Under the pieces are notes generated by a model. The model had not been told where the DNA came from and did not search any database. It saw nothing but the letters and a program-made list of their open reading frames with translations. This document shows, in pieces, positions 1-44,255 of a stretch of DNA of 44,255 nucleotides. This stretch comes from a virus. The stretch spans positions 1-44,255 of IMG/VR virus record IMGVR_UViG_3300009091_000023; one strand, written 5' to 3'. Numbering within the stretch: position 1 is the first letter of the stretch; each line of letters begins with the position of its first letter. The position numbers and the translations under genes were made by a program.

Positions 1-186
1 AAGTACTGGCAGGCTGATGGTGCGGCTACCACCAAGCCATACGCCCGAGCCTTCTGCGCAGTGTACTCCCCTATCACCCGCGAGCAGATGAGTGGCGGGT
101 ACGAGATGGGCGACGTGTACGTGGATGAGATCAGGCACCTTGCCCGCCTGATCAAGACCGACTACGATCCGCCCAAGGAGGCCTGA
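1..186 (+). CDS. Unrecognised protein, C-terminal fragment
   Basis: Frame 1 is open from the first base to a TGA at 184-186, giving the last 61 residues of a protein whose start lies outside the window. The fragment is mixed in composition and ends in a short acidic and proline-containing tail (DYDPPKEA). No family was recognised. The TGA overlaps the ATG of the next small ORF, the same coupling seen through most of this operon, which supports it being a real gene end. Confidence 0.6.
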   Translation, partial: KYWQADGAATTKPYARAFCAVYSPITREQMSGGYEMGDVYVDEIRHLARLIKTDYDPPKEA

Positions 187-269
187 TGCTGCGCATACTG
201 CTGCGCCTCCTACACCGACGCAGGAAGCGCATCAACGTACATCGGGGGCCTTCCCGATTCTTCCACTAA
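186..269 (+). CDS. Tiny basic peptide, 27 aa
   Basis: An ATG overlapping the upstream TGA opens a 27-codon frame ending at TAA 267-269. The peptide is very basic, with a leucine-rich start (MLRILLRLL) followed by an HRRRKR stretch. The TAA lies inside the AAGGAGG ribosome-binding site of the next gene. Stop/start coupling favours translation, but the length leaves real doubt. No function can be assigned. Confidence 0.4.
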   Translation: MLRILLRLLHRRRKRINVHRGPSRFFH

Positions 270-278
270 GGAGGCGTA

Positions 279-608
279 ATGACCACCCCCGAGGCCTGGG
301 GTGGCGAGCCTCTCAAGACCACAATCCATACGGGCGCCAAGTTCACCATCTTCAACCTGAGTCATGTCGTCCTGAAGGTGGGCGGCATCACCATAGGCGA
401 GAATCGTGGTGGCTGGGTAGACCCGCATGGGTCGATTGTCTGGGAGCCTAGCTACTCCTACATGCTGCTCGGTGAGTCGGACAAGATACTGCCCGCCAAC
501 GAGGAACTGGTGGACCTCTGCCTGGCAGCAGGCGAACAGTCTGTGCTGGTGGAGTTCCAATACGGAAGCTGGTACGGCTACAAGTTCTTCACGGAGGCCA
601 ACCTATGA
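279..608 (+). CDS. Hypothetical protein, 109 aa
   Basis: This has a clear ribosome-binding site (AAGGAGG, 268-274) five bases before the ATG. The sequence alternates hydrophobic and aromatic residues, as in a small beta-rich fold, with GSIVWEPSYSY in the middle and GSWYGYKFF near the end. No cysteines or known motif were seen. It belongs to the run of small genes at the left of the early operon. Function is unknown. Confidence 0.7.
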   Translation: MTTPEAWGGEPLKTTIHTGAKFTIFNLSHVVLKVGGITIGENRGGWVDPHGSIVWEPSYSYMLLGESDKILPANEELVDLCLAAGEQSVLVEFQYGSWYGYKFFTEANL

Positions 609-614
609 GGGAGG

Positions 615-1217
615 ATGATGGACCCAACACTTAGCGCACTGCGGGAGCGTGCTGCTGCCGCCACGCCTGAGGTTCGGCGCCTCATGCTGATCGACGGCAC
701 CATGTTCACCCGCATGACCATCCAGAACAGGACGGAGATAGCGGAGCGTGCCTTCCTCCACTACAGGCGGACAGGCAGGGTTACGCAGGCCCTCAACCTG
801 TACCATGCTGTGGAGCAAACGCTGGCTAGCGCCCGCAACCTGACCGTGGAGGACAGTGAGGCCATGTGGGCGCTGCGCAAGACCCCCCATGCTGCGGAAC
901 GCTACCTTCAGCGGTTCGTCTGGGGGATAGGGGTGCCGAAGGCCCACTTCGCCCTGGCCTGCGCAGGGTTCGGCAGGGGCGGCTGTATCGACTCCCGCCT
1001 GGGTAACAAGTACGCCGACAGGCTGGCCGCCTTTGCCAAGCGCACATCGGATGGGCTAGGCTGGGTGTGGCACCCGTCCGCACCAGGGTGGGAGCGCTAC
1101 GCCGCAGCTTGCGAGGCCCTGTGGGGTCGAGGGGACCACGCTAACAAGCAGTGGGTGGAGTGGCTGCGTGACATGAGGCGGGAAGGGAGGACGACAGGGC
1201 ATGAATGTCTACTGTGA
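615..1217 (+). CDS. Helix-hairpin-helix DNA-glycosylase-like protein
   Basis: The protein has 200 residues and begins just after an AGGGAGG site; ATG 618 is an equally possible start. The centre (about residues 103-127) reads GIGVPKAHFALACAGF followed by GRGGCIDSRLG. This resembles the hairpin loop and following helix of HhH-GPD base-excision glycosylases and related short phage proteins, where a Gly-x-Gly turn precedes KA and a Cys-Ile-Asp segment follows. The C-terminal part is Trp-rich (WERY, QWVEWLRD). No Fe-S cysteine loop is present. A base-excision or DNA-binding role is inferred; the fold match is by eye only. The last 17 bases overlap the next gene. Confidence 0.55.
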   Translation: MMDPTLSALRERAAAATPEVRRLMLIDGTMFTRMTIQNRTEIAERAFLHYRRTGRVTQALNLYHAVEQTLASARNLTVEDSEAMWALRKTPHAAERYLQRFVWGIGVPKAHFALACAGFGRGGCIDSRLGNKYADRLAAFAKRTSDGLGWVWHPSAPGWERYAAACEALWGRGDHANKQWVEWLRDMRREGRTTGHECLL

Positions 1218-1431
1218 CGAGTGCGGGTGGCATGCCACCTGTAACAGTTGCGGCGGCGAGGGGTTCACCAGGCTGGACGATGTGTATTCAAGGTGTATAC
1301 ATCGTGGCTGTGGACTGCTTATGAGCGACACAGACTTCCAGGTTCAGCATGCCTGGTGGGTGAATCACCAACCCCAAATAGACAGGGAGCAAGCGGAGGA
1401 ACTACGATGGGAGTCAACCCATGATCGTTGA
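1201..1431 (+). CDS. Small zinc-ribbon-like protein, 76 aa
   Basis: The N-terminal half carries CDEC, then C and CNSC, and then CIHRGC, so at least three close cysteine pairs could hold zinc in a DnaJ- or ribbon-like finger. The C-terminal half is Trp/Gln/Glu-rich and probably helical. The start overlaps the preceding gene by 17 bases and has a GGGAGG site 12 bases upstream. No specific family was recognised; a protein- or nucleic-acid-binding adaptor is a guess from the cysteine pattern. Confidence 0.6.
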   Translation: MNVYCDECGWHATCNSCGGEGFTRLDDVYSRCIHRGCGLLMSDTDFQVQHAWWVNHQPQIDREQAEELRWESTHDR

Positions 1432-1666
1432 TCGACTGGACATACTGAGCATGATGATGGACTGGGAGGAAGGCACCCTCATGTGGCGCAGAACCCTAGT
1501 CCTATTCTCTACTCTGATCAGAACGGGCCTCATCTGGCAACTTCAGGGCTGCTACGGGAGGATGGCGCACAACCTGCTGGAAGCAGGAGTTATCAAGGGC
1601 GACGGCGAGATCGACTGGGAGAGAGCAGAGGACTACTTCGAGGAAGTCGAGGAAGGAGGTGGGTAA
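1421..1666 (+). CDS. Hypothetical protein, 81 aa
   Basis: The ATG is preceded by GGGAG at suitable spacing and overlaps the upstream stop. The product starts with an acidic amphipathic stretch (MIVDRLDILSMMMDWEEG), has a hydrophobic central segment (LVLFSTLIRTGLIWQL) and ends very acidic (EDYFEEVEEGGG). The central segment could be a membrane helix or a buried core helix. Its TAA overlaps the next ATG. Function is unknown. Confidence 0.6.
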   Translation: MIVDRLDILSMMMDWEEGTLMWRRTLVLFSTLIRTGLIWQLQGCYGRMAHNLLEAGVIKGDGEIDWERAEDYFEEVEEGGG

Positions 1667-1890
1667 TGGCCTGGGAACACGATGGGCACACCGTCACCTA
1701 TGTGGAACATTGCGTTACGGACGTGGAGTACACGGTGGTCGGCGCTGCCGCCAACTCTGAACTGCTCGTACTGCGAGTGCGCGAGCAATCGAGTGATGAA
1801 GTGTTCACCGACGTGACAAGCGATGAGGCATGGTGCCACACCTGCGCCAAGCGTGTGGTCTTTGACGAAGTGGAGTGGACATGCGACTGA
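1666..1890 (+). CDS. Small Cys-containing beta-rich protein, 74 aa
   Basis: Start is the ATG overlapping the upstream TAA (TAATG), with GGAGG nine bases before. The same frame is open back to 1483, but that extension lies inside the previous gene and lacks a ribosome-binding site. The N-terminal 50 residues alternate like beta strands (HTVTYVEH, VEYTVVGA, ELLVLRV). The C-terminus has CHTC and a final Cys-Asp, a probable half or full zinc knuckle. No family was recognised. Confidence 0.6.
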   Translation: MAWEHDGHTVTYVEHCVTDVEYTVVGAAANSELLVLRVREQSSDEVFTDVTSDEAWCHTCAKRVVFDEVEWTCD

Positions 1891-2009
1891 TCAAACAGCA
1901 GTGCTGCTATCGGCCATGCCCTGGCCGATGGGGCATCGAAGGGCGCCAACCCTGGCGCCACTGGCTATGCTATATCGCCCAACTAAGGAGGTACCATGGC
2001 TGGCGATAG
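1881..2009 (+). CDS. Tiny Cys/Trp/Arg-rich peptide, 42 aa
   Basis: The ATG overlaps the end of the previous gene and the frame runs 42 codons to TAG, overlapping the next start. The peptide contains CCYRPC and several Trp and Arg residues. A GTGGAG segment just upstream could serve as ribosome-binding site. It fills what would otherwise be a 105-base gap in a compact operon. Coding status is uncertain and no function is suggested. Confidence 0.35.
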   Translation: MRLIKQQCCYRPCPGRWGIEGRQPWRHWLCYIAQLRRYHGWR

Positions 2010-2181
2010 GGGCTGGCTAATCAACGTGATCGTGCCTGTATTCATCCCGCATGATGCGGAGTCAGGTGCTACCTGTGAGCGGGATGCGATAGCCTATGTG
2101 AAGGAGGGCCTGAGGCTGTATCCCTTCAGCAAGGCGAAGCTGGACACCTGTGAGTTCAGAGTGAAGTACGAGAAGGGGTGA
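1996..2181 (+). CDS. Hypothetical protein, 61 aa
   Basis: A strong AAGGAGG site precedes the ATG. The product has a hydrophobic N-terminal strand (WLINVIVPVFI) and a helix reading RDAIAYVKEGLRLYPFSKAKL. It resembles a compact alpha/beta mini-protein. No motif of known function was found. Confidence 0.65.
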   Translation: MAGDRGWLINVIVPVFIPHDAESGATCERDAIAYVKEGLRLYPFSKAKLDTCEFRVKYEKG

Positions 2182-2184
2182 GAC

Positions 2185-2373
2185 ATGACGAAGGCAGACC
2201 CAGCGGACTGGTCAACCTGTCCGTACTGCGATGGCGGCAACATCGAGGGCGACCGCCCCTGGATTGAAGGTGGCGAGATAGTCCAGATCGTCTACTGCCA
2301 TGACTGCAAGACGGCATGGTACGAGTGCTACGTCCAGTCCCATCGTGAGGACTGCAACGGCGACCTACTTTAG
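2185..2373 (+). CDS. Zinc-ribbon-like protein, 62 aa
   Basis: The sequence shows CPYCDGG near residue 12 and CHDCKTAW near residue 39, the two CxxC knuckles of a classical zinc ribbon about 25 residues apart. A GGGGTGAG site precedes the ATG. Small single-ribbon proteins of this type are common in phage early operons and often remodel host transcription or nuclease complexes. No particular target can be read from the sequence. Confidence 0.65.
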   Translation: MTKADPADWSTCPYCDGGNIEGDRPWIEGGEIVQIVYCHDCKTAWYECYVQSHREDCNGDLL

Positions 2374-2392
2374 GAAGGAGAGAACAGGGGCG

Positions 2393-2521
2393 ATGCTAGG
2401 GGATACGCTAGTTCAGATATATGCGAGCGTGATGGATTCCCTGAAACTACAGAATGAGGCGCTCGCGCGCATCCTAGAGATGCTGACCGAGATTCAACGA
2501 AGACTGGAGGAAGGACGATGA
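2393..2521 (+). CDS. Short coiled-coil protein, 42 aa
   Basis: The start follows GAAGGAG at a spacing of about 12 bases; the frame is open further upstream but that part overlaps the previous gene. Nearly the whole peptide is a heptad-like helix (LVQIYASVMDSLKLQNEAL, then ILEMLTEIQRRLEEG). It ends with TGA overlapping the next ATG. Probably an oligomerising small protein; role unknown. Confidence 0.5.
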   Translation: MLGDTLVQIYASVMDSLKLQNEALARILEMLTEIQRRLEEGR

Positions 2522-2706
2522 TCAAACTGGGCCTAGTGCCCGACGAACGAGATGAGCGTGGACTGCCCCTGTTCGAGGTGCGGGCAGTCTTCACGGTGTA
2601 CGGTGATCAGGCGGTCTACTCGCTGATCGACTGGCTGTACGACCACGATCTGCCGCTGATGGCGGACGACCTATGGGACCAGCTATCCTACCTGAGGGGG
2701 CAGTGA
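2518..2706 (+). CDS. Hypothetical protein, 62 aa
   Basis: It is ATGA-coupled to the upstream gene, with GAGGAAGG before the start. The product has a beta-like first half (LFEVRAVFTVYG) and an acidic amphipathic helix (AVYSLIDWLYDHDLPLMADDL). No recognised domain. Confidence 0.6.
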   Translation: MIKLGLVPDERDERGLPLFEVRAVFTVYGDQAVYSLIDWLYDHDLPLMADDLWDQLSYLRGQ

Positions 2707-3017
2707 TGCTCGGCCTGAAGATGGCCCAGGACATCCTCGCCCAAGCCGCCTTCGGCTGGACGAAGGAGGACGCCCACGCCGCAGGGGTGTGCATCGACTG
2801 CCGCCTGGCGCCCAAACCGAGGTCGGAGGCGGACGTGGGGGAGTACCGCATAAGTGGGCTGTGTCCCGACTGCTTCGAGAAAGCGACCAGGCCGAGGAAG
2901 CACTTCGACATCATCGACCCCGACGAACCGCCGCCCAGCGATGAGGGGGACGACGGACTGTGGGACAGCGAGGCCCACGCCGACCAGCAGTGGGACGACA
3001 TCAGGAGCAACGAATGA
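2706..3017 (+). CDS. Zinc-finger-like protein with acidic tail, 103 aa
   Basis: The chosen ATG overlaps the upstream TGA and has TGAGGGGG seven bases before; an in-frame ATG at 2673 lies inside the previous gene. An N-terminal helix (DILAQAAFGWTKEDAHAAG) is followed by CIDC and, about 30 residues later, CPDC, a two-knuckle zinc site. The last third is strongly acidic (DDGLWDSEAHADQQWDD). No known family was recognised. Confidence 0.65.
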   Translation: MLGLKMAQDILAQAAFGWTKEDAHAAGVCIDCRLAPKPRSEADVGEYRISGLCPDCFEKATRPRKHFDIIDPDEPPPSDEGDDGLWDSEAHADQQWDDIRSNE

Positions 3018-3274
3018 TCAAGCTGCACAAGATCGAGAAGGGCTACTACGAGGTGTGGGCTGACACGTCGCTGGCCCCCGAGGGCGGGCGACCCGTAGTC
3101 CACGCCTACCTGGGCAGGGTGTACGCTGTCGCCTTCTACAACCTCACGTTCTGGCGGGCCATGACTGTCAGGGGCAGGCTCTCCCCGTGGGATGCCGAGT
3201 TCCCCACTCGCAAGGCGGCGGTGGCCTGGCTCGTCGCCCATGTGGAGGATCGGCGGGATGATAGTTATCAGTAA
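3014..3274 (+). CDS. Hypothetical protein, 86 aa
   Basis: It is ATGA-coupled to the zinc-finger gene. The first half alternates like beta strands (KGYYEVWAD, VVHAYLGRVYAVAFYN) and the end is a helix (KAAVAWLVAHVEDRRDD). It closes the first gene cluster: the TAA at 3272-3274 is followed by inverted repeats and a strong hairpin. Function unknown. Confidence 0.65.
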   Translation: MIKLHKIEKGYYEVWADTSLAPEGGRPVVHAYLGRVYAVAFYNLTFWRAMTVRGRLSPWDAEFPTRKAAVAWLVAHVEDRRDDSYQ

Positions 3275-3277
3275 CCT

Positions 3278-3301
3278 TACCCTACATGTACCTGTAAGGT
3301 A
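3278..3301 (+). promoter_or_regulatory. Operator-like inverted repeats (TACC-N5-GGTA)
   Basis: TACCCTACATGTA (3278-3290) overlaps TACCTGTAAGGTA (3289-3301). The second is TACC-N5-GGTA, and its reverse complement differs at one base from the copy at 43449-43461. An outer CCTTACC/GGTAAGG pair encloses both. The site lies about 33 bases upstream of a promoter candidate. Binding of a regulator is inferred. Confidence 0.45.
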
Positions 3302-3302
3302 A

Positions 3303-3325
3303 GGGACACCCCTAAGGGGTGTCCC
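3303..3325 (+). terminator. Perfect 10-bp hairpin, likely terminator
   Basis: GGGACACCCC and its exact complement flank a three-base TAA loop. A moderately T-rich stretch (GTTACTCTTT) follows. It sits between the last gene of the first cluster and the nuclease promoter, so it probably ends or attenuates upstream transcription. The T-tract is interrupted, so termination may be partial. Confidence 0.55.
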
Positions 3326-3333
3326 GTTACTCT

Positions 3334-3363
3334 TTGGTGAAGTGTCTACGTTTGAGGTACACT
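3334..3363 (+). promoter_or_regulatory. Promoter candidate for the nuclease gene
   Basis: TTGGTG (3334-3339) and TACACT (3358-3363) are separated by 18 bases. TACACT fits the actinobacterial -10 pattern TAnnnT; the -35 matches only TTG. With usual spacing, transcription would begin about position 3370, exactly at an in-frame ATG, suggesting a leaderless mRNA. Confidence 0.4.
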
Positions 3364-3369
3364 ATGAGT

Positions 3370-4269
3370 ATGCTTGAGATACACCAGTCAGACATCGGCT
3401 CACTCCAACTCTGCCCTGGTCGAGTCCTGCTCTCCCAGGTGGACGGCTACGACAGGACTCCCAGCGAGGCGATGGCCAGGGGCAGCATGGTGCATGCCAT
3501 CATCAGTGACTTCCTGACCAACCACTTCGACGCCACCGAGTGGCCCTTCAAGTACGTGGGCCTGACCACCCTGCAGGGCCTGTTCACCACCCTGGCCGAC
3601 AAGGACGGCTACACGCTGGACACCATCGGCGTGGACGGCAAGTATCTGGACGCCTTCCTCTTCGAGTGCGGCCAGATCGCAGTCGACTGGTTCCAACAGG
3701 TGTTCGAACCCACCCTCAGGGATGTGAACCCGCTCCTGGTCGAGCGGGAGCTTCGCACCACCCTCACCAGCAAGCCGCAGAAGGTGGTGCTGGTCGGCAC
3801 CCCCGACCTGGTGACCCCTGGCACCGTCTTCGACTGGAAGGTGGCGGGTAGGGGATGGGACAGCAACAAGGACGGACTGACCAAGGGCAACTTCTCGCCG
3901 CAGCCGCCCCTCTACCTGCATCTTGTACGGACGGCAGGCCTGGGAATAGAACCGAACACCTTCGTGTTCTACGTGTATGACGTGCGTGCCCAGCACTGGG
4001 AGCCATACGAGACAACGTGGACGGATGAGCAGATCACCGCCGCCGTCCAGAATGCGAAGCATGCGGCACGGATGATTCTGAATGACGCCTTCCAGTTCAC
4101 CCCGTTCTCCACCGTGTTCGGGAAGGTGCAGCGGGGATGGTGGTGCAGCGCCAAGTTCTGCGGCGCCTGGCCTATCTGCCAGGGCAAGCGGATGATCAAC
4201 GATGGCGCAGACACAGAGGTAGTACGCGACCCAAGGTGGGTCACGTCACCAGAAGGAGAGGATACATGA
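3370..4269 (+). CDS. Cas4/RecB-like PD-(D/E)XK nuclease with predicted Fe-S cluster
   Basis: The protein has about 299 residues. Motifs fit the Cas4/AddB branch of the PD-(D/E)XK superfamily. GTPD carries Asp146, FDWK gives Asp155 and Lys157 in the D-x-K position, and Gln178 (QPPLYLHL) matches the conserved Gln helix. One early cysteine (Cys15, in LCPGR) and three late ones (Cys259, Cys264, Cys270) repeat the four-cysteine layout that binds 4Fe-4S in this group. Enzymes of this type resect DNA ends in recombination or replication. ATG 3364 follows a GAGG site and adds two residues; ATG 3370 would suit a leaderless transcript. The stop overlaps the next start, tying it to the DNA-metabolism genes downstream. 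Confidence 0.8.
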   Translation: MLEIHQSDIGSLQLCPGRVLLSQVDGYDRTPSEAMARGSMVHAIISDFLTNHFDATEWPFKYVGLTTLQGLFTTLADKDGYTLDTIGVDGKYLDAFLFECGQIAVDWFQQVFEPTLRDVNPLLVERELRTTLTSKPQKVVLVGTPDLVTPGTVFDWKVAGRGWDSNKDGLTKGNFSPQPPLYLHLVRTAGLGIEPNTFVFYVYDVRAQHWEPYETTWTDEQITAAVQNAKHAARMILNDAFQFTPFSTVFGKVQRGWWCSAKFCGAWPICQGKRMINDGADTEVVRDPRWVTSPEGEDT

Positions 4270-4856
4270 TCGAGATCAAGGATGGGGTGCTGAAGGTAAC
4301 CGCCATCTACAGCCTGAAGGTGCCCGTCAACCAGGCGGGCTACGCGATGCAGGACATGGGTGCTGTCATCGGCTGTGAGGTGGCCCTGCCCGAAGCATAC
4401 GACACCGCCCTCATGGCGAAGGATGCGAACAGCCTGTTCGCAGAGTTGGCCAACGGGGTGAAGCTCGCGGTGTTCGCCCAACTTGGAACCGACTTCGACA
4501 CCATCGACGGTGTGCTGAAGCCCAAGGTGGTCGAAACGCCGAAGGAGAGCAAGCCGAGGGGCGGCTCGGGCACAAACAGGGGCGGGTCGCGCGGTGGCTC
4601 AAGTTCCCAGCGCCAGTTCGCCCCCGCCAAGTCGGCTGGCCGTGACATGCCGATCGTGGTGCTGGACGGGGTTGAATACTTCGACCAGCGCCCGCTGAAG
4701 GCGGACGGCACCTTCAAGGAGGGCACCGCCGACTTCCGTGGCACGAAGGTCGGGGCCAATGGCAGGGCGCCGCAGCTTTGGATTTACTCCAAGGACGGCG
4801 AACTGAACGAGGGTGTGGCCGACCTGTTGGACGAGGCCCAGATTCCCTGGGAGTAG
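4266..4856 (+). CDS. Unknown DNA-metabolism protein with Gly-rich linker and SSB-like tip
   Basis: The 196-residue product is ATGA-coupled to the nuclease gene with GAAGGAGAGG before the start. It has an N-terminal domain of about 90 residues, a Gly/Ser/Arg-rich linker (about 100-120: GGSGTNRGGSRGGSS), and a second domain containing DGVEYFDQRPLKADG. The last residues, LLDEAQIPWE, recall the acidic amphipathic C-terminal tip of bacterial SSB proteins (DDDIPF). Together with its position between a recombination nuclease and a helicase, this makes a single-strand DNA-binding or recombination-mediator role plausible. No OB-fold signature was clearly recognised, so this stays an inference. Confidence 0.6.
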   Translation: MIEIKDGVLKVTAIYSLKVPVNQAGYAMQDMGAVIGCEVALPEAYDTALMAKDANSLFAELANGVKLAVFAQLGTDFDTIDGVLKPKVVETPKESKPRGGSGTNRGGSRGGSSSQRQFAPAKSAGRDMPIVVLDGVEYFDQRPLKADGTFKEGTADFRGTKVGANGRAPQLWIYSKDGELNEGVADLLDEAQIPWE

Positions 4857-4865
4857 GAGGATAGG

Positions 4866-5228
4866 ATGGTGATGAAGGACGAGCAGGGCCGCACCCTGAA
4901 CAAGGACGGCAGCCTGCGCAAGCCACGGACGCCGAAGGCGGCTGGGGAGAAGCAGTTCTTCCTGGTGATCCCGTGGCGGAAGAACGAGTACAGCGACAGC
5001 GGCAAGAAGTACCCGACGAACCTGCAGAAGCTCTTCGAGAACGACTACGAGTGGGACTATCTGGTCGAGGCGACCTCCCATGAGGACGCTCTTGTGGTAG
5101 CGTCCAAGGACTCGGACTACCCTGAGGTGTGGAACGATGCAGACATCATCACGGTGGTGCCCGTCGACACGAAGGGGCTGAAGAAGTTCAAGCCTCTGGA
5201 CATCACGGTGAAGTTCCTGCCAATCTAG
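4866..5228 (+). CDS. Hypothetical protein, 120 aa
   Basis: It starts nine bases after the upstream stop with TAGGAGGATAG as ribosome-binding site. The N-terminus is basic and flexible (RKPRTPKAAGEKQ). The rest looks like one alpha/beta domain (FFLVIPWRKNEY, WDYLVEATSHEDALVVAS, DIITVVPVD). It is the last gene before the 285-base noncoding gap. No family was recognised; the association with the nuclease and linker protein suggests a recombination accessory. Confidence 0.65.
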   Translation: MVMKDEQGRTLNKDGSLRKPRTPKAAGEKQFFLVIPWRKNEYSDSGKKYPTNLQKLFENDYEWDYLVEATSHEDALVVASKDSDYPEVWNDADIITVVPVDTKGLKKFKPLDITVKFLPI

Positions 5229-5513
5229 GATGGTCGGGCAGGCACCCCCGAAGCCCGCGGGCTGAGAGATTGGGGGGGCGCCCAGGCGCAGAGCAGGAGG
5301 GTGCCTGTGCCAGCTTTGAGAAGGGTTGGGGTTGGCGGGTTGCTCGGCTGATGGCCTACCCGCCCGCCATCCCCGACAGGGTTGGCCCCGCCGAGGGTTC
5401 GACCAGCACGGCGCGCTGTATGCTGGCAATGGAGGCCGCAGGGCACTAACCCCACGGCACGGTGTGGGAGCCACCGACGGGTGGCAGTAGGCGGGTCCGA
5501 CGAAGTGAAGGAG
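5229..5513 (+). ncRNA. Structured G-rich intergenic element
   Basis: No frame here looks coding. Pairings visible by eye are AGGCACCC (5240-5247) with GGGTGCCT (5299-5306); palindrome AGCCCGCGGGCT (5252-5263); GGCGGGT (5334-5340) with ACCCGCC (5358-5364); and CCACC (5471-5475) with GGTGG (5480-5484) around a GACG loop. In an operon where genes otherwise overlap, a 285-base structured gap suggests an RNA element, an origin-like region or a leader for downstream genes. No known RNA family was matched. Confidence 0.4.
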
Positions 5514-5522
5514 ATGATGCCG

Positions 5523-5678
5523 ATGCCGATGGGTCCATACGCCGACTTCAACGAATGCGTCCAAGACCAACTGAAGAAGGGCCATGACCAAGAAAGCGCC
5601 CGCCGAATCTGCGGTGCCATCAAAGCACGCACTGAAGGCAAGCAAAGACCGCAAACTAGCAAGCGCCCCACACAGTAA
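5523..5678 (+). CDS. Small protein with DF-x-ECV ... ICGAI motif, 51 aa
   Basis: Four ATG codons lie close together (5514, 5517, 5523, 5529); ATG 5523 is best spaced from GGAG (5510-5513). The peptide reads PYADFNECVQDQLKKG followed by ESARRICGAIKARTEG. A DF-x-x-CV segment followed by A-x-x-ICGAI recurs as a short module in phage proteins, including the ends of some prohead proteases, with two conserved cysteines. It stands alone here. The 3' end overlaps the next gene. Confidence 0.5.
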   Translation: MPMGPYADFNECVQDQLKKGHDQESARRICGAIKARTEGKQRPQTSKRPTQ

Positions 5679-5811
5679 GGGGGACAGGGAGTGGACTTGC
5701 ACCAAGTGCGGTCACACCGACTGGCAGCCCTTCAACGTGGAGCAGTACTGGCACAAGTGTGAGAGCGGCCCGAACGTGGGTCGCTGGAACGAGAAGGAGA
5801 TACGGGAATGA
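5584..5811 (+). CDS. Zinc-ribbon protein, 75 aa
   Basis: After a basic, disordered N-terminus (KKAPAESAVPSKHALKASKDRK) comes CTKCGHTDW and then HKC about 20 residues later, a treble-clef or ribbon-type zinc site. The start overlaps the previous gene by 95 bases and has GAAGAAGGG upstream. No in-frame start exists near the previous stop, so the overlap seems real unless the upstream small gene is shorter. Function unknown. Confidence 0.5.
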   Translation: MTKKAPAESAVPSKHALKASKDRKLASAPHSKGDREWTCTKCGHTDWQPFNVEQYWHKCESGPNVGRWNEKEIRE

Positions 5812-6014
5812 TCGCTAAGCTAGTCTTCTATCAGGAGGGTTCCATAAGTGACGGGAAGGGTGATCTCACCCGCATCTACGACAGGCTGCGCAAGCGCGAC
5901 TACCGCACCTGTCGCAGATGGGGTCCACTGGACACGGAGCATCGCTACTACGTCCAGGGGGTGCGCAACGCCCTGGAGGCGGCACGGGAAGAGTCGTGGT
6001 TGATTATTCCGTAG
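5808..6014 (+). CDS. Hypothetical protein, 68 aa
   Basis: It is ATGA-coupled, with GAGAAGGAG before the start. The product has a beta-like start (IAKLVFYQEG), a basic helix (RIYDRLRKRDYRTCRRW) and a second helix (YYVQGVRNALEAAREES). The end overlaps the start of the helicase gene by 19 bases. No recognised family. Confidence 0.6.
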   Translation: MIAKLVFYQEGSISDGKGDLTRIYDRLRKRDYRTCRRWGPLDTEHRYYVQGVRNALEAAREESWLIIP

Positions 6015-6898
6015 AACCCTACCGCATCGGCCTGCCCCTGATGGCCGACCAGATCGCTGACCTGAGAAGGTTCGCCGCCAACCCAGACCAGCGGATACCG
6101 TGGGGCCTGCCCTCCCTGGACATCCTCACGGAAGGCCCAGCCGCAGGCGAGGTCCACATGGTGCTGGGCCGCAGCTTCGTCGGCAAGAGCCTGGTCGCCA
6201 CCAACGTGCTGGTCAACAACCCGAACAAGGGCATCATCTTCTTCAGTCTGGAGATGCCTGCCCGACAGGCCATCCAGCGCCTGTACGCCCACTGGGCCAG
6301 AGTCGACCATCGTGCGGTGCAGCAGATGACCCGCAATAACACCCTGCCCCTTCACCTGGACGAGATGGCCACCGCCCTCCCTTACCACATCATCGTGGAC
6401 AAGGGTGGGCTGACCCTGGGGGACATGAGCCTGTACTGTGACAGTTACGCTCGCTACTTCGGGGAGCGGCCCAATGCGGTGATCATCGACTACCTTGAGT
6501 TGGTGGCGGGCACGAAGGCGAGCGGTGAGGGGTGGCAGCGCACCGAGGCGGTCGCTGGTGCCCTGAAGGACTGGGCGAAGGACGAGGCGATGCCCGTCTT
6601 CATCCTGCACCAGTGTACGAAGGAGGAACCAGAGTGGAGGCCACCCACCCAGAACTCGGCCAGAGGTGCTGGCTTCACGGAGTCGGATGTGGTGATTGGT
6701 ATGTGGCAGCCCTGGCGCAATCCCGATTTGGGCAGGTACGAGCGGGAGATGATCAGGAACGAGGTTCACTTCAACGTGATCAAGAACCGCGTTACTGGCC
6801 GACTCACTACCACCCCGATTCAGATGATCTTGCGTGACGACCTGAGATTCGTGGACATGTCACTGCCAGGAGGGGCGGAATATGACAGACCTAACTGA
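5996..6898 (+). CDS. DnaB-type replicative helicase (RecA-fold core)
   Basis: The 300-residue product starts at GTG 5996, downstream of GGGAAGAG; ATG 6041 is an alternative. Walker A is GRSFVGKS (58-65, Lys64). FFSLEMP follows at about residue 81, as in DnaB. Walker B is VIIDYLELV with Asp165, and ILHQCTKE is the glutamine sensor region. The sequence NSARGAGFTESDVVIGM resembles the conserved DnaB stretch before the last core strands. The N-terminal primase-binding collar of full-length DnaB (about 450 residues) is absent, so it is a core-only version. It would unwind DNA at the phage fork, working with the CHC2 primase protein encoded 1.7 kb downstream. Confidence 0.8.
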   Translation: MVDYSVEPYRIGLPLMADQIADLRRFAANPDQRIPWGLPSLDILTEGPAAGEVHMVLGRSFVGKSLVATNVLVNNPNKGIIFFSLEMPARQAIQRLYAHWARVDHRAVQQMTRNNTLPLHLDEMATALPYHIIVDKGGLTLGDMSLYCDSYARYFGERPNAVIIDYLELVAGTKASGEGWQRTEAVAGALKDWAKDEAMPVFILHQCTKEEPEWRPPTQNSARGAGFTESDVVIGMWQPWRNPDLGRYEREMIRNEVHFNVIKNRVTGRLTTTPIQMILRDDLRFVDMSLPGGAEYDRPN

Positions 6899-7481
6899 AC
6901 TTGAGCTTTGCCAGCGTCGGGTGCGCAACCTGGAGAAGCGCAAGAACACCTGGATGCAGGAGGCCATACGTCTGGGCGACCTGTGGGACAATGCGATCGT
7001 GGTGCCAGGCCACCATCACTGGGAGCCTGCAGCAGAACGATGGCGCACTCTCATCAACCACTACATGGTGTGCTTCGGGCGCTCCAGATACCTGCTCGAC
7101 CCGCATCGCCTGCTCGACCTGATGGTCGGCATCGAGTGGTTCGAGTCGGGTGGCATCGCCACCCGTATCTGCGAGGTGGAATGGATTGGCGCCCCGCCAC
7201 CCAACTACGACCCGAACGACGACTCCACGAAGGCGTCGGGCCTGTTCCAGATGGTGCCCCTCTGGTGGCCCGAACGGTCGGCTGCGGCGGGCTTCCCTGG
7301 CCGCAGCATCTTCGACCCTGAGGCGAACATCGCCACCGCCTGCTACATGCTGTGGGCTGGCTGGCCCGAAGAGGTGCCCGCCCCCCACTTCCACCACTGG
7401 TCCGCTGCCCACGTCGGCAGGCAGGGCAGCTACGAGAAAGCGAAGGTGATTGTCGATGGTCAGTGGACGCAAGTACGCTGA
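6882..7481 (+). CDS. Lytic transglycosylase-like peptidoglycan hydrolase
   Basis: The 199-residue product overlaps the helicase end and has GGAGGGGCGG before the ATG. After a basic coiled N-terminus (residues 8-30), the core matches SLT/lysozyme-like domains. GIEWFESGG places the catalytic Glu at 88 in the usual Glu-Ser pair. It is followed by SGLFQMVPLWW, then FDPEANIATACYMLW and HHWSAAH. These are the conserved blocks of single-domain transglycosylases that cleave the N-acetylmuramic acid/N-acetylglucosamine bond. No signal peptide is visible. Its place in the early replication operon rather than the lysis cassette is unusual. Confidence 0.75.
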   Translation: MTDLTELELCQRRVRNLEKRKNTWMQEAIRLGDLWDNAIVVPGHHHWEPAAERWRTLINHYMVCFGRSRYLLDPHRLLDLMVGIEWFESGGIATRICEVEWIGAPPPNYDPNDDSTKASGLFQMVPLWWPERSAAAGFPGRSIFDPEANIATACYMLWAGWPEEVPAPHFHHWSAAHVGRQGSYEKAKVIVDGQWTQVR

Positions 7482-7953
7482 GGACATCCAGCCGTTCATC
7501 GAGCATGTTCATGTTGCTGTCACCATCAGGGGCAGACGAGCAGGCTCCCAGGGGGAGAAGCCCAAGCCCGTGAAGCGGCAGAAGCTGGACAACCTGGGCA
7601 GCACCGAAGGCAACGGCGACTTCGTGTGGGATGAGGATGGTGGCTGGTATCCTGTCGGTCCCGACCGCGAGTGGGCCGAACTGGGGGCCTGCTCCCCTCA
7701 TCTGAATGGGATGCAGTCGGTGTACTCCCTGTTCTACCCCAAGCCCGAGTCGGAGCATCGGTGGCGGCGCCACCTGGCCGACCCGATCGCCGCCGACTGG
7801 TGCAATCGCTGCCCAGTGGTGAGCCAGTGCTTCCACTACGGCAAGGCCATCCATGCCAAGGAAGGCATGTGGGGTGGGGTCGACTTCGGCCTCCCCGCCT
7901 GGGAGCGGCAACTGAAGAAGGAAGAACTGCACAGAACAACGGTGGAGAAGTGA
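7456..7953 (+). CDS. WhiB-family Fe-S transcription regulator
   Basis: The 165-residue product starts at ATG 7456 inside the previous gene, with GAAGGTG upstream. The four cluster cysteines are Cys79 (LGACSP), Cys116, Cys119 and Cys125 (CNRCPVVSQC), the C-Xn-C-X2-C-X5-C order of WhiB proteins. The downstream turn EGMWGGVDF matches the family G-[VI]-W-G-G element, and a short basic tail follows. WhiB proteins bind 4Fe-4S and act by contacting region 4 of the primary sigma factor. The N-terminal 75 residues are longer than in many WhiB proteins and basic. It is the strongest evidence for an actinobacterial host. Confidence 0.88.
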   Translation: MVSGRKYAEDIQPFIEHVHVAVTIRGRRAGSQGEKPKPVKRQKLDNLGSTEGNGDFVWDEDGGWYPVGPDREWAELGACSPHLNGMQSVYSLFYPKPESEHRWRRHLADPIAADWCNRCPVVSQCFHYGKAIHAKEGMWGGVDFGLPAWERQLKKEELHRTTVEK

Positions 7954-8219
7954 TCTTCTTCCTGGCCCTACTCTGCCTGCTGTTGGGTCACGCCCTGTAT
8001 GACCTGATAGCCTGGGGGGTGCGCTCCTGGTGGCGCTGGTACAACCAGCCTGCCTATGGGGATGACTACAACAGGGAACTTGCGCGCTCCGAGGCAGTCG
8101 CCACCAGGGCCAGCCCCCCCTGGTCGCCAGAGGTTGAAGATGCCTATCAGAAAGCACTGGAGGAACGGTTTGGCGAAAGTGCCCGACTCCTTTCTGAAGA
8201 GAGTGAACATCCATCCTGA
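7950..8219 (+). CDS. Small single-pass membrane protein, 89 aa
   Basis: GTG 7950 overlaps the upstream stop (GTGA), with GGTGGAG just before. The N-terminus is a strong membrane segment (VIFFLALLCLLLGHALYDLIAW), followed by an aromatic-basic boundary (RSWWRWYNQ) and a charged tail of about 55 residues. It could be a membrane-anchored phage factor acting on the host envelope or excluding other phages. The last 80 bases overlap the HNH gene, and the natural C-terminus may have been altered by that insertion. Confidence 0.6.
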   Translation: MIFFLALLCLLLGHALYDLIAWGVRSWWRWYNQPAYGDDYNRELARSEAVATRASPPWSPEVEDAYQKALEERFGESARLLSEESEHPS

Positions 8220-8571
8220 TGGTTGCTGGGAGTGGACGGGTGCCACCGACACCAGCGGCTACGGACGCTACCGATACGGAGGAAGACATGAACCTACGCA
8301 CCGCCTGCTGTGGAAGCTTACGGTTGCCGACGTGGCTGGTGACCTTGAGCTTGATCATCTCTGCCGCAACCGTGTGTGCTGTAATCCAGATCACTTGGAA
8401 CCTGTTTCCAGACGTGAGAACACTCTGCGAGGTGAAGGTCCGACCGCAGTTCTCGCTCGCAAGACCCACTGCAAGCGAGGCCACCCCCTATCAGGAGCCA
8501 ACCTATACACGTATCCCAACGGCAAGCGGCTTTGTCGTGAGTGCGAGAGGATGAGGAAGCGTGCTAGGTGA
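8140..8571 (+). CDS. HNH endonuclease (homing-type)
   Basis: The 143-residue protein has GCWEWTGATDTSGYG, typical of phage free-standing HNH enzymes. It is followed by HRLLW and the catalytic block LELDHLCRNRVCCNPDHLE, in which the His of LDH, the Asn of CNP and the His of DHLE form the HNH triad and cysteines bind structural zinc. A second zinc site (HCKRGHPL and CREC) ends the protein. Such enzymes nick DNA and are often selfish intron-less homing genes. The start lies inside the membrane-protein gene, consistent with insertion into the operon. ATG 8140 has only a weak AGAGG site; the upstream frame is open but not protein-like. Confidence 0.85.
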   Translation: MPIRKHWRNGLAKVPDSFLKRVNIHPDGCWEWTGATDTSGYGRYRYGGRHEPTHRLLWKLTVADVAGDLELDHLCRNRVCCNPDHLEPVSRRENTLRGEGPTAVLARKTHCKRGHPLSGANLYTYPNGKRLCRECERMRKRAR

Positions 8572-9190
8572 CAAGATGCTGATGCACGAAGCGTTGGAGA
8601 AGTGCGGGCTGCGCTGGCCCAAGATGGGCAAGCTCACCTGCCCCAAGCACCCCGACAAGACACCCTCCCTCCAGTTGTATAAGGACTCGTTCTACTGCTT
8701 CTCCTGCCAGATCACAGGTGACGCCTACGGGTTCATCGCCCTGTGGAAGAACCAGGACATCGCGGACGTGCTGAGACAGTGGGCGCCGAAGGACGGCCAG
8801 GATGCGATCATGCGGGTGCATCGGCAGACCGTGCTGGCGGTCGGCCCCGAAGCCCTCGACAAGCGGCAGCGCCGCCTCTGGCAGGACATGAACGCCTACC
8901 TGTTCAGCAGACTGCACATCGTGTTCCATGACCTGTCCACCCAGATACTGGTAGATGAGATCGAGCGGATGGCCGACCAGTTCGGAGACCTGGCCGAACG
9001 GGTGGAGGGCATGACGGGCTTCCAGTACGACACAGCACTACGTGAGTTCAAGCAGGAACAGGGGGCCTACCTTGACAGAGCAGATGCCCGCCTCAACGGG
9101 TGGCAACTTGGCGCCCTTAGAGACAAGTATGCGCCTGATGGCACGCTGTCTCGACCAGATGGCCGAGATACGAATGGCGGCCCTGGATGA
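8561..9190 (+). CDS. CHC2-type primase zinc-binding protein
   Basis: The 209-residue product starts at GTG with GATGAGGAAGC before it; ATG 8576 or 8582 are alternatives. Cys27, His30, Cys46 and Cys49 (CPKH and CFSC) form the CHC2 zinc finger of DnaG primases, with KTPSLQL and DAYGFIALW in the expected flanking positions. The remaining 150 residues are helical and lack a recognisable TOPRIM catalytic core. It may therefore recognise primer sites for a catalytic subunit encoded elsewhere, or load the helicase. The last 30 residues look less protein-like than an overlapping frame (see 9072-9222). Confidence 0.75.
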   Translation: MLGDKMLMHEALEKCGLRWPKMGKLTCPKHPDKTPSLQLYKDSFYCFSCQITGDAYGFIALWKNQDIADVLRQWAPKDGQDAIMRVHRQTVLAVGPEALDKRQRRLWQDMNAYLFSRLHIVFHDLSTQILVDEIERMADQFGDLAERVEGMTGFQYDTALREFKQEQGAYLDRADARLNGWQLGALRDKYAPDGTLSRPDGRDTNGGPG

Positions 9191-9222
9191 TCTCATCGAC
9201 TACTTCAAAGGGGCTGGTGTGA
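9072..9222 (+). other. Possible short gene broken by a +1 frameshift at AAAGGGG
   Basis: From TTG 9072, with AGGGGG seven bases upstream, a frame different from both neighbours encodes a protein-like segment: LETSMRLMARCLDQMAEI then LDDLIDYFKG. After about 9213 the same frame becomes implausible, although it stays open to 9620. Skipping one base at AAAGGGG (9207-9213) would end the product at TGA 9220-9222, three bases before the next ATG. That is the gene spacing usual here. This could be a sequencing error, a programmed shift or an artefact of overlap. Confidence 0.3.
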
Positions 9223-9225
9223 CGG

Positions 9226-9708
9226 ATGCCCAAGTACCACGAACAGAACTGGTCGCAGAGGTTCAAGTCGTTAGGCGACGAAGCGGAGGCCATGTTCACT
9301 CAGTCACTGCCGTTGGGAAAGGCCCAGCGGCTGGGCTGGCGGCGACCTACAGTCACGATGCGCCACATGCCCCCCACCCTCAAGCACATGCCCGACTACT
9401 ACACAGAAGGCGGCATGCTAGTCGAGGTAATGGGCATGGGGGCCGATGGCATACTGAAGCTGAAGACTACGAAGTGGGAAGCACTGAAGTGGTGGAACAA
9501 GCTGTGCCCCGTGACCCTGTTCCTGTGGAACAGTGCTGCCCGCTGCTGGTGTACTGTCCCATGGTCTTCTCTAAAGTGGCTTGTCCGACTTGCCCGTATC
9601 TCTGGCATCAAGAGCTTTGAGAACGATGGCAACACCTACTACCCCATCCAGTGGGAATGGATTGAGAGATGTGAGGGAGTGGTGAAGGGTGCCCCGCAGA
9701 TTCAATGA
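9226..9708 (+). CDS. PD-(D/E)XK-like nuclease, 160 aa
   Basis: The start ATG follows AAAGGGG at 12 bases. The core reads MPDYYTEGGMLVEVMGMG followed by ILKLKTTKWEALKWW, giving Pro-Asp, then Glu-Val about ten residues on, then a Lys-Leu-Lys strand. This is the layout of small phage nucleases of the PD-(D/E)XK fold. The last third is aromatic and hydrophobic (VTLFLWNSAARCWC). A DNA repair or junction-processing role is likely but the exact substrate cannot be read. The 3' end overlaps the sigma-like gene by 20 bases. Confidence 0.6.
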   Translation: MPKYHEQNWSQRFKSLGDEAEAMFTQSLPLGKAQRLGWRRPTVTMRHMPPTLKHMPDYYTEGGMLVEVMGMGADGILKLKTTKWEALKWWNKLCPVTLFLWNSAARCWCTVPWSSLKWLVRLARISGIKSFENDGNTYYPIQWEWIERCEGVVKGAPQIQ

Positions 9709-10006
9709 CCGCTCCAAACGGGAGATACTCACCTCCGAAGACTGGCTACTAGACAAAGGACATGACCTATGGGCCAACGCGGACAGAGCCGTAAGCGGAA
9801 GCCTCACGGACCTACTCGAAGCAGTAGAAGCCCTACCCGAACCGTACCGAAGCGTGATCGACATGCGCTTCTGGGGAAGACTAACCTACGAGCAGATAGC
9901 GAAGGAGATGGGATGGCCGAACAGAACGTGGACATCGACGTACCTGCGGAGGGGACTGGAAAGGCTCCGCAACTCCCTTCAGCAGCCGCCACCGCCGACT
10001 TCGTAG
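9689..10006 (+). CDS. Sigma factor region 4-like HTH protein, 105 aa
   Basis: The start is GTG 9689, ten bases after GGAG. Residues about 45-97 match sigma70 region 4: LPEPYRSVIDMRFWGRLTYE, then QIAKEMGWPNRTWTSTYLRR and LERLRNSL. The helix-turn-helix that reads the -35 element is complete. Regions 2 and 3, needed for core binding at -10, are missing, so on its own it is not a full sigma factor. It might redirect or block host sigma, or regulate phage promoters. Encoding in one operon with WhiB, whose family binds sigma region 4, is suggestive. The last 94 bases overlap the next gene. Confidence 0.7.
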   Translation: MPRRFNDRSKREILTSEDWLLDKGHDLWANADRAVSGSLTDLLEAVEALPEPYRSVIDMRFWGRLTYEQIAKEMGWPNRTWTSTYLRRGLERLRNSLQQPPPPTS

Positions 10007-10374
10007 GCGCCAACGGCCAGATCGACTTGGACAGAGCAGTCCAGCATCTGACCGAACTCTGCATGGCAGAGTCTGTCCCTATCGGTGGACAGGAGTTGAT
10101 GGCCGTCCTGCAGGAGGCGCATGAGCGCAGCATCATGTGGCTGGCCAACATCCTGTTCCGCACCCTGGCCGAGATGGGCGCCCTCCCCGACGGGTATGAG
10201 GCTGCCATGGCCAAGGCGCTGATGGCGGTCGAGTTCTTCCGTGTCGCCGCCCTCTACGACTTCATCACTGCCAAGAAGCAGCAGGCTGCCGCCGTCGAGG
10301 CCATGCGGCGCAAGTCGCAGGGCTTCGAGGAACCCGAGCTTCCCTTCGAGGAACCCGATGCCGACCCCGCTTGA
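9913..10374 (+). CDS. Hypothetical helical protein, 153 aa
   Basis: AAGGAG (9902-9907) sits six bases before ATG 9913, although the start lies deep inside the sigma-like gene. An N-terminal Ala/Pro-rich stretch leads into long helices (IDLDRAVQHLTELCMAES, ELMAVLQEAHERSIMWLANI, ALMAVEFFRVAALYDFIT). The C-terminus is acidic with a repeated FEEPE motif (GFEEPELPFEEPDADPA). It resembles small all-helical adaptors. No family was recognised. Confidence 0.7.
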   Translation: MAEQNVDIDVPAEGTGKAPQLPSAAATADFVGANGQIDLDRAVQHLTELCMAESVPIGGQELMAVLQEAHERSIMWLANILFRTLAEMGALPDGYEAAMAKALMAVEFFRVAALYDFITAKKQQAAAVEAMRRKSQGFEEPELPFEEPDADPA

Positions 10375-10729
10375 GAAGGATGCTTGGTACAAGCTGACCC
10401 CCAACTACAAGGAGGCGCACCTGGCCAAGACCAGCACCGACTTCTACTGTGGTCGGGCGGTACTCTCCTACGGCACCCTGAAGGCGCACACCGTCGACTC
10501 GGGCCGCTGTGCTGCCTGCAAGGCCAGGCACAGGGAGCAGGTGGAGTTGGAGCGGTGGGATGCGGAAGCACGGCGCATCCAGGCCAAGATAGAGACAGCG
10601 AAGCCACCGTCGAACCTGACTGAGGATGAGCTTCGCAAGTACGATCTGATGCAGGAGTTGGGACGGCTGAAGGTGCTGAACGTGGCCGCCTGGGTGGCCT
10701 CCTACTTCAATGGGGAGGTGGAACCATGA
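10358..10729 (+). CDS. Cys-containing hypothetical protein, 123 aa
   Basis: ATG 10358 overlaps the previous gene by 17 bases. The N-terminal half has a Cys in TDFYCGRAV and CAACKARH about 30 residues on, perhaps one zinc site with the nearby His. The C-terminal half is a long charged helix (HREQVELERWDAEARRIQAK). The layout suggests a small zinc-binding domain followed by a coiled coil. Function unknown. Confidence 0.65.
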   Translation: MPTPLEKDAWYKLTPNYKEAHLAKTSTDFYCGRAVLSYGTLKAHTVDSGRCAACKARHREQVELERWDAEARRIQAKIETAKPPSNLTEDELRKYDLMQELGRLKVLNVAAWVASYFNGEVEP

Positions 10730-11079
10730 GCAAGCAGCGTGCCAAGGGTACCCGCAGGGAGAAGGGCTGGCTGCCCATGCTGCAGCGCATCTGGCCCGAC
10801 GTGCAGCGCATCGGCAACGTGAAAGGCCCCTACGACATGGGGGACTACATCGGCACGGGTGACTGGGTGGTCGAGTCGAAGCACGCCGACGAGTTCTCCG
10901 TCCCCGCCTGGGTGCGGCAGACGGCGGGCAAGGCGGAACCCGAGTTGAAGCCGTGGGTGATCTTCTGCCGTGCCGACAAGCGCAAGTTCCCGTGGGACTT
11001 GGCAATCATGCCCGCCGAACAGGCGGCGATGATCTTGGAAGTGATCGAGAAGCTGACCGAGAAGTGGAGGAAGCCGTGA
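10726..11079 (+). CDS. Holliday-junction-resolvase-like nuclease, 117 aa
   Basis: It is ATGA-coupled with GGGGAGGTGG before the start. The order is KGTRREKGWLPML, GPYDMGDYIG, WVVESKHADEF, then VPAWVRQTAG. A Gly-Asp in the first strand, Glu-x-Lys (VESK) in the next and a Trp/Gln helix after it are the layout of archaeal-type and phage resolvases of the PD-(D/E)XK fold. Length fits a single-domain resolvase (110-150 residues). Probably it cuts branched DNA before packaging. It is the third nuclease of this fold in the operon. Confidence 0.6.
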   Translation: MSKQRAKGTRREKGWLPMLQRIWPDVQRIGNVKGPYDMGDYIGTGDWVVESKHADEFSVPAWVRQTAGKAEPELKPWVIFCRADKRKFPWDLAIMPAEQAAMILEVIEKLTEKWRKP

Positions 11080-11399
11080 GGGACACCGAGATTCCAGGCG
11101 ACTGGTTCCCCCGCTACGTCACCAAGCGCACCTTCTGGAATCTGGAGGGGGCGCTACCCTACCCCAACCACTTCATCACCTGCCCCTTCTGTGAGGGCAG
11201 CGTGCATCTGATTCTTCGTTGGAACTTCGGCCCCGAACAACACGGCCACTACTACTGTGATGTCACCATCAAGTGCATGAAGTGCAGCCATGTCAGCGTC
11301 TTCGGGGTGGAAGTTCCCAAGGAGATGGTGGACGAGATGGGCGGGCACAGTGTGGTGACCGCCTCCGACTACTTGAGTGGAAAGGTGTACCATGGCTAG
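11076..11399 (+). CDS. Zinc-ribbon protein, 107 aa
   Basis: GTG 11076 overlaps the previous stop (GTGA) with GTGGAGGAAG before it. The core has CPFCEGSVHLILRW and, about 30 residues later, KCMKCSHVSVFGVEVP, a two-knuckle zinc ribbon with beta strands on both sides. The fold looks like transcription-factor or RNA-polymerase-type ribbons. No specific family was identified. Confidence 0.65.
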   Translation: MRDTEIPGDWFPRYVTKRTFWNLEGALPYPNHFITCPFCEGSVHLILRWNFGPEQHGHYYCDVTIKCMKCSHVSVFGVEVPKEMVDEMGGHSVVTASDYLSGKVYHG

Positions 11400-12090
11400 A
11401 CCCGAACCGCTGCTCATCTACTACGGCTGGCCGTCGGCCATCAACAACGGCCACGATGAGGACTTCAACCAGTACGCCTACGTGGTACTGGGTGCCACCC
11501 TGGAGAACGAGGACCACCCCGACCACTGGCCGACCAGTGCCATCATCGAACATCGTGACGCCTACTTCTACGGCTACATCGACCTGGGCGTCAACTACGC
11601 TTCCAACCTGTCGATGCGGCAGATCAAGCGTTCGATGCGACGGTGGAAGCGGATGGGGGTGAGAGGTGTCCTGCTGGACGACTTCGGCTTCGACTGGGGG
11701 GTCGGCCCCAAGCGGCAGAACAACGCCATCGATGCGGCCCACAAGCTGGGCCTGTCGGTGATTGCCAACGTGTGGAACCCCCACCTGGGGCTGGCCAGGG
11801 ACACCCACCTGAGGGTGAACGACTACCTGCTGGCCGAGTCGTTCTACATCAACAGTGGCACCTTCGATGAGAAGTGGCGGCAGAGGGCCGAATGGTTCCG
11901 CATCTTCTCCCGCATCTACGGGATGGGGGTCATGTCGGTGGCCACCGCAGGCAAGGACGGCCACTATCCGAGACTCGACTTCGAGGCTGCCCTGTCCTGT
12001 GCGGAAGAGTACGGGCATGTGGCCTGCGGCTGGGGCGAGTGGAACTACTCGGCCCAAGATTGCCTAGCACCGTGGAGGGAGAGAACATGA
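11392..12090 (+). CDS. TIM-barrel glycoside-hydrolase-like protein, 232 aa
   Basis: ATG 11392 follows AAAGGTG; an in-frame ATG at 11377 is also possible. The pattern of strands and acidic turns fits a small TIM barrel. PLLIYYGWPSAIN opens it, YFYGYIDLGVNYA follows, GVRGVLLDDFGFDWG provides two Asp after a strand (likely catalytic), and LGLSVIANVWNP and LLAESFYINS follow. This resembles glycosidase-like families such as GH114 and spherulin-4 type proteins. No signal peptide or anchor is visible. Encoded in the early operon rather than with tail genes, it might modify an intracellular glycan or be packaged. Substrate unknown. Confidence 0.6.
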   Translation: MARPEPLLIYYGWPSAINNGHDEDFNQYAYVVLGATLENEDHPDHWPTSAIIEHRDAYFYGYIDLGVNYASNLSMRQIKRSMRRWKRMGVRGVLLDDFGFDWGVGPKRQNNAIDAAHKLGLSVIANVWNPHLGLARDTHLRVNDYLLAESFYINSGTFDEKWRQRAEWFRIFSRIYGMGVMSVATAGKDGHYPRLDFEAALSCAEEYGHVACGWGEWNYSAQDCLAPWRERT

Positions 12091-12335
12091 GTGAACCTGA
12101 ACTGTGGACAAGATGCCCGAAGGCCACCCGCACCGCAGCCATGCCCTATCCGTGGCGATGCGTCTGTCATGGCATTGGGGAGATGACACTGGTGCGGCTG
12201 CCGTTCGATGAGGCGGTAGAACGGATGCGGCAGGCATACCATGAATGGATGCGGGGGGCCGTTGCTAGCCCTTCTCAGGAACCGCCCGAACTCATGTCCT
12301 ACCTGTTGCGGGCTGCTCTCGGGGGTGAGGTATGA
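12087..12335 (+). CDS. Small paralogue family member 1, 82 aa
   Basis: It begins MSEPELWT, carries LPFDEAVERMRQAY in the middle and ends YLLRAALGGEV. The same three blocks appear in the genes at 12332 and 12798, so these are tandem paralogues. The middle contains two cysteines (CVCHG). A GGAGGGAGAG site precedes the ATG, which overlaps the previous stop. No outside family was recognised. Confidence 0.65.
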   Translation: MSEPELWTRCPKATRTAAMPYPWRCVCHGIGEMTLVRLPFDEAVERMRQAYHEWMRGAVASPSQEPPELMSYLLRAALGGEV

Positions 12336-12604
12336 GTGAACCAGAACTGTGGACAAACGCGGCAGGACTGTCCGATTTCACGCACTCGGTTATTGATCAC
12401 AGGGGCAAGCCCATGCCCGTAAGGCGGGTGCCGTTCGATGAGGCGGTAGAACGGATGGCCCGATACCACTATGAGGATATGCGGAAGCGGGAGGGCTTCG
12501 AGATATGGCCGAAGCCCTGGGAGGAACTAAGCCCCCAAGGGAGAGAGTTATGGAGTACACACCCAAGGGGTATGTTGCTGGCTGCTCTCGGGGAAGGGGC
12601 ATGA
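12332..12604 (+). CDS. Small paralogue family member 2, 90 aa
   Basis: It begins MSEPELWTN, almost identical in DNA to the start of the gene at 12087, carries RVPFDEAVERMARYHYED and ends LLAALGEGA. The stop/start junctions at both ends overlap. Between the blocks it differs strongly from its neighbour, so the conserved blocks are likely the functional parts. Function unknown. Confidence 0.65.
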   Translation: MSEPELWTNAAGLSDFTHSVIDHRGKPMPVRRVPFDEAVERMARYHYEDMRKREGFEIWPKPWEELSPQGRELWSTHPRGMLLAALGEGA

Positions 12605-12801
12605 GCATGAGTGACGAGATTCGCGAGCGGAGCAAGAAAGGCCGTGTCCTGTTTGGAAAGCCGCCGTCCTTTCTTCCCCCGCCCCACCTTCTCGGCGTAG
12701 AGGACGACCCCGACAATGGGGCCGATGATTCTTACGCTCCCCCTGCCACTTTCACCGCCAGGCCGCGCCGACCGAGGCCCCGTTCGGGGGAGGGGACATG
12801 A
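12601..12801 (+). CDS. Proline-rich small protein in paralogue array, 66 aa
   Basis: ATGA-coupled at 12601. The product is charged at the N-terminus and then proline-rich and probably unstructured (PPSFLPPPHLL, ARPRRPRPRSGEGT). It lacks the PFDEAV block, but the last codons and junction DNA copy those of the neighbours. It may be a decayed or recombined member of the array, or an unrelated gene captured between copies. Confidence 0.5.
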   Translation: MSMSDEIRERSKKGRVLFGKPPSFLPPPHLLGVEDDPDNGADDSYAPPATFTARPRRPRPRSGEGT

Positions 12802-13040
12802 GCGCTTACGACCCTGCCTCCTATCTAGAACTGTGGGTGCCCGAGCAGGACATGAAGGATGCGACGGGCAAGTCGATTGGTGTGAAACGCACACTGCGGG
12901 CACGGGTGCCGTTCGATGAGGCAGTACAACGGATGGTGCCCCTGTTGACTTTCTCCGTACATGAGGACGAAAGCCAAGCGAAGTATAGGCGAGAGTGGGC
13001 ACGCCTGCTGTTGCGCGCGGCTCTGGGGGAGGGGACATGA
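12798..13040 (+). CDS. Small paralogue family member 3, 80 aa
   Basis: It has LELWVPEQD near the start, RVPFDEAVQRMVPLL in the middle and LLLRAALGEGT at the end, the same three blocks as the genes at 12087 and 12332. The junction sequence GGGGGAGGGGACATGA occurs identically at its beginning and end. Function unknown. Confidence 0.65.
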   Translation: MSAYDPASYLELWVPEQDMKDATGKSIGVKRTLRARVPFDEAVQRMVPLLTFSVHEDESQAKYRREWARLLLRAALGEGT

Positions 13041-13285
13041 AGGGCGACAAGTCATTGGTGTTGATGGAGGCCACCGCCGACAAGCTCGAAGGTGGCGTCA
13101 TCATGCACTACGGGGTGCCCATCGCCACAGTCGGATTGGCCGAAGCAGCTACCCGTCTGACCCATTGGACCGAAGGGGAGATCAGTCTGCGGAAAGCGCA
13201 GGCGCTTCTGCTCGCTGTCTTCGCTCCTGTAGGCGGGCCACACGTCGGGGCGCGCTCTTCCAGCATGCCCAACCCGCAATCCTGA
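13037..13285 (+). CDS. Hypothetical protein, last gene of early operon, 82 aa
   Basis: It is ATGA-coupled with GGGGGAGGGGAC before it. The product contains LMEATADKLEGGVIMHYG and EGEISLRKAQALLLAVFAP, consistent with a small alpha/beta protein. Its last 104 bases lie over the end of the oppositely oriented DUF1353 gene, so the last 30 residues may be less conserved. No family was recognised. Confidence 0.6.
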   Translation: MKGDKSLVLMEATADKLEGGVIMHYGVPIATVGLAEAATRLTHWTEGEISLRKAQALLLAVFAPVGGPHVGARSSSMPNPQS

Positions 13286-13643
13286 CAGCAGCCCAGGCCA
13301 CCCACCTGCGCCAGCCGATCACGTTCTCCATCTGCATCAGCACCCTGAACAGGCGGTCCACCCGCACCCGTCTGAGCGGTTCAACCAGGCCGCTGGCGTA
13401 GCCGCCCTGCTGGTACAGGAGGTCGTGGGCGATGGCTCCGACCGCGCCCAGGTCTTCTGTACCCACTAGGCTGCGAGTCCAGTGCGGCACACTAGCCAGG
13501 TCCGTGACGAACCCTTCGGGTATGCGCATACTGAAACCGAAGGCGGGAACCACGTAGGTGGACGCCAACTGCCATGTACCATGCCCTATAGGCCGCAGCA
13601 GCGGGGGGTCGGGGAAGGCGAGAACGCCGTACTCGTCAGCCAT
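13182..13643 (-). CDS. DUF1353 family phage protein
   Basis: The 153-residue product starts at the ATG overlapping the metallopeptidase stop. It shows the family pattern: a beta start (TYVVPAFGFSMRIPEGF), then VTDLASVPHWTRS, AIAHDLLYQQGG and a C-terminal helical stretch with VDRLFRVLMQM. DUF1353 proteins are common in phage and prophage lysis or tail regions; some authors suspect a peptidase-like role around the His-Asp motif, but function is not established. It ends the leftward module and overlaps the convergent early gene. Confidence 0.75.
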   Translation of the reverse strand: MADEYGVLAFPDPPLLRPIGHGTWQLASTYVVPAFGFSMRIPEGFVTDLASVPHWTRSLVGTEDLGAVGAIAHDLLYQQGGYASGLVEPLRRVRVDRLFRVLMQMENVIGWRRWVAWAAVRIAGWACWKSAPRRVARLQERRQRAEAPALSAD

Positions 13644-14110
13644 CAGGGGGCCAGCTTCGGGGTGAACACCCAGGCCGCAGAGGGGACGGCAGGCCACTGT
13701 CTGCCTGTGCCTGTCAGCACCCAGGCGAGGGTGGAGGCGAAATGCTCTTTGGCCCCCTGGTCCCACATGAAGTGGTTCACGGCTCGAAGGAACCTGCGCC
13801 CTATCGGGCGGTCCTTGATGTGACACACCTCGAAGTAGTGGTGGGCGAACTCATGGACGGCCACGTTGACGAACACCAGGCTGCCCACCCACACCATGAC
13901 GGTGCCCGCAATGTAGGCGCCTTCCGCCCCGCTTGGACGGTAGGAGGTGACCGCCATGCGCGGCTGTGTCAGGCAACTCATGGGGACAAGTTGGTCTTCG
14001 AACCAGGCCCACAGGCTGGGCAGGCTCGGGGTATAGGCGGCGTCCGCCCCGTCGCCGCCTATACCGACGGCGACGAGGCAGACGATTACCAGCAAGGCGA
14101 GTGCCTTCAT
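13643..14110 (-). CDS. Secreted HExxH metallopeptidase-like protein
   Basis: The 155-residue product starts with a signal peptide or anchor (MKALALLVIVCLVAVGIGG ending near DAA). A hydrophobic segment (YIAGTVMVWVGSLVFVNVA) runs directly into VHEFAHHYFEV, which holds a zinc-protease HExxH motif (His86, Glu87, His90). A third ligand could be the Glu in KEHFASTLAW about 40 residues later. HExxH proteins acting outside the membrane could cut cell-wall cross-links or envelope proteins during lysis. Family assignment was not possible. Adjacent lysis genes support an envelope role. Confidence 0.6.
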   Translation of the reverse strand: MKALALLVIVCLVAVGIGGDGADAAYTPSLPSLWAWFEDQLVPMSCLTQPRMAVTSYRPSGAEGAYIAGTVMVWVGSLVFVNVAVHEFAHHYFEVCHIKDRPIGRRFLRAVNHFMWDQGAKEHFASTLAWVLTGTGRQWPAVPSAAWVFTPKLAP

Positions 14111-14119
14111 GGTGCTGCC

Positions 14120-14422
14120 CTACTTGAGGATGCCGATAGCGTCGCTGGTCAGCTTCTGAGCTTCACTCAACAGCCGAACGGCCTCGGGTGAGGCGGCATG
14201 CACGAAGCCTGCAGCCTTCTCGCGCCACTGACCAATCAGGTTGCTGACCCACACGACGACTGCGGCCACGAAAGCCGAGCCTGCAGCGATGAGCGCTTGC
14301 TCACCTGCCGCCAGGTCCGCCTTGAACGCTGCCACTAGTGGTGCCACAACAGCCCAGGTAGTACCGAATACGGAACTCAGGGCGGCAACCGCCCACTTGA
14401 GAGCCTTCTTGAAATCGTACAT
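14120..14422 (-). CDS. Holin-like membrane protein, 100 aa
   Basis: Two membrane segments are visible: ALKWAVAALSSVFGTTWAVV (about 7-30) and ALIAAGSAFVAAVVVWVSNL (about 43-62). A charged amphipathic tail follows (EAVRLLSEAQKLTSDAIG). Size and layout match class II-type holins of phages infecting Gram-positive bacteria. GAAAGGAGGAACCT precedes the ATG. It lies two genes downstream of the amidase. Confidence 0.65.
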   Translation of the reverse strand: MYDFKKALKWAVAALSSVFGTTWAVVAPLVAAFKADLAAGEQALIAAGSAFVAAVVVWVSNLIGQWREKAAGFVHAASPEAVRLLSEAQKLTSDAIGILK

Positions 14423-14438
14423 AGGTTCCTCCTTTCTT

Positions 14439-14756
14439 CTAGCCTGCGAACTTCATCACCAGGGTGATGATCGCGGTGAGGGCGGCGACCATCGCCGCCA
14501 GATACCCCCACAGTTCTCGACGGGTCACGAACTTGCCCGCCTGGTCTTTCATCGCGTCACGGAACTCGTTCATCCCCGCTAGCCGCGCGTCTACCTGCTC
14601 GCTAGCGCGCTGCCGTTCGAGTCGTGCATTCTCCAGGGCGAGGGCGGTGGCCCGTGTCCAGCCCGTGTCCATCTCGGTGATGCGGGCCAGCACCATGTCG
14701 ATCACAGTGTCGAAGTGCTGGGCCAGGGCCTCTATCGTCCACACTACGTCCGCCAT
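14439..14756 (-). CDS. Coiled-coil protein with C-terminal membrane anchor, 105 aa
   Basis: A long charged helix (residues 20-80, with LENARLERQRASEQVDARL) is followed by a single C-terminal membrane segment (LWGYLAAMVAALTAIITLVM). The block LAGMNEFRDAMKDQAGKFVT is typical of phage lysis-region membrane proteins of this length. It may be a second holin, an antiholin or a spanin-like factor. It is ATGA-coupled to the upstream small gene. Confidence 0.65.
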   Translation of the reverse strand: MADVVWTIEALAQHFDTVIDMVLARITEMDTGWTRATALALENARLERQRASEQVDARLAGMNEFRDAMKDQAGKFVTRRELWGYLAAMVAALTAIITLVMKFAG

Positions 14757-14956
14757 CAGTGGGAGCCTCCCCCGACCGAGCGAAGGCCTGAAGCCAGCCC
14801 CAACCAGGGGCAGGCCCCCACCGTCAGCGCTGGTACCTGTGACATGGTAGCGGGGGCATCACACGGAATGACCGTTGCGTCGACCGTAGCGATGGCTGCA
14901 GTCGCAAGCCCCAAGAGAGGCTGCCGTGCCATCCGCCCGCATGTGTGTGTCACCAT
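14756..14956 (-). CDS. Small membrane-segment protein of lysis cassette, 66 aa
   Basis: ATG 14956 has TTTGAGGGG seven bases upstream and its TGA overlaps the next ATG. The product has one hydrophobic stretch (PLLGLATAAIATVDATVIPC) followed by a second weaker one (ALTVGACPWLGLASGL). Four cysteines could support disulfides outside the membrane. The frame is open to 15019 but the ribosome-binding site fixes the shorter form. A minor holin or lysis regulator is possible. Confidence 0.5.
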   Translation of the reverse strand: MVTHTCGRMARQPLLGLATAAIATVDATVIPCDAPATMSQVPALTVGACPWLGLASGLRSVGGGSH

Positions 14957-15021
14957 ACCAGCACCCCTCAAAGAACCCGCCACAGGCGATCTCAGGGGCC
15001 TCTCCTGCCATTCTAGCATCG

Positions 15022-15813
15022 CTAAGGCCCCACAGGACTGGCATGGAAGGCCTCCATGGCGTCCATCCTCTCTTCCAAGCGCCGCAGGCGGGCGCGAACC
15101 ACCTGCCTGAAGGTGGGTTCGGACTCATCGGGCACGCTGGGATTCAGGAAAGCCTTCGCTGCCATCACTAGTCTCACCACATCCAGCGCGCCCGTATCCC
15201 AGTGGTCGTTGCCAGGCACATGCTGATGGGCGCACAGGAACGGCACCCCAGGCCTGCCGTTGATGCCGTTCTCCCACTCGGCCCACGTCATGCGCTGCGG
15301 GGCATCAAAGCCCCAGCTACCGCGCTCCGACCACATGGCGGGGTCGGGGTAGTTATCCAGGACGGGTAGCAAATCGGGCAGACCAGTCACCACGTCGGCC
15401 AGCCACCCGCCCACCAGGTCGTACATGGCCTGCGACCAGTGGGGCGGCGCAGCGGCAGTGCTGATGATCTCCACCTGCACACAGTGCGAGCCACGGTGGT
15501 TCGTGTCGGGGTCGATGTCGCGGTGCAGCAGGGCGTAGGACGACAGGGCCAGATCACAGTGCTGCAACTTCAGCACGTCACCCAGGGCCAGCCGTCGGCT
15601 GCCCCCAGGGAACCAGTGCAGGCCAGGCTGCAGGCTGTGCGGGTCGCCCACCAGGCCGAGCGTGAAGTGCGGCGGCCACGGATAGTCAAAGGTGCGAAGA
15701 CCCTCGGTGGTGTGTAGCACGATGCGGCCTGGTGACTCGGGATGCCTCGGTGAGGCTCCCGTCCGTCCAGTCGACACCACCACCTTCTCGTATCCGTCTA
15801 GCCAAAGTGCCAT
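15022..15813 (-). CDS. N-acetylmuramoyl-L-alanine amidase (endolysin)
   Basis: GGAGGTTACA precedes ATG 15813; product 263 residues. The Amidase_2/PGRP pattern is present: VLHTTEG with zinc ligand His34, NHRGSHCVQVEI in mid-domain, and AHQHVPGNDHWDTGALD near 195-210 with the His/Asp ligands. It would cut the bond between N-acetylmuramic acid and L-alanine. The C-terminal 45 residues form an acidic-basic helix (FRQVVRARLRRLEERMDAME) rather than a known wall-binding domain. No signal peptide is visible, so release through the neighbouring holin-like proteins is expected. Confidence 0.8.
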   Translation of the reverse strand: MALWLDGYEKVVVSTGRTGASPRHPESPGRIVLHTTEGLRTFDYPWPPHFTLGLVGDPHSLQPGLHWFPGGSRRLALGDVLKLQHCDLALSSYALLHRDIDPDTNHRGSHCVQVEIISTAAAPPHWSQAMYDLVGGWLADVVTGLPDLLPVLDNYPDPAMWSERGSWGFDAPQRMTWAEWENGINGRPGVPFLCAHQHVPGNDHWDTGALDVVRLVMAAKAFLNPSVPDESEPTFRQVVRARLRRLEERMDAMEAFHASPVGP

Positions 15814-15839
15814 TGTAACCTCCATCTCTAGTTCTAGAA

Positions 15840-15845
15840 GTCGAC
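15840..15845 (-). promoter_or_regulatory. GTCGAC site just after a stop codon
   Basis: GTCGAC begins one base past the TAG of the 3007-residue gene and is followed by TTCTAG. It is one of five such sites in late-module gaps. Confidence 0.35.
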
Positions 15846-15846
15846 G

Positions 15847-18800
15847 CTACTTGTTGAACAGCCTATCCAGGTAGGCATCGAATCCTGGCCCGCTCGCAGG
15901 GGCCTGCCCCGCAGGGTTCGCATCCACATCCGCCCACCTGTCCGCCCATTGCATGTCATCCATAATGCGTTCGATAGTAGCGTTGATCGGGTACAGGGCA
16001 CTGGGCACATCTGCGGGCGTCTGCACCTTGATGCCGAGCGGCGCTGCCTGGCGCAGCATGAAGGCTGTCAACCTGTCACCCCAGTCCCTGCCGTCGGGCG
16101 TGTAGCCGAGGCGCTGGGCCGTTGCAGGATTCGTCGGTGCCAGCGGCTCCATCCAGTTGCCGAGCAGCGGGTTGACGAAGGGGAAGGCGACGGAGAATGC
16201 AGAGGCCAGGCGGGAGTCCACCCTGTAGTCCCCCGTGTTCTCGTTCTTGACGAAGTTGATGCCAGGTATCCTGTCCATCATGGCCACCATCTGCAGCAGG
16301 CCCACCGAGGTCGCCTGCTTGTAGGGGTCGTCCGACTTGCTGATGAAGTCGAAAGGCAACTCCACCTGCGGGCCGAGCATGTTTCCCAGCCAGGCATACA
16401 GGCCGTCCATCGACAGACCCTGATCGTACACCTGCTCAAAGTCGAACAGGTCGTTGATCGGCATGTCGGGGTCAAAGAAGATGCGCGCCCAGAAGGGGGT
16501 GCCTTCGTTCATCACGATGCCCGTGCCCACCGCATACCTGCCCCAGTAGGGGGCGAGCGGGTAGGCGTTGTAGTAGTCGCCGCCGCCGAACTCCTGCTGC
16601 ATGTTGTACTGCAGCTTCCAGTAGCGGTAGATCAACTCGGGGCGCTCCATCACGGCCCTGATCTGAAACTCCAGGTTCCGCTTGCCCCACACGAAGAACG
16701 GCACCAGGTGGTCCTTCATCCACACTTCCGCATTCGTCAGGTCCGAGTAGTCGAAGTGGGCCACCTTCGCCATCGACGCAGCCCGACGTTCACTGAACGG
16801 GGTGCCCGCCTCGAAGTAGCGGAGGAAGGCAGCGAAGCGCATCCAGTCTTCCGACGTGCGCATCAGCTTGGTCCCCACCCTGATCGCCGCATGCTCCTTA
16901 CGATTGAACGGGTTCAGTGCCCTGGCGAATCCACGCCAGGTCTTCAGGGAGGGCAGGTTGCTCATCGCCCGAGCGAACTCGGTGCTGGCAAAGGTGTCGA
17001 ACACACCCTCCTTGTAGGCCATCTGCAAGGCCAGGCTGTCCCTGGCGGGCAGCTTGGCCAGCGCCGCCTCCAACGCGTGCGGGTCGCCCTTGATGTCGGT
17101 GGTGATACCCCACCAGGTGCGCAGCAGGTTGGCCGAACGGGCATAGTCGTAGGCGCGTACACCGATGAACATGCCGTTCCAGGTGCCGCCCATGATGTTG
17201 CGGGGAATGAACCTGGTGAAGTTGCCCACCGTCACCCATGTCTTCCACCACTGGTAGAACTTCTGGTAGCCCTTCGCCAACTCCCGCATCCCCTGCATCT
17301 TCCACATGTTCTGGGTAACCTTCGCGTAGTTGTCAAAGAACTGGAGAACTTCGGGGCGGACCACCATACCCTGCAGGGGGCCAGTGCCCAGGGCGTGCAG
17401 GCCAGGGTCCATGAACCCTGGCACGTTCTGTACGGTTCCCACATGGCCCTTCAACTTCAGCCTCTCCATGATCTGCCTGTACTGGGCTTCCGTGATGCCA
17501 TGCGCATCGAGCAGCTTCTTCGCATCCGCACGGACAGCGTTCAACTGGGTGCCGAACGCCTTGGTCACATCGTTGAAGGTGGCCTTGTTCAGTTCCAGGG
17601 CGCCCGTGGAGTCGGACTCCACCGCCCACTCCTTCAGCAGGCCGTGCATCGACTGCAGCAGTTGATCGGCAGCGATCACCGCCTCCGACTGGTTGGTTTC
17701 CAGCAGAACCTCCGCATCCTTGATCGCCTTGCCCAGACCCGTCACCGCATCCGTCAACGACAGGCTGGCGGAAGCGTTCTGCTGACTGATGAAGGCCCTG
17801 CGGATTTCGTCCATGGGGATGTAGTCCCCGCCGTGGGCGTCGATCAGGGCGCGCATCTCGCCTGCCACCCGATGGAACTCGGCTTGCTGAATCAGCCGTC
17901 GCCAGTCCCTCTCGGGCAGCCACCGTTTCGCCGCCTTCAGGTCCGCCGTTTCCTTCCCGTTCTGGTAGAGAGCGTCCCACAGGCCACGGGATTCGGGGTC
18001 GGCCACTGTCTGGTCCACTGCCAGGCGCAGCCTGCCCCACACTTCGCGCATCTTGTCGGCCTTGACCCCCTGGGCGGTGCGTACCAGCTTGAGGGGTCGG
18101 CCTGTGATGCCCGCCGCAGCAAGCTGCTTGTCGGTGGCACCCTCCACCACCTCAGCTACCGCTTCCAGCGGGGCGACATGCTTGCTCATGCTATCGTCCA
18201 GGTCGATGATGGTTTGAATCTTGCCGCGCACAATCGGGTCTTGCAGTAGCACTTCCTCGATGGTGCGGGGTACCCGCCTAGTACCCACTTCGGGCAGCCT
18301 ATCCGCCCCTCCGCGCAGGGCGGTGGCCAGCCCGTTCACAAACCTGCGAAGCTGCTTGTCGGCCAGGGTGACGGGCAGCCAGTCGAGGGTGGCCTCTTTC
18401 ACCATCACCTTATCGAAAGAGGGGATAAGCTGATGTTCGGGCATGAGGACAATCACGGAGAACTCACCCAAGGCCCGCTCCTTCATCTCCCCCCAGGTGA
18501 AGGAGCGCATCTTCGCCTCCATCCGCTTGTCCAGTACGCCTTGCAGCTTGACCAGTGCATTCCATTCCGACTCTAGGCCCGCCGCCACTACCCTGTCCCC
18601 GCCCGTCGGGTCCAGCCCCACCATCTTGTCGTAGATGTCTTCCAACTCCCGCTGGATGGCTCGCGCCTCGGGGTCGGCATCCAGCAGTTCGTCAATGGTC
18701 GGGCGAGCAGAGATGATGTCATTCCAGTACACGATGCTATCGTAACCTTCGGCAATCAGGTTGTCGCGGAAGGATTCGGCCACGGCCTGGCGAGCATCCT

Positions 18801-21800
18801 GTTCCATCATGTGGTCGAGGGAACCCACGATCGCATAGGCCCGCTCTTCGGGCACCTTGAAGGTGTCGATCAGGATGTCGATGATGCCCAGGTCTGGGTT
18901 CGCCTGCAGGGTGGCAGTGATCTCTTCGATGTTGTCGAAGAAGGGGCGCATCTCGGTGAAGGCTTCCCTGTAAACCCCATCCACCCGACGGCCCAGCGCC
19001 TCCGCTATGGCCCGCTCATCACCGCCGCCATGGGCGATCTCCATGCACCTTCTGATAGCAGCCCCGAACAGGTTGGCCCCCTCGGGGTCGGCCACACCCT
19101 GGGCGGCCCGCTGCCATCTGGCACTGTTGGCACGCATGTTGTGAGAGATGGCGTCGTCCTGCAGTTCGGCGTCGGCCCGCCCGAAGCGGAACGGGCGGTG
19201 GGCCGATATGCCCTGCAACTCCTGCTGGGCGATAGCCTCCACCTGCTCCTTGGGCGGACGATAGGCGTCCAGAGGTTTGCCAGGCAGCAGCCTACCCGCA
19301 GTGCGCCTGTCCCCACGGTATGCCTTGAACCGCTTGGCGACAACCTCGAAGTCGAGAACACCCAGGCCTTCATCGGCCCAACCGCGAACCCACAGGTCCG
19401 CCCCCTTCCTGGTTTCCGCCAGGTGGACGCCCATGTAGGAGTTCATGTTGTGGGTCACCCGTGCCGCTGGCGGCTTCGACCAGTCGGGCACTATCTTGTC
19501 GGCGGTCGCATGCGACCATGGATGGTTGCCCAGAGACTGGGGGGTTCTGTTGAGGGCACGGCCCTCATCCACCAGGGTCTGAAGGTACTCCTTGCCCCTA
19601 CGGGCCAGCGCCTTGTTCCAGCCGTAGGACGGCATCACCGCCCAACCCCAGGTGCCGTCCGCGTTGCGGACAGGCTGGATGATCTTGCCAGCCATCCCCT
19701 CCATGTACGAAGAGGCCAGAGCGAAGTGCGCCTCTGCCGTGGTCGGCCAGGCGCTCTCATCCCACAGCTTCTCCAGGGTGGCATCGGGGATGCGGAACCC
19801 GCCGTCCACGATCTTGATGCGGGGCGTAGCGAACTCCCATCCGATCTTGTTCCCCAGATTGCCGCCCACCTTCTGGACCCCCTGGTCAAGCTGGCCGATG
19901 TCCATGGTGGTGCGAAGTTCGGCGGACACGTCGAACAGCAGATCGCGCATCTGCATGATCGTGTCACCCGCCACACGGCGGTGATGGCCGACTGTGGCGA
20001 TCTTCACCATCTCCGCATCGGACGGCAGCAGCTTCTCTGTTACGCCGCCACCAGTCCTGGCTATGGGGCGTGTGAGGTCGGTGACCAGGGCGTCACCCTG
20101 CAAGCCCGAGCCTGCGCCCGAGCGGACCATGTTGTACCAGCCGAGCATGGTGTCGTACTTGACGCCCCAGGCGGTTGCCATCAGGGACAACCTGTTCGGC
20201 CTGGTGGTGGGAACCTCCACCTTGCCCCCGCCCTTCACCGTATGCATAATCGGCTGGCCCTGCTTGTCAAGCAGCGTGTACGTCTTTGGCAGCAGCGGAT
20301 CGTCGTCCAGGTTTCGGAACATGGCCTTCGCCATCCACTCCTGAATCAGCATCTTGTCGGCCTTGATGTGGGGGTCCAGACCGTAGGCGCGGGCCACCCG
20401 CAGCACGTCGGGGTCATCCCAGGGGCGGCCCTTGAACCTGGCGGTCATGATGCGCTGCGCCTCCTTGCGCCTACCCGCCTTCTCCAGCCTTGCCCCCGCC
20501 TTGGATACCACATCCCTGGGCCTACCCTGGGCACCCTCTGCGGGTCGGGCTTCCTCCAGGTTCTCGGCACCACGGCGCAGCCGCTCGCGCATGGTGGCGA
20601 ACTCTTCGCCTGGCAGCGCCCCAGGCTGCTCCGACAGTCGGCCCGTAGGGATATGCCCCTCTTCGGTGAGGCCCGAGTCGATGAAGGTGTCCATCTGCCT
20701 GAACAGCGTGTCGTCCAGTTCTGGCCCCGCCATGTCGTCCAGCCAGCCCCAGGCGCGCATGTCTTCCAGGGAGGCAAGGGTGGCCTTGCCTATGCGCACC
20801 GCCTTGGTGGCCGCCTCGATGAGGGGTGGGAAGTCGAAGAACTCATGGTCCCCGATGGCGAGAAGGTCGGCCCGCTGCATCAGGTCGCGGAACAGGTCGT
20901 TCGCCTTCACCGCCACCTGGGCTGCAGTCAGCTTGTAGTCTACCCCGCGCCACTTTCCGCTCCATGCCTTGTAGCCCCCACCGTCCTCCACCATGACCAT
21001 CAGGTCGCGGGCTGCTTCGAAGTTCTGTGACACGCGAATGCGACGGGCGAAGTCCAGGTAGACGACCATTGCCATCTTCATGTCGGCCCGCGCTTCGGCC
21101 AGGTCGAGCATGTCCTGCTTGGCGTGCAGGTAGGAGAGCCGCTGGGCGTGGATGTCCTCTTCCTGGGCGACGATCTCCAGGTTATCCCGCTCGGCCAGCA
21201 GCTTGCTTCGCTCTGTGTCCACTGCCGCCGAAAGGCGCCTGATCTCCTGGTCCAGGCGGGCGATTTCGGCCTCGTTGGAGGGCAGGGTCGTCGGACCCCA
21301 GCCGCCCACCTCGTAGGGTTTGCCCGCAGGCTGCTGGCCAGGTTGCCCAACCAACTTGTCCCTCACCTGCCCCTTCGACCAGGCCCGACGGGTGCCCTCG
21401 GGCTGACCGCCGATAACCTCGGCGGCGTGGGGCTGGATGCCCCGCCTCTCGTATCTCAGGTCTTCCAGAAGATGCTGCTGGCCCTCATCCAGGGCGGCCA
21501 GTGATTCGTCAATCTCCCTGATACGGGTGCGGGTTGTTTCCGAACGGGTGGTGACACGGCCCTGCTGCTGCAGCCGTTCGATCTGGCTGATCTCATCGGC
21601 AACCTCTTTCCGCATCTGGTTGAAACGCTGGGTGATCTTCGGCATGATGTACTGACCGACCATCTGCTGCATCTGCTGCTGGGTGAGTCGCTGCGAGTTG
21701 AGGGCTGGGTCGAGATGTTCGCTGGCTTCCAGCAGCGGGGACGGCTGACGGGGTTGCACCCGTTCGACTGTGCGACGGGTGGTCTGCAACTTCTCCACCC

Positions 21801-24800
21801 CGACCTTGCCTTCCGACTCGGCCTGGCGGATGATCTTGAACATCTGCTCCTGGGCGTCGCTGAGGGCCTGGTTCACTGTGCGCCGTGCCAGGCTGTTGAT
21901 GGAGGCCGCCTTCGTCGCCGTCCTGCGGGCAGGCTTGCCCGTAGTCTCCCAGACCGCCCTGAACTCGGGTCCGAGCAGGCCGACAGCGCGGTCGGTCATG
22001 ACCGCGAACTCGTCGGACAGGCGGGCACCAGCCTGCAAGATGGCCTCACAGAAGTCGCTCATCGCATCCGACGGGAAGGCGGCGATCGTTTCCGCCACCT
22101 CACGCGGCAGACCCGTCTGGTCCATGATCTCCTGCACCACCTGACCCACAGGTATGCCTGTGGCGGGGTGGGTTCCCTTCACATAGGAGGCGTACTCCTT
22201 GGTCACCCTGTCATAGGCCTCCTGCACTGGCTGCTGGTTCCAAATCTGGTCCCACAGTTCAAGCTCGGTGGTTCCTAGCGGCCTCTTCACCATCTTGCGA
22301 ACACCGTACCTGGACTTGCCGCCTGTGGCGACGAACTCGGCAAGCTCCTTGCGCAGCGGCGACGTGTCCCACCAGGAGCCGATGATCGCGTTCACCGCAT
22401 CCTGAATGCGGACGGCCTTGCCCTGGCTCATCTTGCGGGCCATCACGTAGTTGATTCTCTTGAACTGGTCGACTATCGCCCACTCTTCCACCGCATGACC
22501 CACCTGGCTGATGTATCCCTGCACCAGGGCAGACGCATTGTCTTCGAACACCTTCGGCACTGCCAGGCCGTTTGGCCCTGGGATGCTGTCCACTGCGGCC
22601 CGACGGGGCACCAGCACCTTGGGGTTCTCGCCCAGCACTGTCTGCAGTGCTTCCCCCACCACCTTGTTGAGTTCGGTGGTCGGGGCGAAGAATGACTCAG
22701 CGAACTTGTGGTCTTTCAGAATGGCGGGTATCAGGTACTGCCCTGGGTTGGACGACAGATCATCCAGCGGCAGCATCTCCACCACCACCCTACCGATGGT
22801 GCGCTTCTCCATCGACGGGGCGTGGCCCAGTTTGCTGACCGCCATCTTCTGGCGGACGCTGGCCACGATGTCTGACAGAATCTGGAACCCTGCCCCGCGG
22901 GTCGGGTCGATGTCGATGCCACTGTCGGCAAGGGCTTCCGTCACCTGCTTGCCCCACTCCGTTTCCCTGGACGGGAGGTAATCATCCAGCTTGCCCAGGG
23001 TGCTGTTGTAGTCGCGGGCCTTCTGCCAGAGCCGCTGCATCGAGTCTTCCATCTTGCCCGCATACTCGATGGCCAACTTATGCACCCTGTCGTTGCCGCC
23101 AATCAGCTTGCTGCCCGAAGTCCAGGCCGACTTGTCGCGGGCCTGCATGAAGTCGGTGATCTCCCGCATCACCACGTTGTAGTCCAGCCCCTCTTCCGAG
23201 ACAACGTGGTTCATGACTGCCCCGTAGCGTTCCACGCTGTCGACGGCACGGCGGACCAGTATTCCGATTGCCGACTTGGCGTCCTGTTCCGCCGACCACA
23301 TCATGATGTTGCCCTTGCGAGCCAGGCTGATGATGAAGTGGTCGCGGCCAAACTTGCTGGCCAGGTCGTCCAGTTTCTCGGCAGCACGGGCGAGGATTGG
23401 GAGGTTATCCTTCGCTGTCGACCACACCCTGCCCAGGGTGTGCGCCTTCAGCCAGGAGCCTACCCCCGTTGTGTGGGGTAGCACCCAGCCGCCATTGCCC
23501 GTGATGGTGCCAATGCGGATACCGCCAGCGGCCCACTTGGGTAGCCCGCCCTCAGCGACAGGGAGGTCGACCAGTTGCAGGAAGTCCTGGTCCACCTCGA
23601 AGAACCTGCGGGAGACAATCGGCCTCACCGTATGTTCGAACAGGTCGGACTTCACGGTGCCGACCGCACGGTCCACGATGTTCTGGGGACCGTGGGCGGC
23701 GTTGAACTCGGTGATCGCCTTCTCCATCCGAGCGTATAGGGCCTTGGTCTGCCCAGCAGTGTAGCCGCCTGCGGCGGCACCCTTCCGCCCCAGGGGCACA
23801 CTCGCCTGGATGCCATCCAAGATGTCCATCAGTTCCGCATTGTCGAGGGCGCGCACCGTGTCGATCTGATCGTCCACTTGGCGAAGGACACGCCGCACCC
23901 ACGGGAATCGCATGAACTCCATGGTGGCGCGGCCCACCGTCATCTTCTCTGCTGCATCCACCACGCCAATCCAACCGCGGCGGCCAGCCGATTCGATGAC
24001 GGCCTCGCGGAGGGCCGAGTCGACTACCGACCCGACGCCTATCGCCCTGGATGTGGAACCTACCAGGCTGGCCCCCAATCCGACATAGGAGAAGGGGTCG
24101 GCGGCAACGTCGCCCGCGAAGGCGGAAAGCCCTCGCACTGCTTTGCCCAGAGCGATGGGGATGTTGAGGGCGGCATTATCGGTGAACTCCAGTTCGGGTA
24201 CCCCAGCATTACGGAAGAAGTCGGTGCTGGTGAACATGCCTTCCTCACCGAACATGCTGTCGGGGCCACCCCTGAGTTGCTCATACTGACCCTGGGCAGT
24301 GTGCAGCATCTCATCGAGACTGACCAGCGGCATGTAGTCGAATCCGAGGCGACTGGCCCGCTCTTCCCCGAGCAGGTTCACGATGATGTTGCTGGCCCCT
24401 GCCCCCAAGTTCCAGGCCAGTTCCAGCACCGTCTGCATCGGCCTGGAGAACGGCTCCAACTTGAGCAGCACCCGCTTCCACCAGGGCAGGGACACTTCGG
24501 GGTGCAGAATCTGGCGCTGGTTGTTCGCCAGTTCATTGCCATACGCCTGCAACCTTTCGCGGTCCTCGTCGGATAGGCCAGGCTGGGCCAGCATCTCCTG
24601 CAGGGCGGCCATGGTGCGGTTCATGGCGGCGACGGCCTCACTGTCCGTCATGGGGTCTTGGCTGCCAGGGTAGGTGGTGACGGGCTTGGGGGCAGGCATC
24701 ACCATCTCGGCGTAGGCGCCAGGCTCACGGGCGTAGAAACGGTCGAGGAAGGACGGCAGGTTGCTGCCCCCGCCGAGAGAGGCGGTTAGCTGTTTAGCAT

Positions 24801-24870
24801 AGGTCAGATTGCGGTTGGCTTCGTAGCCGCTGTTCGCGTATATCTGGTCGAGGATGTCCGTGTAGGACAT
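15847..24870 (-). CDS. Giant polyvalent virion (ejection) protein, 3007 aa
   Basis: The largest gene of the window, coupled to the M23 gene by TAATG. It is mostly helical with few obvious domains. Near the N-terminus is a hydrophobic patch (about 147-168). Coiled coils lie at about 1060-1135 and 1200-1250. Residues about 1809-2150 contain SYMGVHLAET, EGYDSIVYWNDI (from 2042) and FSVIVLMPEHQLIPSF (about 2135), resembling the ADP-ribosyltransferase-like domain of phage polyvalent proteins. At about 2706-2730 FDYSDLT and VPFFVWGKRNLEFQI match a C-terminal signature of giant phage virion proteins. After the 336- and 824-residue genes, it is placed like the last internal-core protein of T7-type phages, so ejection into the cell is inferred. 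N4-type polymerase motifs were looked for and not found. Confidence 0.75.
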   Translation of the reverse strand: MSYTDILDQIYANSGYEANRNLTYAKQLTASLGGGSNLPSFLDRFYAREPGAYAEMVMPAPKPVTTYPGSQDPMTDSEAVAAMNRTMAALQEMLAQPGLSDEDRERLQAYGNELANNQRQILHPEVSLPWWKRVLLKLEPFSRPMQTVLELAWNLGAGASNIIVNLLGEERASRLGFDYMPLVSLDEMLHTAQGQYEQLRGGPDSMFGEEGMFTSTDFFRNAGVPELEFTDNAALNIPIALGKAVRGLSAFAGDVAADPFSYVGLGASLVGSTSRAIGVGSVVDSALREAVIESAGRRGWIGVVDAAEKMTVGRATMEFMRFPWVRRVLRQVDDQIDTVRALDNAELMDILDGIQASVPLGRKGAAAGGYTAGQTKALYARMEKAITEFNAAHGPQNIVDRAVGTVKSDLFEHTVRPIVSRRFFEVDQDFLQLVDLPVAEGGLPKWAAGGIRIGTITGNGGWVLPHTTGVGSWLKAHTLGRVWSTAKDNLPILARAAEKLDDLASKFGRDHFIISLARKGNIMMWSAEQDAKSAIGILVRRAVDSVERYGAVMNHVVSEEGLDYNVVMREITDFMQARDKSAWTSGSKLIGGNDRVHKLAIEYAGKMEDSMQRLWQKARDYNSTLGKLDDYLPSRETEWGKQVTEALADSGIDIDPTRGAGFQILSDIVASVRQKMAVSKLGHAPSMEKRTIGRVVVEMLPLDDLSSNPGQYLIPAILKDHKFAESFFAPTTELNKVVGEALQTVLGENPKVLVPRRAAVDSIPGPNGLAVPKVFEDNASALVQGYISQVGHAVEEWAIVDQFKRINYVMARKMSQGKAVRIQDAVNAIIGSWWDTSPLRKELAEFVATGGKSRYGVRKMVKRPLGTTELELWDQIWNQQPVQEAYDRVTKEYASYVKGTHPATGIPVGQVVQEIMDQTGLPREVAETIAAFPSDAMSDFCEAILQAGARLSDEFAVMTDRAVGLLGPEFRAVWETTGKPARRTATKAASINSLARRTVNQALSDAQEQMFKIIRQAESEGKVGVEKLQTTRRTVERVQPRQPSPLLEASEHLDPALNSQRLTQQQMQQMVGQYIMPKITQRFNQMRKEVADEISQIERLQQQGRVTTRSETTRTRIREIDESLAALDEGQQHLLEDLRYERRGIQPHAAEVIGGQPEGTRRAWSKGQVRDKLVGQPGQQPAGKPYEVGGWGPTTLPSNEAEIARLDQEIRRLSAAVDTERSKLLAERDNLEIVAQEEDIHAQRLSYLHAKQDMLDLAEARADMKMAMVVYLDFARRIRVSQNFEAARDLMVMVEDGGGYKAWSGKWRGVDYKLTAAQVAVKANDLFRDLMQRADLLAIGDHEFFDFPPLIEAATKAVRIGKATLASLEDMRAWGWLDDMAGPELDDTLFRQMDTFIDSGLTEEGHIPTGRLSEQPGALPGEEFATMRERLRRGAENLEEARPAEGAQGRPRDVVSKAGARLEKAGRRKEAQRIMTARFKGRPWDDPDVLRVARAYGLDPHIKADKMLIQEWMAKAMFRNLDDDPLLPKTYTLLDKQGQPIMHTVKGGGKVEVPTTRPNRLSLMATAWGVKYDTMLGWYNMVRSGAGSGLQGDALVTDLTRPIARTGGGVTEKLLPSDAEMVKIATVGHHRRVAGDTIMQMRDLLFDVSAELRTTMDIGQLDQGVQKVGGNLGNKIGWEFATPRIKIVDGGFRIPDATLEKLWDESAWPTTAEAHFALASSYMEGMAGKIIQPVRNADGTWGWAVMPSYGWNKALARRGKEYLQTLVDEGRALNRTPQSLGNHPWSHATADKIVPDWSKPPAARVTHNMNSYMGVHLAETRKGADLWVRGWADEGLGVLDFEVVAKRFKAYRGDRRTAGRLLPGKPLDAYRPPKEQVEAIAQQELQGISAHRPFRFGRADAELQDDAISHNMRANSARWQRAAQGVADPEGANLFGAAIRRCMEIAHGGGDERAIAEALGRRVDGVYREAFTEMRPFFDNIEEITATLQANPDLGIIDILIDTFKVPEERAYAIVGSLDHMMEQDARQAVAESFRDNLIAEGYDSIVYWNDIISARPTIDELLDADPEARAIQRELEDIYDKMVGLDPTGGDRVVAAGLESEWNALVKLQGVLDKRMEAKMRSFTWGEMKERALGEFSVIVLMPEHQLIPSFDKVMVKEATLDWLPVTLADKQLRRFVNGLATALRGGADRLPEVGTRRVPRTIEEVLLQDPIVRGKIQTIIDLDDSMSKHVAPLEAVAEVVEGATDKQLAAAGITGRPLKLVRTAQGVKADKMREVWGRLRLAVDQTVADPESRGLWDALYQNGKETADLKAAKRWLPERDWRRLIQQAEFHRVAGEMRALIDAHGGDYIPMDEIRRAFISQQNASASLSLTDAVTGLGKAIKDAEVLLETNQSEAVIAADQLLQSMHGLLKEWAVESDSTGALELNKATFNDVTKAFGTQLNAVRADAKKLLDAHGITEAQYRQIMERLKLKGHVGTVQNVPGFMDPGLHALGTGPLQGMVVRPEVLQFFDNYAKVTQNMWKMQGMRELAKGYQKFYQWWKTWVTVGNFTRFIPRNIMGGTWNGMFIGVRAYDYARSANLLRTWWGITTDIKGDPHALEAALAKLPARDSLALQMAYKEGVFDTFASTEFARAMSNLPSLKTWRGFARALNPFNRKEHAAIRVGTKLMRTSEDWMRFAAFLRYFEAGTPFSERRAASMAKVAHFDYSDLTNAEVWMKDHLVPFFVWGKRNLEFQIRAVMERPELIYRYWKLQYNMQQEFGGGDYYNAYPLAPYWGRYAVGTGIVMNEGTPFWARIFFDPDMPINDLFDFEQVYDQGLSMDGLYAWLGNMLGPQVELPFDFISKSDDPYKQATSVGLLQMVAMMDRIPGINFVKNENTGDYRVDSRLASAFSVAFPFVNPLLGNWMEPLAPTNPATAQRLGYTPDGRDWGDRLTAFMLRQAAPLGIKVQTPADVPSALYPINATIERIMDDMQWADRWADVDANPAGQAPASGPGFDAYLDRLFNK

Positions 24871-27344
24871 TACCCACCGCCAAGACCCAGGGCTGCCGCC
24901 AGGAAGGGAACTGGGTTGACGTGAAGGGTGCCGCCAACAGTGGTGACGGTGAGGTGCAGGTGGTAGGCTCCGTGCTGCGGGTTGCCCGTGTCGCCCACCT
25001 GGCCGATACGCATGCCCGCGCCCACCTGATCACCAATGTGGACGGGCGGGGCCACCATCATGTGCATGTACTCGTAACGGCGTCCGTCAAGGCCCATGAT
25101 CTCCACGATGTGGCCACCCTTGTCCTCTTCATACCGCACGTCGATGACCTCGCCAGCCACCATGGCCAGGATGGGAGTGCCCTGTGAGGCGTTGATGTCG
25201 ATACCCTGATGGATGTTGCCGTTGCCACGGTCCTCATGGAAGTTGCTGCTGCCATCCCAGGCCACACCTGGCAGCGGGAAGGCCATGTTGCCACCCGTCA
25301 GCATCTCGCGGTCGACTTCCCACTGATGGGAGCCTGTGCCGATCGCATCGAAGGCGGTCTGGTACAAGCGCAGTTCCTGTCGGCTCGGCCTCTCGAACCA
25401 GGAGTCCATGGTACTCTGGGCGTAGGTATGAAGGGCCGCAGTCAACTTCTTCGACTCTTCCAGGTTGAGGCCAGCGTAGATGTACACCCCGTCGGCGTTC
25501 TTCCGCCCGACACCGATGTAGCCCGCATTGTCGATTCCGTTTGCAGTGGCAATGTCTGCGCGGGTACCGCTCCAGGCCTCGGAGGGGTCGGTTATGAAGG
25601 TGTTGGCGATCGTATCTCGCTCCACGATCTGCGCCGCCTGGATGTCGTCCAGTACCCCGATGAACTCCTGGTACGATGTGATACGATTGGGAGTGAAGTT
25701 GGATGTGCCGCTGAAGAACTCGACCACATCCTTGCTGATCTCGGCCCAGTCGATCTCATCGAAGTCGCCGCCCGCCAGGGAGATAGCCTCCTGCAGGCGC
25801 TCGTTCATGTACAGGGTGGCGAAGTCTATCTGCGACAGGTTGAAGCTGTCGTCCGCCGCCCAGGCGGCGTAGGCGGCAGCGGTGGCAGTGTCCACTGCGG
25901 CGGACTGGTCCGCCTGAGTGAGCAGGTAGTCCTGCTGCAACTTCCGAAGCTGCTCCCCCAACTCGAAAGTGATCTGCTCCGCAGTCTCGTTCGCGGTCAG
26001 AATAACCTCGTCACGCTGCGTCTGGTACGCCTGGCGGGCACTCTCCATGCTCGCCTGTACCTGCACGGTGGCCTGGGCGCGGGCGCCCGCCGACTCGGCA
26101 AGCTGCCCCGCCTCCTGGTAGGCGGAAGACTCAAGCAACTTGTACTGCATGACTTCAGCCTCATTCAGATAGGAGGACATCTCCTGCTGTAGGGAGGCCA
26201 GCCGTCCTGCCACCTGGTAGCGAGCCGCCTTGATGGACAGTTCGCCCACCGCTCGCTGCAGGCGCTCCCCCCACACGCCCTCGACTGTGGCCTGCTCGAC
26301 TGCAATCCTGGCGCACTCGTTCAGATCGCCCATCACTTCGGTCTGAAGGTCGGGGTCGGTGTTGCCGATTATCCGTGCTGTCTCGGAGAAGGTGACGGAG
26401 GCAGCCGCGACGGCACTGGCAATACCCTGAATCTCTTCTGTCTGCCCCTGTCGCACTGCAGCGATGGCCGCATCCGTGCCCTGGTAGATGGCGTCCACAA
26501 CAGGGCGCCAGTATTCGGGGATGCGCCGCATCACCTGACCATAGTTCTCTCTGGTGGATGCCATATACTCGTTGATCAGACCCTGCACCTTCGCCCTATA
26601 GTCGTTCCAACCCGACTTGACGGCAGCTTCATACTTGTCGTAGCCCTGGTCAATCAACTGTTGGTACTGCTTGTATGAGGCTTGCGCCGCCTGGGCGTTG
26701 ATGCCGATGATGTTCACCGCCTGGTCGCGCCAGGTCGACCACAGGCCATTCACCCTGCCCAGGGCCTCGTTGGTGCGGTCGATCTCGCTCTGAATCACAT
26801 CCAGCCGAGCCTGGTAGGAACCTGCGGCGATGTTGGCGCCGACCGCCAGGGCGTTGTTCAGCCCGACCAGGGCATCCTGCTGTATCCCGCGGAGATAGGC
26901 GGTGGCGTCGGGGCCACTGACCTCGGGCATCGGGGGCAGTGCGGGCAGTCCAGATGTGGGCCTGTTCGCCTCATGTCCACCACCGCCAGGGCGGGCATGG
27001 GTGGCGCCGTAGTCACCCCAGGGTATGGGGCCACTCGGCGTCGGTGGCTGGTAGCCCTGCGGGATGGACGGCCCTTGCCAGGCGCCCATAACGGGGGCTG
27101 TCTGGGGACCGTTGAGACTCTGTGCCGCCCGTGAAGGGCCGAATATGTAGGAGAGAGCCTGCCCGATCTGCTCCATAGCCTCGGGGGGCATAGGCTGGGC
27201 GGGCGGCAGCCCACCGCCGCTGGCTGCGCTGTAGGGATTGGTGACGGGCTGCGGCCCGCCAGGCTGATAGGTGGCGGGGGCGTGCAACTGCAGCCAGAGG
27301 GCCAGTCCGCTGGTCCGTGGGGTCACGGACCTGGGAACAGCCAT
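24870..27344 (-). CDS. Virion protein with C-terminal M23 endopeptidase domain, 824 aa
   Basis: The first 130 residues are Pro/Gly-rich (PPAQPMPPEAMEQ, GGGGHEANRP). Residues about 150-560 are helical and rich in Ala, Gln and Glu, suiting an internal core or tube-forming protein. The C-terminal 110 residues are a LytM/M23 metallopeptidase: IHQGIDI (His712, Asp716) and YHLHLTV (His795, His797) supply the zinc and catalytic residues. M23 domains cut peptide cross-bridges of peptidoglycan. In a virion protein this would open the wall for genome entry. Both ends overlap their neighbours by one base (TAATG). Confidence 0.8.
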   Translation of the reverse strand: MAVPRSVTPRTSGLALWLQLHAPATYQPGGPQPVTNPYSAASGGGLPPAQPMPPEAMEQIGQALSYIFGPSRAAQSLNGPQTAPVMGAWQGPSIPQGYQPPTPSGPIPWGDYGATHARPGGGGHEANRPTSGLPALPPMPEVSGPDATAYLRGIQQDALVGLNNALAVGANIAAGSYQARLDVIQSEIDRTNEALGRVNGLWSTWRDQAVNIIGINAQAAQASYKQYQQLIDQGYDKYEAAVKSGWNDYRAKVQGLINEYMASTRENYGQVMRRIPEYWRPVVDAIYQGTDAAIAAVRQGQTEEIQGIASAVAAASVTFSETARIIGNTDPDLQTEVMGDLNECARIAVEQATVEGVWGERLQRAVGELSIKAARYQVAGRLASLQQEMSSYLNEAEVMQYKLLESSAYQEAGQLAESAGARAQATVQVQASMESARQAYQTQRDEVILTANETAEQITFELGEQLRKLQQDYLLTQADQSAAVDTATAAAYAAWAADDSFNLSQIDFATLYMNERLQEAISLAGGDFDEIDWAEISKDVVEFFSGTSNFTPNRITSYQEFIGVLDDIQAAQIVERDTIANTFITDPSEAWSGTRADIATANGIDNAGYIGVGRKNADGVYIYAGLNLEESKKLTAALHTYAQSTMDSWFERPSRQELRLYQTAFDAIGTGSHQWEVDREMLTGGNMAFPLPGVAWDGSSNFHEDRGNGNIHQGIDINASQGTPILAMVAGEVIDVRYEEDKGGHIVEIMGLDGRRYEYMHMMVAPPVHIGDQVGAGMRIGQVGDTGNPQHGAYHLHLTVTTVGGTLHVNPVPFLAAALGLGGG

Positions 27345-28354
27345 TACCTTCCGCCAGCGAGGACGGGAGTGTACGGGCTGGTAATCACTGTCGGCCTCTG
27401 CAGCATCGAGTTGATGATGTCAGTGTACGACAGCGGCTGGTAGGGGGCGCCCGTGCCAGCGCCAGCACCACCAGGGCCGCCCGTGTAGGCGCCACCCTGG
27501 GTGGGTCCAGCGGCCACCCCAGTCGCTACCTTCGTAGGTTCGATAGGCGCATACAGATCGGAAGTCTGCGGCTGGCCAGGCAGCGGCAACTGGGGTGCCG
27601 TCACGTAGGGCGGGATGATCGGGGAGGCGACAGGCAGCGGCCCCGATGGCATCATCGCGCCCAGCAGCACCTGCTCCTGCTGCTGGCGCCACTGGGCCAG
27701 GGCGATCGCCATGTCCGACTGGGCAATGGCGATGTCCGAAGCCTGCTGTTCGGGCAGGCGAGCCAACTGGACGTTCAGCCCTTCGCGGGCATCCGCCGCC
27801 TGCTTCTTCATCCCCATCTCCTGGGTGGCCACATCTGACAGCACATTGCCGACACCCTTCGCATAGATGCCCGACTGCATGATGCCCCGCTCCAGGGCCG
27901 CGTTCTCGGTGGCCTCCAAACCCTGCTTCTTGTACACGCCCAGTTGCTGCAGGGCGGACTCCAGGGCGGGGTTGATGGCGGCAAGCTGGGAGCCAAGGTC
28001 TTCGGTGGTGTAGCCGTACTGGGCGGCCACTTGCTCCAGGTAGGCGGCGAGAGCATCTGCGTTCAGCCCTTCGGCCTCCGCGATGTTCTTCTCCACATTG
28101 GCCCGCATCTGGGCCTGCCAGTTGGCAACGGCAGCCTGGTAGGCCGCGTTCTGCTGGGCCACCTGCGCCTGGTAGGCGCCGATCGCCTCCTGCACGTTCT
28201 GCTGGTAGGCCAGATACTGGTAGATGGAGTGGCGGTAGTTGGTTACATCGGCAGGGCTGAGGGAGGCGCGGTAGCCTTCGCCTTGGGCCAGTCCGTAGCC
28301 TTCGGGCATTGCCCCGCCAAGGGATTGTCTTACGTCCTGCCAGGTTACGGGCAT
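27344..28354 (-). CDS. Putative internal virion protein, 336 aa
   Basis: An Ala/Gln-rich helical body (residues 45-230: AYQAQVAQQNAAYQAAVANW and similar) is followed by a Pro/Gly-rich tail (VASPIIPPYV, GGPGGAGAGTGAP). The penultimate segment PLSYTDIINSML resembles the first residues of the 3007-residue protein (MSYTDILDQIY). By order and composition it parallels the smallest ejection protein of short-tailed phages. No good ribosome-binding site is seen; the start directly follows TGAG. Confidence 0.6.
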   Translation of the reverse strand: MPVTWQDVRQSLGGAMPEGYGLAQGEGYRASLSPADVTNYRHSIYQYLAYQQNVQEAIGAYQAQVAQQNAAYQAAVANWQAQMRANVEKNIAEAEGLNADALAAYLEQVAAQYGYTTEDLGSQLAAINPALESALQQLGVYKKQGLEATENAALERGIMQSGIYAKGVGNVLSDVATQEMGMKKQAADAREGLNVQLARLPEQQASDIAIAQSDMAIALAQWRQQQEQVLLGAMMPSGPLPVASPIIPPYVTAPQLPLPGQPQTSDLYAPIEPTKVATGVAAGPTQGGAYTGGPGGAGAGTGAPYQPLSYTDIINSMLQRPTVITSPYTPVLAGGR

Positions 28355-28374
28355 CTCATTATGTAGAAGGTGAT

Positions 28375-28380
28375 GTCGAC
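28375..28380 (-). promoter_or_regulatory. GTCGAC-N16-TGAG element before the 336-aa gene
   Basis: GTCGAC follows the fibre-gene stop by one base. Sixteen bases on, TGAG abuts the ATG at 28354. It has the same layout as 32534-32539. Confidence 0.4.
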
Positions 28381-28381
28381 A

Positions 28382-28945
28382 CTAGCCTATTAGCATGCCC
28401 CAGGAGTACACGTTGGTGACCACTGGTGTGTAGGTGATGACAAGGATGGGGGCAGTACCATCATCGTAAGAGTCATAACGACTATAGGTGCTGACCGCCG
28501 TGCTTACACACTTGTGGGTGAGTTGAAGCGCATTACCCTCCACGAAATCAGGACGGGCGAGTATCTCGTTGATGACGGTTGCAAGACTGTTGGTTGTGAG
28601 AGTGCCAGAACCCCCATTGAAAGCGACGTAAGCACTGGTGAGCGCCCTAGACCCGTAATCGGACTTGTCCACCACCTGGGCGCTGTCATCCTCGTCGAAA
28701 CCGTAGATGCGACCCAGGAAGGAACCCTGCTTCCCATTGTTATACGTTGTGAGCCGAGCGTCCGTGCAGACAAGCCCCTGGGGGAGTTCGAAGTTGGGAA
28801 ACCGCAGGAAGACGTGGTACTTGTAGTTGGCATTGGTCTGTGATCCTGCCGAGTTATAGCCGTCATTCCACCAGTAGGTGCCATACGGGTAACTGCAGGT
28901 ACCATCGTCTTCCAATGCCGCCGAGCTTATCTGGTAGGTTGCCAT
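28382..28945 (-). CDS. Tail-fibre/spike-associated beta-sandwich protein, 187 aa
   Basis: The order of blocks is characteristic. YHVFLRFPNFELPQGLVCTD is followed by a variable loop, then GRIYGFDEDDSAQV, YVAFNGGSG, VINEILARPDFVEGNALQL and finally DGTAPILVITYTP. This layout (repeated-strand domain with an EI-x-R-P-x-F helix and a final AP-x-L-x-I-x-Y strand) recurs in phage fibres and bacterial surface proteins and is probably carbohydrate-binding. It closes the fibre cluster. Function in receptor contact is inferred. Confidence 0.6.
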   Translation of the reverse strand: MATYQISSAALEDDGTCSYPYGTYWWNDGYNSAGSQTNANYKYHVFLRFPNFELPQGLVCTDARLTTYNNGKQGSFLGRIYGFDEDDSAQVVDKSDYGSRALTSAYVAFNGGSGTLTTNSLATVINEILARPDFVEGNALQLTHKCVSTAVSTYSRYDSYDDGTAPILVITYTPVVTNVYSWGMLIG

Positions 28946-28947
28946 TC

Positions 28948-31848
28948 CTACGCGCTCCTAGTCAGAACCACACACACGGTCAGACCCGCACCCGCAATCG
29001 TAGAACCGATCTGGTCCACGTTCACCGTCAGATAGGAACCTGCGGCGAAAGTGGTCACATCGGGGGTCTTGGCCGTACCCGAGTCGAAGGCGCTGACGGC
29101 GATGGTGGGCCTGTTCGCCTGGGTAGTGAAGATGGTGGTCCCATCCTTGTGGACATCCACGATGATAGCCGCTCCTGTCGGGGCGGTCGAACAGGTAGCA
29201 TAGGCACTGACCAGGGTGGCGGCGTAGGGTAGGCGCAGCCGTATGGCGGTCGTGTCGGTAGTGACGGCCAGATCGCCGCTGGTGCAGAAGGGGAACACTT
29301 CGGTATGAGTGTGGGCAGCCACAGCGAAGGCGGCTGCCTCGTTGCCGTCCAACAGGTCGGCATCTAGGCCAGAGGCAGCGCCGTCCACTGTCTTGATGGC
29401 AGTCAGAATCTCTGCTGCGGTCTGATCTGCGGTGGCCGACGTTTCAATACCAGCCAACTTGGTGACCATGGCGGCGGTCATAAAGCCCGCGCCTTCCCCA
29501 GCGTCAGCGTGGGCGGCGCCGCCCGCCCCGACGTGGGCGATCGGGGCATAGGTGCCCGAGTAGTCGTGGGTGTGGCCCGAAGTGGCCAGGCCCGCCTCTG
29601 CGGCGGTCTGGTTTATCCAGGTGGTAGTGCCCGAGTTGTAGGCGAGAACCTCGTCGTCGGCTGGGGTGTCGATGGTAACGTCGGTCTGCCCCGCATCGAG
29701 GGCGTGGGTGCCAGCGGCAGCTACCCCTGGCTCGAAGTTGGCTGTTGCCTCATTATAGATGAGGATGTCGCCATCGACCAAGCCCGTCAGATCGACATCA
29801 ACGTGGGCACCGATACTGTGTGTACCGCCAGGCGGGATGGCTTCGGCCACCCAGGTTGATGTTCCAGTATCCCAGGTGAGAACCTCCCCATCGCCAGGGG
29901 CAGCCGCATCCACATTGCTGATGTCATCGAGAGCATGCGCATGACCCGAAGTGGCGAAGGCGGCAGACGAACTACCGTCGAGAAGGTCAGCGTCAAGCCC
30001 CGAACCAGTACCATCCACCGTAAGCAGGGCAGCCAGTATCTCGGCAGCCGTCTGATCGGCGGTGGCCGCTGCTTCGATGCCCGCCAACTTGGTGAAGTCG
30101 GCGGCAGTGAGAAACCCCGCCACTACCGCGGTGGCGTCGCCGTGGGCCGCTCCCGTGGCGCCCACATGGGCGGCAGCGGCGAAGTCGGCTGCCGTGTAAC
30201 CCGAGGCATCCAACTCGCCTGTCGCGGTCATGTAGGGGAAGTGGTCGTCTTCGGGTGCGCCGATGATGCTGATGTAGGAGGCATCATGGTTGTGCGTCGC
30301 GGCAGCAACCCCTGCCTCGGCCAACGAACGGTCTATCCAGCCCGAACCCGACACATACTGCAGCAGTGACTGATCGGCCACCGCCGTGATCACCACATCG
30401 GACAGGTCGTCCAGGGCAAGAGCGCCCACCCCTGGGGCTGCCGCCTCCCAGGCGCTGGTGCCAGCGTTCCAGACGATGGTGTCGCCACCCGCTGGGGTGC
30501 TGGCCGTCACGTCGGATAGGGCGTCCAGGGTGTGCGAATGGCTGGAGGGGGAGAGGCCCGCCGTGGCAGCAGCCATGTTCTTCCAGGTGGCCGAGGCGGT
30601 GTCGTAGGCAAGCAGATCGTGGTCGGCCTGGCCCGCCAGGACCACATCGGGGATGTCGTCCAGTTCGCCCAGGCTGGCGGCGATGGTGGCGGGTATCACC
30701 CAGACCTGGCCGTTGAAGTGGATGCTGTTGGCCAGGGCGGCCACCGAGCCTGTGGCCCCCCAGCAGGCGAACTTGATGGTGCCGTCCGCAGCGGTTGTTA
30801 CATCGCCCACCCAGCGGAGGGTGATCGTGTCGAGGACAGGGTTGCCCGCTGCGGCGTTCACCGTGATGGCATGACCGTGGGAGCCTCCCAAGTAACCACT
30901 GACAGAGTGGGTATGAGTGGAGCTATTCTGCATGGTCGCGACAACACTGGAGGCCGCGAGGCTACCTGCGCCATGGTCGTGGGAGGTGCTAGCGTTGCCA
31001 GTGGTGTGGGCGGGAATGGAATGGGTGTGAGTCACCCCACCTGAACCCGTAGTAGTGGATGCGTTGGCATAACTACCATACGAGTGGGAGTGGGACGAGG
31101 TGACCCCCGAAGTGCCGTACACGTATGTACCAGGCTGGCTATGGGTGTGCGAGTAGGCGGATGCGCCGCCCGAAGTGTCCGCCACCGCCGTGTGGGTGTG
31201 GGCGATGCCGCCAGTCCCCGACGTGCCCGACACATCGTGGCCATGAGTATCCATGGTGTGGGCGTGGGCGCCGTCGGCGGCGGCCACACCCGAAGGGTAG
31301 AAGCCAGCATAGGTGTCGGACGAGCCGCCGTGGACGTGGGTGGATGGGGAGAAGCCGCCGTTGAAGGTGGGGTAGCCGCGCAGCGCGTCCTGAATCTCGA
31401 TCTGCGCGCCCCAGTTGTCACCTGTCGTCAGGTTGGAGGCCTGCACCACCATGGTGACATCCACGAACACCAGGGTGGCAGCCGTCAGGCCTGTGGCAAA
31501 GGTTGTCTCCCACACCTGGGCGAAGGCCCCGCTAGTGAGGGTCCAGCCCGCTGCCGAGTAGAGGGCAATGTCCAGCACGTTGCCCGTGCAGGCAGCGATG
31601 ATGTCGGCCAGGTGGTCCCCGTCGAGGGTGTCGGCATCCAGGGTGGAACCAGTGCCGTCGTTACCCGCATGCCAGATGTCATTCGAATCGACCTGGCTGC
31701 CGAGGGGAAGGTTGACGGTGCCGTCCGCTTCGAGGCGGATGGTCTTGTAGTTGATGAACTCTTCCAGGTCGATACGGTTACGTTCGAGGACGGGGGCGAG
31801 TTCCTGCCCGCTCTTGTAGCGGAGCGGAGTGGTGTACTCCTGAGCCAC
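28948..31848 (-). CDS. Large tail-fibre protein with His-rich and repeat modules, 966 aa
   Basis: GTG 31848 follows GCGGAG and overlaps the preceding gene end. The N-terminal 130 residues include DLEEFINYKTIRLEADGTV, a typical fibre entry domain. Residues about 165-340 hold many His-x-His pairs (SHSHSYG, HTHSIPAHT, HTHSVSGYLGGSHGH), as in metal-stabilised trimeric fibre tips. The rest is a string of modules with H-x-H, LDDLSDV and TADQTAAEIL-type repeats, each ending LDADLLDG. A beta domain of about 100 residues ends the chain (ATTLVSAYATC, TIFTTQANRPTI). It likely forms a trimeric receptor-binding fibre. Confidence 0.75.
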   Translation of the reverse strand: MAQEYTTPLRYKSGQELAPVLERNRIDLEEFINYKTIRLEADGTVNLPLGSQVDSNDIWHAGNDGTGSTLDADTLDGDHLADIIAACTGNVLDIALYSAAGWTLTSGAFAQVWETTFATGLTAATLVFVDVTMVVQASNLTTGDNWGAQIEIQDALRGYPTFNGGFSPSTHVHGGSSDTYAGFYPSGVAAADGAHAHTMDTHGHDVSGTSGTGGIAHTHTAVADTSGGASAYSHTHSQPGTYVYGTSGVTSSHSHSYGSYANASTTTGSGGVTHTHSIPAHTTGNASTSHDHGAGSLAASSVVATMQNSSTHTHSVSGYLGGSHGHAITVNAAAGNPVLDTITLRWVGDVTTAADGTIKFACWGATGSVAALANSIHFNGQVWVIPATIAASLGELDDIPDVVLAGQADHDLLAYDTASATWKNMAAATAGLSPSSHSHTLDALSDVTASTPAGGDTIVWNAGTSAWEAAAPGVGALALDDLSDVVITAVADQSLLQYVSGSGWIDRSLAEAGVAAATHNHDASYISIIGAPEDDHFPYMTATGELDASGYTAADFAAAAHVGATGAAHGDATAVVAGFLTAADFTKLAGIEAAATADQTAAEILAALLTVDGTGSGLDADLLDGSSSAAFATSGHAHALDDISNVDAAAPGDGEVLTWDTGTSTWVAEAIPPGGTHSIGAHVDVDLTGLVDGDILIYNEATANFEPGVAAAGTHALDAGQTDVTIDTPADDEVLAYNSGTTTWINQTAAEAGLATSGHTHDYSGTYAPIAHVGAGGAAHADAGEGAGFMTAAMVTKLAGIETSATADQTAAEILTAIKTVDGAASGLDADLLDGNEAAAFAVAAHTHTEVFPFCTSGDLAVTTDTTAIRLRLPYAATLVSAYATCSTAPTGAAIIVDVHKDGTTIFTTQANRPTIAVSAFDSGTAKTPDVTTFAAGSYLTVNVDQIGSTIAGAGLTVCVVLTRSA
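29330..30110 (-). repeat. Internal repeats within the fibre gene
   Basis: Two copies of a segment encoding LAGIE-x-x-ATADQTAAEIL, then TVDG, SGLDADLLDG and AAFA, lie about 640 bases apart (around 29340-29470 and 29960-30090). A third partial copy (STLDADTLDG) is near 31630. Confidence 0.65.
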
Positions 31849-31850
31849 GG

Positions 31851-32513
31851 CTACTCCGCGAAGGTCGTGGTGGGATAGGAGATGTCGAACTGGAGCCAGT
31901 CACCCGCAGTGGCACCGAAACCGCAGGCGGCGTAGGTGAGGGCCACATGGGTGGACAGGTTGTAGACGCCAGCGGTGGTCGCGCTGGCACGCACCAGGTA
32001 GACGTTGAAGACGCCACCCGTCGTGGTGTACATGACCCCCATCCCCAGATAGGGGGCGACGGTGAGCAGACTGGCCGCAATGTCGCCTGTCAAGCCTGTT
32101 ACGATCATGTCGCCGTTGCCAACGGCCAGGCCCGCCCCCTGCACCTCGTAGAAGTGCTTCTCCACGACGATCTCATCGTTGTCCCAAACGTAAGCGTAGG
32201 AGACACCCGTGGCACCCATGTTCGGGTTGCCCACTGAACCCGTGAGTACGGGATGGGTGTGGGCGATGTTCTTGAGGGTCCATCGAGCATCTCCCGCGTC
32301 GCGGCTCATCGCGTCGGTGCCCGCAGCAGCCGCGCCGAGGCCAGTGATACGGTTGGTGCCCATAGCCAGGTTGGCGGCCATCGGGTTGGTACCGTCCACG
32401 CGGATTACCGACCCGTTGATGTAGGCCACCAGATCAGTGAAGTTGGTGTTCACTTCGGTGGCATCGGCTACTGCCGTGTTGACGAAGGTGTTGGTAACAG
32501 CTACTGCGGCCAT
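31851..32513 (-). CDS. Tail-fibre-like protein, 220 aa
   Basis: The N-terminus VTNTFVNTAVADATEVNTNF matches the start of many phage fibre subunits that attach via a short helical collar. A His-Thr-His segment (IAHTHPVL) and beta-rich Gly/Thr stretches follow (GVMYTTTGGVFNVYLVRA, THVALTYAACGFG). It sits between the tail protein and the large fibre, so it is probably an adaptor or short fibre. The start has no ribosome-binding site and directly follows TGAG. Confidence 0.65.
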   Translation of the reverse strand: MAAVAVTNTFVNTAVADATEVNTNFTDLVAYINGSVIRVDGTNPMAANLAMGTNRITGLGAAAAGTDAMSRDAGDARWTLKNIAHTHPVLTGSVGNPNMGATGVSYAYVWDNDEIVVEKHFYEVQGAGLAVGNGDMIVTGLTGDIAASLLTVAPYLGMGVMYTTTGGVFNVYLVRASATTAGVYNLSTHVALTYAACGFGATAGDWLQFDISYPTTTFAE

Positions 32514-32533
32514 CTCACATGGTAGTCGTCAAC

Positions 32534-32539
32534 GTCGAC
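32534..32539 (-). promoter_or_regulatory. GTCGAC-N16-TGAG element before the short-fibre gene
   Basis: GTCGAC shares one base with the tail-gene stop (TAGTCGAC). TGAG follows after 16 bases and abuts ATG 32513. A TTGAC also lies just after the site. Confidence 0.4.
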
Positions 32540-34167
32540 TACAGTTCCCCCCTCACCCTGCTCAGACTGGAGAATACGAGCAGCAGGTTGTTCAACTGCA
32601 TCTGCTCGTCGGTGCCGTCCACCGAGAACTTGAACTGGAGGGCGCGCCAGCGGTGCCCACCCCAACCCGTGGTGCGGGTCAGAACCTCCCCGAAGGCGCC
32701 GCCCCACACGGTGGGCGCCCCCCAGGTGGCAGTGCCCCAGATCATGCCGCCAGGACTGGTGTTGATCGTCTGGGTGACGGTAGGGTAGGTGGTCATGTAG
32801 TCTCGGAAGGATTCGACATGCACGTTGACATCGCCCAGAGCAGTCCACACCATGTCTACCCGCACAGTGCGGTGCTTGACGAACGGCACCTGTTCGGGCA
32901 GAATCCAGGGGGTGTAGACGTAGGAGTAGATGGCGCGGCCCGTCCGTGAGGGGGCGGGCGTGTGTTCGTCGTAGTGGCCTGTCTCCAGGGTGTAGACCCC
33001 ATGGTTCTCGTAGGCCCCCAGGGCAGGATCAGGGGCCACATGTTCCAGCCCCGCGGTACCACCGCCGAGCAGGATGTTGTTGCCCGCGATTGTGGCCGAC
33101 TGAACGCCGTAGTCGTATTCGGTCCACGACTTGGAGACTGTTTCGAACACGAAGGTGTGGGAGGGGTAGGCCGTTCCGCCCCAGGGGACGGACAGATAGA
33201 AGCGGTCCTTCCACATCCAGGCCTGGGCGCGGTAGATGTAGGTGTGGTTGATACCTGTCAGAATGTACTTGCGGATAGACTGGTCGATCGGTTCGAAGGA
33301 GGCGCCGTCGAACGTCCACACGCCCGTATTGGGGTCGAAGAAGTAGCAGATGCCGCCCGCGACGGCAACCCCGCCAGGACAGGAGGTTCCCACCCTGGTT
33401 TCAACCGCGTAACGGGTGAACGATTCCTCTGACTTGCCCGTGAGCAGGTGGACTGCATGCTGTTTGAAGACAAGCAGCGCCTGGCCGAAGGGCTGCAGGG
33501 CGGTGATCTCCGACCCGTCGTTGGGGTCGAAGTCGATGTACTGGCTGGCGGGCCAGTTGGTGGGTACCAGGGCGTTCGAGAAGTGGACCCGCGAAGGAAG
33601 ACGGACTGCCGAGTCGATCACATTGGCAGCCCACATACGATCGTGGTGGGTGCAGAGGTGGCGGGCAACAGGGAAAGCGGGGGCCTCGGCATCACCAGTG
33701 AAGTCGGCGGGGGTCAGATGCGCCCAAACTGCCCCCGTGAAAGACAGCGGGTAGAGGCCGCTGCCAGTCGGCTGGGCCGACAGGGAGGTCATGTACAGGA
33801 TGTTGTTGAGGGTGCCGAAGGCGACGTGGAAGTCGTACTCGGTGGAAGCGGCGGCGAAGTCATGGGTGCTGTCGGCCAGGGCCACCCCATAGGCGCCAGC
33901 GTAGATGTCCCCCGCCTCACAGGCGCTGATCACGTATTCGGAGCCACCCGTCACATGGAACGTGTACAGTCCGCGAGCATCGTGGTTGCAGGCCAAGTCG
34001 TAGCGAGCGAAGCCGTTGCGCGAAGAGATGGCGCCTGCAGGCCCGAAGTTGACGTTCAGCGCATCGGGAGACTGCCGCACGTCAAGCTGGGCTGGGTCCG
34101 AATCGCGGTTGACCCCACCCGAAATGCCCGAGATGAGGACGGACGATACGGGTGAGGTTCTGGGCAT
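32539..34167 (-). CDS. Tail tubular/nozzle-like protein, 542 aa
   Basis: TAATG-coupled to the connector gene. It starts GISGGVNRDSDPAQLDVRQS then PDALNVNFGPAGAISSRNGF, the conserved opening of a large family of short-tail phage structural proteins (tail tubular B or nozzle type). The remainder is beta-rich and propeller-like with repeated aromatic turns (GGTAYPSHTFVFETVSKSW, YSYVYTPWILP). It would form the distal tail below the connector. The assignment rests on the N-terminal pattern, length and gene order. Confidence 0.7.
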   Translation of the reverse strand: MPRTSPVSSVLISGISGGVNRDSDPAQLDVRQSPDALNVNFGPAGAISSRNGFARYDLACNHDARGLYTFHVTGGSEYVISACEAGDIYAGAYGVALADSTHDFAAASTEYDFHVAFGTLNNILYMTSLSAQPTGSGLYPLSFTGAVWAHLTPADFTGDAEAPAFPVARHLCTHHDRMWAANVIDSAVRLPSRVHFSNALVPTNWPASQYIDFDPNDGSEITALQPFGQALLVFKQHAVHLLTGKSEESFTRYAVETRVGTSCPGGVAVAGGICYFFDPNTGVWTFDGASFEPIDQSIRKYILTGINHTYIYRAQAWMWKDRFYLSVPWGGTAYPSHTFVFETVSKSWTEYDYGVQSATIAGNNILLGGGTAGLEHVAPDPALGAYENHGVYTLETGHYDEHTPAPSRTGRAIYSYVYTPWILPEQVPFVKHRTVRVDMVWTALGDVNVHVESFRDYMTTYPTVTQTINTSPGGMIWGTATWGAPTVWGGAFGEVLTRTTGWGGHRWRALQFKFSVDGTDEQMQLNNLLLVFSSLSRVRGEL

Positions 34168-34835
34168 TACACGCCGTCCAGCCAGGGCATGTTCGTCGTG
34201 TAGGGGGCGGGCCTCAGGCCCTCCCCGTAGACCCGCGGGTAGTCTTCGGCCTCCTTGATGTACATGCTGGCCATCTCGTCCACTTCCATGGCGAACCGCG
34301 CATCGAAGTAAGTGGACTTGTCGATGTCCTCTTCATGCTCCCACACCCGCGCCACCGCATAGGTGGCCAGAGAGTAGTGGTACTCGATGTCGAACTCAGG
34401 AACATCCACATCGTTGGCCAGCGGGGTGATGGCCTTCTGGTAGTAGACCGTGTAGGTCTTGGCCGCCGCATCAGGGGTGGGGACCAGGTTGATCTTGTTG
34501 TGGTACAGGTAGTACCAGGAGGCCTTCTCCCCGTCAGGGAAGTCGCCACCCCACTTGGAGATCGCCTGTTCGAAGGAGAGGCGGGCGAGCCGCCTGTCCT
34601 CCGCATCCTCCACGATAGCGACCACCCTGCGAAGATCGGTGGGCCGTGCGTAGTCGGCCTGGGCTGCCACGGTGGTGATGGTGGCTGTCTCCTGCAGCCA
34701 CGGCCAGGGGAAACGGTTGGCGAGCCGACGGTAACCCTCATTGAGGAAGGCGGTCAACTCCGCGTCGGTGATGTCGTCCAACTCTACCAGGGTCATGTGC
34801 CGCACGTAGGTGCGCAGTTCGGCCAGGCTAGCCAT
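34167..34835 (-). CDS. Head-tail connector/adaptor protein, 222 aa
   Basis: The opening SLAELRTYVRHMTL then ITDAELTAFLNEGYRRLANR, followed by FPWPWL, is the classic helical start of phage adaptor proteins (tail tubular A or gp4-like). Next come a beta strand with DYARPTDLRRVVAI, a loop with YLYHNKINLVPTPD, a beta strand YTVYYQKAI, and a C-terminal helix over tail joints. It bridges the portal to the tail. The gene overlaps its upstream neighbour by eight bases. Confidence 0.75.
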   Translation of the reverse strand: MASLAELRTYVRHMTLVELDDITDAELTAFLNEGYRRLANRFPWPWLQETATITTVAAQADYARPTDLRRVVAIVEDAEDRRLARLSFEQAISKWGGDFPDGEKASWYYLYHNKINLVPTPDAAAKTYTVYYQKAITPLANDVDVPEFDIEYHYSLATYAVARVWEHEEDIDKSTYFDARFAMEVDEMASMYIKEAEDYPRVYGEGLRPAPYTTNMPWLDGV

Positions 34836-35067
34836 TCTTCATCTTCTCCTGCTGCTTCGCATGCCCATTGCACCAGGCGGAACCCTTCATCGGCGGGGCA
34901 GTACAGGCCTCTCCGCTGGGGGTGACCCCCTGGCAGCGGTCGGGCACCCAGTCCAACCCCACGTCAGTTACCAGGCGTCCGCCCGCGCTGACGGGTCGGG
35001 GCGCATCCTGGGGGGACCGCCCCTCGGAGGTCCAGGCGTTCGTTACCAGTCTCTGTTCTGTTCCCAT
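34828..35067 (-). CDS. Small zinc-knuckle protein, 79 aa
   Basis: The C-terminal half reads CQGVTPSGEACTAPPMKGSA then WCNGHAKQQ, with three cysteines and a His. This is the short Cys/His module often found in phage packaging or DNA-binding proteins, where a G-x-x-C and W-C-x-x-H pair bind zinc. The N-terminal half is probably disordered. It is placed right after the capsid gene and a strong hairpin. Role unknown. Confidence 0.55.
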   Translation of the reverse strand: MGTEQRLVTNAWTSEGRSPQDAPRPVSAGGRLVTDVGLDWVPDRCQGVTPSGEACTAPPMKGSAWCNGHAKQQEKMKNG

Positions 35068-35070
35068 AGT

Positions 35071-35100
35071 GGTGCGGGAGGCTTTGACCCCTCCCGCACC
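35071..35100 (-). terminator. Perfect 11-bp hairpin after the major capsid gene
   Basis: GGTGCGGGAGG and its exact complement enclose an eight-base loop, six bases after the capsid stop codon. No T-run follows on the minus strand and the next gene starts four bases on, so partial termination or protection of the capsid mRNA end is more likely than full stop. Confidence 0.55.
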
Positions 35101-35106
35101 GAGCCA

Positions 35107-36063
35107 CTAGGCGGTCGCGCCAGTGAGCTTACCGTGACGCTTGCAGTTGGAAGCGATCAGGTTGGCATAGCACAGGATGTGCTTGTACCACACGTCCTGG
35201 TTAGTGGGCGCCCGCATTTCGCTGGGCTTGAACCACACACCAGACAGGTACTTCAACCAGATGTACTTCATGTTGACAAAGTACATGTAGGTGGCGGTGC
35301 AGTTAGCCGAGTACGCCATCGGCGTACCCTTGAACATCAAGTTCTGGAATCCTGCATCAGCCATCTTCGGGTCTTCGAACCTCTGGTTGGCCTGAATCAG
35401 CGACTCGTACTTCGCATGGAGTGTCGCGGTGGTGAAGATGTTGGTCGGATGATCGTTACCTTCCGAGATGGTGTTGTACAGGGTGACCATTGCGGCCACC
35501 GTGAGGGCACCACCCATTCCAGTTTCGGTCGAGCGCCAATAGGCACCGCTCGCAGCGGTCCTGTCAATCCCACCGAAGTCCCCCCATGACGGGTCAGACG
35601 CGTCGATGATGCACTCCAGGCCATACATGTCCTTGCCAGCGTTACCAGAACCATCACCGAAGAACATGATCTCAAGCTCTTCGCTCATGGTCAACTCCAG
35701 TTGCTGCAGCCGAGCGTCGAGTAGGGAGAGCAGAGCCGAGCGGCCCCTGTTCTTCGCCATCTCGATACCCTCCATGGAGAACAGACCGTAGTACTGCTTC
35801 CAGGGGAACTCGACGGCAGAGATACCACTGTTGGGATTGGTCGTGAACGGGTCGGCTCCCGAATAGGAACCCTTGTTCGTGGCCAGGCCATACACCAGGG
35901 GCTGCACGATCTTCTCGCCGCCCTCCTGGTTCTGGATGCGCGCCGCGTTCTTCAACACCCAGAGTAGAGGCTTCGACGTGAACACGTTGTCGGCCAGAGT
36001 CGGGATGTAGTGCTTCAGCGTGGTAGCAAGCAGACCATCAGTGCCGTAGGTTGCATTAGGCAT
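35107..36063 (-). CDS. Major capsid protein
   Basis: The 318-residue product has GAAAGGAGGG about 14 bases upstream. It is placed directly after scaffold and before connector. Its opening (TLKHYIPTLADNVFTSKPLL), strand-rich middle (VEFPWKQYYGLFSMEG), long spine-type helix (RSALLSLLDARLQQLELTMS) and later IFTTATLHAKY with ANQRFED fit HK97-fold capsids of many podo- and siphophages. No N-terminal delta domain is present, which agrees with a separate scaffold gene. It forms the icosahedral shell. Confidence 0.85.
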   Translation of the reverse strand: MPNATYGTDGLLATTLKHYIPTLADNVFTSKPLLWVLKNAARIQNQEGGEKIVQPLVYGLATNKGSYSGADPFTTNPNSGISAVEFPWKQYYGLFSMEGIEMAKNRGRSALLSLLDARLQQLELTMSEELEIMFFGDGSGNAGKDMYGLECIIDASDPSWGDFGGIDRTAASGAYWRSTETGMGGALTVAAMVTLYNTISEGNDHPTNIFTTATLHAKYESLIQANQRFEDPKMADAGFQNLMFKGTPMAYSANCTATYMYFVNMKYIWLKYLSGVWFKPSEMRAPTNQDVWYKHILCYANLIASNCKRHGKLTGATA

Positions 36064-36092
36064 CTATAAGTGACCCTCCTTTCTTGGGGATA

Positions 36093-37001
36093 CTAGGGGG
36101 AGGCCCCTAGCTCTTGGAGCGCCAAGTTCAGAGCCATCTCGGGAGTCATCTTGCCCTTCGGCACCTGCAGTCCCTCGTCTTGAGGAACAGCGGTGGGCCG
36201 CTGGGTTGCCGACCCCTTCGCGTTCTTCTGCTTGAGCAACTTCTGACTGCCACGGTAGAGCAGGGCCTGGAACACGAAATCCAGGTCCGCCGAGTTCTGC
36301 TTCTGAGCCTCCTGCAGAATCAGGATGCGATGCTCAGGAGACAGCTTCGTAGCGTACTTCTCTTCCAGGGTGCCGAAGGCAGCCTCAACTCGGGCCACGG
36401 CCTCGGCCTGCTGCGCCTGCTTGATCAGCGGATGGTCGGCCAGAGCCGCTTCGAGTCGGGTCTTGACCTCCGCTTCCACGTCGGTGTCGGTCCACAGCTT
36501 CACGTCTTTCTGCGGCACATCGTCCCCGCTGATGAGGCCAGCCTTCGCGGCCAGATAGCGGGCAAACCCTGCTGGGTCAGCCGTCAGAGACTTGTGTAGT
36601 TCGACAGCCTCGCTTACAAGCTGGCGTTCCCTGGCAAGCTCCTGCGTCTTCTTTGTGTAGTCAGCATGTCGCATGAACCCGTTCTTCATCTCACCAAAGG
36701 TGATGGTTTGGGGTCCATCGCTCGTTTCCACCACGACCTGGCGCTTCCAGAAGTCCTCGGAGCCTACATCGACCTTGGCCGACTGGTCTTCTTCGGATGG
36801 TTTCGCAGCTTCCAGCAGTGATGCTACTTCGTCTTTCGCCTCGGTGGGTTGTTCGCTCGCACCCGTGGGGGCTAGTTCGAGGTCGCCTTCCTCATTGACC
36901 GCCCAGCTTTCCAAGTCGCTGGGTTCGGGGCTTACCCCCGAGTCTGCGATGGCGGCGTCGAGTGCCTCGGATAGTGACGGAGCGATTCCGTCAGTTGGCA
37001 T
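36093..37001 (-). CDS. Capsid scaffolding protein
   Basis: The 302-residue product is acidic at the N-terminus (EPSDLESWAVNEEGDLELAP) and helical in the middle. The block NGFMRHADYTKKTQELARER is the conserved segment of many phage scaffolds, and the C-terminal part is basic (KLLKQKNAKG) with a final helix PEMALNLALQELGA, suited to bind the capsid shell. Gene order portal-scaffold-capsid supports it. AAGGAGG precedes the start. Confidence 0.8.
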   Translation of the reverse strand: MPTDGIAPSLSEALDAAIADSGVSPEPSDLESWAVNEEGDLELAPTGASEQPTEAKDEVASLLEAAKPSEEDQSAKVDVGSEDFWKRQVVVETSDGPQTITFGEMKNGFMRHADYTKKTQELARERQLVSEAVELHKSLTADPAGFARYLAAKAGLISGDDVPQKDVKLWTDTDVEAEVKTRLEAALADHPLIKQAQQAEAVARVEAAFGTLEEKYATKLSPEHRILILQEAQKQNSADLDFVFQALLYRGSQKLLKQKNAKGSATQRPTAVPQDEGLQVPKGKMTPEMALNLALQELGASP

Positions 37002-37051
37002 ACGTCCTCCTTGTTGAGAAACCTTAGTCTCTCACTAGAAGAGGGCGATCA

Positions 37052-37057
37052 GTCGAC
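37052..37057 (-). promoter_or_regulatory. GTCGAC-N17-TGAG element before the scaffold gene
   Basis: GTCGAC lies eight bases after the portal stop; TGAG follows 17 bases later, then a weak TGAGA/TCTCA stem and the scaffold ribosome-binding site. Confidence 0.4.
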
Positions 37058-37065
37058 AATACCCG

Positions 37066-38946
37066 CTAGGCGGGGGGGTTCTGGCCCGTGTTGAGGGCGG
37101 TGAGGGCCGCGCTGGGCGGCATGGCTGCAGCCAGATTCGGCTGACCCTGCAACAGGGATGACAGGTCGCCACCGCCCGTCTGCTGGCCCATGCCAGGCGG
37201 CTGCTGCGGCTGCTGCATCATCGGCTGCTGCGGCACCTCTCGGAACATCTCGTCCAGGTTGGTGATCCCCGACGCCTCGAACCACTGTTCGTACAACTTC
37301 CGCAGGTTCAGCACCACCCCGTACTGGGCAAGGACGGGGGCAAGCTGGGTGCATTGCACGGCCATCTCGCGGTACTTCTGCTCCTTGAAGATCGGGTTGC
37401 GAAGCTCCGTCGAGTTCTGCAGAACCTCGACTGTGTACAGACCCTTGAACAGGTCTGGACCCAGGTTCAGTTCCGTCTGGTCGGACATCTGCATGCCCTG
37501 GGCCTCCAACACCATCACCTCAGGGTTGGCGCCCCTCGCCTGCAGATCGGCCATGTGTTCACCCGCCATGGCCGTGTTGATCGCCTGGGCATCACGCCCC
37601 GAGATGAGCATGTTCATCTCTTCGTAGTCGGTGAGCGGGAACACGTCAGCCGCCATGTCCAGCACGATGGCGGCGATCTGACGGGTGAAGACCTCCACCT
37701 TGCGCAGCTTGTGCGCCGTCTTGATGTTCGACGCACCCTCGATGATGCTGGCCTCGGTGGCGGTGCGCCTGATCTCGGGGGTGGCGCCCCGCAGGTACTC
37801 GTTCACCCCCGTGACCTCGTACACGTCGCGGGTGATCAACTCGGACACGTTGTACTGCTCAGAGGTGAGAGGGGTGAGGCCGACCGCGGCGATCACGTCG
37901 GACAGCGGACGGTCCCCCTTGATCTTCACCATCTGGTTGACCACCTGGGAGGACAGGGCATCCTCTGTCTCCGCGTCCAGTGCGTCGGACTTCACCAGGA
38001 ACTTGGGGATGTTGCGTCGGCGGTGGGTGAGCATCTGGGAGCGAGACTTGTTCAACTCCGTCTGCAGCGACCATATCTGCTCAAGCTCGCCCATGTGGTA
38101 GGGCTGCTTAGGCAGCCAGTGGTTGGTCAGGTTGACGATCGGGCAGCGGGCGCCCTCGACCACTTTGAGCGGACGGTCGCCCTGGGCGGCGAACACGATT
38201 AGTCTGATCTCCACCTTGTCCCAGAACTCATAGAGGTCCATCCAGTGCTTGCCGTCGTCGGCGGGGCGCTGGTGCAGTTCGTCGGCAGAGCCGACCCCTT
38301 CCTCCCCGATGCCGATGAACTCGTCGGGGATGTTGTCGTAGGCGCCCGACGCCTCCAGTTCCTCGCGGTTGGTGCGGATGCGCTCGCACACCCAACGGGC
38401 GTCGTGGAAGCCCGTGGCCATCGGGTCCACCCAGATGTTCCACGGGTCCACGCGGTCAGCGAACAGGTCGCCCACCGACTTGCCCTCACGATCGGAGATG
38501 GTGAAGGAAACCTTGGCGTAGCCGTCGCCGTAGATGAGGGAGTCCTGGGCGGCCCCCTGGACGGCGCGGCCAGCGCCAGCCTCCAGGCTGCCCCACCAAC
38601 GGTTCAGCCAGGCCTCCTGGGCGCGGGCGCCCGTGAGGGTGGCGTCGACCGACCAGGGGGTGATCATAAACTGGGGGTCGGCCCCCGAGATGTAGGGGAC
38701 GATCGTGTTGACCGTCGAGAACGACATGTTGATAACGATCAGGTCGGCGGTCGGGTCTTGGACACCAGAAGTGGAGGGCCAGTGGTCGCCAGTGTACTGG
38801 GCTTCCGACTGCTTCCACTTGGTTTCCCGCTTCTCGGTGCGCTGCTTCTGGGCGATCAGCAGCATCTGCCGTGCGTAGCGGGTGGCCTCCACCCACTTCT
38901 CGGAGCCGAGGCCATCTTCGACCATGGTGCCAATGATCTTGGGCAT
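37066..38946 (-). CDS. Portal protein
   Basis: The 626-residue product starts at the ATG overlapping the upstream TAA (TAATG); GTG 38952 is less likely. Typical portal features are WVEATRYARQMLLIAQKQR at the N-terminus, INMSFSTVNTIVPYISGADP, then DRVDPWNIWVDPMAT and CERIRTNREEL. A GELEQIWSLQTELNKSRSQM helix and YEVTGVNEYLRG near the crown follow. The C-terminal 45 residues are Gln/Pro-rich (QQPMMQQPQQPPGMGQQ). Twelve copies would form the DNA channel at the capsid vertex and bind the terminase. Confidence 0.85.
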   Translation of the reverse strand: MPKIIGTMVEDGLGSEKWVEATRYARQMLLIAQKQRTEKRETKWKQSEAQYTGDHWPSTSGVQDPTADLIVINMSFSTVNTIVPYISGADPQFMITPWSVDATLTGARAQEAWLNRWWGSLEAGAGRAVQGAAQDSLIYGDGYAKVSFTISDREGKSVGDLFADRVDPWNIWVDPMATGFHDARWVCERIRTNREELEASGAYDNIPDEFIGIGEEGVGSADELHQRPADDGKHWMDLYEFWDKVEIRLIVFAAQGDRPLKVVEGARCPIVNLTNHWLPKQPYHMGELEQIWSLQTELNKSRSQMLTHRRRNIPKFLVKSDALDAETEDALSSQVVNQMVKIKGDRPLSDVIAAVGLTPLTSEQYNVSELITRDVYEVTGVNEYLRGATPEIRRTATEASIIEGASNIKTAHKLRKVEVFTRQIAAIVLDMAADVFPLTDYEEMNMLISGRDAQAINTAMAGEHMADLQARGANPEVMVLEAQGMQMSDQTELNLGPDLFKGLYTVEVLQNSTELRNPIFKEQKYREMAVQCTQLAPVLAQYGVVLNLRKLYEQWFEASGITNLDEMFREVPQQPMMQQPQQPPGMGQQTGGGDLSSLLQGQPNLAAAMPPSAALTALNTGQNPPA

Positions 38947-39200
38947 TACCACTGGCGGGCGCGGGCTATCTCGCGCCCCTCCGCTTTCGCCGTGTCGATC
39001 ACATCACGCGCCAACTCGGCCTGCGTGTAGTGGCCAGCGTTGTCGTTCTTCAGACGGTCGATGTTGAAGTGGACCGTCTTGGTGATGTTGCCAAACTTGG
39101 GTTCGATGACATCCATGCACTGGGGGCATTGGGCCATGGTCCCAGGGAGCCACTCCCCAGGATGCGCCCAGATGCCCTCATGTTCGATTGCATCCATCAT
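38946..39200 (-). CDS. Hypothetical protein with single CxxC, 84 aa
   Basis: The product has CPQCMDVIEPKFG near residue 25 and a charged helical tail (AELARDVIDTAKAEGREIA). Two nearby His residues (VHFNI, GHYT) could complete a zinc site. The ATG is preceded by C-rich hairpin sequence without a recognisable ribosome-binding site. It is TAATG-coupled to the portal. Function unknown. Confidence 0.6.
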   Translation of the reverse strand: MMDAIEHEGIWAHPGEWLPGTMAQCPQCMDVIEPKFGNITKTVHFNIDRLKNDNAGHYTQAELARDVIDTAKAEGREIARARQW

Positions 39201-39208
39201 GGTTGGGT

Positions 39209-39228
39209 GGGGGGCCTTGCGGCCCCCC
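39209..39228 (-). terminator. GC-rich hairpin between decoration and portal-side genes
   Basis: GGGGGGCC and GGCCCCCC pair fully around a four-base loop. No T-run follows on either strand. It lies eight bases upstream of the 84-residue gene, so it may also affect translation. Confidence 0.4.
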
Positions 39229-39242
39229 TACCCTCCCTCCTT

Positions 39243-39977
39243 CTATCGACTCACAGGAACACGCAGCATGAAGGCGTCGATGTTGACGCCGCACTCTGCG
39301 GTGGCCTCGGTAGCGATCTTGAACCCAGGCGCCAGCCCCTCATCGTCGGGGATGTTCGCAGCGGTAACACAGCGAGCCTTGTATTCCCCGTTGATGAACA
39401 ACTGACACTCATGCTCATGGGCCAGAATCTCCAACAGGTACCACGTTTCGGCAGCTACCACCACATCGGTGGCGGTCGCCAGGGCGGCAGAACCGTCCAC
39501 GCAGACCAGGTTGAACTCGGCATCCGCCGACTCATCGTATTCGACCGACACAGAGTTGACTCCACGGCCAGCCGCATTCGCTGCGTCGAACAGGCCGAAG
39601 TTGAACTCCACGTCCACGATGGCGGGGAAGTAGACGATCGAAGCCACATAGATGGCTTGCTCGTCCCCGTCGGGCAGAATCAGGCCGTCCGCATTGACGA
39701 GGAAGAGTGACCCCTCGTCGTCAATGGCGGGCGTGGTCGGCCCAGAGTTCAGGGAAATGACCCCAGGGTGACCCTGGACGATGGCCGCAGTGCTGACAAC
39801 GTGGACATCCGAGTCCGCAGCGCCAGCCACCGAAGTGATCGTCCAGCCCAACTCCCCGACCAGCCCCGTGGCGGTCGTCCCAGCGAGGAAGTCATCCCGA
39901 AGGATGACATGCTTGCGAAGGGATGCCACCGCGTCGAAGGGCGGATGAGCGATTGCGTTCAAAGGCGAGTATGACAT
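39243..39977 (-). CDS. Lectin-like beta-sandwich protein, possible head decoration, 244 aa
   Basis: VILRDDFLAGTTATGLVGEL then GWTITSV is the opening of many phage proteins with a concanavalin-type fold. Later strands (VEFNFGLFDAAN, EFNLVCVDGS, TWYLLEILAHEHECQLFING, KIATEATAECGVNIDAFMLR) match the paired-sheet layout of LamG-type domains. Encoded between terminase and portal, it could decorate the head and bind glycans. The ribosome-binding site is GGAGG within a large hairpin (39982-40037). Confidence 0.65.
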   Translation of the reverse strand: MSYSPLNAIAHPPFDAVASLRKHVILRDDFLAGTTATGLVGELGWTITSVAGAADSDVHVVSTAAIVQGHPGVISLNSGPTTPAIDDEGSLFLVNADGLILPDGDEQAIYVASIVYFPAIVDVEFNFGLFDAANAAGRGVNSVSVEYDESADAEFNLVCVDGSAALATATDVVVAAETWYLLEILAHEHECQLFINGEYKARCVTAANIPDDEGLAPGFKIATEATAECGVNIDAFMLRVPVSR

Positions 39978-39981
39978 TGCA

Positions 39982-40037
39982 GGCCTCCTTTCACAGTCTG
40001 AAACCCATGATTGGGTTCCTCACTTAGAAAGGAGGCC
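39982..40037 (-). promoter_or_regulatory. Hairpin sequestering the ribosome-binding site
   Basis: On the minus strand GGCCTCCTTTC (40037-40027) pairs perfectly over 11 bp with GAAAGGAGGCC (39992-39982), which contains the GGAGG for the gene starting at 39977. An inner AACCCA/TGGGTT hairpin stacks in the loop. Translation of the lectin-like gene would depend on opening it. Confidence 0.55.
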
Positions 40038-40039
40038 GC

Positions 40040-40045
40040 GTCGAC
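40040..40045 (-). promoter_or_regulatory. GTCGAC-N17-TGAG element before the lectin-like gene
   Basis: GTCGAC follows the upstream gene stop by two bases; TGAG follows 17 bases later within the loop of the 39982-40037 hairpin. Confidence 0.4.
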
Positions 40046-40047
40046 AA

Positions 40048-40347
40048 CTAGGGCTTGAAATGGACTGGACCCTTGGCCCGAACGTAGTCGGGTGAGGGTT
40101 CGTCGCCGCTCCAGACGATCGGGGCTACCTTGTCCTCATGCAAGTCGTTCTCCAGGTGGGAGCCTTCCTTGTGAGTGACTCTGGTAGGAAAGTCGGGGCT
40201 GGGCGGGTTTAGCCCCACCTCCGCGGACCCATGGTCACCGCGGGCGCCCAGGTTCTCGGGCTGACGGTAGCCCAGCCCCGACGGCTCTTCCCTCGCTGCG
40301 GGAAGAATCGGAATCGTGTCTGGATGCGTGTCGGGAATCAGTGACAT
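40048..40347 (-). CDS. Hypothetical proline-rich protein, 99 aa
   Basis: GTAGGAGGATAC, overlapping the terminase stop, precedes the ATG. The product is hydrophilic and proline-rich with no clear secondary structure (IPDTHPDTIPILPAAREEPS, NPPSPDFPTRVTHKEG). It may be a small disordered structural or assembly protein. No family was recognised. Confidence 0.6.
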   Translation of the reverse strand: MSLIPDTHPDTIPILPAAREEPSGLGYRQPENLGARGDHGSAEVGLNPPSPDFPTRVTHKEGSHLENDLHEDKVAPIVWSGDEPSPDYVRAKGPVHFKP

Positions 40348-40355
40348 GTATCCTC

Positions 40356-42104
40356 CTACCCACTAGGCGGGCCTGTCGACACGTTCTGCGGCAGCATCTC
40401 CCAGGAACGCTTGCTCTCCCACGACTCGTCGCGCCTTTGGCCGAGGCCCTGGTACAGGGGGGAAGACCCCTTCTGAACCGACTTGGGCATGGTGATGGCC
40501 AGCACTTCGTCCATGGTGATAGGCCGCTTCACATGGTCCTGCCACACCTGCGGGTACTTGCCGATGTCGAGGCAGGCCTGGTAGGCAATCAGGGTGGCCA
40601 TGATCAGGTCGTCATGGTTGCCCTCACTAGCCGCGTAGGAGCCTGTGCCGTCCGACAGGAAGGTGCGGGCCTCGTACAGGAGCCGCGGGTCGTGCAGGGC
40701 GACCGCCCCGTCGCGGATCGCCTTAGCGAACTCGATCACCATCTTCGGCTTGGTCGCACGGTTGGTGTGCCACCCGTAGCGTGGGGTGCGATCCCCCCGC
40801 CTGATCTGGGCGAACGAGTCCATGCGGATCAGTCGTGGGTACTGCCGCATGTGCAGGTAGGTGAGGGGGACCAGCCCCTGGTTGTTGCGTTCGGGGGCGG
40901 CCAGAGCCGTGTAGTACCAGTAGGAGAGCCATTCGATCATCGACCCCAGGTCTTCCACAGGCACGTAGGCCTTCAGGGTGGCGCACATCTCCAGGGTGTT
41001 CGCATCCATCACCGTGATGGCCGAATAGTCCAGGTCTTCCAGGCCTTCGGACACGTCGGCGGCGACCACGAAGTTGGGGGGCCGCACCGACACCCCCCAG
41101 TCGTCGCGTTCCACATAGGGCCACACCCAGACATGCAACTCGAAGTCGCGGTCCTCGTCTTCGGGGATGACCGCCGCTTCGACGGCGGCTGTCACCTTGC
41201 TGCCGCTGGCTGTCTCCATGTTGAGCATCGACATGTCCAGCCGCCAGTAGGGGGGCGACCAGTCGTTGTTGGCCTCCATCAGGTCGATGGCCAGGGCGGT
41301 GCGGCCCGACTTGGCGAACGCCTCGGCAGGCGTCGACGGGTACTCCTGGTAGAACAGCCACTCGCGTCCACGGTAGCGGCGCTTCATCTGCTCGTACCAC
41401 TTCTGGTCGCGGCCAGGCACCACGTTCCACGGGTGGAAGCCGCGCTCCCACTCCGAGTCGGGAAGCTCCCCATCCTGCCAGGTGTCAGCGAAGAAGTTGC
41501 CCAGCCCGTTGGCGGTGGAGAACAGGAAGAGGGGGCCGTAGGTGAGCGGGTCCAGGGCAGCGAACAGGGATTCGGCGTTCTCCATGAAGGCCGCCTCGTC
41601 CATGATCGCCCCGTAGACGGCGCGGCCACGGGCCGCTGCCGCCCCCGAATGGATGGCCGAGAAGGAACTGCCGTTATCCCAGACCAGTTCCTCCGTGTTG
41701 TCGGTGGTCAGGACAGGCCCCCGCTCCCGCATCCACGGGGGCAGCATCATGTAGGGAACCTTCACCTTGGAGAGCAGGGTCTTCTTCGCTTCATCCTCCG
41801 ACTGCTGGGCGGCCAGCCACGGATGGTGCGGGTGGAAGAAGCCGTTGTGGAAGCCGAACCCGCAGGCGATCGTCGTGTAGCCGATCTGCCTGGCCTTCAG
41901 CCGTGCCTGGCGAAGCTTCGCTTCACCACGGCAGGCTGCCTCGAAGGTGCGGGTGTCACCGACCTGATAGTCGCGCAGGCCAGTGACCGAATACCCCTTG
42001 CCGATGACCTCGATATTCCAATACTTGTTCAGGAAGTATACGGGGTCTTTCGCACACTTGCGCCACTCCAACTCTTGTTGGACTTCCCGCGGAGTGGCGG
42101 GCAC
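40356..42104 (-). CDS. Terminase large subunit
   Basis: The 582-residue product starts at GTG directly after the TerS stop. Its ATPase half has KARQIGYTT (Walker A type, 70-78), AIMDEAAF with Asp169-Glu170 (Walker B), and LFLFSTANG (coupling motif III, about 193-200). Its nuclease half has FVVAADVSEG with Asp350 and HDDLIMA with Asp498-Asp499, the RNase-H-like metal residues. It drives DNA into the prohead through the portal and cuts genome ends. Length and order are typical of TerL. Confidence 0.88.
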   Translation of the reverse strand: MPATPREVQQELEWRKCAKDPVYFLNKYWNIEVIGKGYSVTGLRDYQVGDTRTFEAACRGEAKLRQARLKARQIGYTTIACGFGFHNGFFHPHHPWLAAQQSEDEAKKTLLSKVKVPYMMLPPWMRERGPVLTTDNTEELVWDNGSSFSAIHSGAAAARGRAVYGAIMDEAAFMENAESLFAALDPLTYGPLFLFSTANGLGNFFADTWQDGELPDSEWERGFHPWNVVPGRDQKWYEQMKRRYRGREWLFYQEYPSTPAEAFAKSGRTALAIDLMEANNDWSPPYWRLDMSMLNMETASGSKVTAAVEAAVIPEDEDRDFELHVWVWPYVERDDWGVSVRPPNFVVAADVSEGLEDLDYSAITVMDANTLEMCATLKAYVPVEDLGSMIEWLSYWYYTALAAPERNNQGLVPLTYLHMRQYPRLIRMDSFAQIRRGDRTPRYGWHTNRATKPKMVIEFAKAIRDGAVALHDPRLLYEARTFLSDGTGSYAASEGNHDDLIMATLIAYQACLDIGKYPQVWQDHVKRPITMDEVLAITMPKSVQKGSSPLYQGLGQRRDESWESKRSWEMLPQNVSTGPPSG

Positions 42105-42557
42105 TTAGGAATCATCCTTGGTTATCATGGTGTGAAGCATCTCCATCAACTCGTCTTCCGACATGTCGGTCATATCGGTTTCCAACGAGGGTTCAAGCTG
42201 CTTGTTCACCCAATCCAACCACACCTTAGCAGCGGCCACACTCCGCGGGTTGTCCTTGTCGGTGGCTTGCACATACAGGGACTCCAGCACACTCTGCGCC
42301 CGCTCCACCCTATTCAGGGCACGGCCACGCTGCACTAGCTCCCGTTGCAGCCAGGGGTCTTTAGCGTAGCTCCGTAGAGTCTGGGGCGTTACCCCCAGGC
42401 TATCGGCCAGCCCGCCCTTCGTCCGCGGCTTCCGTTCCTCTTCGGGGGTGAGAAGCCACTCCAAATACTGCTCCATGTTCGCCTGCTTCTCGGGCGAACC
42501 AGTCTTCCACGACCAGTCCTGCTTCCGCTCCGTCTTGGCTATCGGACCCCTACTCAT
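42105..42557 (-). CDS. Terminase small subunit-like DNA-binding protein
   Basis: The 150-residue product starts at ATG 42557; an in-frame upstream extension is not protein-like. It contains a helix-turn-helix at about residues 45-65 (KGGLADSLGVTPQTLRSYAK), then a helical oligomerisation stretch (VERAQSVLESLYVQATDKDN) and an acidic C-terminus (MTDMSEDELMEMLHTMI). TerS proteins recognise the packaging site and recruit TerL, whose gene follows immediately. Confidence 0.75.
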   Translation of the reverse strand: MSRGPIAKTERKQDWSWKTGSPEKQANMEQYLEWLLTPEEERKPRTKGGLADSLGVTPQTLRSYAKDPWLQRELVQRGRALNRVERAQSVLESLYVQATDKDNPRSVAAAKVWLDWVNKQLEPSLETDMTDMSEDELMEMLHTMITKDDS

Positions 42558-42810
42558 CGTCGGTACCCCCATAGGAGGCGATGTGGTCGATCCAGGTGTT
42601 GTCACAGTAGACGTAGTTGGGGTACGACGGGGGCACCCAGTAGGGATAGGACCAGCCGTAATCCTGCGGCCTGGGCTGCCCGCAGGACGGGCACTTCGGC
42701 ATCGGCTGCCCACACTGGGGGCAGGTAGGCCACACATACACGTTCACATAGCTGCAAGAGTTGGCGTTGACCGCCTCATACTCATTCCTCGGATACGGGT
42801 AGGCAGGCAT
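42550..42810 (-). CDS. Double zinc-knuckle Tyr/Pro-rich protein, 86 aa
   Basis: CPQCGQPMPKCPSCGQPRP forms two closely spaced CxxC knuckles. Tyr/Pro/Asn-rich flanks surround it (MPAYPYPRNEYEA, YPYWVPPSYPNYV). The last eight bases overlap TerS. The composition is like low-complexity structural or adaptor proteins. Function unknown. Confidence 0.6.
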   Translation of the reverse strand: MPAYPYPRNEYEAVNANSCSYVNVYVWPTCPQCGQPMPKCPSCGQPRPQDYGWSYPYWVPPSYPNYVYCDNTWIDHIASYGGTDDE

Positions 42811-43181
42811 TATAGCTCCTTTGGAATCGACTTCGGATTTGTCTTCTCCTGATACGCCCAGTGCAACATCATGTCCTCAACGAAGTTCACCACATCCAAC
42901 TCTATCCGCCAGCCCTGCAGCAGGCGCCCCATCGCCTCCGCGTCCAGCGGGATGAACGGTTCCCCAGTCCGCTTACACTCCATCCAGCGCTCCAGCAGCG
43001 GACGGTACTTCGTCCAGGTCGTCTTCGACGCCCCAGCCATCCCGCAGGGGCAATGCCACTCCAGCCACACCTGGTCGTCCATGCGGGCGAAGCCCGTCAC
43101 CAGTTGCGGGGTAACCCAGTTGCCGCACAACCCGCACAGGTCCACAGGCTCCAGCGGCTCAATCGTCGTCCCAGAAACCAT
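42810..43181 (-). CDS. Zinc-finger-like protein, 123 aa
   Basis: Three consecutive ATG codons follow GGAGG; the third (43181) has the best spacing. CGLCGNW and, about 25 residues on, CPCGMAG provide four cysteines of a zinc site, and CKRTGEPFI follows. The C-terminal part is helical (AMGRLLQGWRIELDVVNFVE). The frame stays open to 43445, but that stretch is Arg-rich and overlapped by a more protein-like frame. Function unknown; it could act in late gene control or packaging. Confidence 0.6.
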   Translation of the reverse strand: MVSGTTIEPLEPVDLCGLCGNWVTPQLVTGFARMDDQVWLEWHCPCGMAGASKTTWTKYRPLLERWMECKRTGEPFIPLDAEAMGRLLQGWRIELDVVNFVEDMMLHWAYQEKTNPKSIPKEL

Positions 43182-43293
43182 CATCATCCTCCAGCGAATC
43201 CCCGTCAGGGTCTTCCAGCCCGCAATCGCAGTCCTCCCAGTCCGTACCCAGCCCCGAACCGTTCTCGCAGGTGGCCGACAGGCCCGAATCCAC
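43159..43293 (-). CDS. Very acidic small protein, 44 aa
   Basis: GTG 43293 follows AGGGGTGG. The product contains CENGSG, WEDCDCGLEDPDGD and ends SLEDDDGFWDDD. Three cysteines and about 14 acidic residues make it unlike a random frame. It overlaps the next gene start by 23 bases. It could mimic DNA or bind a basic partner; this is a guess from charge alone. Confidence 0.5.
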   Translation of the reverse strand: MDSGLSATCENGSGLGTDWEDCDCGLEDPDGDSLEDDDGFWDDD

Positions 43294-43412
43294 GCCACCA
43301 CCCCTACCAACAAGCCCAAACGTCGACCAGCAGGCCCTGGAAGGGCCGAAAGAGTGTACCCCACAAGGTCAAACACCGATTTACCCTCAGATTTCAGCCT
43401 ACCCCCCAACAT

Positions 43413-43431
43413 AGGCCCCCCTAGGGGGCCT
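43413..43431 (-). promoter_or_regulatory. Leader hairpin of the late transcript
   Basis: AGGCCCCC and GGGGGCCT pair perfectly around a three-base loop, about 40 bases into the predicted leftward transcript. It may attenuate transcription or stabilise the leader. Confidence 0.45.
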
Positions 43432-43448
43432 GTAAGAAGTAACATACC

Positions 43449-43461
43449 TACCCTACAGGTA
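43449..43461 (-). promoter_or_regulatory. Operator-like site TACC-N5-GGTA
   Basis: TACCCTACAGGTA is a TACC/GGTA palindrome with a five-base centre. It lies just downstream of the predicted leftward start site and differs by one base from the sites near 3.3 kb. Confidence 0.45.
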
Positions 43462-43478
43462 TCATCCCCGCATGAGTT

Positions 43479-43506
43479 ACTATACAGGCAGTGATAGTAC
43501 CTTCAA
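43479..43506 (-). promoter_or_regulatory. Leftward late promoter (sigma70 type)
   Basis: On the minus strand TTGAAG (43506-43501) and TATAGT (43484-43479) are 16 bases apart. The start site would be near 43472, giving a leader of about 180 bases before the first gene. It is the best promoter in the window for the packaging and virion module. Confidence 0.55.
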
Positions 43507-43537
43507 CTTAGGGTACCCCTCCCCCCTACAGGGTACC
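43498..43537. promoter_or_regulatory. Further TACC/GGTA half-sites over the -35 box
   Basis: TACC (43498-43501) and GGTA (43512-43515) flank a ten-base centre and overlap the leftward -35. A second CCCTACAGGGTACC lies at about 43524-43537. Repeated half-sites suggest cooperative binding by a regulator. Confidence 0.4.
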
Positions 43538-43589
43538 TCACATCTAAGATACGTACCAGGCCCCTTATTAGTTATTGGTTTGCTGGTCT

Positions 43590-43595
43590 TATAGT
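43590..43595 (+). promoter_or_regulatory. Possible rightward -10 element
   Basis: TATAGT lies in AT-rich DNA about 110 bases before the last gene. No good -35 is found at 16-18 bases; TTATTA is 19 away. Confidence 0.25.
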
Positions 43596-43702
43596 GAGGG
43601 GGACGGAGAAGGAAAAGATAGGTCGGTCACGACCTTAGGTCGGCCCATAGATGGCTATGCCTGACCTTTGGCTAGGGACACCTTGATCATAAGGGGTACA
43701 CC

Positions 43703-44107
43703 ATGACCACACTAGCAGTGTGCCACCATGGCCTAGTCCCCGAGTGGTGCGCTACTTGCCTGGCGCCTACCTTGAAGGCCGAGCGTGCGGCGGTGACGGA
43801 CAACCGTATCCTCACAGCGGTCGAGGCCAGGATGACCTGGGCCTACGGTAGGAACGACAACGGCCAGGTGGTGCGGACCCGAAGCAAGATGGCCACGGGT
43901 GCCTTGCGCCTCGGGAACACACACAAGCGCATGAGCGTAGGCGGGCACTGGGTTGTGTCCAGGCTGGGCCGTATCAAGCCCTGCCCTGTGATGCGGACCA
44001 GCTTGGCTGGCGACGCCCCGCTCGGTAGGCCTAAGGCTGGCTCCGAGGAACTTCGGAGTGGCTGGCCGTCGGAGTACACCCGACGGGCTGCTCACTCACC
44101 TAGATAG
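43703..44107 (+). CDS. Hypothetical protein with CxxC motif, 134 aa
   Basis: AAGGGGTACACC precedes the ATG. The N-terminus reads AVCHHGLVPEWCATCLAP, a probable zinc site of three Cys and His. A basic middle follows (RTRSKMATGALRLGNTHKRM) with a Gly/Ser/Arg-rich end. It is the only rightward gene right of the control region and is followed at once by a strong terminator, so it is probably a monocistronic early gene. The last 40 residues look less ordered. Function unknown. Confidence 0.6.
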   Translation: MTTLAVCHHGLVPEWCATCLAPTLKAERAAVTDNRILTAVEARMTWAYGRNDNGQVVRTRSKMATGALRLGNTHKRMSVGGHWVVSRLGRIKPCPVMRTSLAGDAPLGRPKAGSEELRSGWPSEYTRRAAHSPR

Positions 44108-44111
44108 AGAG

Positions 44112-44133
44112 AGGGCGCTTCGGCGCCCTTTTT
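44112..44133 (+). terminator. Rho-independent terminator
   Basis: AGGGCGC and GCGCCCT pair over seven base pairs around a TTCG tetraloop and are followed by five Ts. It begins four bases after the stop codon of the last rightward gene. Confidence 0.9.
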
Positions 44134-44168
44134 CTATGCTCGGCGCACGCACCCGTAACTCCAATAAT

Positions 44169-44251
44169 GGGGCCTATGGAATGCCCTGACAGCGGTGAAT
44201 AACGAGCGATAAAGCGCCTCTTATCCCCTGCTGGGGCACTCCATAGACCCC
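44169..44251. repeat. 83-nt imperfect palindrome
   Basis: The 18-base arms 44169-44186 and 44234-44251 pair with two mismatches. The inner arms 44190-44202 and 44221-44233 continue the stem over 13 positions with one G-U and two mismatches, leaving an 18-base tip. It lies past a terminator and outside any gene. A replication, packaging or RNA element is possible. Confidence 0.55.
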
Positions 44252-44255
44252 GTAA

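Follow-up and report, generated by a model that had tools for sequence, protein, structure and literature searches.

A Giant Podovirus Protein Predicted to Be Ejected with the DNA: Conserved Ends, a Variable Middle and a C-Terminal Core Resembling That of N4-Type Virion RNA Polymerases

1. Introduction

The ejection genes of T7-type phages are ordered by rising size, gp14-gp15-gp16, and gp15-like proteins can bear a wall hydrolase (PMC8954989). In the Schitoviridae, the last ejection gene of N4 encodes the virion RNA polymerase (vRNAP, gp50), a giant, cysteine-free protein of 3500 residues that is ejected with the DNA. The lack of cysteine in vRNAP has been connected with its route into the cell, via the tail and across the oxidising periplasm (PMC2784036, PMC3715699), and the paper describing the N4 structure reports that its C-terminal domain is without a structural relative (PMC12633501). 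A still larger protein of 4515 residues was found by mass spectrometry in virions of the Burkholderia podovirus JC1 (PMC9144972), and Iyer et al. (2017; PMC5512222) described a scheme of polyvalent phage proteins that encompasses such molecules as the 3912-residue large polyvalent protein of Ruegeria phage 45A6. As a group, giant ejected proteins are poorly understood.

Here we describe a further candidate, P0001, encoded by a virus record of 44,255 bases with a GC content of 62%, which is referred to below as the window. P0001 probably belongs inside the virion, from which it would be ejected, and follows a polyvalent design; more specifically, the sequence evidence leads us to put at roughly 75% the probability that a podovirus uses it as its large ejection protein, standing in the position of gp16 or vRNAP and built as a two-ended delivery chassis around a swappable cargo middle. 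Read from sequence are the open reading frame (ORF) and its operon position, the pair of modules around a variable middle, the scarcity of cysteine and the resemblance of the C module to vRNAP.

2. The Giant Gene and Its Operon

An unbroken ORF of 3007 codons with an ATG start runs on the minus strand from 24870 to 15847, filling the interval in which the earlier note had placed a single 9-kb gene for 3007 residues; that placement holds, and the strand, which had been left unstated, can now be added. That the ORF is coding is confirmed by homologous ORFs in other viral contigs (3072, 2690 and 1890 aa). The gene is real and ordinary in position, and its product is a member of an undescribed family. 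Two ORFs of 766 and 739 aa on the plus strand inside the gene were rejected as unsupported shadows in DNA of 62% GC.

The start of the giant gene shares 1 bp with the end of an 824-aa ORF (24870-27344), which in turn overlaps a 336-aa ORF (27344-28354), and because the three ORFs overlap successively, the proposal that the gene comes after two putative core proteins is borne out. With lengths of 336, 824 and 3007 aa in consecutive order, the giant gene is the last and largest of three ejection-position genes, encoded among the late virion genes. The full order on the minus strand is a small terminase candidate, large terminase, portal, scaffold, major capsid protein, tail tube A-like protein, tail tube B/stabilisation-like protein, fibre, the three ejection-position genes (the second with an M23 peptidase domain) and an endolysin-like gene, and it is retained partly or wholly in relatives. 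These genes are the podovirus virion module of the Mx8 line (compare PMC10386132); the plus strand encodes an exonuclease, a DnaB-like helicase and a primase at 3-9 kb. The coordinates of the principal features are collected in Table 1.

Two smaller observations concern the same module. The tail fibre (966 aa, 28948-31848) contains repeated DG/TADQTAAEIL-type stretches and histidine-rich repeats, and the head genes of the window recur with 100% identity in an 8.2-kb contig from a separate record (L008, IMGVR_UViG_3300006224_000173).

Table 1. Features of the giant gene and of neighbouring virion genes, in window coordinates.
Feature	Position	Strand	Basis or remark
Giant gene P0001, 3007 aa	15847..24870	-	Homologues in other viral contigs (3072, 2690 and 1890 aa); product predicted to be an internal virion protein that is ejected
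N module, residues ~28-896, motif FAGDVAADPFSYVGLGAS (residues 251-268; 24067-24120)	22183..24789	-	Iterated profile HMM; 66 of ~80 C-module ORFs
Variable middle, residues ~897-2492	17395..22182	-	Common only to closest relatives; other domains in distant ones
ADP-ribosyltransferase-like stretch, residues 1782-2157	18400..19527	-	Alignment with P0007; suggestive only
C module, residues ~2493-2974, mostly helical	15949..17394	-	Profile in 80 of 80 ORFs; AlphaFold2; BFVD to E 1.4e-12
C-module core, about residues 2650-2750, aligning with Schitoviridae virion RNA polymerase C-termini	16621..16923	-	hhalign
Signature HFDYSDLT...VPFFVWGKRNLEFQI, residues 2705-2737; full motif HFDYSDLTNAEVWMKDHLVPFFVWGKRNLEFQI	16660..16758	-	Within C module
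Endolysin-like gene, 267 aa, directly after giant gene	15022..15825	-	phrog_17214, E 1.7e-5
824-aa protein, C-terminal M23 peptidase (residues ~711-804), gp15-position ejection protein	24870..27344	-	Pfam E 6e-16; PDB 9k2v_E match; adjoins giant gene in relatives too
336-aa protein, gp14-position ejection protein candidate, without cysteine	27344..28354	-	Position; relatives in L009/L010
Major capsid protein, Mx8-like	35107..36063	-	phrog_9953, E 3e-59; relatives in Mx8, Mx9, Ruegeria 45A6, MW202803

The layout invites comparison with T7, whose gene for gp16 likewise comes last among three ejection genes and is the largest; gp16, too, is mostly helical and has few or no cysteines, although P0001 lacks its N-terminal transglycosylase and is more than twice its size. 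Homology to gp16 was considered and rejected (hhalign score 20.4, E 0.16, inside the null range of the vRNAP comparison described in Section 5). The DarB-like 4515-aa protein of JC1/Bcep22 is also encoded by a giant gene that closes a podovirus virion module, a likeness of description; unlike P0001, it carries helicase/methylase-type domains.

In the PDB, the M23 domain of the adjoining 824-aa protein matches 9k2v_E (1058 aa, “Internal protein”) and 9m7n (915 aa, “Gp16”), which means that structures of phage internal proteins bearing an M23 domain have been solved; a literature search found no paper on either entry. M23 and SLT domains are not general across the wider giant-protein family. A few PHROG matches to this neighbouring M23 domain are tape-measure proteins, and a search for virion proteomics found none for any member of the giant-protein family, so that one might suppose P0001 to be a tail protein of the tape-measure kind, or else a cytoplasmic protein outside the virion. 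We regard either as very improbable: the gene set is that of a podovirus, with tail tube A and B and no tail-tape slot, the giant gene lies at the end of the virion operon, and it shares with known ejection proteins the exclusion of cysteine.

3. Two Conserved Modules Flank a Variable Middle

P0001 is hard to place by direct search. Neither Pfam nor PHROGs gave it a match at threshold, and PDB sequences gave none; a PDB sequence search with the family was likewise empty, tblastn against 50,697 phage records and DNA searches of annotated phages returned no match to the giant protein, direct locus searches with P0001 and with its C-terminus found none, and a scan of genome contigs found no prophage. 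Relatives were instead reached via the capsid protein, which led to six IMG/VR contigs, three of which carry a homologous giant ORF (3072, 2690 and 1890 aa) at the equivalent place in the operon. The 3072-aa ORF is the closest relative, with 28-41% identity over most of its length. Among these three giant relatives the N-terminal ~900 and the C-terminal ~500 residues are conserved, and the middle is well shared only with the closest.

A search with the C-terminal alignment then yielded 77 loci. Iterated profiles place the C module in all 80 tested phage ORFs, which reach up to ~3900 aa, and the N module in 66 of about 80, most of the ORFs that lack it being cut at the 5′ end. The motif near the C-terminus of P0001, which the earlier note had taken as the signature of a family of giant proteins, is indeed that: it is invariant in close relatives and recognisable in about 80 phage ORFs.

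Both modules also occur in three annotated phages, namely Microbacterium phage Shocker (gp37, 1743 aa), Cellulosimicrobium phage DS1 (1783 aa) and MW202803 (1312 aa), and in each the gene lies before the lysis genes, as in the window. These giant genes, previously unannotated as members of such a family, have a shorter middle than P0001; the gene in MW202803.1 (L002:14313-18251) carries the label “chromosome segregation”. The hosts of the other two isolates are actinobacteria, and since these actinobacterial podoviruses (Shocker, L103:7504-12735; DS1, L104:6593-11944) bear both modules, the system extends beyond hosts with an outer membrane.

In the AlphaFold2 model, the C module is predicted to be helical, with pLDDT mostly 75-97. 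Foldseek found no match to this model below E 0.5 in the PDB, and seven matches with E < 1e-3 in BFVD, the named ones being mostly large polyvalent protein associated domain proteins. Virion RNA polymerases also match weakly in BFVD (Roseobacter phage RD-1410W1-01, probability 0.87, E 0.3). In a transmembrane scan of P0001, every 19-residue window stayed at or below 1.3 on the Kyte-Doolittle scale, and no hydrophobic stretch reached the length of a classical membrane helix; amphipathic insertion is possible.

4. Exclusion of Cysteine

At the cysteine rate of the window's non-structural genes P0001 should contain ~37 cysteines (Poisson 5e-14), and at that of the window's other structural genes ~15 (6e-5); it has 2 in 3007 residues. 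The same holds for the family at large: 42 of 44 distinct complete ORFs are cysteine-free, and the total is 4 cysteines in 74,445 residues, against 7.6 per 1000 residues in the other ORFs of the same loci, a mechanical control set that includes some non-genes. Zero cysteines are likewise found in T7 gp15 and gp16, N4 gp50 and gp51, the RPP1 vRNAP and a 3421-aa protein of Pseudoalteromonas phage Y3. This scarcity lends independent support to ejection of the giant protein.

5. Similarity to N4-Type Virion RNA Polymerases

When the C module was aligned by hhalign with a profile of ten Schitoviridae vRNAP C-termini, 99 columns matched at the signature motif with a score of 45.8 and an E value of 9.5e-5. 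As controls, comprising local column shuffles and reversals only, 150 column-permuted profiles scored at most 25.5 and the two reversals scored 14.7 and 15.4. The C-module profile run on N4 gp50 gave 11.1 bits at residues 3236-3407, above all 600 of 600 shuffles (best 7.4). Despite its E value of 9.5e-5, the hhalign match has a probability of 59%, and for this reason we consider the resemblance between the C-module core and the C-terminus of N4-type vRNAPs, as seen in these alignments, to be well supported but not proven. We found no report of this link in the literature covered, from which most subscription journals are missing.

The likeness extends to other properties, in that N4 vRNAP, like P0001, is a giant product of the last ejection gene; the similar C-terminal core covers ~100 residues. 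The two differ in that P0001 has no RNA polymerase domain (no polymerase match in Pfam or PHROGs) and no HExxH metallopeptidase-like domain, and in that the N module and middle region of P0001 are unmatched in gp50. Taken with the operon position and the exclusion of cysteine, the vRNAP similarity supports the idea, put forward in the earlier note, of a giant protein that would enter the cell with the DNA.

6. The Variable Middle

Between the same two ends, the relatives differ in their domains. The 3693-aa relative in L034 (476-11557) has cpYpsA (SLOG; E 6e-22) and DUF4326 between its two modules, and ParB is present in the middle of the relatives L028 and L030. Swapped middles between constant ends fit the polyvalent-protein scheme of Iyer et al. 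(PMC5512222), and the expectation that such a protein could carry several activities is therefore supported at the level of the family, although for P0001 itself it found no such backing, since no domain exceeds the Pfam or PHROG library threshold. Pfam matches to BAR_4 and NTP_transf_5 lay below the curated cut-off and were set aside, and the sequence contains neither an HExxH nor a Walker A motif.

One stretch of the middle is suggestive, and no more than suggestive, of an ADP-ribosyltransferase (ART). In the Tox-ART-HYD2 clade the active site consists of H on strand 1, Y on strand 2 and D on strand 5 (PMC5512222). Candidate counterparts in P0001 are the H of PWSHAT (1784), the D of GYDSIVYWN (2042) and a final strand SVIVLMPEHQL (2138); judged by eye, the expected Y is replaced by the H of GVHLAE (1814). 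The stretch and its H...D motifs are common to P0001 and its closest relative, P0007, the only one recovered by a scan for further ART-like relatives and already known. Against five phage ARTs, the stretch gave a borderline hhalign score of 24.8 compared with a null maximum of 23.5 in 200 permutations, and the alignment was confined to the region around GYD. It has no Pfam or PDB match, and its AlphaFold model is not confident (pLDDT 37).

Two further accounts of the middle can be considered. According to the first, P0001 is a purely mechanical ejection protein, an enlarged gp16-like conduit or DNA clamp without enzymatic cargo, and its middle is a helical spacer. The lack of a family match at threshold in the middle, the many helical stretches in the partial AlphaFold model and the existence of far shorter related ORFs (P0005, 1312 aa) all speak for such a protein, but relatives have enzyme-type domains in the same place (cpYpsA, ParB), the ART-like H...D stretch recurs in the closest relative, and a spacer of 1600 aa would be costly; we consider this account rather doubtful. 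The second makes P0001 a full polyvalent effector as Iyer et al. (2017) describe such proteins, delivering several catalytic domains at infection to disarm or reprogram the host. Here the comparison with Ruegeria phage 45A6 is instructive. Its 3912-aa protein resembles P0001 in size, in late virion-gene position, in the C module (E 4e-27) and in having relatives with swapped domains; it bears LPD38, GNAT, MTS (methyltransferase) and helicase domains, with the C module directly preceding LPD38, whereas P0001 has no LPD or catalytic domain at the Pfam threshold. Size, late-gene position and a chassis held in common with domain-bearing relatives thus favour an effector, and what tells against it is that P0001 offers a single nameable candidate domain, the ART-like stretch, borderline in profile and of low confidence in structure, and lacks both an HExxH processing protease and a Walker A motif. 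We treat the full effector as a fair contender whose chances fall somewhat short of even.

7. A Model for Delivery

Packaging, ejection, the order of ejection, the roles of the modules and any cargo activity of P0001 are what we infer in favouring a delivery chassis with a swappable middle. Several results weigh against this reading: a search turned up no virion proteomics for the family, T7 gp16 is not detectably similar, the vRNAP match has a probability of 59%, no classical membrane helix is apparent, and none of the candidate cargo domains of P0001 reaches a library cut-off. In the model, the giant protein would be housed in the head and would leave it together with the DNA, behind the smaller ejection proteins (336 aa and 824 aa). 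The M23 peptidase of the 824-aa protein would open the wall, and the giant protein would then follow. The C module probably tethers the giant protein in the head, mediates its passage and refolding at the inner membrane, or does both, with the C-terminal end of N4 vRNAP as the parallel; an equivalent role at the opposite end may fall to the N module. The middle of ~1600 residues would be exchangeable cargo, active once inside the host, and in the phage of the window one segment of this cargo may be an ADP-ribosyltransferase.

A broader proposal, which we advance tentatively and rate at just under an even chance, is that the C module is a common ejection module of N4-type vRNAPs, LPD38-type polyvalent proteins and the P0001 family, and that the cargo is swapped (RNA polymerase, ParB, SLOG, methyltransferase/helicase, possibly ADP-ribosyltransferase) and threaded, free of cysteine, into the host with the DNA. 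The parts of most interest are the C module shared with vRNAP and the cysteine rule. If the proposal is true, some 80 phage proteins sharing the C-terminal core of vRNAP would turn an orphan domain into a general delivery module, and the question of which part carries the cargo through would become testable. In addition, a long late ORF with almost no cysteine would be a cheap genome-scale marker for ejected proteins in unannotated phages.

A variant arrangement is seen in Pseudoalteromonas phage vB_Pun_Y3 (L117:3978-16381), where a cysteine-free 3421-aa ParB/ART protein is followed by an ART protein of which the later part weakly matches the C module (E 2e-5); in this phage the chassis may be split over two genes.

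What the first reader, a model, noticed from the sequence alone, without database searches (positions are those of the whole stretch)
18419..19446. Candidate ADP-ribosyltransferase-like region inside the giant protein
Residues about 1809-2150 show SYMGVHLAE, then EGYDSIVYWND, then FSVIVLMPEHQLIPSF. In phage polyvalent proteins a GYDG-I-V-Y-x-N segment and a following I-V-F-x-P-x-Q-I segment end ADP-ribosyltransferase-like domains. Here about 85 residues separate them, suggesting an inserted loop. An ejected enzyme modifying host proteins at entry would be notable.
Basis: inference. Interest (0 to 1): 0.7.

Follow-up and report, generated by a model that had tools for sequence, protein, structure and literature searches.

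The report
Hidden ADP-ribosyltransferase in giant phage protein
Inside a 3007-residue protein of an uncultured podovirus-like phage sits what is probably a very diverged ADP-ribosyltransferase, an enzyme type that tags proteins using NAD+, in a stretch where related phages carry other enzymes instead, so the giant protein looks like a carrier with exchangeable enzymatic cargo.

Summary
No curated family detects the region (Pfam, PHROGs, NCBIfam, PDB sequences); the evidence comes from relatives. The giant shares a C-terminal core with over 400 viral contigs; I examined 50 such giants (855-3813 aa). Two carry Pfam ART-PolyVal domains. The GYDSIVY block scores 22.6 bits against ART-PolyVal (0 of 5000 shuffles). 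Candidate site: H1787, H1816, D2044, with an 80-residue, probably helical insert before the last strand. The fold is not confirmed: AlphaFold2 is weak (pLDDT 40 alone, 59 with ART relatives aligned) and fold searches returned no ART. In other giants the variable middle holds GNAT-like, Nudix-like, or cpYpsA plus DUF4326 domains. Best reading: a divergent polyvalent-protein ART in a giant, probably virion-borne protein with exchangeable cargo. Packaging, ejection, activity and target are inferred. A new variant of a known kind.

The parts
15847..24870 (-). Giant 3007-aa protein, likely internal virion (ejection) protein, late gene cluster
   Evidence: Intact ORF; directly downstream of the M23-peptidase gene; C-core shared with >400 viral contigs; syntenic 2690-aa giant in L023
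18415..19533 (-). ART-like domain, residues about 1780-2152
   Evidence: Motif order and relatives; not recognised by Pfam, NCBIfam or PHROGs
19501..19518 (-). Motif 1 WSHATA (1785-1790), candidate catalytic H1787; equals WFHGTG of L029; HATA also occurs in the ART-PolyVal member L153
19414..19440 (-). Motif 2 SYMGVHLAE (1811-1819), H1816 at the Tyr position; SYLGIHLAQE in ART-PolyVal member L125, VYLGMHLAQN in L029
18781..19173 (-). Long, mostly helical stretch between motif 2 and motif 3 (about 1900-2030), longer than in ART-PolyVal references
   Evidence: Alignments and low-confidence model; boundaries approximate
18724..18750 (-). Motif 3 EGYDSIVYW (2041-2049), D2044 nearly invariant, candidate acidic active-site residue
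18472..18720 (-). Insert (about 2051-2133), predicted helical hairpin, between motif 3 and the last strand
   Evidence: Helices 2067-2085 and 2093-2123, the best-scoring part of the single-sequence model; spacing comparison
18415..18468 (-). Motif 4 GEFSVIVLMPEHQLIPSF (2135-2152), equivalent of WVAFEPNQIKSA
   Evidence: Aligned in about half of the random subsets and in A7; weak on its own
23956..24144 (-). N-terminal anchor (about 243-305) shared with other giants
16336..17328 (-). C-terminal core (about 2515-2845) with HFDYSDLT and PFFVWGKRN
   Evidence: weakly PHROG 19395 in 9 of 12 members, not in the window copy
24870..27344 (-). 824-aa protein with C-terminal peptidase M23, gene directly upstream of the giant
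   Evidence: Pfam 6e-16; synteny with L023

Best explanation
Residues about 1780-2152 are a strongly diverged ADP-ribosyltransferase domain of the polyvalent-protein (Tox-ART-HYD2-like) type. Strand 1 carries H1787 and strand 2 H1816 in place of the usual tyrosine, the GYDS strand carries D2044, and the last strand GEFSVIVLMPEHQ is separated by an 80-residue helical insert. The domain occupies the variable middle of a giant protein whose N-terminal anchor and C-terminal core are conserved in relatives and which is probably part of the virion. Inferred mechanism: the giant enters the cell with the DNA, the pocket binds NAD+, and ADP-ribose is moved to a host protein early in infection, as T4 Alt does. 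Shown: motif order, homology to L029, conserved candidate residues, variable-middle architecture. Inferred: fold, catalysis, virion location, ejection, target.
For: L029 first block aligns to residues 1785-1819 with score 59 (shuffle mean 31.8, max 51 of 2000; next giant 38) and its second block finds GYDSIVY best, though that one is not significant alone (119 of 2000). The pairwise window+L029 N-block matches the ART-PolyVal profile over 67 columns (E 8e-4; score 24.2 against 19.9 for the best of 100 column shuffles) and the C-block at E 8e-6, both at homologous columns. L029 itself scores above all 300 shuffles as an ordered ART motif chain. Unguided MAFFT aligns motif 1 in 52 of 60 and motifs 2 and 3 in 60 of 60 random subsets. 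L125, a relative of ART-PolyVal, has SYLGIHLAQE. GYDSIVY 22.6 bits, 0 of 5000 shuffles. Related giants L085 and L075 carry ART-PolyVal over Pfam's cut-off. Virion role: late cluster with capsid, portal, tail and M23 genes.
Against: No direct hit to any ART family; whole-domain profile score only 1.3-3 bits. GYDG also occurs in a second, different stretch of L085 (residue 1450), so that motif alone is not diagnostic. Single-sequence AlphaFold2 failed (pLDDT 40); the second model (pLDDT 58.9, pTM 0.52) was given ART sequences, so it is partly circular, and Foldseek gave no ART. Motif 4 is weak. The closest relative L023 shows no ART, so the domain is dispensable to the family. Only one relative (L029) of the same subtype was found.
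Confidence: 0.62

Rival explanations
1. ART-derived but catalytically dead: a degenerate domain kept as a structural spacer or binding module within the giant.
For: HGT is HAT and the strand-2 aromatic is His; very long inserts; divergence beyond all profiles.
Against: The three candidate residues are kept; HAT and His at strand 2 also occur in clear ART-PolyVal relatives (L153; L085, L110, L115, L125).
Confidence: 0.2
2. Not an ART: the motifs are a convergent GYD loop in an unrelated, mostly helical part of a giant structural protein.
For: No fold-level support; motif 4 weak; GYDG seen in another stretch of L085.
Against: Two independent blocks, in the right order, matched through L029; ART-PolyVal recurs in the same protein family.
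Confidence: 0.15
3. Another polyvalent enzyme such as a PBECR-type ribonuclease.
For: PBECR domains are common in polyvalent proteins (PMC5512222).
Against: No Pfam match to any PBECR model; the conserved H-strand, G-x-H-L and GYD order is that of ARTs.
Confidence: 0.03

Closest known systems
ART-PolyVal, Pfam PF18760 (polyvalent-protein ARTs; prototype in the Roseovarius Plymouth podovirus 1 vRNAP)
   Same: Order of motifs H-x-T, G-x-[YH]-[FL], GYD, final x-V-x-x-P-x-Q; placement inside a giant phage protein of the late cluster
   Different: Below detection by the model; His at the strand-2 position, 104-residue gap before the final Q; carrier protein shows no vRNAP domain in Pfam
ART-like domain of L029 (IMGVR_UViG_3300033182_000272)
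   Same: Only relative found of the same subtype: GMHLAQ / GVHLAE, PxxxRxxHxxxxY spacer, long middle stretch; same C-terminal core
   Different: Keeps canonical HGT and has a short connection (23 residues) before the last strand
T4 Alt (virion-packaged ART)
   Same: Mode of action proposed here: packaged ART that acts at entry (PMC9503650, PMC5512222)
   Different: R-S-E clade, stand-alone protein; no sequence relation tested or claimed
N4-like vRNAP giants (Schitoviridae)
   Same: About 3000-3700 aa ejected multidomain protein, sometimes with an ART
   Different: No vRNAP domain found here by Pfam

Membership tests
ART-PolyVal (PF18760) / Tox-ART-HYD2 | Score above the Pfam gathering cut-off | tested here: not met
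   No PF18760 match to the giant or to the region at E up to 1; no candidate in the record. It is therefore not filed as a PF18760 member.
ART-PolyVal (PF18760) / Tox-ART-HYD2 | His in strand 1, Tyr in strand 2, Asp in strand 5 (PMC5512222) | tested here: inconclusive
   H1787 and D2044 align; strand 2 has H1816, also His in 4 of 24 references; strand assignment from alignment and a weak model
ART-PolyVal (PF18760) / Tox-ART-HYD2 | ART fold | tested here: inconclusive
   AlphaFold2 pLDDT 40 and 58.9; fold searches listed no ART
ART-PolyVal (PF18760) / Tox-ART-HYD2 | NAD+-dependent ADP-ribosyl transfer | not testable with these tools
   Needs protein
Polyvalent proteins | Large multidomain protein joining several enzymatic domains, encoded with late virion genes | tested here: inconclusive
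   Late cluster and size met; only one enzymatic domain proposed in this copy, and it is diverged
Polyvalent proteins | Packaged in the virion and delivered at entry | not testable with these tools
   No proteomics
N4-like virion RNA polymerase | vRNAP domain (PF21769) | tested here: not met
   Not found in the giant at E up to 1, while the same library finds it at 1e-46 in RPP1

The most novel reading that the evidence does not exclude
The giants with this C-terminal core are a modular delivery platform of an undescribed, apparently virulent podovirus-like group: conserved ends handle packaging and passage, and the middle is an exchangeable bay mostly for enzymes of the NAD+/ADP-ribose network (ART, Nudix, YpsA-like SLOG with DUF4326), possibly to pre-empt NAD-based host immunity; the window carries an ART subtype not yet in any database.
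Probability: 0.35. Interest if true: 0.7.

Novelty: new variant of a known kind. Interest (0 to 1): 0.45.

Why it matters
Packaged ARTs are known, but curated profiles miss this one, so surveys of phage ARTs undercount. The cargo list of the same protein family, ART, Nudix, cpYpsA plus DUF4326 and GNAT, overlaps the NAD+-ADP-ribose network that PMC9503650 proposes phages deliver against host immunity, and would give a defined set of paired carriers, with and without cargo, in which to test that idea. It remains a computational case.

Tried and rejected
Direct searches with the region: viral contigs, phages at E up to 1, PDB sequences (ribosomal S6 at E 0.04 is low-complexity-like chance), Pfam/PHROGs/NCBIfam: nothing. 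DNA pattern for GYDxIVYWN in viral contigs: no hit. L029 block as query: only itself in viral contigs and one phage match at E 0.5 whose reading frame is full of stops, rejected. L023 as a source of the ART: no similarity between window residues 893 and about 2296. Single-sequence AlphaFold2 failed. Fold searches of the second model returned helical-bundle matches on the insert and no ART; the model is too weak for the absence to mean anything. The genome scan for the C-core (one pattern) found nine non-relatives, so no prophage form was seen at that sensitivity. Considered and rejected: R-S-E or H-Y-E site; vRNAP; PBECR.

Full report
WHERE IT LIES. The window is a 44,255-base virus record, 62% G+C, with replication genes on the plus strand and a late block on the minus strand: terminase, portal, scaffold, major head protein, tubular tail-like proteins, a fibre, and an 824-aa protein ending in a peptidase M23 domain. 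The 3007-aa giant follows that gene directly. Its major head protein is 34% identical to that of MW202803 (Podoviridae sp. ct52p938), which has the same arrangement. Two other metagenome contigs match the packaging genes at 100%, so the phage is not a single-sample artefact.

THE OBSERVATION. All three strings are present at the stated residues. The GYD block is far above chance against a profile built from ART-PolyVal domains (22.6 bits; 0 of 5000 shuffles). Whole-domain profile searches reach only 1.3-3 bits, but rank the window fourth among 50 giants, after L085, L075 and L029. A caution: a GYDG string also occurs in a second, different stretch of L085.

THE RELATIVES. The C-terminal core of the giant, with HFDYSDLT and PFYTWTRKN, led to 403 viral contigs that encode a relative, of which the best 80 were kept. 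Fifty giants including the window were compared, 855-3813 aa. Similarity is confined to an N-terminal anchor near residue 250 and the core; in the closest relative L023 it covers 76-893 and 2297-2981, with the same upstream genes. The middle is variable. There I find ART-PolyVal in L085 (E 7e-21, residues 849-1036) and L075, cpYpsA (E 6e-22) with DUF4326 in L024, and weaker Nudix-like matches in L017 and L019 (E 0.01 and 3e-4; L019 just over the cut-off) and a GNAT-like match below its cut-off in L010. All lie between the anchor and the core.

THE LINK TO ARTs. L029, a 2160-aa giant, carries QMIWFHGTG...HEIDVYLGMHLAQN...AQGHDSILYTIRHDKGTWAVIPLSPAQL. Its motif chain exceeds all 300 shuffles. 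Its first block aligns to the window at WSHATA...SYMGVHLAE with score 59, against at most 51 in 2000 shuffles and 38 in the next giant; its second block has GYDSIVY as its best place but is not significant alone, 119 of 2000. The pairwise alignment of the two N-blocks, made without ART sequences, matches the ART-PolyVal profile at E 8e-4 and the short C-block at 8e-6, both at homologous columns; these are E-values for one comparison. MAFFT given no guidance puts motif 1 in register in 52 of 60 random subsets and motifs 2 and 3 in all 60; the last strand in 30 of 60. L125 and L153, found as relatives of the L085 ART, show SYLGIHLAQE and HATAEE, the variants seen in the window.

ACTIVE SITE AND INSERTS. 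Polyvalent ARTs use His in strand 1, Tyr in strand 2 and Asp in strand 5 (PMC5512222). The window has H1787, H1816 and D2044 at those columns; His at the second place also occurs in 4 of 24 reference domains. Between motif 3 and the last strand there are about 80 extra residues, with two helices in the best-scoring part of the single-sequence model; L153 has a shorter insert there.

STRUCTURE. Alone, the region gives pLDDT 40. With ART relatives aligned it gives pLDDT 58.9 and pTM 0.52, with strands at or next to motifs 1, 2, 3 and 4, but the alignment supplies that information, so this shows compatibility, not proof. Foldseek and VIA-align returned no ART; matches fell on the helical insert. 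The fold question is open.

HOW IT PROBABLY WORKS. Shown: a domain with ART motif order, homologous to L029, in the variable middle of a giant with conserved ends and late-gene context. Inferred: virion packaging, ejection with the DNA, NAD+ binding, and ADP-ribosylation of an unknown host protein. T4 Alt is the working analogy (PMC9503650), not a relative.

WHAT IS KNOWN. Giant multidomain phage proteins with ARTs, GNATs and other enzymes were described as polyvalent proteins (PMC5512222), and ART, Nudix, YpsA-like SLOG and DUF4326 domains as a viral NAD+-ADP-ribose network, often packaged (PMC9503650). This case is a new variant: a subtype below profile detection, on a carrier family I did not find described. 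Interest 0.45.

Noticed in passing
L024 residues 1617-1921: A giant with the same C-terminal core carries DUF4326 and cpYpsA (SLOG) domains, two families tied to ADP-ribose processing.
   Followed up: partly
L017 and L019 residues about 1870; L010 residues about 692-737: Weak Nudix-like and GNAT-like matches in the variable middle of related giants.
   Followed up: no
L085 residues about 1450: A second GYDG string (NGYDGIAWSTGKQQADRWG) in a different, non-ART stretch; shows that GYDG alone is not diagnostic.
   Followed up: no
window:16336-17328: The C-terminal core matches PHROG 19395 (named tail fiber; host specificity) in 9 of 12 relatives but not in the window; the name looks doubtful for this protein. 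A solved 1114-aa 'tail protein', 9k3a, matches the core weakly (E 0.012).
   Followed up: partly
window:15949-18249 and 18811-21030, + strand: Long open frames (766 and 739 aa) antisense to the giant, probably a by-product of high G+C codon use.
   Followed up: no
L002 and L003: Contigs from two other metagenomes match the packaging and head genes at 100%, so this phage recurs.
   Followed up: no
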